A stretch of DNA of 48,508 bases from Candidatus Alcyoniella australis (GTDB taxonomy: Bacteria > Lernaellota > Lernaellaia > JAVCCG01 > Alcyoniellaceae). Below are positions 1 through 48,508 of the stretch, one piece after another. The notes under the pieces are model-generated. The model had not been told where the DNA came from. It searched no databases and saw only the letters and a list, made by a program, of their open reading frames with translations. Location of the stretch: positions 1 through 48,508 of the forward strand of contig JAVCCG010000069.1 in NCBI GenBank assembly GCA_030765605.1. The letters run 5' to 3'. Position 1 is the first letter of the stretch, and each line of letters opens with the position of its first letter. The position numbers and the translations under genes are program-made.

Positions 1-574
1 GCTCGTCGCCGGATTTGGCCAGCGGCGCGCAGGAAAGCCAGACGCTGGTGCCGCGGTATCCGTCGCTGACTCCCAAGCTGTTGGCGAACGCCACGGCCCC
101 GACGTAGTCGCCCGCACCGACCTCGTCGATGTTGCTGATCCGCGGGTCAAAGGCGCGTACGATGCGCTCCATCTCCAGCGCGGTCTCGATCTTCCACTCG
201 GGGGTCAGGGCGGCTGTCTGCTCGTCGTACAGATCGATCGACGCGTTGCGCAACGCAAGGTCCGCGGCCGAGGGCAGCCCGTGATTGTCGTCGTCGCTGA
301 CCTCGCGCGCCATGGCCACGGCTTGGCCGACCATCGCCTCCACGGCCTCGTCGCTAAAATCGGTCGAGCTGGCGAAACCCAGACGCTTACCCGCGTAGAC
401 TCGCAGACCCACACCCTTGCTCGTGGCCTGGGTGATGTCCTCGATCGCACCGTCGCGCACGCGCACCGAGAAGTCGCGGCCGTTTTGGGTCCAGGCCTCG
501 GCCTGATCCGCGCCTGCCGCGCGCGCCCGATCGACCACTTTCTGGGCAAACTGCTTGAGCTGCTGTATATCCAT
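1..574 (-). CDS. pmbA: TldE/PmbA metalloprotease subunit, N-terminal part (cut by window edge)
   Basis: About 191 codons are visible, running off the left edge. The protein begins MDIQQLKQFAQKVVDRAR and continues with a stretch typical of the TldD/PmbA N-terminal domain: an alternating 'A..AEAW' strand, 'G.GLRVY.GKRLGFA' at roughly residues 57-72, then the 'VGQAVAMAREVS' helix. In the known family, TldD and TldE form a heterodimeric Zn-dependent protease that trims peptides (microcin B17 maturation, CcdA degradation); TldE lacks the metal-binding motif. The ATG at 574 is preceded by a GGAAG ribosome-binding site. It lies 16 bases downstream of tldD on the same strand, so the pair should be co-transcribed and form the usual complex. 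No export signal is visible, unlike its partner. Family identity is solid; the catalytic half is outside the window. Confidence 0.9.
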   Translation of the reverse strand, partial: MDIQQLKQFAQKVVDRARAAGADQAEAWTQNGRDFSVRVRDGAIEDITQATSKGVGLRVYAGKRLGFASSTDFSDEAVEAMVGQAVAMAREVSDDDNHGLPSAADLALRNASIDLYDEQTAALTPEWKIETALEMERIVRAFDPRISNIDEVGAGDYVGAVAFANSLGVSDGYRGTSVWLSCAPLAKSGDE

Positions 575-590
575 TGAGTCTTCCACTCCC

Positions 591-2089
<1,499 letters not shown>

Positions 2090-2093
<4 letters not shown>

Positions 2094-2722
2094 GACTGAT
2101 CCTTTCCCGCTTCCGGTACGTAGCGCTGGTCGCTATCGGCCCGCAGCCGCTTGAACAACAGGTCGATGTCGACGATCCCCTTCTCGGCGAGCAGACCAAG
2201 CAGCTCGGCCATCACCTCGGCCTCCAAACCCTGGATCTGCTGGGCCAGAGCCATGATCTCGGGGCGGGCGTCGGGGCTGTAGTGCCGCAGCAGGGCCGCG
2301 GCCATTTCGTGATCCGAGACCACGCGGAGATTAACGTTGTAGCCCGACGCGCGGCTGGCCTGATACATCGCGTCGAGGTTGGTCGGGTCGTTGGTGCCCA
2401 CGACCAACTCGGCCGCGCCCTCCTTGGGCTCCTCGATGGCGATCGGCAGAATGCGGTATTTACGCGCCACTTCGGACGGGATCGTTGCCAACACATCGGG
2501 CTGTGCATGGAACCCGCGCAGGTCGAAATACGGACAATCGAAGTACAGCGAGAGAAAGCTCAGCAGTTCCACCTCGGAGATCGCCTTGATCTTGGTCAGC
2601 AGGCTGCCCAGCCTGGCCGTGGAGATTTTTTGCAGATCCAGAGCCTTTTCCAACTGCTTGCTGTCGATCAGCCCCCGCTCCAACAACAGCTCGCCGAGCT
2701 TCTTGGATTTGTCCTTTATCAC
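2090..2722 (-). CDS. Standalone MshEN (GspE N-terminal) domain protein, possible c-di-GMP receptor
   Basis: 210 residues, GTG start with a GGAGAG ribosome-binding site. Residues 1-150 match the N-terminal domain of type II secretion/type IV pilus ATPases: 'KLGELLLERGLIDSKQLEKA' at 8-27 and 'RLGSLLTKIKAISEVEL' at 37-53 are two tandem copies of the L-G-x-x-L...G...L...L pattern that binds c-di-GMP in MshE. They are followed by 'P..L..IP..VARKYRILPI' and 'VVGTNDPTNLDA'. No ATPase domain follows; residues 150-210 are a helical tail. It overlaps tldD by four bases and has its own promoter. Likely role: a small c-di-GMP or nucleotide-sensing adaptor; the target is unknown. The second motif lacks the usual glycine (TKIKA), so binding is uncertain. 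Confidence 0.75.
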
Positions 2723-2753
2723 TGGTTCTCTCCGTGCGTTGTTCGATCAGAAC

Positions 2754-2783
2754 GTTATACCCGCCGCGAGCGCGGTGCTTCAA
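2754..2783 (-). promoter_or_regulatory. Promoter of the MshEN-tldD-pmbA operon
   Basis: On the minus strand, TTGAAG (2783-2778), an 18-base spacer and TATAAC (2759-2754) form a sigma70-like promoter 31 bases upstream of the GTG start at 2722. A short palindrome, GTTC-TGATC-GAAC, starts right after the -10 box. This is a visual match only. Confidence 0.5.
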
Positions 2784-2890
2784 GCGGCACAAACGCCAAC
2801 CAAGATTATTCTACACGACCCGAGCGGCGGATGATCGGCATCAGCCGCCCGCTGATCTCCACCCGGCGTTTCCGGGATTAACGCCTGATG

Positions 2891-2896
2891 TATACT
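2891..2896 (+). promoter_or_regulatory. -10 box of the LarA-like gene
   Basis: TATACT lies nine bases upstream of the ATG at 2906. Transcription would start about three bases before that codon, which argues for ATG 2906 rather than ATG 2888, which lies upstream of the -10 box. The -35 region is poor (TTTCCG or GTTTCC at 2868-2874). Confidence 0.4.
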
Positions 2897-2905
2897 ACGA
2901 CTCCG

Positions 2906-4309
2906 ATGACAACTCGAAAGACAAGCATCCAATACGGCGCCGATCGCCTGACCCTGCCACCGCTGAACGTGGCCCAGGTGCTGCGTCCCAGGCGGCTGAA
3001 AAAACCGCCGCCATCGCAAAACCTGCTGGCCGACGCGCTGCACAATCCGATAGGAACGCCGCGACTGCGCGAGCTGGCCGCGCCAAGCGACCGCGTGTCG
3101 ATCCTGCTCTCGGACCCGGCGCGTAAATTCTGCAAGGCCCAGATGCTCGACGCGGTGCTCGACGAGCTGCACGCCGCGGGAGTGCCGGACCGCAACATCG
3201 GACTGATCATCGCCTGCGGCATGCACCAGCCCACGGTCGAGAAGCGCATCGGCGTACCGCCCGAGCTGCTGGAGCGCTACAGCTTTCAATGGCACGACTG
3301 CCAGGACCGCGACAAGCTGAGCCTGATCGGCCTGACCCCGGAGAAGCCGGACTGGACCGCGTATTTGCGCTATTTGCGGAGCATTGCCCGGGTGCAACTC
3401 GCCGACCCACTGGCCGGTATTGCCGCCCTGATCCGCGAACTGCGCGAGCGCGACGAAGAGGCCCTGCGCTTTCGCCGTGTTTTCAGTTTACCCGCGCGCC
3501 TGGGCGTGGTGCTCGGCGCGTCGCTGCGCACGCCGGTTCAGATCAACCGCGCGGCCCGCGAGTCGGACCTGCTGGTCTGTCTGGGTCAGGTCAAGCCGCA
3601 CTACTTCGCCGGGTTCGGCGGCGGGGCCAAGAGCGTGCTGCCCGGCATCAGCTCGCGGCTGACCATCGGCGCCAACCACGCGATGAAGACCCATCCGCGC
3701 GCGATGCTCGGCATGATCGAGGGCAACGTGGCGCGCCAAGATATGGAGGACGCCGCGCGGCTCTATCGCGGCAAGCTGTTCATCCTCAACGTCTGCCAGG
3801 ACGCCGCTGGCCGCACCCTGGCCGCGGCCAGCGGCGATGTGGTCCAGGCCCATCGGCAACTGGTCCCCTGGTTGCGCCGCGTCGGACAGGTCAAAGTCGA
3901 GCGCCGCACGCCGATCGTCATTGCCGGACAGGGCATGCCCGCGGGGATGAGCCTCTATCAGATGACCAAAACCGTGGCCCCGGCCGCCAAGTGCGTGCAG
4001 CCCGGCGGCTGCCTGATCATCGCCGGTCCCTGCCCCGAGGGGCTGGGCGACAGCGCACAGAAATGCGAGGCGATCTTCCGCATCGGCCTAATCAAGTACA
4101 TGCCCGACAACGTCAAAATCATGCTGGTAAGCGAAATGCGTGACCATCGATTGTTGCGCAACCTGTTCTGCGATCCGTGCGACTCGATGGAGCGGGCGCT
4201 GGACCTGGCCTTGGCTCGCTGCGGCCACGACGCCGAGGTCACGGTGCTGCCCAACGCCGGACCGCTGATCCCCGTGGCCCCCGAAGAGGACGAGGCCGAC
4301 CTACGCTAA
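2906..4309 (+). CDS. LarA-like nickel-dependent racemase/epimerase family protein (DUF2088)
   Basis: 467 residues from ATG 2906 (alternative ATG 2888). Characterised LarA interconverts lactate enantiomers with a nickel-pincer cofactor; many homologues act on other 2-hydroxy acids. Visible family motifs: 'SDPARK' at 69-74 (Asp70, Arg73), 'ACGMHQPT' with His107, 'HDCQD' with His130, and the strongly diagnostic 'KPHYFAGFGGGAKSVLPG' with His232 (nickel-ligand position) and Lys242. Residues about 145-203 are an insertion between 'LSLIGLT' and 'LGASLRTPVQINR' that usual LarA proteins seem not to have. The position I would align with the cofactor-attachment lysine reads Arg (INRAARESD), but this needs an alignment. 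No larB, larC or larE cofactor gene is nearby, so substrate and pathway cannot be inferred from context. It converges on htrA with a 34-base gap. Confidence 0.8.
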   Translation: MTTRKTSIQYGADRLTLPPLNVAQVLRPRRLKKPPPSQNLLADALHNPIGTPRLRELAAPSDRVSILLSDPARKFCKAQMLDAVLDELHAAGVPDRNIGLIIACGMHQPTVEKRIGVPPELLERYSFQWHDCQDRDKLSLIGLTPEKPDWTAYLRYLRSIARVQLADPLAGIAALIRELRERDEEALRFRRVFSLPARLGVVLGASLRTPVQINRAARESDLLVCLGQVKPHYFAGFGGGAKSVLPGISSRLTIGANHAMKTHPRAMLGMIEGNVARQDMEDAARLYRGKLFILNVCQDAAGRTLAAASGDVVQAHRQLVPWLRRVGQVKVERRTPIVIAGQGMPAGMSLYQMTKTVAPAAKCVQPGGCLIIAGPCPEGLGDSAQKCEAIFRIGLIKYMPDNVKIMLVSEMRDHRLLRNLFCDPCDSMERALDLALARCGHDAEVTVLPNAGPLIPVAPEEDEADLR

Positions 4310-4343
4310 GGCACCGCAACAAACGTCTTATAAATAATGCGGG

Positions 4344-5564
4344 CTAGGGAGTATCCGGGCGTGCGCTGAGGGTCACGCTGAGCTCGAGGGGGGCGCCGTC
4401 GCGCCAGACCTTGAAGTTCATCTGTGCGCCGGGCTTGGCCAGTCCGATCACGTTGCGTAGTTGCTCCATGTCGACGATCGGCTCGCCGTCCACCGCGATA
4501 ATAATGTCACGCGGCTTGATCCCCGCTGCCTGGGCCGGATGCCCGGGTGCGACATCGATCGTCAGCACGCCCGAGGGTTGGTCCAGGCCGAAGTAGCGCG
4601 CGAGCTGGGGCGAGAGGTTCTGCATGGTCACGCCGATCCAGCCGCGGCGCGGACGCTCGCCCGAGATCAACGCGCGCACGGTCTCGTCGACCAGGTTGCT
4701 CGGAATTGCGAAGCCGATGCCCTGATATCCGCCGTCGGAGCTGGAGATCGCGCTGCTCACGCCGACCAGATTGCCCTCGAGGTCGACCAGCGCGCCGCCG
4801 GAGTTGCCCGGGTTGATCGCCGCGTCGGTCTGTAAAAAGTTCTCGTAGGCCGACAATCCCAGCCGCCGGTTCTTGGCGCTGATGATCCCCATGGTCACAG
4901 TCTGTCCCACGCCCAGCGGGTTGCCCACCGCAAGCACCAACGCGCCGATGCGCAAACTATCGGAGTCGCCGAAGGTCACCGGCGTCAGCCCGCGGCGGTC
5001 GACCTTGAGCAACGTCAGGTCGACCGAGGGCTCGCTGCCCACCACCTGGGCCGACAACTCCTGGCCGGTATGCAGCGTTACGCGGATGTCATCGGCGCGG
5101 CTGACCACGTGGTAATTGGTGACGATGTAGCCGTCGTCGCGCACCACGACCCCCGAGCCCAAGCCCTCGCGGTTGCGCGGAGCCGGCGCGGGCAGGAACC
5201 ACAATGGGGTCTGCGGCTCGCCCCCAAGCTTGGTGGTCGTCACCGTCACCACCGAGGGCAGCACCTTTTCGGCCACGTCGGCGATGGTCGTGTCCAGCGG
5301 TACGAGCTGCAGCGGATTCCATTCGGGCTGCGGCTGGACCTGCGGCACCTCGAGCGTCTCTTCGACTCCCCAGCCGAACACGCGCTGCAGCGCGCGGTAT
5401 GCTCCCACCGCGATTACCGCGATCACCAGCAGTACGGCTACGACCGTGATCAACCGCTGCAGCAGCTTGCGAATGCCTCTGCGTTTGGGCTTTTCCTCGG
5501 CTTGGGGCTTGTCCGGCTCGCTCAAAACAACCTCGTATTTAGGGTCGATTACTGAGTTTATCAC
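4344..5564 (-). CDS. HtrA/DegP-type membrane-anchored serine protease with one PDZ domain
   Basis: 406 residues. A cytoplasmic tail (1-35, basic KPKRRG) is followed by one membrane segment (about 36-56), a linker, a trypsin-like domain and one PDZ domain (about 308-402). The catalytic triad is visible: His152 (NYHVV), Asp182 (VDLTLLKVD) and Ser255 (NPGNSGGALVD). Family role: periplasmic protein quality control, cleaving misfolded envelope proteins. The single PDZ domain and N-terminal anchor make it DegS-like in architecture, but similar proteins are general HtrA proteases, so I do not assign a narrower symbol. GTG start. Only 32 bases separate it from the divergent lipoprotein gene, so the promoters must overlap. 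Confidence 0.93.
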   Translation of the reverse strand: MINSVIDPKYEVVLSEPDKPQAEEKPKRRGIRKLLQRLITVVAVLLVIAVIAVGAYRALQRVFGWGVEETLEVPQVQPQPEWNPLQLVPLDTTIADVAEKVLPSVVTVTTTKLGGEPQTPLWFLPAPAPRNREGLGSGVVVRDDGYIVTNYHVVSRADDIRVTLHTGQELSAQVVGSEPSVDLTLLKVDRRGLTPVTFGDSDSLRIGALVLAVGNPLGVGQTVTMGIISAKNRRLGLSAYENFLQTDAAINPGNSGGALVDLEGNLVGVSSAISSSDGGYQGIGFAIPSNLVDETVRALISGERPRRGWIGVTMQNLSPQLARYFGLDQPSGVLTIDVAPGHPAQAAGIKPRDIIIAVDGEPIVDMEQLRNVIGLAKPGAQMNFKVWRDGAPLELSVTLSARPDTP

Positions 5565-5587
5565 GATGCCAAGCAGTGTGCTATTGT
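5558..5587 (+). promoter_or_regulatory. Weak candidate promoter of the 5597 lipoprotein gene
   Basis: TTATCA (5558-5563), an 18-base spacer and TATTGT (5582-5587) lie directly before ATG 5597. The predicted start of transcription is two or three bases before the codon. It overlaps the first codon of the divergent htrA gene. Confidence 0.3.
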
Positions 5588-5596
5588 GCTCTAACT

Positions 5597-6748
5597 ATGG
5601 CGAGAAACATCGCAATTCTGACGTTGTGCGCGGCCCTGATCCTGGCCGCGGCCGGTTGCCCCAAACGTTTGCCGACCCCGGAGCAGGCCAAACCCGGTGA
5701 GCAATCGACGTTGCTGGCCGTGGGTTGGAGCGCCGGTCCGATCGTGGATGTGGACCGCGCTCTGGTGCACAGCGGCCGCGGTGTGCTGCTGATCGGCGAG
5801 CAGGGCACGTGGGTCGAACATCCGCTGCAATACCAGTCACCGTCGTGGGCTCTGTACAACGCTCGGCGCATCGGCGAGCGGACGCTGGTACTTGGTTTTG
5901 ACGAGCAGGCGGCGCAGCCCCTGGCGTGGTGGTACGACGCGGGCCGGATCGAGCGGATCAAGACCGCGCAGTGTTCAGATGCGTTTCTCAGCGACTGCGA
6001 TCAGGGGCCCGACGGCGTGCTGCGCTGTGTGGGCTGGAGCGCCGAGCGCAACCCGGTCACGGCCGAAATCAAGACCGGCGTCCTGACCTGCGAGCCGCAA
6101 CCCGCGCTTGAGCTTCCGACGTTGCTGCACCGCGTGGAATGCTACGGACAGGAGCGCGCACTGGCCGTGGGCGAGTACGTGGTCGGTCCCGGCCCCGGCT
6201 CACGCGGCCTGCTGTACAGCCTCGACCAGGGAAGTTGGAGTGCGATCAATCCGGTGGGAGTCGCGAGTTCGTGGTCGCTCTACGCCGCGGACTTGGCGGA
6301 GGACGGCAGCGGATATTTGGTCGGCGTGGATCACGAGCGGACCCAGGGTTTACTGATGCGTTGGAATGGCCATGCATTGACGCGTATCGACCTGCCGCGT
6401 TACGCCCAGAGCTGGTCGATCAACGACTTGGACTGCGATGATGCAGGGCGCTGCCTGCTCGCCGCGAGTTTATTTCCGGGCGAGGGGCTGCTGCTGTTAT
6501 GGCGCGGCGACGACGTAATCGAACTCAGCGCGCTGCACCCGAACCGGCTGCACAGATTCGAGCGCATCCAGCGGCTGTCGGGCGGCGGGCTGGCGCTGTG
6601 CGGCTCGGGCGTATCCGATGGTTTTGGGTTTGTGATGCTGCAACAGGCCGGAACGCAACGGCTGGTCGAATTCCCCGAGCTCGGCGCGTCCGGCGGCTAT
6701 GCGATCAGCGCGATCTGCGAGCTGCCGCCCGCGACGCAAGCACCGTGA
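5597..6748 (+). CDS. Lipoprotein of unknown function, possible beta-propeller
   Basis: 383 residues from ATG 5597; an ATG at 5576 would add seven residues before the basic signal-peptide start and is less likely. The N-terminus MARNIAILTLCAALILAAAG followed by Cys21 is a clear lipoprotein signal with lipobox LAAAGC. The mature part is beta-rich with recurring strands such as 'SPSWALYNA', 'SSWSLYAAD' and 'AQSWSIND', each followed by an acidic turn and a 'G.GLL..W.G' strand. This suggests a WD/Kelch-like repeat propeller. I do not recognise a specific family. It is monocistronic, flanked by divergent htrA and convergent thiE. A role in the envelope is inferred only from the lipobox. Confidence 0.75.
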   Translation: MARNIAILTLCAALILAAAGCPKRLPTPEQAKPGEQSTLLAVGWSAGPIVDVDRALVHSGRGVLLIGEQGTWVEHPLQYQSPSWALYNARRIGERTLVLGFDEQAAQPLAWWYDAGRIERIKTAQCSDAFLSDCDQGPDGVLRCVGWSAERNPVTAEIKTGVLTCEPQPALELPTLLHRVECYGQERALAVGEYVVGPGPGSRGLLYSLDQGSWSAINPVGVASSWSLYAADLAEDGSGYLVGVDHERTQGLLMRWNGHALTRIDLPRYAQSWSINDLDCDDAGRCLLAASLFPGEGLLLLWRGDDVIELSALHPNRLHRFERIQRLSGGGLALCGSGVSDGFGFVMLQQAGTQRLVEFPELGASGGYAISAICELPPATQAP

Positions 6749-6771
6749 AGGTGCCTTAGCCAGCGCCTAAC

Positions 6772-6794
6772 AATATTGTTGAACCAACAATATT
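6772..6794. repeat. AT-rich palindrome between convergent genes (copy 1)
   Basis: AATATTGTT (6772-6780), a 5-base loop and AACAATATT (6786-6794) form a perfect 9-bp stem. It sits between the lipoprotein stop (6748) and overlaps the thiE stop codon (6793-6795). The flanks AGCGCCTA on the left and TATTACCC on the right recur at 48005-48040. It could act as a two-way terminator, but no T-tract follows on the plus strand. Confidence 0.6.
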
Positions 6795-7437
6795 ACCCAC
6801 CCACCTTGAACGCTCGGGCGAGCTCGATCGTGGCGGCGCGCGGCTCATTGGCCTTTGACACCGCGGTGATCACCGCGGCCATCTGCGCGCCGGTCGCGGC
6901 AATGTCAGCGACGTTGGAAGCGTCGATCCCGCCGATGGCCACTACCGGCTTGATAATCGCGGAGCAGACCTCGGCCAGCATTTCCACGCCGCGCGGTGCG
7001 TCGTCGGAGCCCTTGGTGCGCGCCGAATACACCGGTCCGAAGGCCACGTAGTCCGCGCCCGCGGCTTGGGCCGCGCGCGCCTGTTGCAAATCGTGGGAGC
7101 TGATGCCGACCAGCGCGCCCGCGCCGAGCATTCGCCGCACGCGCTGGATGGGCCAATCATCGAGATCCTCCTGCCCCAGGTGCACGGCCTGGGCGCCGGA
7201 GTCGGCGGCAGCCTGCGGATCGTCGTTGATGAAAAGCGGCACGCCGCGCGGTGCGCAAAGCTGCGCCATCTCGCGGGCCAACTGCGTCAGCTCTTCGCGC
7301 GCTCGTCCCTTGGCGCGCAGCTGCAGAGCCACGGCGCCGCCGGCCAACGCCTCGGCCGCCAGCCACAACGCGCCCTGCGGCAGATCTTGCGGCAGATGAT
7401 CCAAATCGACTATCACGTACAGACCGCGACGCAGCAT
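6793..7437 (-). CDS. thiE: Thiamine-phosphate synthase
   Basis: 214 residues, normal ThiE length. ThiE joins HMP-pyrophosphate and the thiazole phosphate to give thiamine monophosphate. Visible signatures: 'GLYVIVDLDHL' at the first strand, 'GGAVALQLRAKG', 'VPLFINDDPQAA', 'AVHLGQEDL', 'GISSHDLQQA', 'ADYVAFGPVYSARTKG' (the phosphate loop region) and 'KPVVAIGGIDASN'. This is a complete TIM barrel. ATG 7437 shares a base with the fis stop (TGATG), so longer readings that continue through fis are not the real start. No other thiamine gene is in the window, so its presence behind dusB-fis is an unusual linkage. The AT-rich palindrome covers its stop codon. Confidence 0.92.
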   Translation of the reverse strand: MLRRGLYVIVDLDHLPQDLPQGALWLAAEALAGGAVALQLRAKGRAREELTQLAREMAQLCAPRGVPLFINDDPQAAADSGAQAVHLGQEDLDDWPIQRVRRMLGAGALVGISSHDLQQARAAQAAGADYVAFGPVYSARTKGSDDAPRGVEMLAEVCSAIIKPVVAIGGIDASNVADIAATGAQMAAVITAVSKANEPRAATIELARAFKVGG

Positions 7438-7703
7438 CAGGCTTCGAGATCCAGATCCTTGATCTTGCGTCGCAGGGTGTTGCGGTGGATGCCCAACAGC
7501 TTGGCCGCCGCTACTTGGTTGCCCAGGCACTGATCGAGCGCCGCTCTGATCAGCGGCCGCTCCACGCACTGGATCACCGTGCCGTACAGGCCGTTGCCCT
7601 CGCATTGGGCCGCCTGATTGACGAACTTGCGCAGCCGCGGCTCCACGAGCTGCTCCAACGATTGCGCCTGCTGAATCGGAGTTGTCTGCTTTACACTGCT
7701 CAT
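7437..7703 (-). CDS. fis: Fis-family DNA-binding protein
   Basis: 88 residues, about the size of gammaproteobacterial Fis. The C-terminal helix-turn-helix is at about 60-82: 'GNQVAAAKLLGIHRNTLRRK', the standard Fis/NtrC-type HTH with the 'G.....A..LGI.R.TL..K' pattern. The N-terminus has the helical 'VEPRLRKFVNQA' region and 'TVIQCVERPLIRAALDQ', matching the Fis dimerisation helices. The Fis fold is also the C-terminal domain of NtrC regulators, but there is no ATPase domain here. It overlaps dusB by four bases (ATGA) and thiE by one. The dusB-fis linkage is the classical arrangement in enteric bacteria, which supports the call. Expected role: nucleoid-associated or global regulator. Confidence 0.88.
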   Translation of the reverse strand: MSSVKQTTPIQQAQSLEQLVEPRLRKFVNQAAQCEGNGLYGTVIQCVERPLIRAALDQCLGNQVAAAKLLGIHRNTLRRKIKDLDLEA

Positions 7704-8668
7704 CTCGGTCCTCTATCGAACGCCGAATCCGAAGACCCGGGAAAGAACTCATACACCAAGCGCCGTACCTCGTCGACGCTGGACAAGCGCATCGCCCTGC
7801 GCCTGAACTCGGCCACGCCCTGGATCCCGCGTGCGTACCAACCCAGGTGCTTGCGAAAGCTGCGCAGCGCCTCGGGCCCGCCGACTTCCAGGGCTAGATC
7901 CATGTGCCGCAGCAGCACTGCTCCGCGCTGTGCGACCGTGGGCGGCGCAGGCTCGGGCCGGCCGTCGAGTGCCGCTCGTACGCGGCGGAAGATCCACGGA
8001 TCGCCCAACGCCGCACGGCCGATCATCACCCGATCGCACCCGGTCTGTTCGACCATCCGCAGGGCGTCGGCCCCGCTGCGCAGATCGCCGTTGCCGGTCA
8101 CCGGGATCGACAGCTCGCTCACCAGCTGGGCGATCAGCCGCCAGTCCGCGGGTTGATCGTAGCCGCCGTGAAAGCGCGGATGCAGGATCACGCGATTCAG
8201 CCCGGCCTGCTCGGCCAAGCGACCGATGAGCACGGCCCGCGGCTCGCTACGCCGCCAGCCCGCGCGCAACTTGACGCTCAGCGGCAGCCCCTGCGCTGCC
8301 TGCCTTGTCATCTCAAAGAGCTTCGCCGCTCGCTGTTCGTCGAGCATCAACGCCAGCCCGGCCCCGGTTTTAACGACTTTGCGCACCGGGCAGGCCAAGT
8401 TGAGGTCGATGGCGTCCGCGCCTTGCTCGACGACAATCCGTGCAGCCTGCGCCACGATCAAGGGATCGGCCCCAAACAGCTGAACCACCAACGGCCGCTC
8501 GCGATCGTCGCGAAAGAACATCCGTCGCGAACGTCGGTCGTTCCTGACCAACCCCACGGCGCTGACCATCTCGCTGAACACCTGGTCCGGCCCGCCGATG
8601 AGCTTGGCGATCAGTCGGAACGGTCCGTCGCTCACACCCGCGAGCGGGGCGCAGTCCAGGCCGATCAT
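7700..8668 (-). CDS. dusB: tRNA-dihydrouridine synthase
   Basis: 322 residues. Dus enzymes are FMN-dependent and reduce uridine to dihydrouridine in tRNA D-loops using NADPH. The opening 'CAPLAGVSDGPFR' is the FMN-site strand; 'VVQLFGADP' and 'DAIDLNLACPVRKVVK' carry the catalytic Cys93; 'PLSVKLRAGW' holds the FMN-binding Lys; 'HPRFHGGY' and 'PVTGNGDLRSGADAL' plus 'CDRVMIGRAALGDPW' complete the barrel. Usual family wording is NMGCP at the active site; here it is NLACP. The C-terminal helical tRNA-binding domain follows. I use dusB because of the adjacent fis gene; subtype was not tested. First gene of the dusB-fis-thiE operon, with its own promoter at 8735-8763. Confidence 0.9.
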   Translation of the reverse strand: MIGLDCAPLAGVSDGPFRLIAKLIGGPDQVFSEMVSAVGLVRNDRRSRRMFFRDDRERPLVVQLFGADPLIVAQAARIVVEQGADAIDLNLACPVRKVVKTGAGLALMLDEQRAAKLFEMTRQAAQGLPLSVKLRAGWRRSEPRAVLIGRLAEQAGLNRVILHPRFHGGYDQPADWRLIAQLVSELSIPVTGNGDLRSGADALRMVEQTGCDRVMIGRAALGDPWIFRRVRAALDGRPEPAPPTVAQRGAVLLRHMDLALEVGGPEALRSFRKHLGWYARGIQGVAEFRRRAMRLSSVDEVRRLVYEFFPGSSDSAFDRGPR

Positions 8669-8734
8669 CTCAATCGTTGTCGCTCTGTTCCCAATGCTAT
8701 GGTTCCCACCCCGGGCGCCGGGGTTGGGCGATCG

Positions 8735-8763
8735 AGTATAGCGCCTGACTTATTGCCCTCCAA
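8735..8763 (-). promoter_or_regulatory. Promoter of dusB-fis-thiE
   Basis: Minus strand: TTGGAG (8763-8758), a 17-base spacer and TATACT (8740-8735). The leader to the ATG at 8668 is about 60 bases and contains a GC-rich inverted repeat (CCCCGGCGCCCGGGG, 8709-8723). In enteric bacteria this operon is growth-phase controlled; nothing here proves the same. Confidence 0.55.
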
Positions 8764-8796
8764 ATTTAATCGTCCTTGAGCCGAACACCGTTTGTA

Positions 8797-8825
8797 TTGA
8801 CGTCGTTTTCCACCGGCTCTAGTCT
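8797..8825 (+). promoter_or_regulatory. Promoter of mltD, predicted leaderless
   Basis: TTGACG (8797-8802), a 17-base spacer and TAGTCT (8820-8825), then seven bases to ATG 8833. Transcription is predicted to start at or one base before the A of the start codon, and no ribosome-binding site is present. Confidence 0.55.
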
Positions 8826-8832
8826 GGCAAAG

Positions 8833-10641
8833 ATGTTAATCCGTAAAATCACGCTGATCTGCCTGCTGCTCGCGGTGCTGTGCCTAGCCGGATGCCACAA
8901 GCACGTGACGCCGGAATACGAGCAGCTCGGACCGCCACCGGCGGACGATGAGCCGCTGCCCGGCCTGCCGCCGGAACTGCTTGACGGATTGCCGACGCCC
9001 ACGCCCGGCGAGGGCCCGGCTCGCGTACTCTCGCTGCCCGGAAAGCCGCCGCAGATCGCCGAGGAATACGACATTCCGGTGCCGATAAACGATCAGGTCA
9101 AACGTTGGATCGACTACTTCATCGGCCCGGGCTCCAAGCAGTTCGAGCTGTGGCTGGCGCGCTCGGCAACCTACCTGCCGCTGATCTGGCAGAACCTGGA
9201 CACCCAGGGCATGCCGCGCGACCTGGCGGCCGTGGTCTACGTCGAGAGCGGCTACGACCCGCTGGCGGTCTCACGCAGCCAGGCCGTGGGCCTCTGGCAG
9301 TTCCTGGAAACCACGGCCGAGATCAACGGCCTGCGCGTTGACCTCTGGATCGACGAGCGGATAGATCCGCGACGCTCGACCGAGGCTGCGGGCAACTACA
9401 TGCGCTACCTCTATGAACAGTTCGGCGACTGGCACCTGGCGATGGCCGCCTACAACGGCGGCGAGGGCACAGTGCGTCGCGGGCTGTCCGCCTCGGGCTG
9501 CGTCGACTTCTGGACCCTGGCGCGCACCAACTACATCTCGGCCCAGACCCGCGACTACGTGCCCAAGATCCTCGCCGCGGCGGTGATCATGCACGACCCG
9601 GCGGGCTACGGCTTCGTCGATGTGCCCTGGCAGGGGCCGTTGGTGTTCGAGACGGTGAGCGTGCCCGACTCGTTCTCGCTCAAGTTTCTCGCGGCCTGCG
9701 CCGGGACCGACGCCGACACCCTGCTGGCGCTCAACCCGGCACTGCTCACGCCGTTCACCCCGCCGAACTATCCGGGCTACTCCATGCGCGTGCCCGCAGG
9801 CACGGCCGACAATTTCTACTTGCGCTTCCGCGCGGTGCCCGACCGTAAGAAACTAACCTACCGCATGCTGCGCGTGCGGCAGGACGAAACTCTGCAATCG
9901 ATCGCCGGCCACTACCAGACACACATCGAGGCCTTAAGCTCGGTCAACGGTCTGCGGCCAGGCGACGAAGTTCAGCCCGGCGACTTGCTGATCGTGCCGA
10001 TCCCCTACGACGCGGCGCGGCGCGAGAAGTTCAGCGACCGGCTGGGGCACGGCGGCCCGGCGCACATCGTGACCCACGTGGTGCGCAAAGGCGACACGCT
10101 GTTCTCGATCACCAAGCGTTACAACGTCTCGATCTCCGAGCTGTGCTCGGCCAATCGCATCACGCCCGAGACCCCGCTGAGCCCGGGGCAGACCTTGATC
10201 GTGGTGCGTAGCGGCTCTTCGCCGCAGACCAGCATCCGACCCGGCGACGGCGCGGCGCGGGCGTTCAATCTGCGGCAGTCGAACAACGTAATCGAGCACC
10301 GCATCGAGCCCGGCCAGACATTCACGGCCATCGCGCGGATCTACAACACTTCGGTCGAGGCGCTGTGCGAGGCCAACGACATGCGCCCCCACGATCCGCT
10401 CTACGCCGGGCAGACGATCAAGGTCCGCGTACCGCCGGGTTATCAGGCGCACCAGGCGCCGCAGCCTGCGTCGGAGGGCGACTCCAAGCTGGTGCGCGTT
10501 GAGGTCCAGACCGGCGACACGCTGTACTCGCTGGCGAGTTACTTCGATGTCACCGTGGGCGAGATCATGTTGTGGAACAACCTCAAACCCGGCGAGCAGA
10601 TCAAGATTGGACAGATCCTCAGCATCATCGTCGGGCCCTGA
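8833..10641 (+). CDS. mltD: Membrane-bound lytic murein transglycosylase D with four LysM domains
   Basis: 602 residues from ATG 8833. Signal MLIRKITLICLLLAVLCLAG with lipid-attachment Cys21. The SLT domain follows: catalytic Glu138 in 'VVYVESGYDPLAVS', then 'AVGLWQFLETTAE' and 'AMAAYNGGEGTVRRG', all diagnostic of family 1 transglycosylases. Four LysM modules bind peptidoglycan at about 352-389, 413-458, 486-531 and 554-600 (for example 'VVRKGDTLFSITKRYNVS'). E. coli MltD has fewer LysM copies. Role: cleaves glycan strands to 1,6-anhydro-muropeptides during wall turnover. An upstream in-frame ATG at 8776 precedes the promoter and is rejected as start. The membrane protein at 10670 begins 28 bases downstream and is probably co-transcribed. 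Confidence 0.93.
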   Translation: MLIRKITLICLLLAVLCLAGCHKHVTPEYEQLGPPPADDEPLPGLPPELLDGLPTPTPGEGPARVLSLPGKPPQIAEEYDIPVPINDQVKRWIDYFIGPGSKQFELWLARSATYLPLIWQNLDTQGMPRDLAAVVYVESGYDPLAVSRSQAVGLWQFLETTAEINGLRVDLWIDERIDPRRSTEAAGNYMRYLYEQFGDWHLAMAAYNGGEGTVRRGLSASGCVDFWTLARTNYISAQTRDYVPKILAAAVIMHDPAGYGFVDVPWQGPLVFETVSVPDSFSLKFLAACAGTDADTLLALNPALLTPFTPPNYPGYSMRVPAGTADNFYLRFRAVPDRKKLTYRMLRVRQDETLQSIAGHYQTHIEALSSVNGLRPGDEVQPGDLLIVPIPYDAARREKFSDRLGHGGPAHIVTHVVRKGDTLFSITKRYNVSISELCSANRITPETPLSPGQTLIVVRSGSSPQTSIRPGDGAARAFNLRQSNNVIEHRIEPGQTFTAIARIYNTSVEALCEANDMRPHDPLYAGQTIKVRVPPGYQAHQAPQPASEGDSKLVRVEVQTGDTLYSLASYFDVTVGEIMLWNNLKPGEQIKIGQILSIIVGP

Positions 10642-10669
10642 ACCCCGCAACGCGCTGCGATCCACAGGC

Positions 10670-12157
10670 GTGGGCGCCGCGCTGCTATTGCTGCACGCGC
10701 CGCTTTGCTATTTGGCGTTCTGGCTGGTCTACAAACCGCTGCTGGCCCTGGCGCTGGTCGTGCTGTGCATCGCGGCCTGGATTGCTCCACGGCTGAGCCG
10801 CCGCGTGCCACGACTCTTCAAAGTCTGGCTGGCGATCTATTACCTGGGAGTAGTTGTGGGGTTGGTGCTCCCCTCGTTCTTCCTGCGGATGATCCACCTC
10901 TGGTGCGTGGCGTTGCCCGCCCTGCTGGCGCTGGCCGCACTGATCTGCGCACGCCGCCGGATCCCCGGACTGCTGGTCGGCCTGTGCGTGTTGGGTCTGG
11001 CGCTGTGGCTGGCCGCGCCCATGCGCCTCGAGCACTTGATCGTCATCGCGGTCCTGGGCTCTGCGGGCTTGGCCCTGGGCCTGGTCCACGCGTTCTCCGC
11101 GCTGCCGCGGCGCTCCATCGCCTTTGCGGTCTACGGCGCGCTCAGCGCACTGATGCTGATGTCGTTTCTCTCCAGCGTGCCTACCTGGCGCACCGACGAG
11201 GTGCTGGCCCAACCCGGCGTGCGGCCGCTGTATCTGGCCGCGGACCGCGATTCCCCGCTCTATGAACTGATCGGCCGCGGCAGCGAGCCGCGCTTCGCCT
11301 TGATCGCCCCGGACCTGCAACACGCCTTGATCGGCGTGCGCGGCGAACGTCCGGGGATCGTGGTCCGTGATCGCAACGACGCCGCGCGCTCATGGCGGCT
11401 GGAGTTCGAGGGCGACGTGTCGGACAACGCGGTCTGGGACATTGAGGCCGGGTTGCTGATCGCCGCGGACTACGGAGCGAACCGCCTGCGCAGCTTTGAC
11501 CTGCACGACCTGCGCACCGAGCGTGTGGACGTGCCCTCCCCGGCCAAGCTGCCCGGGCTGTGGCGCATCAGCGAGGACGGCGCGACCCTGCTGCTGCTGC
11601 ACGACGCGACATCCGAGGTCTACTCGATCGACCCGCTGACCCTCGCGGTGCGCGGCGCGGTGAGCGTGGGCTGGAACGCGGCGCTGGTGCTCGACCAGGC
11701 GCGCGGCAAGGCCTGGCAGATGAGCAACACCGGCGTGCTGACCCAGCTGGACCTTGCCGACCTGACCCCCGGACGGCAGACGCGGATCAAGGGCTTCACC
11801 TACTTCAACCTGGCCCTGGACCCGCGTGAGCCCGCGCTGTACGTGGCCTCGATGAGCACCGGCGAGCTGGTGGTGTTTGACCCGCAGACCCTCGAGGTCA
11901 AGCGCCGCGCAATACTCGACCGCGGCATCCGCCAGTTGGCGCTGCTGCCCGGCGGCGAGCTGGCCGTGGCCGACTTCCTCCACGGCGAGCTGCTGATTGT
12001 CGACAGCGCGACCCTGAGGGTACGCTCGCGGATCCAGACCGGCCCGCGTCCGCGCTGGCCCGCGCTGGCGCCGGATGGCCGCAGCCTGACATTCGCCTCG
12101 GCCCTGGGCGCGTTCGAGATCGATCTCGATGCCCTGGAACCGAGCACGGAAAAGTGA
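10670..12157 (+). CDS. Membrane protein with C-terminal beta-propeller-like domain (paralogue of 34453-36213)
   Basis: 495 residues from GTG 10670; the frame is open back to 10499 but that part overlaps mltD and reads as low-complexity Arg/Ser, so it is not coding. Residues 1-170 are about six hydrophobic segments ('GAALLLLHAPLCYLAFWLVY', 'ALALVVLCIAAWI', 'VWLAIYYLGVVVGLVLPSF' and so on). The rest is a repeat-rich soluble part with YncE/NHL-like strands: 'LYVASMSTGELVVFDPQTLE', 'GELAVADFLHGELLIVDSAT', 'DGRSLTFASALGAFEIDLDA'. The same architecture and a similar C-terminus occur in the 34453-36213 gene. No named family recognised. Probably extracytoplasmic propeller tethered to a membrane domain. 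Sits between mltD and the alpha-oxoamine synthase gene. Confidence 0.78.
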   Translation: MGAALLLLHAPLCYLAFWLVYKPLLALALVVLCIAAWIAPRLSRRVPRLFKVWLAIYYLGVVVGLVLPSFFLRMIHLWCVALPALLALAALICARRRIPGLLVGLCVLGLALWLAAPMRLEHLIVIAVLGSAGLALGLVHAFSALPRRSIAFAVYGALSALMLMSFLSSVPTWRTDEVLAQPGVRPLYLAADRDSPLYELIGRGSEPRFALIAPDLQHALIGVRGERPGIVVRDRNDAARSWRLEFEGDVSDNAVWDIEAGLLIAADYGANRLRSFDLHDLRTERVDVPSPAKLPGLWRISEDGATLLLLHDATSEVYSIDPLTLAVRGAVSVGWNAALVLDQARGKAWQMSNTGVLTQLDLADLTPGRQTRIKGFTYFNLALDPREPALYVASMSTGELVVFDPQTLEVKRRAILDRGIRQLALLPGGELAVADFLHGELLIVDSATLRVRSRIQTGPRPRWPALAPDGRSLTFASALGAFEIDLDALEPSTEK

Positions 12158-12196
12158 CAACCTATTCGCCGTCTACCTGATTCGGAGGAGAACGCG

Positions 12197-13378
12197 ATGA
12201 GTAAGCCGCTGGACTTCGTCACCAATGAGCTGAACGAGGCGCGAGCCAAGAACCTGTTTCGTCCGCTGAAGATCGTCTCGGGCATGCAGGGCGCGCGCAC
12301 GGTGATCGACGGCCGCGAGGTGATCAACCTCTCGAGCAACAACTACCTGGGCCTGACCAAGCATCCCAAGGTGATCGAGGCTGCGCTTAAGGCCGTGCGC
12401 GAAATCGGCGCGGGCGCGGGCGCGGTACGCACGATCATCGGCACCCTGGAGCTGCACGACCGGCTGGAAAAAAAGATCGCGCAGTGGAAGAACGTCGAGG
12501 CCGCGCTGGTCTTCCAGTCCGGGTTCTGCGCCAACCAGGGCACCATCGTCGCGCTGGTCGGCCGCGACGATCTGATCTACTCCGATCAGCTCAGCCACGC
12601 CTCGATCATCGACGGCTGCCGTCTGTCGCGGGCCAAGATCGAGGTCTACGAGCACTCCAACGTCGACTCGCTACGCGAGCTGTGTCAGCGCCACCACGAC
12701 CGCGACTGTAAAAAGCTGCTGGTCACCGACTCTGTATTCTCGATGGACGGCGACATCGCGCCGCTGCCCGCCATCGCGGAAATCGCCGCGGAGTACGGGC
12801 TGATCACCTTTGTGGACGACGCCCACGCCTCGGGCGTGTTGGGCGAGGCCGGCCGCGGATCGGTGGATCACTTCGGCCTGCACGGCAAAATCGACATGGT
12901 GATGGGCACGCTGTCCAAGGCGATCGGCGTGATGGGCGGCTATATCGTGGGCTCGCGCGACCTGATCGACTATTTGATTATGCGCTCGCGGCCGATGCTG
13001 TTCTCTACGGCCACGCCGCCCGCGGTCCCCGCGGCGACCATCGCGGCGATCGAAGTAATGGAGACCGAGCCGCAGCACCAGCAGCGGCTGTGGAGCAACG
13101 TCGAGTTCTTCCGCGGCGAGCTGCGCACCCTGGGCTTTGACTGCGGCAATCCCGAGACGCCGATCACGCCGGTGATCGTCGGCGACGAGTCGCTGGCCAA
13201 CACCTTCTCCGACGAGCTGTACGCTCAGGGAGTATTCGCCCAGGGGATCATCTTCCCCACAGTACCGCGCGGCACCGGCCGTGTGCGCACGATCATGACC
13301 TCGATGCACTCGCGCGAAGATCTGGAACAGGCGCTCGAGACCTTTGCCAAGGTCGGCAAGCAACTGTCGATCATCTAG
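12197..13378 (+). CDS. kbl: Alpha-oxoamine synthase (glycine C-acetyltransferase / BioF-like)
   Basis: 393 residues, typical length. PLP-dependent enzymes of this family condense an amino acid with an acyl-CoA: Kbl makes 2-amino-3-ketobutyrate from glycine and acetyl-CoA, BioF makes 8-amino-7-oxononanoate, SPT starts sphingolipids. Visible: 'INLSSNNYLGL' (43-53), 'QLSHASIIDG' with His134, 'TFVDDAHASGVLG' with Asp207/Asp208/His210, and the Schiff-base Lys241 in 'GTLSKAIGVMGGY'; the C-terminus has 'TPITPVIVG' and 'FPTVPRGTGRVRTI'. It resembles the Kbl-annotated broad-specificity group; BioF is the main alternative, so the symbol is provisional. Strong GGAGGAG ribosome-binding site. No tdh is adjacent, which weakens a threonine-degradation role. 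The next genes are two B12 radical SAM enzymes. Confidence 0.85.
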   Translation: MSKPLDFVTNELNEARAKNLFRPLKIVSGMQGARTVIDGREVINLSSNNYLGLTKHPKVIEAALKAVREIGAGAGAVRTIIGTLELHDRLEKKIAQWKNVEAALVFQSGFCANQGTIVALVGRDDLIYSDQLSHASIIDGCRLSRAKIEVYEHSNVDSLRELCQRHHDRDCKKLLVTDSVFSMDGDIAPLPAIAEIAAEYGLITFVDDAHASGVLGEAGRGSVDHFGLHGKIDMVMGTLSKAIGVMGGYIVGSRDLIDYLIMRSRPMLFSTATPPAVPAATIAAIEVMETEPQHQQRLWSNVEFFRGELRTLGFDCGNPETPITPVIVGDESLANTFSDELYAQGVFAQGIIFPTVPRGTGRVRTIMTSMHSREDLEQALETFAKVGKQLSII

Positions 13379-13396
13379 TCGAGGTGATGAGCGCGC

Positions 13397-13426
13397 TGGA
13401 CTGCACTGCGCCCGAGCGGCGACAAT
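13397..13426 (+). promoter_or_regulatory. Candidate promoter of the radical SAM pair
   Basis: TGGACT (13397-13402), an 18-base spacer and GACAAT (13421-13426), then eight bases to the GTG start at 13435 with no ribosome-binding site. Weak -35 box; read-through from the upstream gene is equally possible. Confidence 0.3.
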
Positions 13427-13434
13427 AGGCGATC

Positions 13435-14862
13435 GTGCGCGCAGTACTGATCAACCCGCCGTTCGACTACTTCCCCACCGGCTCGGGGCGCTGGATAAGT
13501 TACGCCCGGCCGCCGCTGGGGATCGCCTACCTCGCCGCGGCGCTACGGCGCGATCTGCCCGGCGTCGAGGTGACGCTGATGGACGAGATCGTCCATCGCC
13601 ACGAGCCGGACGAGCTGCTGCGAATCGTGGCCGGACTGCGGCCGGACCTGGTCGGCGTTTCGACGGTTACGCCGACGGTCGACACCGCGCTACGCATCGC
13701 CCAGGGGCTGCGGCCGCTGCTGCCCGATGCGCTGCTCGTGGCCGGCGGACCGCACTCCACCGTGCGCCCCGGCGACCTGCTGCAAAGCTTTGACGCGGCG
13801 GTGGTCGGCGAGGGCGAGCAAACGATCGTCGAACTGGCGCGGCGGCATCTGGCGGGCGAGGCGCTGGAGGGCACTCCGGGCGCGGCCCTGTTGCGCGAGG
13901 GCGAGACGATCTGCGAACCCGGTGGCTTTATCGAGCCGATGGACTCGATCCCGTTCCCGGCCCGCGACCTGCTGCCCCAACAGCGCTACTTCCACTCCTA
14001 CCCCTACCGCGTGCCGCGCGGGATTTTCACCACCCAGTTCACCAGCCGCGGCTGTCCGTTCAACTGCGCGTTCTGCGGCTCGCACACGCTGTGGGGCAAG
14101 CTGCGCACCTTTAGCCTCGATTACGTCAAGGCCGAGATCGACCACGTGGTGCAGGAACACGGCGCAAGCCTGGTGTTTTTCGACGACGACCACTTCACCG
14201 CCGACGCGCAACGCGCGCTGGAGATCTGCGAACACCTCGAGCGCTACGGCAAGCGTCTGCGCTGGATCTGCCACAGCCACCTGACCGCGCTCAAACCGCA
14301 GATGCTCGAGGCGATGCGCCGCGCGGGCTGCGTCGAGATCCAAGTCGGGGTCGAGTCCGGCGACGACGAGATCCTCAAGTCGATGGGCCGACCGTACAAA
14401 TCCAGCCAAGTGCGCGAGGTGTTCGCCGACGCGCGCAAGGCCGGGATCAACCTCTGGGCCACATACATTTTAGGCTTCCCCGGCGAGACGCGGCGCACGA
14501 TCCGCTCGACCCTCGATCTGGCGCTGCAGACCAACCCGGCCTACGCCAGCTTCATCGTGCTGCTGCCCTTCCCCGGCGCGCGGGTTTTCGACCGCATGGT
14601 GTCCCAGGGCTACCTGCTGCACCAAGATTGGAAGCGCTACTCGTGGCACTTCAGCCCGGTGTTCAGCCTGCCCGATCTCAGCGCCGACGATCTGGTAACC
14701 GAGCGCGCGCGCTGCATGCGCAAGTTCTATTTGCGGCCGCGCAAACTGGCGCAGATCGCCTGGCACGTGCTGCACGCCGGACGGATGCGCGAGATGCTGC
14801 GTAACTTCCTAGCCTGGGCCAGCCTGGCGCTGCGCTCCAAGCGGCTGATGAGCGGGCGATGA
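13435..14862 (+). CDS. B12-binding-domain radical SAM protein (first of a pair)
   Basis: 475 residues, GTG start. Residues 1-145 form a Rossmann-like cobalamin-binding domain ('VLINPPFDYF', 'PPLGIAYLAAALR', 'LVGVSTVTPTVDTAL', 'LLVAGGPHSTVRP', 'VVGEGEQTIVEL'); no classical DxHxxG motif is seen, as usual in this group. The [4Fe-4S] motif is Cys207-x3-Cys211-x2-Cys214 in 'SRGCPFNCAFCGS', followed by 'VFFDDDHFTAD', 'IQVGVESGDDEIL' and 'YILGFPGET'. Members methylate or rearrange unactivated carbons in lipids, cofactors and natural products. The C-terminal 60 residues are basic and amphipathic, suggesting membrane contact. Its ATGA overlap with the next gene shows strict coupling. Substrate unknown. 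Confidence 0.88.
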   Translation: MRAVLINPPFDYFPTGSGRWISYARPPLGIAYLAAALRRDLPGVEVTLMDEIVHRHEPDELLRIVAGLRPDLVGVSTVTPTVDTALRIAQGLRPLLPDALLVAGGPHSTVRPGDLLQSFDAAVVGEGEQTIVELARRHLAGEALEGTPGAALLREGETICEPGGFIEPMDSIPFPARDLLPQQRYFHSYPYRVPRGIFTTQFTSRGCPFNCAFCGSHTLWGKLRTFSLDYVKAEIDHVVQEHGASLVFFDDDHFTADAQRALEICEHLERYGKRLRWICHSHLTALKPQMLEAMRRAGCVEIQVGVESGDDEILKSMGRPYKSSQVREVFADARKAGINLWATYILGFPGETRRTIRSTLDLALQTNPAYASFIVLLPFPGARVFDRMVSQGYLLHQDWKRYSWHFSPVFSLPDLSADDLVTERARCMRKFYLRPRKLAQIAWHVLHAGRMREMLRNFLAWASLALRSKRLMSGR

Positions 14863-16253
14863 TTCTACTGGTGGTGCCACGGATGTTCAGCCTGACGCGC
14901 ACGCCGCCGTTGGGTCTGGGTTACATCGCCGGTGCGCTAAGCGCCGTTGGTCGCGAGGTGCGGCTGCTCGATTTAAACTTCTCCGAGGACCAGCGCGTCC
15001 TGGCCGCGACTTTGGCCGACCCGGCGCTGGAGTGGGTCGGGCTGAACAACAACGTTCAGAACCAGTCCGGCGCGCACAGCGCCGCGCAAATGATCCGCGA
15101 GCTGCGGCCCGACGCGCCGATCGTGCTCGGCGGCTCCTGGCCCACGCTATTTGCAGAGCGCGCGCTGGAGCAGACCGGAGCGTTCGCCGCGGTGCTCGGC
15201 GAGTCCGAGGAGACGGTGGTCGAGCTCGCGCAGGCCCTGGCCGATGGCGGCGACTTGGAGCAGGTGGACGGCATCGTCTATCGCAGTGCCCAGGGCGAGC
15301 CGCGCCGCACCGCGCCGCGCGCCGCGCCCGACCTGGCCAAGCTGCCCTGGCCGCGCTGGGATCTGATTCCGCCCAAGCGCTACTCGGCGATCCCCTGGCA
15401 GGCGATCCGCCGCGGCAAAGTGGTGACCACCTTAATCACCGGACGCGGCTGCCCCTACAACTGCACCTACTGCGCGGCCTCGGTGGTCACCGGCAAACGC
15501 TGGCGGCCGCGACCGATGCCCGACGTGCTCGACGAGCTGCAGATGCTGATCGACAAACACGGCGTGGACGAGCTGCACATTCTCGACGACAACTTCATCG
15601 GCAGCCGCGACCACGCGCAGGCATTCTGCGAGGGCCTGATCGAGCGCAAGATGCAACTGCACTGGAAGACGCCCAACGGCGTGCGCGCCGACGCCATCGA
15701 CGCCGAGCTGCTGGCGCTGATGCGCCGCTCGGGCTGCTACATGCTGGGCTTCGGCATCGAGTCCGGCGACCCGGCGGTGCTGCGGCGCAACAAGAAGCCG
15801 CTTGATCTCGATGCCGCGCGACGCGCCGTCGAGCTCACGCGCGAGGCGGGGATCCTGACCTTCGGCTACTTCATCCTCGGCCTGCCCGGCGACAACGAGC
15901 AAACCATCGAGCGCACGGTGCGCTGGGCCCTGGACGCCCCTTTAGACCTGGCGAACTTCAGCTACTGCATTCCATATCCAGGATGCGAGCTGTTCGAGGG
16001 GCTGGACGAGCAGACCAAGCGCAACGTGATCAGCCGCAGCTACCACTTCGCACCGGTGCAACTCAGCGATGTGCCCCTGCCGCGTTTGCGCACGCTGTTC
16101 CGCCGCGCCTGGTTGCGCTTCTTTTTGCGGTTTGGCCCGCTGACCACAGTGGCGCGTTTCATCCGGCCGGTCACGGCCTACGCCCTACTGCGCATCTCGT
16201 TCTACTACTTCGGCAGCAAGGTTCGGTTGCCGCGCACGGACGACAAAAACTAA
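14859..16253 (+). CDS. B12-binding-domain radical SAM protein (second of a pair)
   Basis: 464 residues, starting inside the stop of the previous gene. B12-like domain at 1-140 ('PPLGLGYIAGALSAVGREV', 'PIVLGGSWPTLFAE', 'VLGESEETVVELA'), then the radical SAM core with Cys198-x3-Cys202-x2-Cys205 in 'GRGCPYNCTYCAA', 'LHILDDNFIGSRD', 'MLGFGIESGDPAVL' and 'GYFILGLPGDNEQT'. The last 70 residues ('WLRFFLRFGPLTTVARFIRP', then 'AYALLRISFYYFG') are hydrophobic/basic, like enzymes acting on membrane lipids. It differs clearly from its neighbour, so the two probably carry out successive steps rather than being a recent duplication. The 3' end overlaps the convergent gene by four bases. Confidence 0.88.
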   Translation: MILLVVPRMFSLTRTPPLGLGYIAGALSAVGREVRLLDLNFSEDQRVLAATLADPALEWVGLNNNVQNQSGAHSAAQMIRELRPDAPIVLGGSWPTLFAERALEQTGAFAAVLGESEETVVELAQALADGGDLEQVDGIVYRSAQGEPRRTAPRAAPDLAKLPWPRWDLIPPKRYSAIPWQAIRRGKVVTTLITGRGCPYNCTYCAASVVTGKRWRPRPMPDVLDELQMLIDKHGVDELHILDDNFIGSRDHAQAFCEGLIERKMQLHWKTPNGVRADAIDAELLALMRRSGCYMLGFGIESGDPAVLRRNKKPLDLDAARRAVELTREAGILTFGYFILGLPGDNEQTIERTVRWALDAPLDLANFSYCIPYPGCELFEGLDEQTKRNVISRSYHFAPVQLSDVPLPRLRTLFRRAWLRFFLRFGPLTTVARFIRPVTAYALLRISFYYFGSKVRLPRTDDKN

Positions 16254-17134
16254 CGAATAGTCCGGTCCTTGAGCGCCTTGGGCCCGCCCACGGGCGCGGC
16301 GAAAAATCCCAGATGATTACCCACGATCCGCTCGCCGCCCTCGCCGCGATGGCCCGAGGGCGAGTTGAGCGCGCGGCAGCCAGTGCCCGCGGCCGAGCAG
16401 ATTACCAGCGTGCTCGAGCCGCCGCCGTCGAGGTTCAGCGCGCTGTAGCAGCCCAGCTCGAGCATCAGCCTCGCCATTTGAGTCAGGCGCAGTCCCACCG
16501 AATAGCCCGGCTGCCTGCCGTCGACCACCACCAGGTATAGCGTGCGCCCCGCGCGATCCAGGCCCACGGCCGTGCGCGGCTGGCGCAGCAGGTCCAGCGG
16601 ATGGGTGCTCTTTCCCTGCCAAACCAGCAGCGGCCTGCCGCTGATCAGTTGTCCTGCGGGCTGCTCGGGCATCGGCGGCTGCAACAGCTCGGCGCGACCG
16701 TCGCGCAGCAGCAGGGCCGGAAACCCGACGTCGGGTGAGTAGCTCACGCCGCGCGAGCGTGCCGCGCCCGCCACGTCGCACGGCTCACCCTCGGACTCGA
16801 TGGGGAACGGCGCAAAGAAGTCGCCGTTGATCGCCAGCTGCAAGTCGTATTGCTCGGCGAAACTGCTGGTGCGCGCCGCGTCGAGTTCCAGCGGTCGCGA
16901 TCCGTTGTCCGGTGTAACCAGCGGCTGGACCCACTGCGCCCGCAGGTCCACACGCACAATAAAGATTTTTAAAAAATCGGGCTGCTCAAGCTCAACGCGC
17001 CACAGATCGACACCGTTAAACAGCGGCTGGAAATCGCGCGGCTCGGGCAGGATCGAGCGGGCCGCGGCCGGGCAGGCCGCAAGGCCGATCAGCAGCAGCA
17101 CAAGCAGGGTCGGGACAGCGTTTCGAATCTGCAT
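16250..17134 (-). CDS. Phosphodiester glycosidase (NAGPA) domain protein, exported
   Basis: 294 residues. N-terminal signal MQIRNAVPTLLVLLLIGLAA ending in Cys21 (LAAC, possible lipobox) followed by PAAAR, so either a lipoprotein or a cleaved secreted protein. The domain at about 95-285 has 'LAINGDFFAPF', 'PRTAVGLDRAGRTLYLVVVD', 'GLRLTQMARLMLELGCYSAL' and the hallmark 'LNLDGGGSST' at 233-242, ending in 'VGNHLGFF'. These match the NAGPA family (mammalian uncovering enzyme; bacterial members in the envelope), which cleaves sugar-phosphodiester bonds. In bacteria the substrate is usually unknown. A good promoter lies directly upstream. Monocistronic, convergent with the radical SAM pair. Confidence 0.85.
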   Translation of the reverse strand: MQIRNAVPTLLVLLLIGLAACPAAARSILPEPRDFQPLFNGVDLWRVELEQPDFLKIFIVRVDLRAQWVQPLVTPDNGSRPLELDAARTSSFAEQYDLQLAINGDFFAPFPIESEGEPCDVAGAARSRGVSYSPDVGFPALLLRDGRAELLQPPMPEQPAGQLISGRPLLVWQGKSTHPLDLLRQPRTAVGLDRAGRTLYLVVVDGRQPGYSVGLRLTQMARLMLELGCYSALNLDGGGSSTLVICSAAGTGCRALNSPSGHRGEGGERIVGNHLGFFAAPVGGPKALKDRTIR

Positions 17135-17142
17135 TGCCGACG

Positions 17143-17171
17143 ATCCAACCCGAGGCTGCCGCGACTGTCAA
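17143..17171 (-). promoter_or_regulatory. Promoter of the NAGPA-domain gene, predicted leaderless
   Basis: Minus strand: a perfect TTGACA (17171-17166), a 17-base spacer and TTGGAT (17148-17143), then eight bases to ATG 17134. The predicted transcript begins one or two bases before the start codon. Confidence 0.5.
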
Positions 17172-17200
17172 CCGTGCGATGAAATGTGCGATGCGGCCGA

Positions 17201-17229
17201 TTGACTGCCCCCAAAGCGGCTGATAACTT
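17201..17229 (+). promoter_or_regulatory. Candidate promoter of the M2/M3-like peptidase operon
   Basis: TTGACT (17201-17206), a 17-base spacer and TAACTT (17224-17229); GATAAC at 17222-17227 is an alternative -10 with a 15-base spacer. A second TTGACT occurs at 17228. The resulting leader of about 25 bases carries a GGAG ribosome-binding site, unlike the leaderless cases. Confidence 0.4.
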
Positions 17230-17261
17230 GACTGCGCCTCGAACGCAATAAATGGAGATAA

Positions 17262-18857
17262 ATGATGCTTCGCAAGCAGCTATCGATAGTGCTCGGTCTG
17301 TCCCTGTTGGCCGCCTGTCTCTGCGCCCCGGCGATGCTCTGGGCCGGCGAGCAGGACAACGCGACCCTCGATCAAGTCCAGGCCGACCGCAAGGCGGCCG
17401 AGGAACTGCTGATCAAGCAAAGCGAGATGGCCTGGCTCTCCTACACCCAGGGCGAGGCCTCGGACCAGGCCGCGCTCTACCGCGAGTACGGCTACCTGTT
17501 CCAGCCCGAGCGTATCGCCGCGACCAAGCGCGCCATCGAGCTGACCGTCGACCCGGTCCAACGCAAGGCCCTGCAATGGTTCTCGCAGTACCAGCAGGAA
17601 GAGTACATCTGGAACCAGACCGCGCTGCTCTACGATATCTACATGGACATGGAGGCCAACCTGATGGTCACCGTGGAGGGCGAGGCCACGCCGTATCGCG
17701 AACTGCACCGCATCCTCGGGGCCGAGCCCGACCCGGCACGGCGTTTCGAGATCGCCAAGGCCGAGTACCAGGCCTACAAGCTGTTCAACGAGACGATCCT
17801 GCGCCGCGACCTGGAGACCAGCCAACGCCTGGCGCGCGAGCTGGGCTTTGACAGCTACCTGGACATGGCGTTGCGCCACGCGCGCATCGACCCGAAACAG
17901 ACCGAGGACGACTACCTGCGCTGGCTCGAAATCAGCGAGCCGCTGTACTTCGAGCTGTGGGACAAGGTCAGCCCGATCAAGCGCTCCGAGTTTCACCGCT
18001 CGGACATTCTCTTTCTGCTCTCGGGCAGCGACTTCGACCAGTACTTCCCCAAGGGCAGCGCCCTGCCGCTGTTAAAGAAGACCCTGGCCGGCATGGGCAT
18101 CGTGCTCGACGAGCAGACCAACATTTTGATCGACGACCGCGAGCTGGAAAAGAAGGTGCCGCGAGCGGCCTGCTTCTCGATCCGCGTGCCTAATGACATC
18201 CGCGTCAATGTTAAGCCGGTGGGCGGCAAGGACGACTTCAGTTCGCTGTTCCACGAGTTCGGCCACGCCGAGCACTTCGCCCACTCGCAGACCCCGGTCT
18301 GGGAGTTCCAGCAGCTGGGCGACAACGCTGTAACCGAGAGCTACGCCTACTTGTTCGAGGGGCTGCCCGAAAACCGGATCTGGATCGAAGACAACATCAA
18401 GATGTCGGCCGAGGATCTCGAGCGCTACATGGAGTACGTGGCCTTCTCGCGGCTGTACATGTCGCGCCGCTACTGCGCCAAGACGGTCTACGAGATCCGC
18501 CTGCTCAGCGGCGTGGACAACCCCCAGGAGGAATACCGCACGCTGATGAGCCGCGCCTACGGCTTCGAGCTGACCTCCGAGGAGGCGTTGCGCTACCTCT
18601 CCGACGTCGACCCGCTGCTCTACGCCTCGAGCTACGCCCAGGCGTTCTTCCTCGAGGCGATGCTCAGCGCAACTCTTGAAAAAAAATTCGGCGCGCGCTG
18701 GTGGCTTGATGGGCGTAGCGGCGAGTTCATGGCCGGTCTGTGGGCCTTTGGCAACGAGCTCAGCGGCCCGGAGCTGGCGTCAAAGCTGGGCTATAGCAGC
18801 ATGGAACCGCAGATGTTGCTGAGCTACATCCAGGCAATGCTGCCCAAGGGGCGCTGA
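17262..18857 (+). CDS. Exported M2/M3-like gluzincin metallopeptidase
   Basis: 531 residues. Hydrophobic signal at 1-28 ('MMLRKQLSIVLGLSLLAACL'; either cleavage after AMLWA or a lipobox at LAAC19). Zinc site HEFGH at 331-335 (His331, Glu332, His335) with the third ligand probably Glu359 in 'NAVTESYAYLFEGL', the spacing of angiotensin-converting-enzyme/oligopeptidase-type gluzincins. The rest is helical, as in these clam-shaped peptidases. Family is M2- or M3-like; I cannot decide which. Expected role: cleavage of short peptides outside the cytoplasm. ATGATG start with a GGAG ribosome-binding site. The MEMO-like gene begins four bases after the stop, so the two are translated together. Confidence 0.85.
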   Translation: MMLRKQLSIVLGLSLLAACLCAPAMLWAGEQDNATLDQVQADRKAAEELLIKQSEMAWLSYTQGEASDQAALYREYGYLFQPERIAATKRAIELTVDPVQRKALQWFSQYQQEEYIWNQTALLYDIYMDMEANLMVTVEGEATPYRELHRILGAEPDPARRFEIAKAEYQAYKLFNETILRRDLETSQRLARELGFDSYLDMALRHARIDPKQTEDDYLRWLEISEPLYFELWDKVSPIKRSEFHRSDILFLLSGSDFDQYFPKGSALPLLKKTLAGMGIVLDEQTNILIDDRELEKKVPRAACFSIRVPNDIRVNVKPVGGKDDFSSLFHEFGHAEHFAHSQTPVWEFQQLGDNAVTESYAYLFEGLPENRIWIEDNIKMSAEDLERYMEYVAFSRLYMSRRYCAKTVYEIRLLSGVDNPQEEYRTLMSRAYGFELTSEEALRYLSDVDPLLYASSYAQAFFLEAMLSATLEKKFGARWWLDGRSGEFMAGLWAFGNELSGPELASKLGYSSMEPQMLLSYIQAMLPKGR

Positions 18858-18861
18858 ACCG

Positions 18862-20115
18862 ATGGCCGATCCGAGCGATAGTCCCAAGCTGCGCGAGTTG
18901 GAGTTTGTGCCCGCCGAGGTCCAGGGCCAGCCGGTGGTGGCGCTGCGCGATCCGCTGGCACTATCGGAACAGACGATCTCAATCCCCTACGAGAGCCTGG
19001 GCCTGTTGCAAATGCTCGACGGCAACAACTCGATCCGCGACATCCAGACGATGCTCACCAAAGCCTCGGGAGAGATCGTGCCCTCGGAGCCGCTGGTCGA
19101 ATTTATCGATGTTCTCGACTCGCAGTTCCTGCTCGATAACCAACATTTTCAAAAGCGAATGGTCGAGGTCAGCCAAGTCTACCTCGACAGCCCGCTACGC
19201 GAGGCGGTCTGCATCGGCAGCTACCCGGACCAGCCCGAACACTGCACGCGACTGTTCGAGCGCTACGCCTCGATCGAGGCCGGGCCGGGCCCCATCGACT
19301 TCTCGGTTGCGCGGCCCGCACCGGAAAATATCGTTCACGGGATCATCGCCCCGCACATCGACTACCAGCGCGGCGGCGCGAGCTACGCCTTTGCCTACAA
19401 GGCCCTGGCCGAGGGGAGCGATGCGACGACTTACGTGGTCTTCGGCACCGACCACCACGGCCTGGCCGAGCCCTACTCGCTGACCGACAAGTCCTTTACC
19501 ACGCCCTACGGCCCGCTGGAGGTGGACCGCGAGCTGTACCAGGCTGTGGGCGAAGCGCTGCACGGCGATTTTGGCGAGCCGCTGGCCCATCGCCAGGAGC
19601 ACTCAATCGAGCTGGCCGCGATCTGGCTGGCCTACATCGGCGATCGGCTGGGACGCAAAATCCGCATCCTGCCGGTGCTGCTGGGCTCGTTCGGCGAACA
19701 CGTCGAGTCGGAACAGCCGCCGGACTCCGACCCGCGGCTGGCCGCGCTGCTGCAGGCGATCCGCCAATCCACTGCATCGCGCGGCAACGACGTGGCGTTC
19801 GTCGCATCGGCCGACCTGGCGCACATCGGGCAGCAGTTCGGCGACCGGCACAAGCTCAATGAGAAAGTGTTAAAGGCCAGTTCCGAGGCCGATCAACTGC
19901 TGCTGCACGCCGCCCTCGAGGGCTCGGCCGAAGGCTTTTTCGAAAGCGTGGTTGCCGAGCACGACAGTCGCCGGATCTGCGGGTTGGCGCCGATCTACGC
20001 CGCGCTGGCCTGCATGCCGCGCTCGCGCGGCGAGCTGTTGCAATACGGACAATGGAGCGACGATGGCGGCCTGGCCTCGGTCAGCTTCGCCTCGATCAGC
20101 TTCCGCCCCGCCTGA
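18862..20115 (+). CDS. MEMO1-family protein (AmmeMemoRadiSam protein B type) with extra N-terminal domain
   Basis: 417 residues. Residues about 150-417 are a MEMO domain: 'GIIAPHIDYQRGG' (His165), 'VFGTDHHGLAEPY' (His198/His199), 'HRQEHSIEL', 'VASADLAHIGQQF' and 'RRICGLAPI', covering the conserved His/Cys pocket positions of MEMO1. Residues 10-95 are a separate small domain ('YESLGLLQMLDGNNSIRDIQ' ... 'EFIDVLDSQFLLDN') resembling the PqqD/RRE winged-helix fold used to bind peptides. The usual partners of this system (an AMMECR1 protein and an AmmeMemoRadiSam radical SAM protein) are not in the window. Instead it is coupled to an exported peptidase. Reaction unknown in the family; recent work on MEMO1 points to metal/redox chemistry. 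Confidence 0.87.
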   Translation: MADPSDSPKLRELEFVPAEVQGQPVVALRDPLALSEQTISIPYESLGLLQMLDGNNSIRDIQTMLTKASGEIVPSEPLVEFIDVLDSQFLLDNQHFQKRMVEVSQVYLDSPLREAVCIGSYPDQPEHCTRLFERYASIEAGPGPIDFSVARPAPENIVHGIIAPHIDYQRGGASYAFAYKALAEGSDATTYVVFGTDHHGLAEPYSLTDKSFTTPYGPLEVDRELYQAVGEALHGDFGEPLAHRQEHSIELAAIWLAYIGDRLGRKIRILPVLLGSFGEHVESEQPPDSDPRLAALLQAIRQSTASRGNDVAFVASADLAHIGQQFGDRHKLNEKVLKASSEADQLLLHAALEGSAEGFFESVVAEHDSRRICGLAPIYAALACMPRSRGELLQYGQWSDDGGLASVSFASISFRPA

Positions 20116-20123
20116 GGGTGGGA

Positions 20124-20129
20124 TATATT
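20124..20129 (+). promoter_or_regulatory. -10 box before a mini-ORF and the glycosyltransferase gene
   Basis: TATATT lies eight bases upstream of an ATG (20138) that opens an 8-codon reading frame. No good -35 box; the site starts nine bases after the stop of the preceding gene. Confidence 0.3.
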
Positions 20130-20137
20130 CGTTCCCG

Positions 20138-20161
20138 ATGCTGATCGGGAAATCCTCATGA
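20138..20161 (+). CDS. Possible 7-residue leader peptide MLIGKSS
   Basis: ATG-CTG-ATC-GGG-AAA-TCC-TCA-TGA. Its stop overlaps the ATG of the glycosyltransferase gene (ATGA), the same coupling geometry seen between real genes in this window. It may serve to deliver ribosomes from a leaderless transcript to the next gene. Could also be chance. Confidence 0.3.
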   Translation: MLIGKSS

Positions 20162-21900
20162 ATCGGCTCAAGCCGCTACTGCCGTGGCTGATCATCTTCG
20201 CAGTCGCCCTGGGCGTGCGTCTGATCTACCTGCACGAGATTCACCTCAACCCGTTTTTCGATCACCCGGTGGTCGACGAGTTCGAGTACGACAAGCAGGC
20301 GCGGGCATTGGCCGGCGAGCCCGGCGCGGACCCCGTGTTTTTACGAAGCGCCTACTATCAATCGCCGGTCTACTCGTTCTTCCTCGCCGGAATCTATCGA
20401 CTGCTGGGCCGCGACCTGTACCTGGTGCGGCTGATCCAGGCGCTGCTCGGCGCGTTGGGCGCGGCGCTGGTTTACGCATTGGGCCGCGAGATGCTCGGCA
20501 GGCGCACGGCGTTGGTCTGCGCGCTGGGCGCGGCGCTGTGGCCGACAACGGTCTACTTCGACGCCGAGCTGCTCTCAACGCCGCTGATCACGTTGTTCGG
20601 CCTGGCCGCGCTGTTGGCCCTGATGCACCGGCGCTGGCTGATCGCCGGACTGCTGCTGGGCCTGGGGCTGGTCAGCCGCGGCGACCTGGCGTTGTTCGTG
20701 ATCGCGGCCATGGCCTACGCCTGGATCGTCACCCGCGATCAATCGAGCATCGCCCAACGGATTGCGGTCCAGGCGCGGATCGTGCTGCCCATAGTGCTCT
20801 GCATACTGCCGTTCACGCTGCGCAACTATCTGGTCACCGGCGACCTGGTGCTGATCAGCACCAACCCCGGACTCAACTTCTACTTGGGCAACAACCAGGA
20901 TTACCCGGCCAGCATCGAGATGCGGCCCAGTCAGAGCTGGCGCGAGTTCATGGCCGAACCGCTGGCCGCGGGCCTGACCCGCCCGTCCGATCACAGCCGC
21001 TATTTCTTTGCCAAGTCCCTGCGCGAGCTGCGCGCCGATCCCTCGTGGCTACCGCGGGTGGTCGGCGATAAGTGCCGGCGTTGGATCTCGGGCCGCGAGT
21101 GGATGCGCAACCGCGAGATCTATCCGATGCGCGAATACTCGCGCTTTTTAAGCGCCGCGCTGTGGATCAACGTCCTGGCCTTTCCCCAGGGCCTGCTCTC
21201 GCCGCTGGCGCTGTTGGGACTATTGGTGGCGTTGCGCCGCAAGGGCGCGGCGCGGCTCAGCGCGATCTACCTGCTGTGCCTGGCCGCGGCCGCGGTGATC
21301 TTCTTTGTCACCTCGCGTTATCGCGCTCCGACCATCGGCGTGCAGTTGGTGCTCGCCGGGCTGGCCGTCGAGTCGCTGATCGCCTGGACGCGGCAACGCC
21401 GGAGCGCATTGCTGGCAGGCGCGGGCGCGCTGCTGGCCTGCGGGCTGCTCGTATCCAATCTTGGCGTGGGAGGCATGCCGCGCGAGTTCAACCCCGACGC
21501 GCTGGCAGGCGCGGCCCTGCAGATGGCGGCGGAAGGCGACGTGCGCACGGCCGAGCAATTCCTCGAACGTGCGCTGGCCCAGGACCCGACCTACGCCCTG
21601 GCCTACAATAATCTGGCCAACCTCCAGAGCCGCGAGGGCCGCTATAGTGCGGCGATCGCCAACTACCTGCGAGCTGTGGAGCACGACCCGGGGTACGGGC
21701 TTGCCCAACGCAACCTGATCTCCACGCTCAAACTCCTGCCCGGCACGGATCGCGCGCTTTGGACCGCGGGCGCGGCAACCGTGCTCAGCCCGCGCAGCCC
21801 CCAACGCCGCACCGAGCTCGCAGGCGAACTGGAGCGCATCGGCCTGCCCGAGGCCGCCGACCTGCAACGCTCCGAGGCCCTCAGGCTCGAGGGGAATTAA
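20158..21900 (+). CDS. GT-C fold glycosyltransferase (PMT/ArnT-like) with C-terminal TPR repeats
   Basis: 580 residues. Eleven or so membrane segments: first at 9-24, then a lumenal loop with the acidic catalytic-type motif 'VVDEFEY' (Asp40, Glu41), as in lipid-phosphate-sugar-dependent GT-C enzymes; 'YYQSPVYSFFLAGIYRLLGR' and 'RLIQALLGALGAALVYALG' follow the typical loop-helix order. Residues about 450-550 lack membrane segments and hold at least two TPR units ('AEQFLERALAQDPTYALAYN', 'YSAAIANYLRAVEHDPGYGL'). Probable role: transfer of a sugar from a polyprenyl-phosphate donor to an envelope acceptor. The TPR part would face the periplasm if the topology is standard. Possible coupling to a 7-residue leader ORF. 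Confidence 0.83.
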   Translation: MNRLKPLLPWLIIFAVALGVRLIYLHEIHLNPFFDHPVVDEFEYDKQARALAGEPGADPVFLRSAYYQSPVYSFFLAGIYRLLGRDLYLVRLIQALLGALGAALVYALGREMLGRRTALVCALGAALWPTTVYFDAELLSTPLITLFGLAALLALMHRRWLIAGLLLGLGLVSRGDLALFVIAAMAYAWIVTRDQSSIAQRIAVQARIVLPIVLCILPFTLRNYLVTGDLVLISTNPGLNFYLGNNQDYPASIEMRPSQSWREFMAEPLAAGLTRPSDHSRYFFAKSLRELRADPSWLPRVVGDKCRRWISGREWMRNREIYPMREYSRFLSAALWINVLAFPQGLLSPLALLGLLVALRRKGAARLSAIYLLCLAAAAVIFFVTSRYRAPTIGVQLVLAGLAVESLIAWTRQRRSALLAGAGALLACGLLVSNLGVGGMPREFNPDALAGAALQMAAEGDVRTAEQFLERALAQDPTYALAYNNLANLQSREGRYSAAIANYLRAVEHDPGYGLAQRNLISTLKLLPGTDRALWTAGAATVLSPRSPQRRTELAGELERIGLPEAADLQRSEALRLEGN

Positions 21901-21901
21901 T

Positions 21902-21924
21902 CAGTTTGATTGTTGAATCAACTG
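21902..21924. terminator. Hairpin between convergent genes
   Basis: CAGTTTGATT (21902-21911), loop GTTG and AATCAACTG (21916-21924) form a 9-bp stem with one bulged T. It begins one base after the glycosyltransferase stop and ends seven bases before the TlpA-like stop. No U-tract follows, so it is a weak terminator candidate at best. Confidence 0.4.
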
Positions 21925-21931
21925 CCCGCGC

Positions 21932-22474
21932 CTACTGCTCGCGGCTGAACAGCAGCAGGTTCAGCTCGTTCTCCAGGGCTTCGCGCTGGGTCGATCCGCC
22001 GCCGAGATACGTGCCGCGCACCGTGCCCATCCGGTCGATCAGCACCATCGTGGGCAGCACACCGACCTCGTACAGCTCGGCCACGGCCTGCTCCGGATCC
22101 TCGATAAACCAATAGCGCGCCTTGTTCTTGAGCACCTGCCGATCGAGCTCGTCGCCGTTTTGCGGGTCGATCCAGACCGCAGCCACGTCGAGCCCTCGCC
22201 CGCCGTATAGCTCGTCGTACTGCGCGATGTGCCTCATCTCTTTATTGCACTTGGAACACCACGTGGCGTAGAAGACCAGCAGCACGACGTTGCCGCGGTG
22301 TTCCGAAAGCGTGAAATCGCCGCCGCCGCGCAGCTGTCCGCTGAACTCCGGGGCCGCGATCCCCTGCTCCGGTCCGCCTTGCTGGCGCGTACCGTAAAGG
22401 TAGACGATCGCCAGCACCGCGGCGATCAGCACCACGACCAGGCGTTTCGTGCGTCCTAAGCTCTTTTCCGACAT
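21932..22474 (-). CDS. Membrane-anchored TlpA/ResA-like thioredoxin
   Basis: 180 residues from ATG 22474, chosen because GGGAGAG lies just before it; a TTG four codons upstream (22486) is less likely. One N-terminal membrane segment (about 11-27) places the thioredoxin domain outside the cytoplasm. The redox motif is Cys73-Ser-Lys-Cys76 in 'VLLVFYATWCSKCNKEM', with the cis-proline loop 'GVLPTMVLID'. Such proteins reduce disulfides for cytochrome c maturation or envelope oxidoreductases. No ccm or res genes are near; the cytochrome c gene at 47261 is distant. Convergent with the glycosyltransferase gene. Confidence 0.88.
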   Translation of the reverse strand: MSEKSLGRTKRLVVVLIAAVLAIVYLYGTRQQGGPEQGIAAPEFSGQLRGGGDFTLSEHRGNVVLLVFYATWCSKCNKEMRHIAQYDELYGGRGLDVAAVWIDPQNGDELDRQVLKNKARYWFIEDPEQAVAELYEVGVLPTMVLIDRMGTVRGTYLGGGSTQREALENELNLLLFSREQ

Positions 22475-22544
22475 CGACTCTCCCAAGTTTTCCGCACCAG
22501 GACGACCAAGGATAGCAGACCCTTGACCGACCGGCCAAGCCGGC

Positions 22545-22573
22545 TTGTTGGCCTGAACCGTAGAAGTTAAGCT
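22545..22573 (+). promoter_or_regulatory. Promoter of the UbiA-family gene, predicted leaderless
   Basis: TTGTTG (22545-22550), a 17-base spacer and TAAGCT (22568-22573), then six bases to ATG 22580. The predicted transcription start coincides with the A of the start codon. Confidence 0.45.
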
Positions 22574-22579
22574 GCCTAG

Positions 22580-23452
22580 ATGCTGCTCGAACTATGGTCC
22601 TCGATGCGCCCCCGGCGCTGGGCCAAGAACATTGTAATGCTGGTCGGCCTGGCATTCGGTATGAGCCTTTACGATCCGTCGGCACTGCTGCGGATCCTCT
22701 GGGCCGCGGCCGTATTTTGCCTGCTGTCGGGCAGCGGCTACCTGATCAACGATCTGGTCGACCGCAAGTTCGACCGGCTGCACCCGATCAAACGTCATCG
22801 CGCATTGGCAGCGGGTAGGCTCTCAACGCGCCTGGCACTGGCAACGGCGCTGATGATCGCCGCGATCTGCGTAGTTGCCGCCTGGCCGTTGGGACCACGC
22901 TTTTTTATCGCGGCCCTGGGCTTCTGGCTGCTACAGGTGGCCTACAGCCTGGTGCTGAGCAGGCTGGTGGTGCTCGACCTGTTCGCCATGGCCGGATTGC
23001 TGCTGCTGCGCGTGACCGCGGGCGCCTGGGCTGTACCCGTACCGGTCAGCCGCTGGCTGATGGTCTGCACGATGCTGCTTGGACTGCTGCTGGCGATGGG
23101 CACGCGTCGGCACGAGCTGCTCGAGAAAGTGCGACTCGGCGGCGATGGACATAAGCCGGTGCTGTGCGAGTACAGCCCGTACCTGATGGACCAGATGATC
23201 GCCGTGGTCACCAGCGCCACGCTGCTGGTCTACGTGCTCTATACCCAGAGCGCGGAGACGCTGGCCAAATTCAACACGCGCTCGCTGGTGCTCAGCACGC
23301 CGTTCGTGCTCCACGGCATTTTTCGCTACCTGTACCTGGTGCACCGCCGACAGGGCGAGCTAAGTCCCGAGCGACTGATCCTCGGCGACCGGCCGTTCCA
23401 GCTCACGCTGTTGGGCTACGCGATCTGCGTCGGAGTCATCCTCTATTTCTGA
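22580..23452 (+). CDS. UbiA-family prenyltransferase, decaprenyl-phosphate phosphoribosyltransferase-like
   Basis: 290 residues with about eight membrane helices. The first Asp-rich motif is N57-D58-x2-D61-x3-D65 ('LINDLVDRKFDRLHPIK'), followed by 'HRALAAGRLS'. The second half has 'YSPYLMDQMIAVVTSATLLV', closely resembling the DPPR-synthase branch of UbiA. 'RPRRWAKNIVMLVGLAFG' at the N-terminus is also typical of that branch. Those enzymes transfer phosphoribose to a polyprenyl phosphate, the first step to decaprenyl-phospho-arabinose; other members use isoprenoid diphosphates and aromatic acceptors. With GT-C and O-antigen-ligase genes on either side, a polyprenyl-linked sugar for envelope glycan is a reasonable inference. 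Its 3' end overlaps the convergent gene by 93 bases. Confidence 0.85.
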   Translation: MLLELWSSMRPRRWAKNIVMLVGLAFGMSLYDPSALLRILWAAAVFCLLSGSGYLINDLVDRKFDRLHPIKRHRALAAGRLSTRLALATALMIAAICVVAAWPLGPRFFIAALGFWLLQVAYSLVLSRLVVLDLFAMAGLLLLRVTAGAWAVPVPVSRWLMVCTMLLGLLLAMGTRRHELLEKVRLGGDGHKPVLCEYSPYLMDQMIAVVTSATLLVYVLYTQSAETLAKFNTRSLVLSTPFVLHGIFRYLYLVHRRQGELSPERLILGDRPFQLTLLGYAICVGVILYF

Positions 23453-24874
23453 ACGCATCCGATCCAGGGCCAGGACCAACCCGATCACCGCGAACAGCAG
23501 CATCCCCGCACGTCCGGCCTTAAATAAAAAACTGTTGAATAGGCTCGCGCCGAAATAGATAAGCAGCGCCAGGTAGCAGGCGCGACCCAGGCCGGCCAAG
23601 CCGCCGCGCTCGACGGTCAGCCGCCGAGCCAACCCGAGGACCCGCGAGCAAAATCCGAGAAACATCACCAACCCGGCGATGCCGCTGCCGGTGAGCACGT
23701 CAATGAACATGTTGTGCGGATGGCCGTAGTCGTACATCACGCCCGAGTCCACGGCAAAGCGGCCGTAGACGTAGGCGTAGCAGTTGTAGCCCACGCCCAG
23801 CAGCGGCTCGCGCAGCATCACGTTCTGCACCGAGGCCCAGCGCGCCAAACGGATTTCGGCCGAGCTGCGCGAGAGGCGGAAGAAGTCGGTGGCCAGCACC
23901 CCCGGGTCGAGGCTCGATCCCCAGAGCGCCATCAGCGCCAGGGCTCCGGTCACGGCCAACGCACCGACCGCGAAGATCCAGGCCCGCGGCAGCCGTCCCG
24001 AGGTCCAGAGCACCAGCATTGCCAGGGCCAGCGCAACCCAGGTGCCCTTGCTAAATGTCAGCACTACGCAGACCAGGCACAGCACGATCAAGGCCAGACC
24101 GAAGATGACAGTCCAGCGCCGTGCGCCTCGCCGCACCAGGGCCGTGGCCAGGGCGGCGAGGGTAGCAAAGCACACCCCGGTATGCGCGGCAGTACCCATG
24201 CTGCTGACCATCCGGTAGCGCAGGCCGACGATCTGCACCGTGGCGCGCTTGAGGTTCATCACGCGATATAGCGCTTCGCTGTCGTGCACGTAGGCCCACA
24301 ACGCCACTCCGACCGCGGCCGCGCCCGCCAGGCACAGAGCGAGCAACAGCCGACGGGCCTGCTTGCGCGTCTGGATCATCCCGGCCAGCGCCACGGTCAT
24401 CAGCGTCAGTTCGACCAGCCTGATCCAATCTTTGACCCCGGCGAGAAAGATCGCGCGGTCGAGCATCGCGGCCTTGATCAGCGAAGCGCCCGCGATTGCG
24501 ATAAACGCCAGCAGCCAGAACGCGGCGCGGCGGTCGATCTGCAGCACTGGACGCCGCGAGGCGATCTGCCGTATTGCGTAGAGCCCGAACAGCGCGAGGA
24601 TCATCAGGTCGTGGACGAACAGCGCAAACGGCCCGGGCAGGTCGCGGCCGATGTCGGGCAGGAAGATCACCAGCGGCAGGAAAAGCGCGGCGATCTCGAT
24701 CCGCGTGAGCAAAACCAGCGAGCCGGCCAGGGCGAACACGCCCAGCAGCCACAGCGGACGGAAGTTGGCGATAGCGTAGGCCGCGATCAAGGCCAGCGGG
24801 ATCAGCGCCAGACCGACCAGGGCCGGCGCGCCGGGCGTCTTCAGACGACGCAGCAATGATCGCGGAAATACCAT
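23360..24874 (-). CDS. O-antigen ligase/polymerase-like membrane protein (Wzy/WaaL family)
   Basis: 504 residues from ATG 24874; an upstream start at 24925 would add an Arg-rich non-hydrophobic stretch and is rejected. About 11-12 membrane segments with a large periplasmic loop in the second half. The loop has 'RLARWASVQNVMLREPLLGV', 'YNCYAYVYGRFA' and 'YGHPHNMFIDVLTGSGIAGL', the Wzy_C pattern with the conserved His. Such proteins polymerise or ligate polyprenyl-linked glycans. A GATAAT -10-like box (24889-24884) lies nine bases before the start, without a good -35. The C-terminal 31 codons lie antisense to the last part of the UbiA-like gene; no earlier stop exists in frame. Confidence 0.83.
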   Translation of the reverse strand: MVFPRSLLRRLKTPGAPALVGLALIPLALIAAYAIANFRPLWLLGVFALAGSLVLLTRIEIAALFLPLVIFLPDIGRDLPGPFALFVHDLMILALFGLYAIRQIASRRPVLQIDRRAAFWLLAFIAIAGASLIKAAMLDRAIFLAGVKDWIRLVELTLMTVALAGMIQTRKQARRLLLALCLAGAAAVGVALWAYVHDSEALYRVMNLKRATVQIVGLRYRMVSSMGTAAHTGVCFATLAALATALVRRGARRWTVIFGLALIVLCLVCVVLTFSKGTWVALALAMLVLWTSGRLPRAWIFAVGALAVTGALALMALWGSSLDPGVLATDFFRLSRSSAEIRLARWASVQNVMLREPLLGVGYNCYAYVYGRFAVDSGVMYDYGHPHNMFIDVLTGSGIAGLVMFLGFCSRVLGLARRLTVERGGLAGLGRACYLALLIYFGASLFNSFLFKAGRAGMLLFAVIGLVLALDRMRSEIEDDSDADRVAQQRELERPVAEDQSLGT

Positions 24875-24931
24875 TTGCCGCCGATTATCCGCGACCGGAC
24901 GCACTGCGGGCAAGCGCCGGGGCACCTTTGA

Positions 24932-24995
24932 GGCGGCTTAGAGCCGCCACAAAACTCGCGTAGTACGCTGGTCCTAATCCAACGGTCCGCCCCGC
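24932..24995 (-). repeat. Intergenic repeat family, copy B
   Basis: Read on the minus strand it begins CGGACCGTTGGATTAGGACC, continues AGCGTACTACGCGAGTTTTG and ends in the hairpin GGCGGCT-CTA-AGCCGCC (24950-24934). It aligns base for base with copies D and E at the right end of the window. Tandem with copy A. Confidence 0.75.
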
Positions 24996-25000
24996 GCCCG

Positions 25001-25068
25001 GTACTTTTGAGGTGCCCGCATGGCACGCGAGCGAACCATAGTCGTAGCTCAGCGACCTTCCCCGCGAC
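25001..25068 (-). repeat. Intergenic repeat family, copy A
   Basis: Minus strand: GCGGGGAAGGTCGCTGAGCT, then ACGACTATGGTTCGCTCGCG, then TGCCATGCGGGCACCTCAAA and AGTACCG. The hairpin is degenerate (GGCACCT against AGTACC). Most similar in its middle part to copy C. It starts 19 bases downstream of the argC stop codon. Confidence 0.7.
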
Positions 25069-25087
25069 GGAAGATGTGGGAGATGGT

Positions 25088-26074
25088 TTAGCGCAGCCCC
25101 GTGGTCTCGGGCAGGCCGAGCATCAGGTTGGCGTTCTGCAGCGCCTGTCCGGCGGCCCCTTTGACTAGGTTGTCCAGGGTCGAAACGACCACGACCCGGC
25201 CGGTGCGCTCGTCCTCCTCGAACCCGCCGATGCAGACCTTGTTGGTGTTTACCGTGTCGTGCAGGGTCGGCAGCCGGTCGCTAAGAACTTTGACGAACGG
25301 CTCGTTGTGGTAGGTCTCGTTGACCAACTCCCTGACCTGCGCGGCGCTCATCTGCGGATCGGTCCAGAGGTGGGCCGTGCAAAGGATCCCGCGAAACGCG
25401 GGCAGCACGTGCGGGGTGAAGCTGATCTCGAGCCCGAGCTTCTCCGAAATCTCGTCCTGGTGGCGATGGTTGGCCAGCTTGTAGGCCAGGATATCGTCGC
25501 GCAGTTGTTCGGGGTCGTTGAACTGGCTGGGCTTGCGTCCCGCGCCGGAGTATCCGCTCTTGCAGTCGAACACCGCCTGGCTCAACACGCCCTCGCGCGC
25601 CAGGGGCAGCGCGATCATCAGTGAGGCGGTGACGTAGCAGCCGGGGTTGGCCAGCACCCGCGCGCCGGCCACCTCGCGCCGCGCCCACTCGGTTAGGCCG
25701 TAGACCGCCTGGCGCGCCGGATCGGCGTGCTGCATGCCGTAGACCTGTTCCCAGCGCATGCGGTTATCGAAACGATAGTCGGCCGAGACATCGACCACGC
25801 GCATCTTTCTAGGCAGCCGCGGCACGATCTTCATCGCCTGGCCGTTGGGCAGGCAGAGGAACATCAGGTCGACGTCCATTGCCGCGAGCTCGTCGGGCGT
25901 GGCCGGAATATAGACCTCGTCGCCCGGCCAGTCCGGGTAGAGATCGCTTACGCGTTTGCCCGCCTCCGAGCGTGCCACCAGCGGCCCCAGCTCGAGCTGC
26001 GGATGGGCTTTAATCAACTTAAGCAGGTCGTGACCCGAGAATCCCGATGCGCCGACGATCGCCACGCGCTTCAC
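25088..26074 (-). CDS. argC: N-acetyl-gamma-glutamyl-phosphate reductase
   Basis: 328 residues from GTG 26074, which overlaps the argD stop (GTGA). ArgC reduces N-acetylglutamyl phosphate to the semialdehyde with NADPH, the third step of arginine synthesis. Visible: NADP-binding 'VAIVGASGFSGHDLL' at 4-18, catalytic Cys146 in 'VLANPGCYVTAS', 'DCKSGYSGAGRKPSQF' and 'FTPHVLPAFRGI'. Length is normal. Last gene of the arg operon. The open frame extends ten codons upstream into argD, but the overlap start gives the standard N-terminus. Two intergenic repeats follow its stop. Confidence 0.96.
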   Translation of the reverse strand: MKRVAIVGASGFSGHDLLKLIKAHPQLELGPLVARSEAGKRVSDLYPDWPGDEVYIPATPDELAAMDVDLMFLCLPNGQAMKIVPRLPRKMRVVDVSADYRFDNRMRWEQVYGMQHADPARQAVYGLTEWARREVAGARVLANPGCYVTASLMIALPLAREGVLSQAVFDCKSGYSGAGRKPSQFNDPEQLRDDILAYKLANHRHQDEISEKLGLEISFTPHVLPAFRGILCTAHLWTDPQMSAAQVRELVNETYHNEPFVKVLSDRLPTLHDTVNTNKVCIGGFEEDERTGRVVVVSTLDNLVKGAAGQALQNANLMLGLPETTGLR

Positions 26075-27234
26075 AGCGAGCGCTCCAGCAGCTCCAGGCC
26101 GCAATCGATTTGCGCCGAGTCGATCACCAACGACGGCAGCATGCGCAGGGCGATCTTGGAGGTCGGCAAGACCAGCAGACCGTTGTCCAGAGCGCGGCGG
26201 GCCACGTCGGAGGGATCGTCGCGGAACACCAGCGCCTGCATCAGACCCTGGCCGCGCACTCCAACGATTCGCGGCGATTTGATCTTGTTCAACCCCGCGG
26301 CCAATCGCCGTCCCATGCGCGCGGCATTGGCCAACAGCCGCTCGGACCTGACCACGCCCAGGGTCGCCAGGGCCGCGCTGCAGGCCAGGTCGTTGCCGCC
26401 GAAAGTGCTGCCGTGGTCGCCGGGTTTGATCGCGGATGAAACCTTTTCGCTAACCAGGCAGGCGCCGATGGGCACGCCGTTGGCCAGGCCCTTGGCCATC
26501 GTCACCATGTCGGGGGCAAGCTTGTCGTGCTGATAGGCGAACCATTTGCCCGTGCGTCCCATGCCGGTCTGAATCTCGTCGACGATCAGCAGCGCACCGG
26601 CCTTGCGGCACAGTCGCTGCAATCCGGCGAGGAATCCCGGCGGCGCGGGCACTACGCCCGTCTCGCCCTGGATCGGCTCGACAATCACCGCCGCGATCTT
26701 GGGGCCGATCGCCTTGGCCGCGGCATCCAAATCGCCGAAGGGCACGTGGGAGAAGCCGGGTAACAGCGGTTTGAACGGATCGCGCAACGCCGCCTTGTGC
26801 GTGGCGCTCAGCGCTCCCAGGGAACGGCCGTGAAACGCTCCGCTGAACCCGACGAAGCGCGTGCGGCCCGTGGCGCGACGCGCGAACTTCAGCGCCGCCT
26901 CTATCGCCTCGGTTCCCGAGTTGCACAGGAACGTCCGCGGCAGGCCGGAAATTTTTTTAAGTTGCGCGGCCAGCTCGATCTGCGGCCGGGTGTAGTACAG
27001 GTTGGTGGCGTTGATCAGCCGCGACGCAGCGTGCTCCACGGCGCGAGTCACTTCGGGTCGGCCGTGGCCCACCAGACAGGTGGCGATGCCGCCGGCAAAG
27101 TCGAGCACCTCGCGGCCGTGCTCGTCAAAGAGCAGGCAGCCTTCGCCGCGCTCGAACAGCACCGGCCGCGGCCCGTAGGTCGGCACCAGCAGCGATTCGG
27201 CACGGCGCTTGAAGCTACTGTTCACGCTTTTCAT
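26071..27234 (-). CDS. argD: Acetylornithine aminotransferase
   Basis: 387 residues from ATG 27234, preceded by GGAGG; the frame is open upstream but overlaps argB. Class III PLP aminotransferase: 'FAGGIATCLVGHGRPEV', 'NSGTEAIEAALKFAR' (phosphate-binding), 'GAFHGRSLGALSAT', 'LLIVDEIQTGMGRTGKWFAY', and Schiff-base Lys248 in 'VTMAKGLANGVPIGA'. It transfers the amino group from glutamate to N-acetylglutamate semialdehyde. Members can also act in lysine synthesis (DapC). Overlaps argB by 20 bases and argC by four, so expression is tightly coupled. Confidence 0.95.
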   Translation of the reverse strand: MKSVNSSFKRRAESLLVPTYGPRPVLFERGEGCLLFDEHGREVLDFAGGIATCLVGHGRPEVTRAVEHAASRLINATNLYYTRPQIELAAQLKKISGLPRTFLCNSGTEAIEAALKFARRATGRTRFVGFSGAFHGRSLGALSATHKAALRDPFKPLLPGFSHVPFGDLDAAAKAIGPKIAAVIVEPIQGETGVVPAPPGFLAGLQRLCRKAGALLIVDEIQTGMGRTGKWFAYQHDKLAPDMVTMAKGLANGVPIGACLVSEKVSSAIKPGDHGSTFGGNDLACSAALATLGVVRSERLLANAARMGRRLAAGLNKIKSPRIVGVRGQGLMQALVFRDDPSDVARRALDNGLLVLPTSKIALRMLPSLVIDSAQIDCGLELLERSL

Positions 27235-28066
27235 CACCGACCTCCGTTCCAACTCCCTCGTGGGTGAAGATCTCGAGCAACAGCGCGTGCTCGATATTGC
27301 CGTCAATGAAATGCACTTTGCGCACTCCGGCACGCACAGCCTCTTCGGCGGCGCGCACCTTGGGGATCATCCCCTCGGTGATCTTGCCGCGGACGATCAG
27401 CTCCTCGATGTCGCCCACGTCCAGGTGGCTGATCAGCTCGCCGTCGACCAATACGCCCTCAACATCGGTGAGCAACGTCAGCTTTTCAGCCCCAAGCTGC
27501 ACGGCCACCGCCTGGGCCACCTCATCGGCGTTGATGTTGTAAATCTGGCCGTCGGGTCCGAGCCCCAGCGGGCTGATCACCGGCACCTGAGCGTCCTTGA
27601 TCAGCGCGCCGAGTACGTCCAGAGCCACGGACTCGACCTGTCCGACGAACCCCAACTCAGGTCGCAGCGGCTGGGCCATGATCACCGAAGTACGCACTGC
27701 GGCCAGCGGGATCGCCTGGCCACCGACGTCACGCAGTCCCTGAACCAGCTCGGCGTTGGTCTTACTAAAGGCTTGCTTAATTACCTTTAACGTCGGCTCG
27801 TCGGTCACACGCAGACCATCGATGAACCGCGGCTCGAGCTGGGCGTCCTTCATCATCCGCGAGGCGAGCTTGCCGCCGCCGTGCACCAGCACCGGGCGAA
27901 TGCCCACGCGCGAGAGCAACGCCACGTCTTCGAGCATCACCTGGCGGTTGCGCGGCTCGTCCAGCAGGCTGCCGCCGACCTTGATTACGAACACCGCGTT
28001 GCGCCAGCGCGTGATGTACGGCAGAGCCTCGGCCAGCGTGGCGGCCTTTCGTTTAATCTCTATCAC
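27215..28066 (-). CDS. argB: N-acetylglutamate kinase
   Basis: 283 residues, GTG start with AGGAG seven bases upstream. Amino-acid kinase fold: 'VFVIKVGGSLL' (Lys29, Gly31-Gly32), 'VLVHGGGK' at 59-66, 'DGLRVTDEPTLKV', 'NINADEVAQAVAVQLGAEKL' and 'LTDVEGV', then 'GKITEGMIPKVRAAEEAV', the C-terminal NAGK signature. It phosphorylates N-acetylglutamate and is the usual point of arginine feedback. The N-terminal helix (about residues 5-20, 'KRKAATLAEALPYITRWRN') is the type found in hexameric, arginine-inhibited NAGKs, so allosteric control is plausible but unproven. Confidence 0.96.
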   Translation of the reverse strand: MIEIKRKAATLAEALPYITRWRNAVFVIKVGGSLLDEPRNRQVMLEDVALLSRVGIRPVLVHGGGKLASRMMKDAQLEPRFIDGLRVTDEPTLKVIKQAFSKTNAELVQGLRDVGGQAIPLAAVRTSVIMAQPLRPELGFVGQVESVALDVLGALIKDAQVPVISPLGLGPDGQIYNINADEVAQAVAVQLGAEKLTLLTDVEGVLVDGELISHLDVGDIEELIVRGKITEGMIPKVRAAEEAVRAGVRKVHFIDGNIEHALLLEIFTHEGVGTEVGDEKREQ

Positions 28067-28085
28067 TTCGATTCTCCTAGGCTGA

Positions 28086-29267
28086 TCAGCTGTAGTAATC
28101 GGCGTTGCAACGCACGTAGCCCTCGGTCAGATCGCAGCCCCAGGCCCTGGCCGAGCTCTGGCCATCGTGCAGCTTCACTCGCAGTAATATTTCCTCGCCT
28201 GCGCAGGCGCGCTTGAAGCGCTCCTGGTCGAAGCTGCAGATCCGTCCATTGGCGTAGACGCGCACCGCTCCCCACCAGACCTCGGCCTGATCGAGATTCG
28301 CGCGCGCGCCGGACGAGCCCACGGCCGAGAGCACGCGGCCGGGGATCGGCATCAAGGCAAAGGCGCTCTTGACCAGGTTGCTGGCGACCACGCCGCGCGC
28401 GGCTTTGCGCGCGTCGTCCAGGCTGCGGCAACCCGAGACCTCGACGGTCATCAGCTTGGTCGAACCCTCGCCGTCCGCGGCGATGGCCCGGGCCATGCGC
28501 GCGCAGGCCGCAATCAGCCCGCGCTCGAACAGCTCGAGATCAACCGGCCCGGCCGTGCCGTTGGCCAGCAGGATCACGCTGTCCGAGGTCGAGGTGTCGT
28601 GGTCCACGCTGATCATGTTGAACGTCGAATCCACCGCGCGCCGCAGCATCGCGCTCAGCCCGCGAGCCGGCAATTGGGCATCGGTGGTCAGGAAACAGAA
28701 CATCGTGGCCATCTGGGGATGGATCATGCCTGCACCCTTGGCCGCCGCGCCGATGGTTGCTTTGCCCACCCGCAGCGAGAGGTGCTTGGGACGGGTGTCG
28801 GTGGTCATCAGCGCGCGCGCCAGGTGCAGCCCGGCCTCGCGTTTGTGGTCGAGCATGCCGCAGCCGCGGCGCATGCCGTCCAGAGCCTTTTGCAGCGGAT
28901 AGGGCACGCCGATCATCCCGGTCGAGGCCACCAACACCTGGCGGCCCGGGCAGCCCAACTCGGCCGCGGTGGCGGTCGCCAGCTCGTGCGCCGCGTGCAA
29001 CCCCTCGGGCCCGGTGGCCACGTTGGCGTTACCCGAGGTGGCGATGATCGCCCGCGCCCTGCCCGATCGCAGGTGCTCGCGGCAGACGACGACCGGCGCA
29101 CCGACCAGCTTATTGCTGGTGAATACTCCGGCAGCGCGCGCCGGCCGGTCGGATACCAGCAGCGCCAGGTCGTCCCCCTCAGGCTTGATTCCGCAGCCCA
29201 ATCCGCAGGCTGCGAAGCCTTGCGGATCGGTGACGCCGCCGCCTTCGTCGATCTTGATGCGGCTCAT
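28086..29267 (-). CDS. argJ: Glutamate N-acetyltransferase (ornithine acetyltransferase)
   Basis: 393 residues from ATG 29267, one base after the argH stop; longer readings into argH are not real. ArgJ recycles the acetyl group from N-acetylornithine to glutamate, and in bifunctional forms also uses acetyl-CoA. Self-cleavage site: Ala187-Thr188 in 'KGAGMIHPQMATMFCFLTTD', with Thr188 becoming the nucleophile. Other motifs: 'SGNANVATGPEG', 'STGMIGVPYP' and 'DHDTSTSDSVILLANG'. The common family wording at the cleavage site has Ala-Pro-Asn where this has His-Pro-Gln. No argA or argE is in the window, which suits the cyclic pathway. Confidence 0.95.
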   Translation of the reverse strand: MSRIKIDEGGGVTDPQGFAACGLGCGIKPEGDDLALLVSDRPARAAGVFTSNKLVGAPVVVCREHLRSGRARAIIATSGNANVATGPEGLHAAHELATATAAELGCPGRQVLVASTGMIGVPYPLQKALDGMRRGCGMLDHKREAGLHLARALMTTDTRPKHLSLRVGKATIGAAAKGAGMIHPQMATMFCFLTTDAQLPARGLSAMLRRAVDSTFNMISVDHDTSTSDSVILLANGTAGPVDLELFERGLIAACARMARAIAADGEGSTKLMTVEVSGCRSLDDARKAARGVVASNLVKSAFALMPIPGRVLSAVGSSGARANLDQAEVWWGAVRVYANGRICSFDQERFKRACAGEEILLRVKLHDGQSSARAWGCDLTEGYVRCNADYYS

Positions 29268-29268
29268 C

Positions 29269-30591
29269 TTAGACCTCGAAAGCATCGTTCGTGGTGCGCT
29301 CGATGCGCATGCGCAGCCTGCGCCATCCGCGGCGCAGTGCGGCAACGCGCTCGCGCAGCGCCTTGATCTCGGCCGTTTGCGGCTCCTCGATCTTACGGCC
29401 GTAGTCCTCGTCGGCGCCCTGCTGTGCTACCTGCTTGTAGGCCTCGCGGAACGGCACGCCGCGCGCGGCCAGTTCGGTGGCACGGTGGGCCTGCCAGACA
29501 TCGGGGGTCACGGCAGCGGCGCAGGCCTCGCGATCGACTTGGATCCCCTGGGCGATCAGCAGCGCGGCGGACAGCGCCTGGTCGATGCGCAGCAGTCCGT
29601 CGATCATCGGCGCCTTGGTGAACGCCATGTCGCGCTGGTAGCCCGAGGGCAAATGCGAGATCACGCCGGCGACCTCGGCGTAACGCGCGCCGAGCATCGC
29701 GGCCACGGGCCGCAGGCATTCGGCGATATCCGGGTTGCGCTTTTGCGGCATGATCGAGCTGCCGGTGGTCAGCTCCACGGGCAAACGCAGCAGCCCGAAC
29801 TCCTCGGAGGTGAACAGCACCACGTCAGCGCCGAAACGGCTGAGGGTCAGCGATACGCCGTGGGCTCCTGCCAGCGCCGAGAGTTCCGCGCGTCCGCGCG
29901 AGAGTTGGACCGCCGTGGGCACGACGCTGACCTCGGTAAAGCCTGCCTGTCTGGCCATACGCGGACGCGACAGCGGCAACGGCGAGCCGTAGCCCGCGGC
30001 GCTGCCCATCGGGCTGTGGTCCGCCTCGCGCTGGGCGTTGCGCAATCCCTCGCAGTCGTCGATCAGCCGCTCGGCGAACCCGGCGAACCACATCCCGGCG
30101 GTGCTGGGCATCGCGCGTCGCAGGTGGGTGAACCCGGGCATGATCCAGCTGCGCATTTTCTGCGCGCGCCCCAACATCGTCGTGGCCAGGGTCAACGTTG
30201 ACCACTCCAGGGTGCTCAGCGCGTCGATCAGAAACAGCCTGATCGCGGCGGAGACCTGGTCGTTGCGGCTGCGTCCGGCGTGGATCTTGCCGCCCAGCGC
30301 TCCCAGCGCCTTGGTCAGCGCGCTCTCGATCGCGGTGTGGCCGTCCTCGAGCTCGGGCGGCACGCGGAATTTGCCGTCCAGGGCGCGCTGCCTGATCTTG
30401 CCCAGCTCGCGACGCAGGGCCGCGGCCTCGTCTGCCTTGAGCACACCGATACGCTGCAGCTCGGCCGCGTGGGCGGCCGAGGCTACGCAGTCGTAGGGCA
30501 CCAGCAGCGGGTCGAGCTCGGGATCGCGGCCCGCGGCGAATTCAATCGCCAGCGGATCGCTGCTCGTTCCCTTTTCCCACAGCCTACTCAC
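29269..30591 (-). CDS. argH: Argininosuccinate lyase
   Basis: 440 residues from GTG 30591, which overlaps the argG stop (GTGA); the frame is open further upstream but that part is antisense-like sequence inside argG. Fumarase/aspartase superfamily: 'LWEKG' near the N-terminus, 'EDGHTAIESALTKALG', 'KIHAGRSRNDQVSAAIRLFL' and the signature 'GSSIMPQKRNPD' at 277-288 containing the catalytic serine loop. It splits argininosuccinate into arginine and fumarate, the last step. Somewhat shorter than E. coli ArgH but complete. Coupled to argG in front and argJ behind. Confidence 0.95.
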   Translation of the reverse strand: MSRLWEKGTSSDPLAIEFAAGRDPELDPLLVPYDCVASAAHAAELQRIGVLKADEAAALRRELGKIRQRALDGKFRVPPELEDGHTAIESALTKALGALGGKIHAGRSRNDQVSAAIRLFLIDALSTLEWSTLTLATTMLGRAQKMRSWIMPGFTHLRRAMPSTAGMWFAGFAERLIDDCEGLRNAQREADHSPMGSAAGYGSPLPLSRPRMARQAGFTEVSVVPTAVQLSRGRAELSALAGAHGVSLTLSRFGADVVLFTSEEFGLLRLPVELTTGSSIMPQKRNPDIAECLRPVAAMLGARYAEVAGVISHLPSGYQRDMAFTKAPMIDGLLRIDQALSAALLIAQGIQVDREACAAAVTPDVWQAHRATELAARGVPFREAYKQVAQQGADEDYGRKIEEPQTAEIKALRERVAALRRGWRRLRMRIERTTNDAFEV

Positions 30592-31823
30592 TTCCCGTCT
30601 CCGTCGTGATCGAGGCGCAACGCGTGCAGCCGCAGCCGTAGCGCGTTGAGCTTGATGAATCCGGCCGAGTCCTGCTGATCGAATCCGCCGACCACATCCA
30701 TACTCGCCATCTCCGAGTCGTAGAGGCTGACCGCGCTGCTGCGGCCCACGGGCGTGGCGTTGCCCTTGTACAGCGCCACGCGCACGCTGCCGCACACGTT
30801 GCACGCCGCGCGGTCGATCAGCGCCTGCAGGCACTCGCGTTCGGGCGAGAACCAGAAACCGTAGTAGATCATCTCGGAATAGCGCGGGATCAAGCTGTCG
30901 CGCAGGTGCAGCACCTCGCGGTCCATCGTGATCCCCTCCAGGTCGCGTCGCGCCTCGGCGATCACCGTGCCCGCCGGGGTCTCGTAAACCCCGCGGTTCT
31001 TCAGGCCGACGAAACGGTTCTCGACCATGTCCACGCGCCCCACGCCGTTGGCCCCGGCCAGCTTATCCAGCTCGATGAACAGCTCGACCGGATCGTCCCA
31101 GCTGCGGCCGTCGGCCGGCACGCTGAGCTTCACCGGATCGCCGTGATCGAACTCGATCTCGACGATCGTTTCCTGATCCGGCGCCAGGCGCGGGTCCACG
31201 CAGCGCTGAAACGTGTCGTCCTTGGGACGCGCGTCGGCGTCCTCCAGCGCACCGGATTCGAAGCTCAGGTGCAGCAGGTTCTCATCGGTGCTGTAGGGCT
31301 TGGAGCGCGAGACCGGAATCGGGATCCCATGGCGCTCGGAGTATTCGATCAACTCCTGTCTGCCGGCGAACTGCGCCAGGAACTCGGGTTCCTTCCACGG
31401 CGAGAGGATGCGCACGTCGGGCATCAGCGCCATGGCGCTCATCTCGAAACGCACCTGGTCGTTGCCTTTGCCGGTCGAGCCGTGTCCGAGCAACGTGGTT
31501 TCGAATTTACGGGCGATCGCCACCTGTCGCTGCGCGATCAGCGGCCGCGCCAGGGCCGTGCCCAACAGGTAGCGTCCCTCGTACAGCGCTCCGCCGCGGA
31601 ACGCCGGATAGACGTAGTCGCGCAGGAACGGCAATCGCAGATCCTCGATGATCACTTCGCGCGCGCCGATCGACAGCGCCTTGTCGCGCACGACCTGCGC
31701 ATCTTCGTGCTGGCCCAGTTCGGCCATATAGGCGATCACTTCGTAGCCCTTTTCGGCCAGCCAATGCACTATCACTGATGTATCCAGGCCGCCTGAATAG
31801 GCAAGCACTACTCGCTCGGACAT
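30588..31823 (-). CDS. argG: Argininosuccinate synthase
   Basis: 411 residues, ATG with AGGAGAG upstream. It joins citrulline and aspartate using ATP. The PP-loop 'AYSGGLDTS' is at 8-16; 'HGSTGKGNDQVRFE', 'YSTDENLLHLSFESGALED' and 'GRVDMVENRFVGLKNRGVYE' are standard. First gene of a six-gene arginine operon (argG-H-J-B-D-C). Citrulline must come from ornithine carbamoyltransferase, whose gene argF is not in the window. The C-terminal tail (HDGDGK) is short and ends in the argH overlap. Confidence 0.97.
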   Translation of the reverse strand: MSERVVLAYSGGLDTSVIVHWLAEKGYEVIAYMAELGQHEDAQVVRDKALSIGAREVIIEDLRLPFLRDYVYPAFRGGALYEGRYLLGTALARPLIAQRQVAIARKFETTLLGHGSTGKGNDQVRFEMSAMALMPDVRILSPWKEPEFLAQFAGRQELIEYSERHGIPIPVSRSKPYSTDENLLHLSFESGALEDADARPKDDTFQRCVDPRLAPDQETIVEIEFDHGDPVKLSVPADGRSWDDPVELFIELDKLAGANGVGRVDMVENRFVGLKNRGVYETPAGTVIAEARRDLEGITMDREVLHLRDSLIPRYSEMIYYGFWFSPERECLQALIDRAACNVCGSVRVALYKGNATPVGRSSAVSLYDSEMASMDVVGGFDQQDSAGFIKLNALRLRLHALRLDHDGDGK

Positions 31824-31852
31824 TTCCGGCTCTCCTCGTCTGCGGAAGATGT

Positions 31853-31881
31853 AACTTCCCGTTCACGCCGCAGCGCGTCAA
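31853..31881 (-). promoter_or_regulatory. Weak candidate promoter of the arginine operon
   Basis: Minus strand: TTGACG (31881-31876), a 17-base spacer and GAAGTT (31858-31853), a poor -10. The leader carries a strong ribosome-binding site. No ARG-box palindrome was recognised. Confidence 0.25.
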
Positions 31882-31909
31882 CGGGGCTATATTGGTAGCG
31901 CAGGGACGA

Positions 31910-32953
31910 TTAAAAGTCCAGAACCACCGGCAGCCGCAAAGTCTCGAGAACCAGCTGGGCGCAGATGCGCTGGCCGGTCTCGCCAGGGTGTCCCGGATCG
32001 ACGAACAGGCCCTCGTCGTCGTCGTTGAGAACGAAGTCGTACAGCGGCGCGACGTAGTGAAAGCCGTTGCTCTGCACGAACTCGATGGTTTCCGAGTCGC
32101 GCGGCGCGAAGTACGCTTCGAACTCCGCGCGTCCCGCGTCCGGGTGCTCGGCCAGCCAGCTTCGCCCGAACTCTACCTGATCCTGCTGCGGCGGATGCAC
32201 CCAGATCGAGACGAAGCCGTAGCGCTCGGACAGGTCTTTGATCGCGGCCAGGTCCGCGCGGTAATCGTCGCGGATCTCTTCAAGGTGCTCCGGGTTCGGT
32301 GGCAGCGTCGGGCCGCGCTGAGCAGGCTTGATCGCCCAGCGCAGCACGCGGTAGAGCCGGGAGTGCGAGAGCCCGTCGCGTAGGGTCAGCACCCCCCTGC
32401 CCAAGATCGAGCGCCGCAATCGGCGATAGCGAATGATGTCATCGCGGCCGTTAGGCCCCACGCGCCAGATCACCACGTCCGGGGTCCAGCGGTGCGCCAG
32501 CTCCTCGAAGAACAAAATCTGCTGATAGTTGTTGGTCCCCGGAATGCCGCCGTTGATTACCTCAAACGCGCCGGGCTTGATCTGATCGATCATCCGCTGC
32601 AGTTGCGCCGGGTAGGTCTGGTCCGCGCTCAGTCCCCAGCCGAAGGTCGTCGAGTCGCCCAGGCACAGGATGCGCTGCACGCCGGTGGGCTTGTCCTGCT
32701 TAAACTCCGGGCCGCGCGTGCCCTGGTAGTTGATGCGGTCCTCCTGCCCGGGGCATGGATTGGGCGCGCCGGGCCGCAGGCGGTAGCGCACATCATAGGT
32801 GTCGGTATACATCCGGTCCTCGGGGACCGTGCCCAAATCGAGCAACCGCAGCACTCCCTCGGCCGCAGAAAGCGCCAGCACTAAGGCGATCAGCGCAAAG
32901 ATCAGCGTCCTGGTCCGTGAACGTCGGGTGGGTTGTGCGCCGGGGTCGATCAT
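31910..32953 (-). CDS. Membrane-anchored SGNH/GDSL-like hydrolase
   Basis: 347 residues from ATG 32953; ATG 32962 is also in frame, but the promoter predicts a transcript starting near 32956. One N-terminal membrane helix (about 16-32) and an extracytoplasmic domain. SGNH features: nucleophile Ser101 in 'ILCLGDSTTFGWG', oxyanion region 'NGGIPGTNNYQQ', a block III-type 'RVGPNGRDD', and the terminal Asp319-x2-His322 in 'FVDPGHPGETGQ'. Proteins of this type de-acylate or acylate envelope polysaccharides. It sits behind a complete promoter and is monocistronic. Its substrate cannot be read from the context. Confidence 0.83.
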   Translation of the reverse strand: MIDPGAQPTRRSRTRTLIFALIALVLALSAAEGVLRLLDLGTVPEDRMYTDTYDVRYRLRPGAPNPCPGQEDRINYQGTRGPEFKQDKPTGVQRILCLGDSTTFGWGLSADQTYPAQLQRMIDQIKPGAFEVINGGIPGTNNYQQILFFEELAHRWTPDVVIWRVGPNGRDDIIRYRRLRRSILGRGVLTLRDGLSHSRLYRVLRWAIKPAQRGPTLPPNPEHLEEIRDDYRADLAAIKDLSERYGFVSIWVHPPQQDQVEFGRSWLAEHPDAGRAEFEAYFAPRDSETIEFVQSNGFHYVAPLYDFVLNDDDEGLFVDPGHPGETGQRICAQLVLETLRLPVVLDF

Positions 32954-32962
32954 CGAGTGCAT

Positions 32963-32990
32963 ACCTTACTCGATCGGCCCCGCAGGTCAA
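32963..32990 (-). promoter_or_regulatory. Promoter of the SGNH hydrolase gene, predicted leaderless
   Basis: Minus strand: TTGACC (32990-32985), a 16-base spacer and TAAGGT (32968-32963), then nine bases to ATG 32953. This decides the start: ATG 32962 directly abuts the -10 box and would lie upstream of the transcription start. Confidence 0.5.
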
Positions 32991-33014
32991 TTTCCGCGGC
33001 TGAGACCTCGCGGG

Positions 33015-34439
33015 TCAAACGAGCAGATACCAGAAAACCACCAGGAAGATCGAGGCGACAAATGTGGCGGCCAGGGTGAAGGGCAGGCCGCGCTTCATGT
33101 AGTCCAAGAAGCGCACCGGCTCGCCGCGTCGGCGCAGATAGCCGATCGCCACGACGTTGGCCGTGGCGCCGATCGGCGTAATGTTGCCGCCGACCGAGAC
33201 TCCGATCAACAGACCGAAGTAGAGGAAGAACATCTGCACGCTCCACGGATCGAGCCCCAGGCTGACGCCCAGGGCGTCGGTCACCGGCAGCATGGTCAGC
33301 AGGAACGGCACGTTGTCGATGAACGCCGAACAGGTCACCGAGCTGAGCACGATCAGCACAAAGGCGACCAGCACCGAGCCCGAGCTGATTCCGGCCATCA
33401 CTCCGGCGATGTCGTCGACCCAGTAGTGCGTGAACCCGCCGACCACGATAAAGATCCCCATCAGAAATACCGTGGTGTCCCAGTCCAGGTGCCGCACCAG
33501 CTGCCAGAGTTTGGCCGTCCCGTTCAACAACGGCTGCCGCGGCGGAGTGCGGCCCTCGTACTCGGCCTCGATCAGCGCCTCGTGCTCCTCGGTGTTGAGA
33601 ATCCGCCCTTTGGTCAGCGCCATGTACCAGACCGTGCCGATCAGCGCCAGGCACATCGTGATCGTGCCCGCGGCCCAGACGAACCCCGGGTCGATCAGCT
33701 TGCTCAGCCCCAGGCCGACGATCAGCATCCCGATCATTATCAGCGGGAACCAGGACGTGGGCTTGGTGCGCGATTTGATTTCGATCTTGCCCTTATAGCT
33801 GCGGTACGAAAGCCAGAGCACCAGCGACCCGGTGAGGCTGCCAACCATTACCGCAAAGAACAGGCTGGGCCGTCCGAAAAACCAAAAGAAGTCGGGAAAG
33901 CCCATCCGCGTGTAGCCCGCCAACAGCATGTCCGGCGGATCGCCGATCATCGTGCCCGCGCCGTGCAGGTTGCTTTGCAGCACCAGGCCGACCATCACCG
34001 GGGTCAGCGCCTTGCCCATCCTGCGCGCCACGGTCAGGCCGATCGGCGCCAGGATCAGAAACGCGGCCACGTTCTCCAGGAACATCGAAAGCACGCCGCC
34101 GAATAGGCAGAGCACAACCAGCGCGCCGCGCGCCGAGCTCATCCTGGAAAGCAGCTTCTCGGCCAGCACCTCGGGCATACGCGAGAACATGAAGAACTCG
34201 GCGATCACCAGCGTGCCGAAGAACACGCCCATCACGTTCCAGTTGACGTACGAACCCCCGTAGCCCTCGGGCGAGCTCCAGAAGGCGTTACTCAACGAGA
34301 CCACGCCGGTGATGATCGCCAACCCTGCGGCCGCCGCGCTGACCTGAGCGCGGCGCGTGGGCCAGATCACGAACGCAGCGTAGGCCGCGAGAAAAATCGT
34401 CAGCGAGATCGCCTTGAGCAGCTGCGGGTCGGAGATCAA
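33015..34439 (-). CDS. ArsB/NhaD-type ion transporter (IT superfamily)
   Basis: 474 residues from TTG 34439; an earlier TTG at 34520 would overlap the upstream gene by 68 bases and add a polar tail, and there is no ATG start. About 11-12 membrane segments in two halves, each with a re-entrant glycine/proline hairpin: 'LENVAAFLILAPIGLTVARR' then 'LHGAGTMIGDPPDMLLAG' in the first half, 'IDNVPFLLTMLPVTDALG' then 'VGGNITPIGATANVVAIGYL' in the second. These paired motifs are shared by NhaD sodium/proton antiporters, ArsB and citrate carriers. NhaD-like function is my first guess. Last gene of an operon with an MMPL exporter and a membrane/propeller protein. Confidence 0.85.
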   Translation of the reverse strand: MISDPQLLKAISLTIFLAAYAAFVIWPTRRAQVSAAAAGLAIITGVVSLSNAFWSSPEGYGGSYVNWNVMGVFFGTLVIAEFFMFSRMPEVLAEKLLSRMSSARGALVVLCLFGGVLSMFLENVAAFLILAPIGLTVARRMGKALTPVMVGLVLQSNLHGAGTMIGDPPDMLLAGYTRMGFPDFFWFFGRPSLFFAVMVGSLTGSLVLWLSYRSYKGKIEIKSRTKPTSWFPLIMIGMLIVGLGLSKLIDPGFVWAAGTITMCLALIGTVWYMALTKGRILNTEEHEALIEAEYEGRTPPRQPLLNGTAKLWQLVRHLDWDTTVFLMGIFIVVGGFTHYWVDDIAGVMAGISSGSVLVAFVLIVLSSVTCSAFIDNVPFLLTMLPVTDALGVSLGLDPWSVQMFFLYFGLLIGVSVGGNITPIGATANVVAIGYLRRRGEPVRFLDYMKRGLPFTLAATFVASIFLVVFWYLLV

Positions 34440-34452
34440 CGTCCTCGTCTCT

Positions 34453-36213
34453 CTATGGGTCGGACTGTGCCGAAAACGGTGTTGGGTCGAATATTCCAGC
34501 TTGATCCGGAGGAGTGTCAAGGCTCAGCGCGGTCCACGGCGGCCCGGCGCACCCCTGAGGGTCGTAGATCACGGGCTCGAGTTGCGGACTTTGGACCGGC
34601 GAACGGCCGATGGTCGACAGCCGCGCGAGCAAGCTGCCCAGCGCGCCGGCCAGCGCGTAGAACGGGTCGTACCGCAGTCCGCCGGTCGTGAGATAGTCCA
34701 GGTCCACGCGCCATAACCCGCGACCCGTGGCCAAGTAGGCTGCGTTGCGTTGCGGATCGATCGACAGCCAGCGCGCCCAGGACGGAGCGTGCACGCGACC
34801 GATCAGCGAGAAGTCGTCCAGTGAGCGCACTTCAATCAGCGGCGAGAGCCCGGCGAGGTACAACAGCCGCGCTCGCTCGTCGATCGCCATCTCGCGCACT
34901 CCGGGAAAGGCCCGCACCAGCTCGGGTTCGCCCTGGCCCGCCGCGTCGACCAGCAACAGGCTGCCCGCAATGGGCAGCGAGACGATCAGGCGGTCGGTCG
35001 CCGCATCGAGCAGCATGCGTTCGGGCACCTGCCGCAGACCGACGAAACGCAGTAGTTCGATAGTCCGTGAGTCGAAAATCGCTAAGCCGCGCGGTGAGAT
35101 CAGTGCCGCGTGCAGCTCGGGGCGTGTGGGATGCAGTAGCGCGTCGACCAGCGAGATCGCGCCGCAGCGGGCCACCACGGTTTCGCCGTCCGCGCACAAC
35201 CGCAGCGCGCCGCCGAAGCAGGCTGCGGCCAATTCCTGCCGCTCGGGATTCCACAGCGAGCGGCAGTTGGTCCACGGCACATCGGGTGGTTCGATGACGA
35301 TCCGCAGCGGTCGGGAATCAGCGGCCGGTCCGAACACCAGGGTCTGTCCGCCCGCCGGATCGACGTAGACCCAGCGCCCCGAGGCCTGGTCGCGGGCCAG
35401 TGAGAGCACGTAGTCCGCACCGACTTGCGCGCTGGTCGCAACAGCGGGATTGCGCGGGTCCAGCTGCGTCACCCGGCCATCGGCGTGGGTCAGCACCAAC
35501 GTGCCCTCAACCGGATCGATCGCCGCCTGGTAGTGCGCACCGCCGCGCAGCCGCTGGAACTGCGGTCCCAGGCGTAGCGGATCGTCCACGGGCAACGGTT
35601 GCAGCACCCAGGGCAGCAGGCAGGCCAAGCCGATCAGCGCCGCGCACAGCGGCCGGGCAGCGGCCCAGAGCAGACCGCCGCGTTCGCGCGCCGACCACAG
35701 CACTGCGGGCAGCAGCAGGTCGCTAAATCCCACGCAGCGGACTGTCAGCGCGCGCAGCCGCTGGGTCCACATCCCGCCGCAGTGCAGCCAGATCAGCAGC
35801 GAGACGTTGGCCGCCACGTAGCAGCAGCTCAGCAGCGCGCCGATTCCGCGTTGGGCCTGGGGCCGCGTGAGCAGCGGCGCGAACCAGATCAGAGCCGCGC
35901 ACAGCGCTCCGAGCCCCAAGCTCAAGCAAAGCAGGGTTCGCGGCCGGGCGAATGCGCCGCTGCGCCGGGCCGGGGCGAAAATCACGATCAGCATTGCGGG
36001 CAGCGCGGCGTAGCAAAGCGCGCGGTAGACGTCGAGCTGGCCGATCAAGGCCAGCAGCAGCTCATCCCCGCCGCCCGGACCGGAGCGTAAAAGCTTGGCG
36101 GCATAGCGCGCCGCAATCGCGGCCAGGGCCGCATAGAGCAGCAGCAGTCTCAGCGGATAACCAGCGGTCCACGCCCGGCCGAGCCGGTCGCGGTCGGGCC
36201 GCGGTTCAGGCAT
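34453..36213 (-). CDS. Membrane protein with C-terminal beta-propeller-like domain (paralogue of 10670-12157)
   Basis: 586 residues. Five or six membrane segments up to about residue 200 ('LRLLLLYAALAAIAARYAAK', 'LCLSLGLGALCAALIWFAPL' and others), then a propeller-like part with repeated strand units ('GTLVLTHADGRVTQLDPRNP', 'LSLARDQASGRWVYVDPAGG', 'SIDPQRNAAYLATGRGLWRV'). The segment 'GVREMAIDERARLLYLAGLS' ... 'RWLSIDPQ' ... 'WRVDLDYL' matches the pattern of the other paralogue ('GIRQLALLPGGELAVADFLH' ... 'RWPALAPD' ... 'FEIDLDAL'). Function unknown. It starts eight bases inside the end of the MMPL gene, so it is part of that operon and may be a partner of the exporter. Confidence 0.8.
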   Translation of the reverse strand: MPEPRPDRDRLGRAWTAGYPLRLLLLYAALAAIAARYAAKLLRSGPGGGDELLLALIGQLDVYRALCYAALPAMLIVIFAPARRSGAFARPRTLLCLSLGLGALCAALIWFAPLLTRPQAQRGIGALLSCCYVAANVSLLIWLHCGGMWTQRLRALTVRCVGFSDLLLPAVLWSARERGGLLWAAARPLCAALIGLACLLPWVLQPLPVDDPLRLGPQFQRLRGGAHYQAAIDPVEGTLVLTHADGRVTQLDPRNPAVATSAQVGADYVLSLARDQASGRWVYVDPAGGQTLVFGPAADSRPLRIVIEPPDVPWTNCRSLWNPERQELAAACFGGALRLCADGETVVARCGAISLVDALLHPTRPELHAALISPRGLAIFDSRTIELLRFVGLRQVPERMLLDAATDRLIVSLPIAGSLLLVDAAGQGEPELVRAFPGVREMAIDERARLLYLAGLSPLIEVRSLDDFSLIGRVHAPSWARWLSIDPQRNAAYLATGRGLWRVDLDYLTTGGLRYDPFYALAGALGSLLARLSTIGRSPVQSPQLEPVIYDPQGCAGPPWTALSLDTPPDQAGIFDPTPFSAQSDP

Positions 36214-38833
36214 CCGCCCCGTCGGGAGGCTCGGGCGATCCGTTGTTGCCGCCCAGCAGCACGCTGCGGCGCAGCTTGGCCTTGGTCAGCACCACCAGCG
36301 CCTCGACCAGGAACAGGTCGGCGACCAGTGCGGCCATCATCGCCAGGGCGATCAGGTAGCCGAACGAACGGTTGGGCCCGAACTCGGAGAGCACCATCAA
36401 CATGAAGCCGCCGGTGATCACCAGCGAGGTCGCCACCATCCCCTTGCCCGTGGTGGCCACGGCGCGCTTCATCGCGCCGGGCACGTCCTGGTCCAGCTGG
36501 AACTCCTCGATGTAGCGCGTGAGGAAGTGGATCGTATCGTCCACCGCAATGCCGATGGCAATGCAGGCGACCATCACCGTGGCCGCGTTGAGGTCGATGC
36601 CGAACAGCCCCATCACTCCCAGCGTGAAAAAGATCGGCAGCGCGTTGGGCAGCATGCTCATCGCGCCAATTTTGAAGCTGCGCACGTTGATCGTCATCAG
36701 AATGCCGATCACGGTCAGCGCCACGATCAGGCTCTTGATCTGGGTGTTGACGATCGCCTGCACCGTGGTGGCATAGATCACCACAATGCCCGTGGCCTTG
36801 AATTTCAGCCGCTGATCGACGTTGGCCGCGGCCCAGCTCTCGATCGTCTCGATCAGCTCCAGGTGCTGCTTGCTCGACATCGAGTCGATGCGCGCGGCGA
36901 TGCGCGCCTTGGAGTAGTCCCAGTTCATGAACGGCTCGGTGGCCTCGGGCTCGTTCTCCAAAAAGAAGATCACGTCGTACAGCTCGGCCTCGGTCTGCGG
37001 AATGCGGAATGCGGCCTGGTCGCCGTCTTTGATTACGCGGTTGATCTCCTTGACCAGATCGGCGTAGCTGAGCACCTTTTGGGTTTGGGCCACGTCGACG
37101 TCCATGAATCCCGCCAGCCGGTCGAGCTGATCCAGGGCCCAGACCTGTTTAAAGCACTGCGTGGGCTCGCCGTCCTCGCCGTCGGGACAGGCTAGCGTCA
37201 TGTCCAGGGTGGTCACGCCCGCGAGCTTGTCGACCAACAGGTCCAGCCCCTTGCGGCTGCCGGTATGCTCGGGGATGAACTTGGCGAGCTGGGTCTCGAC
37301 ATCAAGCCGCAGGGTGAATACCACACCCACGGCGATCGCCGCCACGCAGACCACGACGACCAGCGTGGCTCGGCGCTGGTCGAATTCGCCGACCCACGCC
37401 AGCAATCGGCTGAGAGTGCCGCCGGAGTAGCGCTTGACCATTGTGGGCTTGGGCGCGGGCAGGAACGAGACCGTCAGCGGCGTGATCACGATCGCGTAGA
37501 CGTAGGAGATCATTACGCCGATCGCGCTGTAGTAGCCAAAGTCGATCAACGAGTTCAGGTCGGCGAGGATCAGGCTGCCGAAGCCCACCGCGGTAGTGGT
37601 CGAGGTCAGGAAGCACGGGATCATCATCACGCGCAGGGTCTGAATCACCGCGGCCTTGCGCTCGCCGAGCCTGCCGTACTCCTCGTGGTAGCGCATCAGG
37701 ATGTGGATCGTGTCCGACAGGCAGTAGACCATCAGGAACGTGGGCAGCACGGTGGTGATCATGTTGTAGGAGTGGCCGCGCATGAAGAACAGCCCGAGGG
37801 TCGTGCAAACCGAGGTGATGATGATCAGCAGCGGGATCACGATCCCGCGCGCCGTGCGTGTAAACAGGAACAGCAGCAGGATCAAAATCACCGGCGTCCA
37901 GATCAGGTAGGTATTGGTGTCGTGCTCCATCGCCCACAGCGAGTCGACGCTGAGCACCGAGATCCCGGTGGTGTAAAGCCGGATCGAGGCGGGCCGCGCG
38001 CGGTCCTCGACGTTCTCGCGCGGAATCGGGTCGGCGGTGATCGCGATCTGCGTTTCGCGATAGGGGCTGACCGGATACTTGGCGCCGAAGTCCGCGCCGA
38101 ACAGCGCGCCGCTGGTCTGCCGCGGCTCTGGAATCAGGCTGGTGATCATCGCGTCGTAGACCAGCTCCACCAGCTCCAGCCGCTTCTCCATGTCCTCCTG
38201 AACCATCGAGAGCTTGACGTTGACCGTGGTGATCGTGGAGTCGGCGCTGAGGATGTCGCCGACCCACATCTCCTGGTCCAATGCGCGTTGCTTGAGCGCC
38301 TGCAAGCCCTCGCGGTCTTCGGGGATCGCGCCGTCGAGAAAGTGTCGGACCTTGATCAGCGATTCGCCGTCAGCGTCGCGGGTCTGGATGTAGCTGCTGA
38401 CGTTGGCCAGGCTGATCACCTCGTCGACCTCGGGCAGCCCTTCGCATTCCTGGGTCAGCCGACGCACCAGCCGCAGCACGTCCGGGGTGAACACGTCCGG
38501 CGCCTCGACCACCACGGTCAACAGCTCGGCCGATCCGAATTCCTCCATGAACTGCTCGAACTCGAGCTTCACCGGGTTGTTGTCGGGCAGGTCGTCCTTG
38601 AGGTTGGAGGCGTAATTCCAGTCTTTAAGAAAGTAGCCGAAGAAAATCGTCGCGGCGCACATCGCAAGCAGCACCGGCACGCGGAAGCGATAGAGGAAAA
38701 CCGCGATCACATCGCGGAAGCGTTTGAGCAGATTGAGCACAGCAAGGATAAACAGCGTGGCGCCGAGGGCCAGCACAAAGGCCCGCAGGCCCAAGGCTAT
38801 TGTCGGGGGCAGGCCTGAAAACAGCTCCTCCAC
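36206..38833 (-). CDS. MMPL/RND-family exporter (HAE3-like)
   Basis: 875 residues, GTG start with GGAGG six bases upstream. Two repeats, each with one membrane helix, a large extracytoplasmic domain and a bundle of five helices. Repeat one: 'AMCAATIFFGYFL' at about 58, then 'LLTVVVEAPDVFTPDVLRLV' and helices including 'MVYCLSDTIHILMRYHEEYG'. Repeat two contains 'VACIAIGIAVDDTIHFLTRY', the diagnostic pair of proton-relay aspartates. Such transporters move lipids, hopanoids or hydrophobic compounds to the outer envelope. No membrane-fusion protein gene is adjacent, in line with HAE3/HpnN-type systems. First gene of a three-gene operon. Confidence 0.9.
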   Translation of the reverse strand: MEELFSGLPPTIALGLRAFVLALGATLFILAVLNLLKRFRDVIAVFLYRFRVPVLLAMCAATIFFGYFLKDWNYASNLKDDLPDNNPVKLEFEQFMEEFGSAELLTVVVEAPDVFTPDVLRLVRRLTQECEGLPEVDEVISLANVSSYIQTRDADGESLIKVRHFLDGAIPEDREGLQALKQRALDQEMWVGDILSADSTITTVNVKLSMVQEDMEKRLELVELVYDAMITSLIPEPRQTSGALFGADFGAKYPVSPYRETQIAITADPIPRENVEDRARPASIRLYTTGISVLSVDSLWAMEHDTNTYLIWTPVILILLLFLFTRTARGIVIPLLIIITSVCTTLGLFFMRGHSYNMITTVLPTFLMVYCLSDTIHILMRYHEEYGRLGERKAAVIQTLRVMMIPCFLTSTTTAVGFGSLILADLNSLIDFGYYSAIGVMISYVYAIVITPLTVSFLPAPKPTMVKRYSGGTLSRLLAWVGEFDQRRATLVVVVCVAAIAVGVVFTLRLDVETQLAKFIPEHTGSRKGLDLLVDKLAGVTTLDMTLACPDGEDGEPTQCFKQVWALDQLDRLAGFMDVDVAQTQKVLSYADLVKEINRVIKDGDQAAFRIPQTEAELYDVIFFLENEPEATEPFMNWDYSKARIAARIDSMSSKQHLELIETIESWAAANVDQRLKFKATGIVVIYATTVQAIVNTQIKSLIVALTVIGILMTINVRSFKIGAMSMLPNALPIFFTLGVMGLFGIDLNAATVMVACIAIGIAVDDTIHFLTRYIEEFQLDQDVPGAMKRAVATTGKGMVATSLVITGGFMLMVLSEFGPNRSFGYLIALAMMAALVADLFLVEALVVLTKAKLRRSVLLGGNNGSPEPPDGADA

Positions 38834-38909
38834 TATCGTCCTCCGCTGTCGCAGAAAAAGAATTGCGAAATAGTATCATGAAAAAACTTGTGGAAAAATC
38901 GACGCGGGT

Positions 38910-38937
38910 TTGATCGCCGCCGCACCGTTGCTATGCT
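38910..38937 (+). promoter_or_regulatory. Promoter of the GH172 gene
   Basis: TTGATC (38910-38915), a 16-base spacer and TATGCT (38932-38937), then ten bases to ATG 38948. A transcript starting near 38944 leaves out the in-frame starts at 38888 and 38933. Confidence 0.45.
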
Positions 38938-38947
38938 CGTAAGCGCG

Positions 38948-41239
38948 ATGCCCAAACATTTATCCGCGCTGATCGTCTGCTGCGCCCTGTGCGCTGCCGG
39001 ACCCGCACTGTGCGCCGATGATTTGGGCCCCACGGGCGCCGCGCGCCTGCTCGAGCTGTGGGAGCTGCCGCGCATGCCGCTGTACGCCCAAACCCTGCAG
39101 ACCTCGAGCCACGATCCGCTGGGCGGCAATCTCGACGGATTCACCGGCCTGTTCAGCCCGCTGTACCGCGACGAGCAGGGCCAACGCGTGCTGCTCGACG
39201 TCGAGGGACCGGGCTGCGTCTACGACCTGTGGTTCACGCTGATCAACTTCGCAAAGGACCTACGCTGCCAAGTCGACGGCGAGCTGCTCGTCGACATGCC
39301 GATCGCCGATGTTTTCAACTCGGTTCAAGCGCCGTTCATTTTTCCGCTGGCGGGCAACGACGATCAGTCGTCGGGCGGGTTTTACAGCTACGCGCCGATC
39401 TGCTTCGAGCACAGCCTCAAGCTGGCGACCAGCGGGCGTCCGCACTTCTTTCACGCGCTGTACCAACGCTATCCTGAAGGAAGCGCAATCGAGCCCTACG
39501 ATCCCGAGCCCGATCCGGCAAAGCTTTCGGCGCTGCTGGACCTGCTCGACCCGACGCTGCTGGGGCGCGATCCCAAGACCGACCTGACCAGCTCGGTGCT
39601 CCTCGGCGCACCGGCGCTCGAGCCCGGACAGAGCGCCGAGCTCGCGGCCCTGGAGGGCGCGGGCTGGATTGCGGCGCTGCGACTGGGGCTGGCCGGGCTG
39701 AGTCTCGAGCAGCTCGAGCAGGTGCAGCTACAGATCTTCTTCGATGGCGCGCAACAGCCTCAGGTATCGGCGCGACTCTCGCTGCTGTGCGGCGCATCGG
39801 GCACCTGGGAGGGAATGCGCAGCCTGCTGGCCGGGATTTACGACGATCCGGTTCTGGGCCCCACGGCCTACCTCTACTTCCCGATGCCCTACTTCAAGGG
39901 CGCGCGGGTGATGCTGCACAACGCCTCGGAACTCGCCGCGCCGATCGAGTACAGCATCGCGCTGCGCAACGAGCCGCCGTTGATCGACGCGCTGACGTTT
40001 CACGCGCTGCAGCGCGAGCAGTACCCCACGCTGTTGGGCCGCGACTACATCGTGCTCGACGTTCCCGGCCGCGGCGTGGACCTGGGCCAGGTGCAGCGGA
40101 TGATCGGCGCCGACCTGAGCTATCTGGAGGGCGACGAGCGGATCTACGTCGACGGCTCGCGCTGGCCCGCGATCTACGGCACGGGGACCGAGGACTACTA
40201 CCAGGGCGGCTGGTACTTCGACCGCGGCCCGTTCACCCTGGCGACCCACGGCAACGCCAACCACCTTTACCTGGGGCTGCTCGAGCAGAGCACCTGCTAC
40301 CGGCTGCACCTGGGCGATGCGATCGTTTTCCGCAACGGAATCGTCCACGGCATCGAGCACGACATGTTCAACATCTACTCCGGCGAGCACTACGCCTCGG
40401 TGGCGTTCTATTACGGAGTGGACGATCCGGCGCGTGTGGTGCGCGACGAAATCGACGTGGGGCAACCCAATTCCGAGGCTGCACACGATGCGCAATTCGT
40501 GGACAGCAAGCGGCTGAATACAACGAAGTACTACTTCGAGGGCGACCAAGACCTGGCGCCGGCCCTGGACAACGGCCGCCTGACCCGCGGCAGCGAACAG
40601 TGGACCGTGCGCATCCATCCGGACAACGACGGCTTGATCATTCGCCGACTGTCGGACATGGGACACGACCGCCAACGCGCGCAGGTCTTGGTCGACGGCG
40701 AACCCGCGGGGATCTGGTACCAGGCGCGCACCAATCGCGTAAAACGCTGGATCGAGGACGAGTTCTTCGTGCGGCCCGAGCTGACGCGCGGCAAGCGCGA
40801 GCTACGAATCACACTCGAGATCCTCGGCGGACCCGACGCCCGCTGGTCGGCGCACCATTACTGGATCGACACCCTGCACCAAGAGATCGCCTCGCGCATC
40901 GAGGGCCTGGCCGCTGAACAGGAGTCGATCGAGCTCTGCCCGGGCGACAACGCCGAGTTGGGGGCCGTGGGCCTGGACTGGCTCGGCGCAGAGCACGAGA
41001 TCAGCGGGCTGTGCGGTTGGACCTCCTCGGACGAGGCGGTGGCCCACGTGGAAAACGGGCTGCTGCTGGCGACAAATCCCGGCGCGGTTCTGCTCACTCC
41101 CTGGCTGCTGGGCAAATCCGGAACTACGCTGATAGTATCGGTACGCGACTGCGACCAGGACGACGACGATCAGCAACCAGCGCCGAGCGAGGACGACGAT
41201 CAGGACGCAGACCCGCAACAGGACGACGGATGCGGATAA
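38948..41239 (+). CDS. Secreted GH172 (DUF2961) family protein with acidic C-terminal tail
   Basis: 763 residues from ATG 38948; signal peptide MPKHLSALIVCCALCAAGPA then LCA. DUF2961 core features: 'DVEGPGCVYDLWFTLIN' (84-100), 'VDGELLVDMPIADVFN' (109-124), 'LYFPMPYFKGARVMLHN' (309-325), and the hallmark 'GTGTEDYYQGGWYF' (411-424, Glu415). Characterised GH172 enzymes act on difructose dianhydride and on alpha-D-fructofuranose or arabinofuranose linkages. A separate region near 680-735 resembles a bacterial Ig-like domain ('CGWTSSDEAVAHVENGLLLA'). The last 30 residues are almost only Asp, Gln, Pro and Glu, a linker-like tail ending GCG. The adjacent lipoprotein gene follows after 14 bases. Confidence 0.85.
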   Translation: MPKHLSALIVCCALCAAGPALCADDLGPTGAARLLELWELPRMPLYAQTLQTSSHDPLGGNLDGFTGLFSPLYRDEQGQRVLLDVEGPGCVYDLWFTLINFAKDLRCQVDGELLVDMPIADVFNSVQAPFIFPLAGNDDQSSGGFYSYAPICFEHSLKLATSGRPHFFHALYQRYPEGSAIEPYDPEPDPAKLSALLDLLDPTLLGRDPKTDLTSSVLLGAPALEPGQSAELAALEGAGWIAALRLGLAGLSLEQLEQVQLQIFFDGAQQPQVSARLSLLCGASGTWEGMRSLLAGIYDDPVLGPTAYLYFPMPYFKGARVMLHNASELAAPIEYSIALRNEPPLIDALTFHALQREQYPTLLGRDYIVLDVPGRGVDLGQVQRMIGADLSYLEGDERIYVDGSRWPAIYGTGTEDYYQGGWYFDRGPFTLATHGNANHLYLGLLEQSTCYRLHLGDAIVFRNGIVHGIEHDMFNIYSGEHYASVAFYYGVDDPARVVRDEIDVGQPNSEAAHDAQFVDSKRLNTTKYYFEGDQDLAPALDNGRLTRGSEQWTVRIHPDNDGLIIRRLSDMGHDRQRAQVLVDGEPAGIWYQARTNRVKRWIEDEFFVRPELTRGKRELRITLEILGGPDARWSAHHYWIDTLHQEIASRIEGLAAEQESIELCPGDNAELGAVGLDWLGAEHEISGLCGWTSSDEAVAHVENGLLLATNPGAVLLTPWLLGKSGTTLIVSVRDCDQDDDDQQPAPSEDDDQDADPQQDDGCG

Positions 41240-41253
41240 TTGGAGCGAGGACC

Positions 41254-41802
41254 ATGAGAAACAAAATAGCTCTGGTACTGCTGATCGCTTTGGCCGTGGT
41301 GCTGATAGCGGGATGCGGCAAGCCCGGCAACGAAGCAGCACAAACCGAGCAAGCCGACACTACGGAGCCCGAACAGCCCGCGACCGACGCTCCGCCGATG
41401 ATGCTCACGGCCGACGGCAAGATCCCGATCGTCAGCTATCTGGATGATGTGGAGATCCAGTACGAGACCGAGGCGCAGAAGCAATCGATCGTCAAGGCGC
41501 TGAGCGACATCCTCGATAGCGACGCCGACGAGCTGATGGCCGTGCGCTACCCGGACTACAAGGGCAAAGCCGATCAGTGGGATCTGTCGACGATGATCAC
41601 CAGCTACTTCGCGCCGTCCAATCCCAGCGAGTTCCTCGGCTCATTCTACTTTGACCTCAAACGGCCTGAGGTCCAGGCCAAGGTTTTGGAACTGCTGCAA
41701 ACCCTTGATCCGGCCGCGGCCGCGGCGCACGCAACTCAGGACCAAGTGGGGAATACTGCCCCAGCGCAGCCCGATCCGCAGGCGTCCCCAACCGAAGATT
41801 AG
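41254..41802 (+). CDS. Small lipoprotein of unknown function
   Basis: 182 residues. ATG 41254 with GGAGCGAGG upstream. Signal MRNKIALVLLIALAVVLIAG with lipid-anchor Cys21, then an acidic Thr/Glu/Pro-rich spacer (about 25-50). The folded part is about 55-150: 'QYETEAQKQSIVKALSDILD', 'VRYPDYKGKADQWDLSTMIT', 'FLGSFYFDLKRPEVQAKVLE'. It ends in a Gln/Pro-rich tail. No family recognised. The 14-base gap from the GH172 gene suggests an operon and a shared envelope role. Its stop overlaps the convergent DUF3892 stop by four bases (TTAG). Confidence 0.75.
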   Translation: MRNKIALVLLIALAVVLIAGCGKPGNEAAQTEQADTTEPEQPATDAPPMMLTADGKIPIVSYLDDVEIQYETEAQKQSIVKALSDILDSDADELMAVRYPDYKGKADQWDLSTMITSYFAPSNPSEFLGSFYFDLKRPEVQAKVLELLQTLDPAAAAAHATQDQVGNTAPAQPDPQASPTED

Positions 41803-42086
41803 TCGTTCAATCGCAGGTCGGGCAGCTCGCCCAGGTTGTCCAGGGGCGTGTCGTTGCGGTCAGTGCGCAGATAACGGCCCTCAACAGTGCGCATTTGCTC
41901 GCCCTCAATCCACTTGCCGTCCTCTAACAGCGCGGTCCAAATCGATATTTTCATCTCGCGGACCAACGCCACCACCGACGCCTTGCGGAACATGGAAACC
42001 GGGCCCCGCAGGCTGCTGGACATCCCCAGCGCAATGATCGAGCCGTCCGGAGCCTTTTTCTGGCACTTAATATAATAATCAGCCAT
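41799..42086 (-). CDS. DUF3892-like small protein
   Basis: 95 residues. 'MADYYIKCQKKAPDGSIIAL' at the start and 'VEGRYLRTDRNDTPLDNLGE' then LPDL at the end match the DUF3892 pattern (start with Y-x-I-x-C, end with Y-L-R-T-x2-D...D-N-L-x2-L-P). Function of the family is unknown; in other genomes it is scattered and often near mobile or accessory genes. Its 5' region and upstream spacer are clearly more AT-rich than the neighbours, hinting at acquisition. The ribosome-binding site is poor (AAGG directly before ATG), but a 13-codon open frame ends two bases upstream and could re-feed ribosomes. Confidence 0.65.
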   Translation of the reverse strand: MADYYIKCQKKAPDGSIIALGMSSSLRGPVSMFRKASVVALVREMKISIWTALLEDGKWIEGEQMRTVEGRYLRTDRNDTPLDNLGELPDLRLND

Positions 42087-42088
42087 CC

Positions 42089-42130
42089 TTAATAATCGCC
42101 ATTCTGCCCCTGATCGATTATATATTTCAT
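42089..42130 (-). CDS. Possible 13-residue leader peptide before the DUF3892 gene
   Basis: ATG at 42130 to TAA at 42089 encodes MKYIIDQGQNGDY. The stop is two bases before the DUF3892 ATG. It lies directly downstream of a promoter-like element. In AT-rich DNA such short frames are common, so this is tentative. Confidence 0.25.
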   Translation of the reverse strand: MKYIIDQGQNGDY

Positions 42131-42133
42131 ATC

Positions 42134-42162
42134 AACCTAGCCCTTTTCTTGGCTCGCATCAA
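42134..42162 (-). promoter_or_regulatory. Candidate promoter for the DUF3892 gene
   Basis: Minus strand: TTGATG (42162-42157), a 17-base spacer and TAGGTT (42139-42134). Transcription would start within the first codon of the 13-codon leader frame. Confidence 0.35.
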
Positions 42163-42340
42163 GTTATATAGCCAAATTAATCATCAACCGTGATTTCGGT
42201 TTAAAGGCTGACTTAAGCTGCCGTATTTACACAATCAGCTTATACCCATCGCAAAATACACAAGCCAGCGGGGCCGCGAATCCACAAACCTGAATTCAAT
42301 TCATAGCCTAGCTGTCGGGTAATGTTTGAGTCGCCCGGCA

Positions 42341-42403
42341 AGGTCGTGGCATTACGACTATGGTCGGCTCGCGTGTTTTACCGCCCGGCTTAAAGCCGGG
42401 GAG
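42341..42403 (+). repeat. Intergenic repeat family, copy C
   Basis: Box AGGTCGTGGCATTACGACTA (42341-42360), middle TGGTCGGCTCGCGTGTTTTA (42361-42380), then hairpin CCCGGCT-TAA-AGCCGGG (42384-42400). The hairpin lies seven bases past the rho stop codon, on the other strand's 3' side, and may also serve as the rho mRNA 3' structure; no U-tract follows. Confidence 0.75.
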
Positions 42404-42407
42404 GGGG

Positions 42408-43688
42408 CTACTTGTTCATCGCGGACATGAGCCCTTCGTTGTCCTCAGTGCCGATGATCCGGTCGAGTAAAAATTCCATCGAGTCGATGGCGTTGAGCGG
42501 CGAGAGCACGCGGCGCAGCAACCAGATACGCGCCAAGCTGTCCTTGTCCAGCAGCAGTTCCTCTTTGCGGGTTCCGGAGCGGTTGATGTCGATCGCCGGG
42601 AAAATTCTGCGGTCAGCGAGCTTGCGCTCGAGGTGGATCTCCATGTTGCCGGTACCCTTGAACTCCTCGTAGATCACCTCGTCCATTCGGCTGCCGGTGT
42701 CGACCAGGGCCGTGGCGATGATCGTCAGGCTGCCGCCCTCCTCGATGTTGCGCGCGGCGCCGAAAAAGCGTTTGGGCTTGTGCAGCGCGTTGGAGTCCAC
42801 GCCTCCGGAGAGGATCTTGCCTGAGTGCGGCACTACGGTGTTGTAGGCGCGGGCCAGACGGGTAATCGAGTCGAGCAGGATGATCACGTCGCGCTTATGC
42901 TCGACCAGACGCTTGGCCTTCTCGATCACCATTTCGGCCACCTGCACGTGGCGCTGGGCCGGTTCGTCAAAGGTTGAGCTGATCACCTCGCCCTTGACCG
43001 AACGCTGCATGTCGGTGACCTCCTCGGGTCGCTCGTCGATCAGCAGCACGATCAGGTAGACCTCTTTGTGGTTCTTGGCCACGGCGTGGGCGATGTCCTG
43101 GAGGATCATCGTTTTGCCGGCCTTGGGCGGTGAGACGATCAGACCGCGCTGCCCTTTGCCCAGGGGGGTGAGCAGATCCATGATGCGGGTGGAGTAGGCC
43201 TCGGCGCTGTGTTCGAGGTTGAGTTTCTCGTCGGGATAGAGCGGAGTGAGGTTGTCGAAGAGAATCTTGTCGCGGATCGCGTCGGCCTCCTCGTAGTTGA
43301 CCGCTTCGACCTTGAGCAGGGCGAAGTAGCGCTCGCCCTCTTTGGGCGGGCGGATCTGGCCCGAGACCGTGTCGCCGGTGCGCAGGTTGAAGCGCCTGAT
43401 TTGGCTCGGCGAGACGTAGATATCGTCGGGGCCGGGCAGGTAGTTGTAATCCGGCGCGCGTAAAAAGCCGAACCCGTCGGGCAGGATCTCGAGGGTTCCC
43501 TCGCCGTAGATCAGTCCGCTCTTCTCGGCCTGGGCCTGCAACAGGGCAAAGATCAGCTCCTGCTTGCGCATGCCCGAGGCGCCTTCGACGTTGAAGTCGC
43601 GGGCGATCTTGGTCAGCTCGGAAATCTTTTTCTCTTTAAGGCTCTTAAGGTTCAGTTCTTCAACTTTCGTTGATTCCGACTCGCTCAT
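42408..43688 (-). CDS. rho: Transcription termination factor Rho
   Basis: 426 residues, normal length. Hexameric RNA-dependent ATPase that ends transcription. N-terminal helix bundle ('[20 protein letters not shown]', '[20 protein letters not shown]'), cold-shock-like RNA-binding domain ('[20 protein letters not shown]'), Walker A 'SPPKAGKT' at 186-193, Walker B '[17 protein letters not shown]', Q-loop/R-loop region '[20 protein letters not shown]', '[20 protein letters not shown]'. AGGAG ribosome-binding site. A leader of about 130 bases precedes it, in keeping with the autoregulation known for rho. It contains two inverted repeats (43726-43752 region). Single-copy essential-type gene; assignment is certain. 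Confidence 0.98.
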
Positions 43689-43998
43689 CGCGATCTCCTA
43701 AAGGGTTTTTCACCGGTTGGTTTTCCAAGATCTTCGCCCGATAAAGCGGGCGGTCTGGTGTTATCCGATGTGATAGAGCATAAAGTTACGGGGATGGCGT
43801 ATCCGTATATGTGGCTTGTGTAGAATACCTTACGCGGCAAGCCGCGTTGCGTCAAGCGCTTTTACAGAGTTTATTTGGTCTCTTTAAGCGCAATGCCTCC
43901 GCGGACCGCTCCGGGCTTGCCATAATGATACGCTCCATGGCATACAATATTCAGTGAGCGTCCGGTCTTAACCGGCTGCAAGCGATTGGATAGGGGAT
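43689..43998. other. Intergenic region between rho and the kinase-like gene
   Basis: 310 bases. The left half is the rho leader with the hairpin CGCCCG-ATAAAG-CGGGCG (about 43735-43752). The right half should hold the kinase-gene promoter: TACAAT at 43943-43948 is a good -10, but TTGCCA at 43917-43922 is 20 bases away. CCGGTCTTAACCGG at 43961-43974 is a perfect palindrome between that -10 and the start codon, a candidate operator or hairpin. Confidence 0.4.
43827..43855 (-). promoter_or_regulatory. Candidate promoter of rho
   Basis: Minus strand: TTGACG (43855-43850), a 17-base spacer and TAAGGT (43832-43827). The -10 matches the one proposed for the SGNH gene. The spacer is itself a hairpin (ACGCGGC-TT-GCCGCGT), a possible operator or chance. 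Confidence 0.4.
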
Positions 43999-45402
43999 TT
44001 GCCCAAACTAAAGCTGTTACAGCAACTGGAAAGCCCTGAGCTGCGGCGTCGGCTGATATGGTCGGCGGGCCTGCGCTACGGCACTCTAATCACCCTGTGG
44101 CTGGTGATCGTGCTGCCTGCGGACGGCTGGCGGCTGGCGGACTATCCGCTTTTCCACATCGCCTTGGCGGGCGCGGTGGCGATCAACACCGCCTACCTGA
44201 TGTGCTACTGGCAGTGGCGCTTCGTGACCCAGGCCAACTACATCGCCACGGTCTTCGACGTGCTGGGAATCAGCGCGCTGGTGCTGCTCACCGGGTTGAC
44301 CCAAAGCCCGTTCGTGCTGCTTTACTTCGTGCAGATCATGGCCTCGATCCTGCTGATCAACGTGATGCAGGCGCTGCTGGCGAGCATCTACGGCCTGGTG
44401 ATGTTCACGATCCTCGCCGGCGGAACGGCTCTGGGGCTGATCGCCCGTATCAACCCGGTCCTGACCGGCACGGCCCTACTCGAGAATTCGATCTACATGC
44501 CCTCGCTGTTGGTGGTGCTGTGCCTGTTCATCGGCTACGCGTTCATGATCAACCTGGTGCTCAGCGTGGGGGTGCGCGAACGCAGCGCCAAGATCGAGCA
44601 ATCCCTGACGCGGCTCAACTCCTCGCGCGAGGAGTTGATGTCAAGCTTTTATCGCCTGGAGGCGATGGGCGACCGGCTGTCCAAGGAGCGCCGCGGGCGC
44701 GAGCTGGCCGAGGAGGTGCTGTGGCGCATGGAGCGGCTGACCACCCAGGGGCGGCTGGCCGGCGCGATCCTGCCCCAACTGCGGCAGTACCTGACCACGA
44801 TCGTCACCCAGGCCGAGCTGATCGCCTCGGGCCGCACCAACCCCGAACGCGCCACCGAGACCTCGCTACGCATCAGCGAGGTCGCCCATCGGCTGGACGG
44901 CCTGCTCGAGCTGATGGCCCCGGGCGACAGCCAGGGGATGCGCGACCTGTTCAGCCCGGTCGAGCTCAACCAGACCGTGGAGACCTGCGTGGAGCAGGTC
45001 GGCCCCGAGGCCCGCACGCACCAGGCGGTGGTCGAGACCTCCCTGGATGCGAACATCCCGCCGATCCACGGCGTACGGATGCAGATCGAGCAGATCGTGC
45101 TCAGCCTGTTGGGCCATTGCATGGACGCGCTGCCCGCCGAGGCCGGTCACATTAAAATTGAGACCGTGCTGGGCGAGGATTCCTCGATCTCGCTGATCGT
45201 CAGCGACAACGGCCGGGGAATTCCCGAGGAACAGATGTCGCGGATCTTCGAGCCGTTCTTCTCGCCCCAGGATTCACAGGGCTCGAACAACCTCGGCCTG
45301 CACCTGGCGCGGATCCTGATCCAGCGCCACGGCGGCGATATCAAAGTCAAATCGAGCCCCGGCCGGGGCACGAGCTTCAGGATCACCCTTCCCTCAAATT
45401 AA
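43999..45402 (+). CDS. Membrane histidine-kinase-like protein lacking the phospho-acceptor His
   Basis: 467 residues, TTG start with AGGGG upstream. Six membrane segments (about 22-190), a coiled coil (about 195-245), a HisKA-like helix pair and a HATPase domain. Where normal kinases have 'A-H-E-x-x-N-P', this reads 'GRLAGAILPQLRQYLTTI': aligning on 'G-x-L-A' puts Pro259 at the His position. The N-box is also altered ('VLSLLGHCMDAL', His373 for Asn), while the G1 box 'DNGRGIP' (403-409) is kept and G2 is degenerate ('SNNLGLHLA'). So ATP binding may persist without autophosphorylation. No response regulator is adjacent. Probably a signalling pseudokinase or an allosteric partner of another kinase. 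Overlaps the convergent sulfatase-fold gene by four bases (TTAA). Confidence 0.85.
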   Translation: MPKLKLLQQLESPELRRRLIWSAGLRYGTLITLWLVIVLPADGWRLADYPLFHIALAGAVAINTAYLMCYWQWRFVTQANYIATVFDVLGISALVLLTGLTQSPFVLLYFVQIMASILLINVMQALLASIYGLVMFTILAGGTALGLIARINPVLTGTALLENSIYMPSLLVVLCLFIGYAFMINLVLSVGVRERSAKIEQSLTRLNSSREELMSSFYRLEAMGDRLSKERRGRELAEEVLWRMERLTTQGRLAGAILPQLRQYLTTIVTQAELIASGRTNPERATETSLRISEVAHRLDGLLELMAPGDSQGMRDLFSPVELNQTVETCVEQVGPEARTHQAVVETSLDANIPPIHGVRMQIEQIVLSLLGHCMDALPAEAGHIKIETVLGEDSSISLIVSDNGRGIPEEQMSRIFEPFFSPQDSQGSNNLGLHLARILIQRHGGDIKVKSSPGRGTSFRITLPSN

Positions 45403-47147
45403 TCCGCACTATCCGGGCCGAGCCTGGTTAGCAGATCGCTGAGCGCCTTCACCTGCTCCAGCAGCGGATCGCCCTCCTCGGGAATCCGCGCCAACGGTTC
45501 AGCCTCGCCCGGATCGAGCAATAGCTCGTAGGCCGACGGCGCGCCGTGGTCCGCGGGCAGGATCAGCTTGAGCTGACCATCGGTGCCCGCGGTCAGTCCC
45601 TTGCGCGTAAGCATCAGCGCCGGCTCGCCCATGGCCTCCTCCTCGCCGTCGAACGCGGCCGAGAGGTCCACGCCATCGGTGGCCGCGGGCAGGAACGCGC
45701 CGGGCAGAGCCAGCATGTACAGCGTCGGCACGATGTCCGCGGTACGCGCCAGGGCGTTGATCCGCGTTCCGCCGAGACGCGAGCGCGGCAGCCGGATCAG
45801 CAGCGGCACGCGCACCTGCTCCTCGTACAGCCGCTCGGAGTGCCACTTGTAGCCGTGGTCGCCCAAACCCTCTCCGTGGTCGCCGACCACGGCCAGCGCC
45901 AGCTCGTCGAGCAGCCCGCGTTGCGCAAGCCCGTCGATCAGCCGTCCCAGCTGTTGATCGACGTAGCGTACCTCCGAAGCGTAGAGCTGCTTAATCAGCT
46001 CTGCCTCGCCGGGCTGCTGTTCGTCTTCGAACCAACGGCGGTTGACCGCCTCGACCAGCTCCGGGTCGAAATTGCCCTCGTGATCGAGATAGGGGTGGTG
46101 TGCGTCGTAGAGGTGAACCCAGAGCAGAAACGGCTGTGGAGCGCGATCCAGCCAGGCCAAGGCCGCGTCCACGGTCAGCGCGCCGTCGCGCTCGAGTACG
46201 TAATCGCCCAGCCGGGAGCGCATCTCGTCGAGCAGGCTGGGCAACGAGAGGAACGAGCGCAGTCGGCCGGCAAAGGCATCGTCGTAGACCGCGAAGCCCC
46301 GTCCGAGTCCGAAGGCGCGGTCAAGGGGGTAGCCCGAGACAAAGGCCCCGCAGCGATACCCGGCCAAGCCCAGCATCTGGGCCAGGGTCGTAACATGGCT
46401 GCCGATCGGGTGGCCGTTGCCGCGCCAGGCGCCGTGATTAAGCGGCTCGAGGCCGCTGATGATCGTGGCGTGGGAGGGCGTGGTCTCGGGCTGGGTGCAG
46501 TAGGCCAGATCGAAACAGATCGACGATTGCGCCAGCCGATCCAGGTTCGGGGTCAGGCCGTGCTCCGATCCGTAAAGCCCCAGGTAGTCGACGCGCAGAG
46601 TATCAAGGGTCACCAGCACCAGCGAGACGCCGTAATCGGTCCGGCGATTCTGGGCCCCTTGCTCCGCGATCAGCCGGTACGAAACGCCGAGCAGCAGCAA
46701 CACAATCCCGATTGCGGCCATAACCGAACGCCGCGCCGATTGCCGCGCGAACAGCAGCGCAACCAGCAACGTCAGCGCAGCGATCAACAGCAGCGGCAAA
46801 CCCAGGCTCAACGCCGCGGTCCAGGATTCCCCGCCGCCGAAAAGCTGAAACGCGCGTAAAGCCACGACCACGGCCAAAGCACAGCCGGAGGGCGCAATGA
46901 TCGTCAACGCGCGCCAGAAACGTCCGCCGCCCAATGCGTTGCCCACGATCCACATCAGCGGCGCGAGCAGCACGGCCAGCGCCGTCCACTGCAAAGCTCC
47001 GGCCGCCAACAGCGGCAGAACCACCGTCGGTCCGTAAAGCAGGTCCGGCCGCAACGCAGCCGAACCCAACAGCTCCGCCGGTCCTCCGACGGCCGCGGCC
47101 AGGACCAAGCTCCACAGCAGGCCGCCGATCCCTTGACCATGACGCAT
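45399..47147 (-). CDS. Membrane sulfatase-fold hydrolase/transferase with Thr at the nucleophile position
   Basis: 582 residues from ATG 47147; a 42-codon upstream extension is polar and overlaps the cytochrome c start. Four or five membrane segments (about 10-160) precede an extracytoplasmic alkaline-phosphatase-superfamily domain: 'VLVTLDTLRVDYLGLYG' (Asp182), nucleophile region 'QPETTPSHATIISGL' (Thr222 where arylsulfatases have formylglycine Cys/Ser), and 'VVGDHGEGLGDHG' metal ligands. Thr nucleophiles are typical of LtaS/EptA-type phosphotransferases and of many uncharacterised 'sulfatases', so phospho-group transfer is as likely as sulfate ester hydrolysis. No sulfatase-maturase gene is near. 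A TATATT -10-like box (47162-47157) lies nine bases upstream. Confidence 0.83.
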   Translation of the reverse strand: MRHGQGIGGLLWSLVLAAAVGGPAELLGSAALRPDLLYGPTVVLPLLAAGALQWTALAVLLAPLMWIVGNALGGGRFWRALTIIAPSGCALAVVVALRAFQLFGGGESWTAALSLGLPLLLIAALTLLVALLFARQSARRSVMAAIGIVLLLLGVSYRLIAEQGAQNRRTDYGVSLVLVTLDTLRVDYLGLYGSEHGLTPNLDRLAQSSICFDLAYCTQPETTPSHATIISGLEPLNHGAWRGNGHPIGSHVTTLAQMLGLAGYRCGAFVSGYPLDRAFGLGRGFAVYDDAFAGRLRSFLSLPSLLDEMRSRLGDYVLERDGALTVDAALAWLDRAPQPFLLWVHLYDAHHPYLDHEGNFDPELVEAVNRRWFEDEQQPGEAELIKQLYASEVRYVDQQLGRLIDGLAQRGLLDELALAVVGDHGEGLGDHGYKWHSERLYEEQVRVPLLIRLPRSRLGGTRINALARTADIVPTLYMLALPGAFLPAATDGVDLSAAFDGEEEAMGEPALMLTRKGLTAGTDGQLKLILPADHGAPSAYELLLDPGEAEPLARIPEEGDPLLEQVKALSDLLTRLGPDSAD

Positions 47148-47156
47148 GGCGTCAAG

Positions 47157-47162
47157 AATATA
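47157..47162 (-). promoter_or_regulatory. -10 box of the sulfatase-fold gene
   Basis: TATATT on the minus strand, nine bases before ATG 47147. No -35 box with standard spacing. It supports the shorter start for the gene. Confidence 0.3.
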
Positions 47163-47197
47163 CCACGCACCGCGCAATGCAAGGTTAGCCCGAATAA

Positions 47198-47226
47198 TTG
47201 CTTTATTCAGCGCGGCGCGATATGCA
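47198..47226 (+). promoter_or_regulatory. Promoter of the cytochrome c gene
   Basis: TTGCTT (47198-47203), a 17-base spacer and TATGCA (47221-47226). The leader is about 30 bases with a GAGG ribosome-binding site, unlike the leaderless pattern seen elsewhere. Confidence 0.4.
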
Positions 47227-47260
47227 GGAATAGTCAATCCAAAGCTGTGAGGTAAATGCG

Positions 47261-47614
47261 ATGAGCCGTGCATTGACTCCTTGTGTGGTCGTGCTGTCGA
47301 TTTGCTGCCTGCTGGCCGCGGCGACCTTTATCTCCGATTCGGCCCGCGCCGCGGACTGCCCGACGACCTACGAGAACTTCGGCAAAGCTTTCATGGAGCA
47401 GTACTGCACCCGCTGCCACGCCAGCGATAAGAGCGGCTTCGGCCGCAAGGGCGCACCCGCGGGCTACGACTTCGACCTGGTCGAGAAGATCGCCGAAGAC
47501 AAGGGTGATATCCTCGAGTGGGTGATCGATAAAAAGTCGATGCCGCCGCGCGGCGACAAGCCCGGCGCGGACCAGCGCAATAAGCTCAAAGCCTGGCTGG
47601 ACTGCGAATACTGA
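47261..47614 (+). CDS. Periplasmic monohaem cytochrome c
   Basis: 117 residues. Signal peptide at 1-31 ending ARA. One haem site, Cys49-Thr-Arg-Cys52-His53 ('YCTRCHASDKSG'), and a likely axial Met94 in 'DKKSMPPRGDKPGA', the class I layout. Two further cysteines, Cys33 and Cys115, flank the domain and could form a disulfide. The length after cleavage, about 86 residues, is typical of small soluble electron carriers or of c-type domains that accept electrons from dehydrogenases. No redox partner gene is adjacent, so the donor is unknown. Confidence 0.88.
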   Translation: MSRALTPCVVVLSICCLLAAATFISDSARAADCPTTYENFGKAFMEQYCTRCHASDKSGFGRKGAPAGYDFDLVEKIAEDKGDILEWVIDKKSMPPRGDKPGADQRNKLKAWLDCEY

Positions 47615-47670
47615 GGTAAAGATCGCCCGGCTTAGTGCTGATGCCCCGGCGAGCAGGTGGGGTGTGGGGA

Positions 47671-47701
47671 GGCGGCGCGATGGCGCAGCCGTCGCGCCGC
47701 C
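47671..47701. terminator. Very stable GC hairpin downstream of the cytochrome c gene
   Basis: GGCGGCGCGA (47671-47680), then T-GGC-GCA-GCC-G, then TCGCGCCGCC (47692-47701). A 10-bp perfect stem continues after one T-G mismatch into a 3-bp inner stem. It lies 57 bases after the stop and is followed by GTCTCTCCTCCCC rather than a T-tract. Confidence 0.5.
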
Positions 47702-47714
47702 GTCTCTCCTCCCC

Positions 47715-48008
47715 GCGCTCGGCAAAAATCAGTTTGAGATTTTTCCTACTAAGCTCAAAGGCGATGCAATTGTGTGCGCGGGGGATTGATCAGCGGGTTC
47801 TCATCCGAAAATAGGGCTGACCAGCGTTATTGGCAAAGCGGGACACTGGGTGCGTCCGCCAGCAGATGAAAAGAAGTCTTAACCTGTCTCGATTAACTGG
47901 GCGCCTTTGAGAACCCTCTGAGCAAGCCTCCGTGCGAACCAGAGAACTATCTCAGCGTATTTCGGACCGGCAATCCGAAAAAATCTCAAACTGATTTCTG
48001 CCGAGCGC
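47715..48008. mobile_element. 294-bp element bounded by 31/32-bp inverted repeats (MITE-like or structured RNA)
   Basis: Left end 47715-47745 starts GCGCTCGGCAAAAATCAGTT and continues TGAGATTTTTC. The right end 47977-48008 is its reverse complement with one substitution and one extra T. The interior has no open frame of note. Nested inverted pairs occur: CTCAAAGGCG (47754-47763) with 47902-47911, and GGGTTCTCA (47795-47803) with 47908-47916. These compete for the same partner. No target-site duplication is visible at the borders. Identity as transposon remnant is inference. Confidence 0.6.
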
Positions 48009-48014
48009 CTACCC

Positions 48015-48036
48015 AATAATGTTATTCAACATTATT
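48015..48036. repeat. AT-rich palindrome (copy 2)
   Basis: AATAATGTT (48015-48023), loop ATTC and AACATTATT (48028-48036). Preceded by AGCGCCTA and followed by ATTACCCTCC, flanks that also surround the palindrome at 6772-6794 although the stem bases differ in matched pairs. Confidence 0.6.
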
Positions 48037-48061
48037 ACCCTCCTCCCATTTTCCGATGCGG

Positions 48062-48122
48062 AGAAGGTCGTGGCGCTAGGACTAGCGAACTGCGCGAGTT
48101 TTGCCCCCGGCTCAAAGCCGGG
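48062..48122 (+). repeat. Intergenic repeat family, copy D
   Basis: AAGGTCGTGGCGCTAGGACT, then AGCGAACTGCGCGAGTTTTG, then C and the hairpin CCCCGGCT-CAA-AGCCGGG ending at 48122. Tandem with copy E, only six bases apart, as A and B are in tandem. Confidence 0.78.
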
Positions 48123-48128
48123 CGCGGA

Positions 48129-48187
48129 AAAGGTCGTGGCATTAGGACTAGCGAACTACGCGGGCCATGTGGCGGCTCAAAGCCGCC
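48129..48187 (+). repeat. Intergenic repeat family, copy E
   Basis: AAAGGTCGTGGCATTAGGAC, then TAGCGAACTACGCGGGCCAT, then GT and the hairpin GGCGGCT-CAA-AGCCGCC (48171-48187). The hairpin contains the stop codon and last codons of the convergent MFS gene. Confidence 0.78.
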
Positions 48188-48508
48188 GCTCGCCCCGGAC
48201 CAGGAGCAGCACCAGCGAGGCCAGAGCCGCGGCCACAGCGCCGCAGGCAAAGGCTGCCGGCGCGCCGACAAACTTCCAGATCAGGCCGAACAACAGCGAG
48301 GCGGGCAGCGCGCCGATCCCCACGCTGAGGTGGAACCAGCCGTAGGCGCTGCCGCGCTGCTGCGCCGGGACCAGGTCCGCGACCAGCGCCCGCTCCGGCC
48401 CCTCGACCAGGGCGTAGTACATGCCGTAGGCCGCGAACAACGCCCAGACGTGCCAGGCAGTTGTGGCCAGGCCCAGCAGCAGGTAGACCACGGCGTATAA
48501 TCCCCAAC
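48177..48508 (-). CDS. MFS transporter, C-terminal part (cut by window edge)
   Basis: About 110 codons are visible, entering from the right edge in frame (WGLYAVVYLLLG). Four hydrophobic segments remain. 'MYYALVEGPERALVADLVPA' followed by 'QQRGSAYGWFHLSVGIGALP' is the MFS loop and helix pattern with the acidic/'P..RG.A.G' motif between helices 8-11. The last helix 'AFACGAVAAALASLVLLLV' ends in RGERRL. The substrate cannot be told. The last codons lie inside repeat copy E, so insertion of the repeat may have supplied the present C-terminus. The rest of the gene is outside the window. Confidence 0.82.
   Translation of the reverse strand, partial: WGLYAVVYLLLGLATTAWHVWALFAAYGMYYALVEGPERALVADLVPAQQRGSAYGWFHLSVGIGALPASLLFGLIWKFVGAPAAFACGAVAAALASLVLLLVRGERRL

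What the first reader, a model, noticed from the sequence alone, without database searches (positions are those of the whole stretch)
47715..48008. 294-bp segment with 31/32-bp terminal inverted repeats and competing internal pairings
The ends match over 31 bases with one substitution and one inserted T. The interior is non-coding. Two internal helices (47754-47763 with 47902-47911; 47795-47803 with 47908-47916) use overlapping partners, so they exclude each other. This could be a MITE whose full-length parent sits elsewhere, or a structured RNA with two folds. No target-site duplication is evident, which leaves both options open.
Basis: partly seen in the sequence, partly recalled or inferred. 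Interest (0 to 1): 0.65.

Follow-up and report, generated by a model that had tools for sequence, protein, structure and literature searches.

The report
Mosaic palindromic intergenic repeat module
The 294-base inverted-repeat segment is one interchangeable stem-loop module of a large repeat family that fills gaps between genes in this one uncultured bacterium; the copies keep their base pairing while their sequences change, like known bacterial palindromic repeats but with an unusually strict order of parts.

Summary
In detail: 47715-47744 and 47979-48008 are complementary at 29 of 30 bases, the strongest inverted repeat in the window, and both internal helices exist. The segment ("core B") is not a stand-alone MITE. 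The genome holds 16 matching stretches (about a dozen loci); every readable end of B abuts hairpin linker A on the left or hairpin D on the right, unless other modules have replaced part of it. B is one of several core families, each with its own ~30-bp inverted ends, in a mosaic intergenic repeat with a fixed order: E(outward) - hairpin K - core - hairpin A - core - hairpin D - E(outward). K-to-D polarity holds in 12 of 12 facing pairs and E direction in 33 of 33. Arms covary: in the inner stem 11 of 28 pairs changed on both sides (0 of 500 shuffles). No transposase-bearing parent was found; the one REP-associated transposase (RAYT) is not flanked by the repeats. None was found in six class relatives. 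Best reading: a lineage-specific, non-autonomous, REPIN/BIME- or BOX-like repeat, a new variant of a known kind. How it spreads (probably as a DNA hairpin, moved in trans) is inferred.

The parts
47615..47625 (+). remnant of boundary hairpin K (GGTAAAGATCG), directly after the stop codon of the cytochrome-c-like ORF
   Evidence: identical to the left half of K, found at about two dozen sites
47626..47647 (+). remnant of a first core (CCCGGCTTAGTGCTGATGCCCC), mostly deleted
   Evidence: matches the end of the core next to linker A at C151
47648..47714 (+). linker A; hairpin 47671-47684 / 47688-47701 with 3-nt loop, G-rich left and C-rich right shoulders
   Evidence: stem varies between copies while pairing is kept
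47715..48008 (+). core B, the reported 294-bp segment
   Evidence: 16 matching stretches in the own genome by BLASTN, aligned
47715..47744 (+). left terminal inverted repeat (outer stem)
47776..47803 (+). inner stem, 5' arm
   Evidence: covariation over 11 homologous copies
47908..47935 (+). inner stem, 3' arm
   Evidence: covariation over 11 homologous copies
47979..48008 (+). right terminal inverted repeat (outer stem)
48009..48042 (+). linker/boundary hairpin D (AATAATGTT-ATTC-AACATTATT at 48015-48036)
   Evidence: follows the right end of B in all readable copies, and other cores too
48058..48123 (+). E unit 1 (66 bp, with a hairpin of variable stem)
   Evidence: 64 matching places in the genome for D+E; tandem arrays at other loci
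48124..48189 (+). E unit 2; its hairpin overlaps the stop codon (48177-48179) of the MFS-like ORF
   Evidence: direct repeat of unit 1; for the ORF end

Best explanation
The segment is one exchangeable stem-loop module ('core B') of a lineage-specific, non-autonomous, mosaic palindromic intergenic repeat. The complete element reads E(-) ... K hairpin - core - A hairpin - core - D hairpin ... E(+); simpler ones have one core. Each core is a long interrupted hairpin, with an outer stem (the TIR) and, in B and G cores, an inner stem. Shown: multiplicity, order, polarity, intergenic position, mosaicism and conservation of pairing. Inferred: the element spreads or is rearranged as a folded single DNA strand, moved in trans by a hairpin-recognising enzyme (the genome's single RAYT is the only candidate found) and/or by recombination and template switching between the shared hairpins. 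Switching would also copy one arm onto the other and keep arms complementary. Copies persist between genes, more often beside 3' ends than beside promoters, where they do least harm.
For: 16 BLASTN stretches. Readable B ends abut A or D. Core families B, G, H share the layout and an internal motif GTTCTCATCCG..GGACTGA (near-identical in H). Outer arms: own-arm pairing mean 25.2 of 28 against 13.1 for arms crossed between families; 24 of 28 positions show compensatory change. Inner stem: 11 of 28 pairs changed on both sides, covariation score 0.279 against 0.141 shuffled, 0/500; sliding the pairing lowers pairing from 89.5% to 30-47%. K-to-D polarity 12/12, E direction 33/33. One of 56 repeat blocks had a predicted ORF inside; 13 convergent against 4 divergent. 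Predicted fold gives hairpin-core-hairpin-core-hairpin at C1. The left arm of copy C67 equals the right-arm variant of C151 over 29 of 30 bases, suggesting arm-to-arm copying. One RAYT over cut-off (NF047646).
Against: The RAYT gene has no strong module match within 1.5 kb, whereas RAYT genes elsewhere are described as always flanked by their REPs (PMC2817692). The E hairpin has no invariant tetranucleotide head. No empty site could be examined (no close relative held), so mobility itself is not shown. Covariation could equally be selection on an RNA.
Confidence: 0.6

Rival explanations
1. Core B is an ordinary MITE derived from a DDE insertion sequence; its TIR is the transposase binding site and the parent is lost or unassembled.
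For: Size, TIR, multiplicity and lack of coding fit; GC 51% against 65% for the window; several copies lie at contig ends so a parent could hide in a collapsed repeat.
Against: Readable B ends abut linker A or D instead of varied flanks with a duplication; no TIR outside these copies; PF01609 and PF02371 absent, and the rve-type hits carry no modules.
Confidence: 0.15
2. The composite is a conserved structured RNA (or an mRNA 3'-end element) and pairing is kept by selection on the RNA.
For: Strong covariation in both stems; position more often beside gene 3' ends, 13 convergent to 4 divergent; whole-region fold z = -5.9.
Against: No Rfam match near a gathering score; no terminator-like site and one weak promoter-like site; G-U cells exceed A-C cells only 12 to 7, so no clear strand signature; the low z is due to the TIRs, the interior alone has z = -0.3; absent from all six class relatives; cores are freely swapped.
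Confidence: 0.2
3. Assembly or strain-mixture artefact creating fold-back sequence.
For: Draft of 157 contigs with many repeat-caused contig ends.
Against: Many diverged copies in unique gene contexts inside long contigs; contamination 0.05%.
Confidence: 0.02

Closest known systems
REPINs / BIMEs (REP palindromes with RAYT; PMC3116915, PMC2817692)
   Same: Intergenic, many copies, inverted units around a variable pairing spacer with compensatory changes; mosaic clusters; a RAYT in the genome; module F here is an inverted doublet of E-like units, REPIN-like.
   Different: Far larger composite with strict K-core-A-core-D order; no invariant GTAG/GTGG-type head on the hairpin; the RAYT gene is not flanked by the repeats.
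BOX elements of Streptococcus pneumoniae (boxA-boxB-boxC; PMC3049150)
   Same: Composite of ordered modules with a repeatable part, strongly folded, confined to one lineage, no transposase of its own.
   Different: Here the interchangeable parts are whole cores with family-specific inverted ends; target duplication not shown; sequences were not compared.
MITEs and other small mobile repeat sequences of bacteria (PMC2229807)
   Same: Short, non-coding, inverted ends, multi-copy, extended hairpin fold.
   Different: The inverted-repeat unit is not seen outside its linkers; no parent and no target duplication found.

Membership tests
MITE | non-coding, short, multi-copy with terminal inverted repeats | tested here: met
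MITE | TIRs shared with a transposase-bearing element in the same host | tested here: not met
   TIR found only in these short copies; DDE family searches negative or without modules; the assembly is a draft
MITE | target-site duplication at insertion | tested here: inconclusive
   flanks of B are shared linkers, so no duplication can be read; no empty site available
REP/BIME/REPIN | abundant intergenic palindromes, inverted doublets and tandem clusters | tested here: met
   E units and F doublets
REP/BIME/REPIN | conserved tetranucleotide head (GTAG/GTGG class) next to the palindrome | tested here: not met
   sequence before the E hairpin varies: GTGG, GCTG, GCAG, GCCC
REP/BIME/REPIN | RAYT gene flanked by the same repeats | tested here: not met
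   RAYT present but no strong module match within 1.5 kb
BOX | ordered modular hairpin composite | tested here: met
   (order and polarity); it works like BOX in this respect
BOX | boxA/boxB/boxC sequence homology | not tested
   no BOX sequences were compared; BOX is described as nearly confined to S. pneumoniae and S. mitis (PMC3049150)
Rfam families | match over the gathering score | tested here: not met
   four chance-level hits, all far below their cut-offs

The most novel reading that the evidence does not exclude
A new class of hairpin-ended mobile DNA: a polar K-to-D element with exchangeable long stem-loop cores, moved as folded single-stranded DNA by an enzyme acting in trans, whose cores recombine at shared hairpins, so that many inverted-repeat families arise from one scaffold.
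Probability: 0.2. Interest if true: 0.7.

Novelty: new variant of a known kind. Interest (0 to 1): 0.45.

Why it matters
It is a well-documented within-genome example of intergenic repeats that change sequence while keeping pairing, with a strict part order not broken in any complete block examined. This makes testable whether such repeats spread as DNA hairpins and how new inverted-repeat families arise by arm copying and module exchange. It also warns that a TIR pair read alone can be mistaken for a complete MITE.

Tried and rejected
Full-length transposase parent: not found. Known RNA family: none. Terminator or promoter role: no terminator-like site, one weak promoter-like site. Two-fold switch: helix 47754-47763/47902-47911 has no left partner in the homologous G and H cores. 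Unusual folding of the interior alone: none on either strand (z = -0.3 and -0.6), so the evidence for structure comes from covariation, not energy. Relatives: none by DNA in 59 other genomes, none convincing by covariance model or DNA in six class relatives (best non-own E 0.07); exact D pattern absent from genome contigs and exact TIR pattern absent from viral contigs (the own genome may be left out there). Naming the organism through the sulfatase failed.

Full report
OBSERVATION. The reported arms are real: 47715-47744 and 47979-48008 match at 29 of 30 bases, extended to about 31/32 with one extra T. Self-BLAST ranks them first in the window at 50.9 bits; the next is 30.1, as is the best of three shuffled windows. 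Both internal helices exist and share 47908-47911. The region is non-coding, between a cytochrome-c-like ORF ending at 47614 and an MFS-like ORF ending at 48177 on the other strand.

COPIES. BLASTN of 47700-48020 against the own genome (4.29 Mb, 157 contigs) gives 16 long stretches, from 100% to 85% identity. Several stop at contig ends, as expected where an assembler breaks at repeats. Alignment shows that B is continued on the left by linker A and on the right by linker D where those ends are readable. At some loci part of B is replaced by E or F modules (C67, C63, C134, C5, C92, C119). So B is a module, not an independent insertion.

THE WIDER FAMILY. Searching the flanks gave 13 (A side) and 64 (D+E) places. 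Reading the loci showed further cores with their own inverted ends, here called G, H, I, J. Alignment of complete examples shows that B, G and H share an internal motif (GTTCTCATCCG..GGACTGA) and the same flanking linkers. Boundary hairpin K (TAAAGATCG..CGATCTTT, mostly followed by GTGTGTAGG and a GCTCGC or GCGAGC box) occurs at about two dozen sites. F looks like an inverted pair of E-like units: its right half matches E well, its left half (reverse complement) only weakly.

GRAMMAR. In the stretches examined, facing boundary hairpins are always K then D on one strand (8 K+D+ and 4 D-K-; no K+K- or D-D+ pairs), besides three direct duplications (two K+K+, one D+D+). E units on the outer side always point outward: 20 of 20 at K, 13 of 13 at D. 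K-D spacing is about 196-198 bp in three one-core blocks and about 470-580 bp in five blocks with two cores; others lie between or below. A home-made gene call found 55 of 56 repeat blocks free of genes; neighbours were 13 convergent, 4 divergent, 17 tandem, 22 at contig ends; one locus (C119) was counted twice because two fetched stretches overlap. Predicted folding of the C1 composite gives hairpin - long stem-loop - hairpin - long stem-loop - hairpin inside a G-rich/C-rich closing stem; the other composites folded show most of the same parts.

PAIRING IS KEPT. In the inner stem (28 pairs, 11 copies), 89.5% of cells pair against 83.0% when partners are shuffled; 11 pairs show changes on both sides (6.1 expected), none of 500 shuffles reaching that, and sliding the partner by 1-3 columns drops pairing to 30-47%. 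Caveat: related copies inflate such counts. For outer arms across 13 elements in five families, own arms pair at 25.2 of 28 positions, arms crossed between families at 13.1, with compensatory change at 24 of 28 positions. Linker A hairpins vary widely in sequence yet fold in every case tested. The second is the tip of the well-supported inner stem.

MECHANISM. Conserved pairing may reflect selection on RNA, selection on a DNA hairpin, or mechanical copying of one arm onto the other. A hint of the last: the left arm of C67 equals the right-arm variant of C151 at 29 of 30 bases and differs from the usual left arm. G-U cells exceed A-C cells only 12 to 7, so a strand-specific RNA is not indicated. 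The genome has one RAYT as the only hairpin-type transposase seen, but it is not flanked by the modules, against the usual RAYT-REP arrangement (PMC2817692). A trans-acting mover is therefore inference.

DISTRIBUTION. No match in 59 other genomes by DNA nor in six class relatives by covariance model at better than E 0.07 or by DNA of D+E. The family is confined to this lineage as far as could be seen; the nearest held relatives are only of the same class, so the age of the family is unknown.

VERDICT. A new variant of the known kind 'mosaic intergenic palindromic repeats': it works like REPIN/BIME and BOX elements but fails two defining REP features tested here, and BOX homology was not tested. 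The original MITE reading is partly right; the two-fold RNA switch is not supported.

Noticed in passing
window 24918-25085 and 42330-42407: Two further intergenic sites of E-type hairpin units in the same window, away from the reported segment.
   Followed up: partly
L088:1351-1923 (-), genome contig C95:13478-13834: Single REP-associated tyrosine transposase (NF047646, 146 bits) in the genome, about 4 kb from a composite repeat but without modules beside it.
   Followed up: partly
window 48170-48187: The stop codon of the MFS-like ORF lies inside the hairpin of the second E unit (GGCGGCTCAAAGCCGCC), so the repeat seems to have supplied the gene's 3' end.
   Followed up: no
L020/L090 (contig C119:139744-140260): Tandem array of about eight 64-67 bp E units whose hairpins differ in a loop base and in the flanks; may vary in length between strains.
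   Followed up: no
L019:946-1452 (contig C67), L018:4980-5323 (contig C63): Core B interrupted by a doublet of E-like units (F): at C67 it replaces about 60 bp of the apical loop, at C63 everything to the right. A nested-insertion or exchange event.
   Followed up: partly
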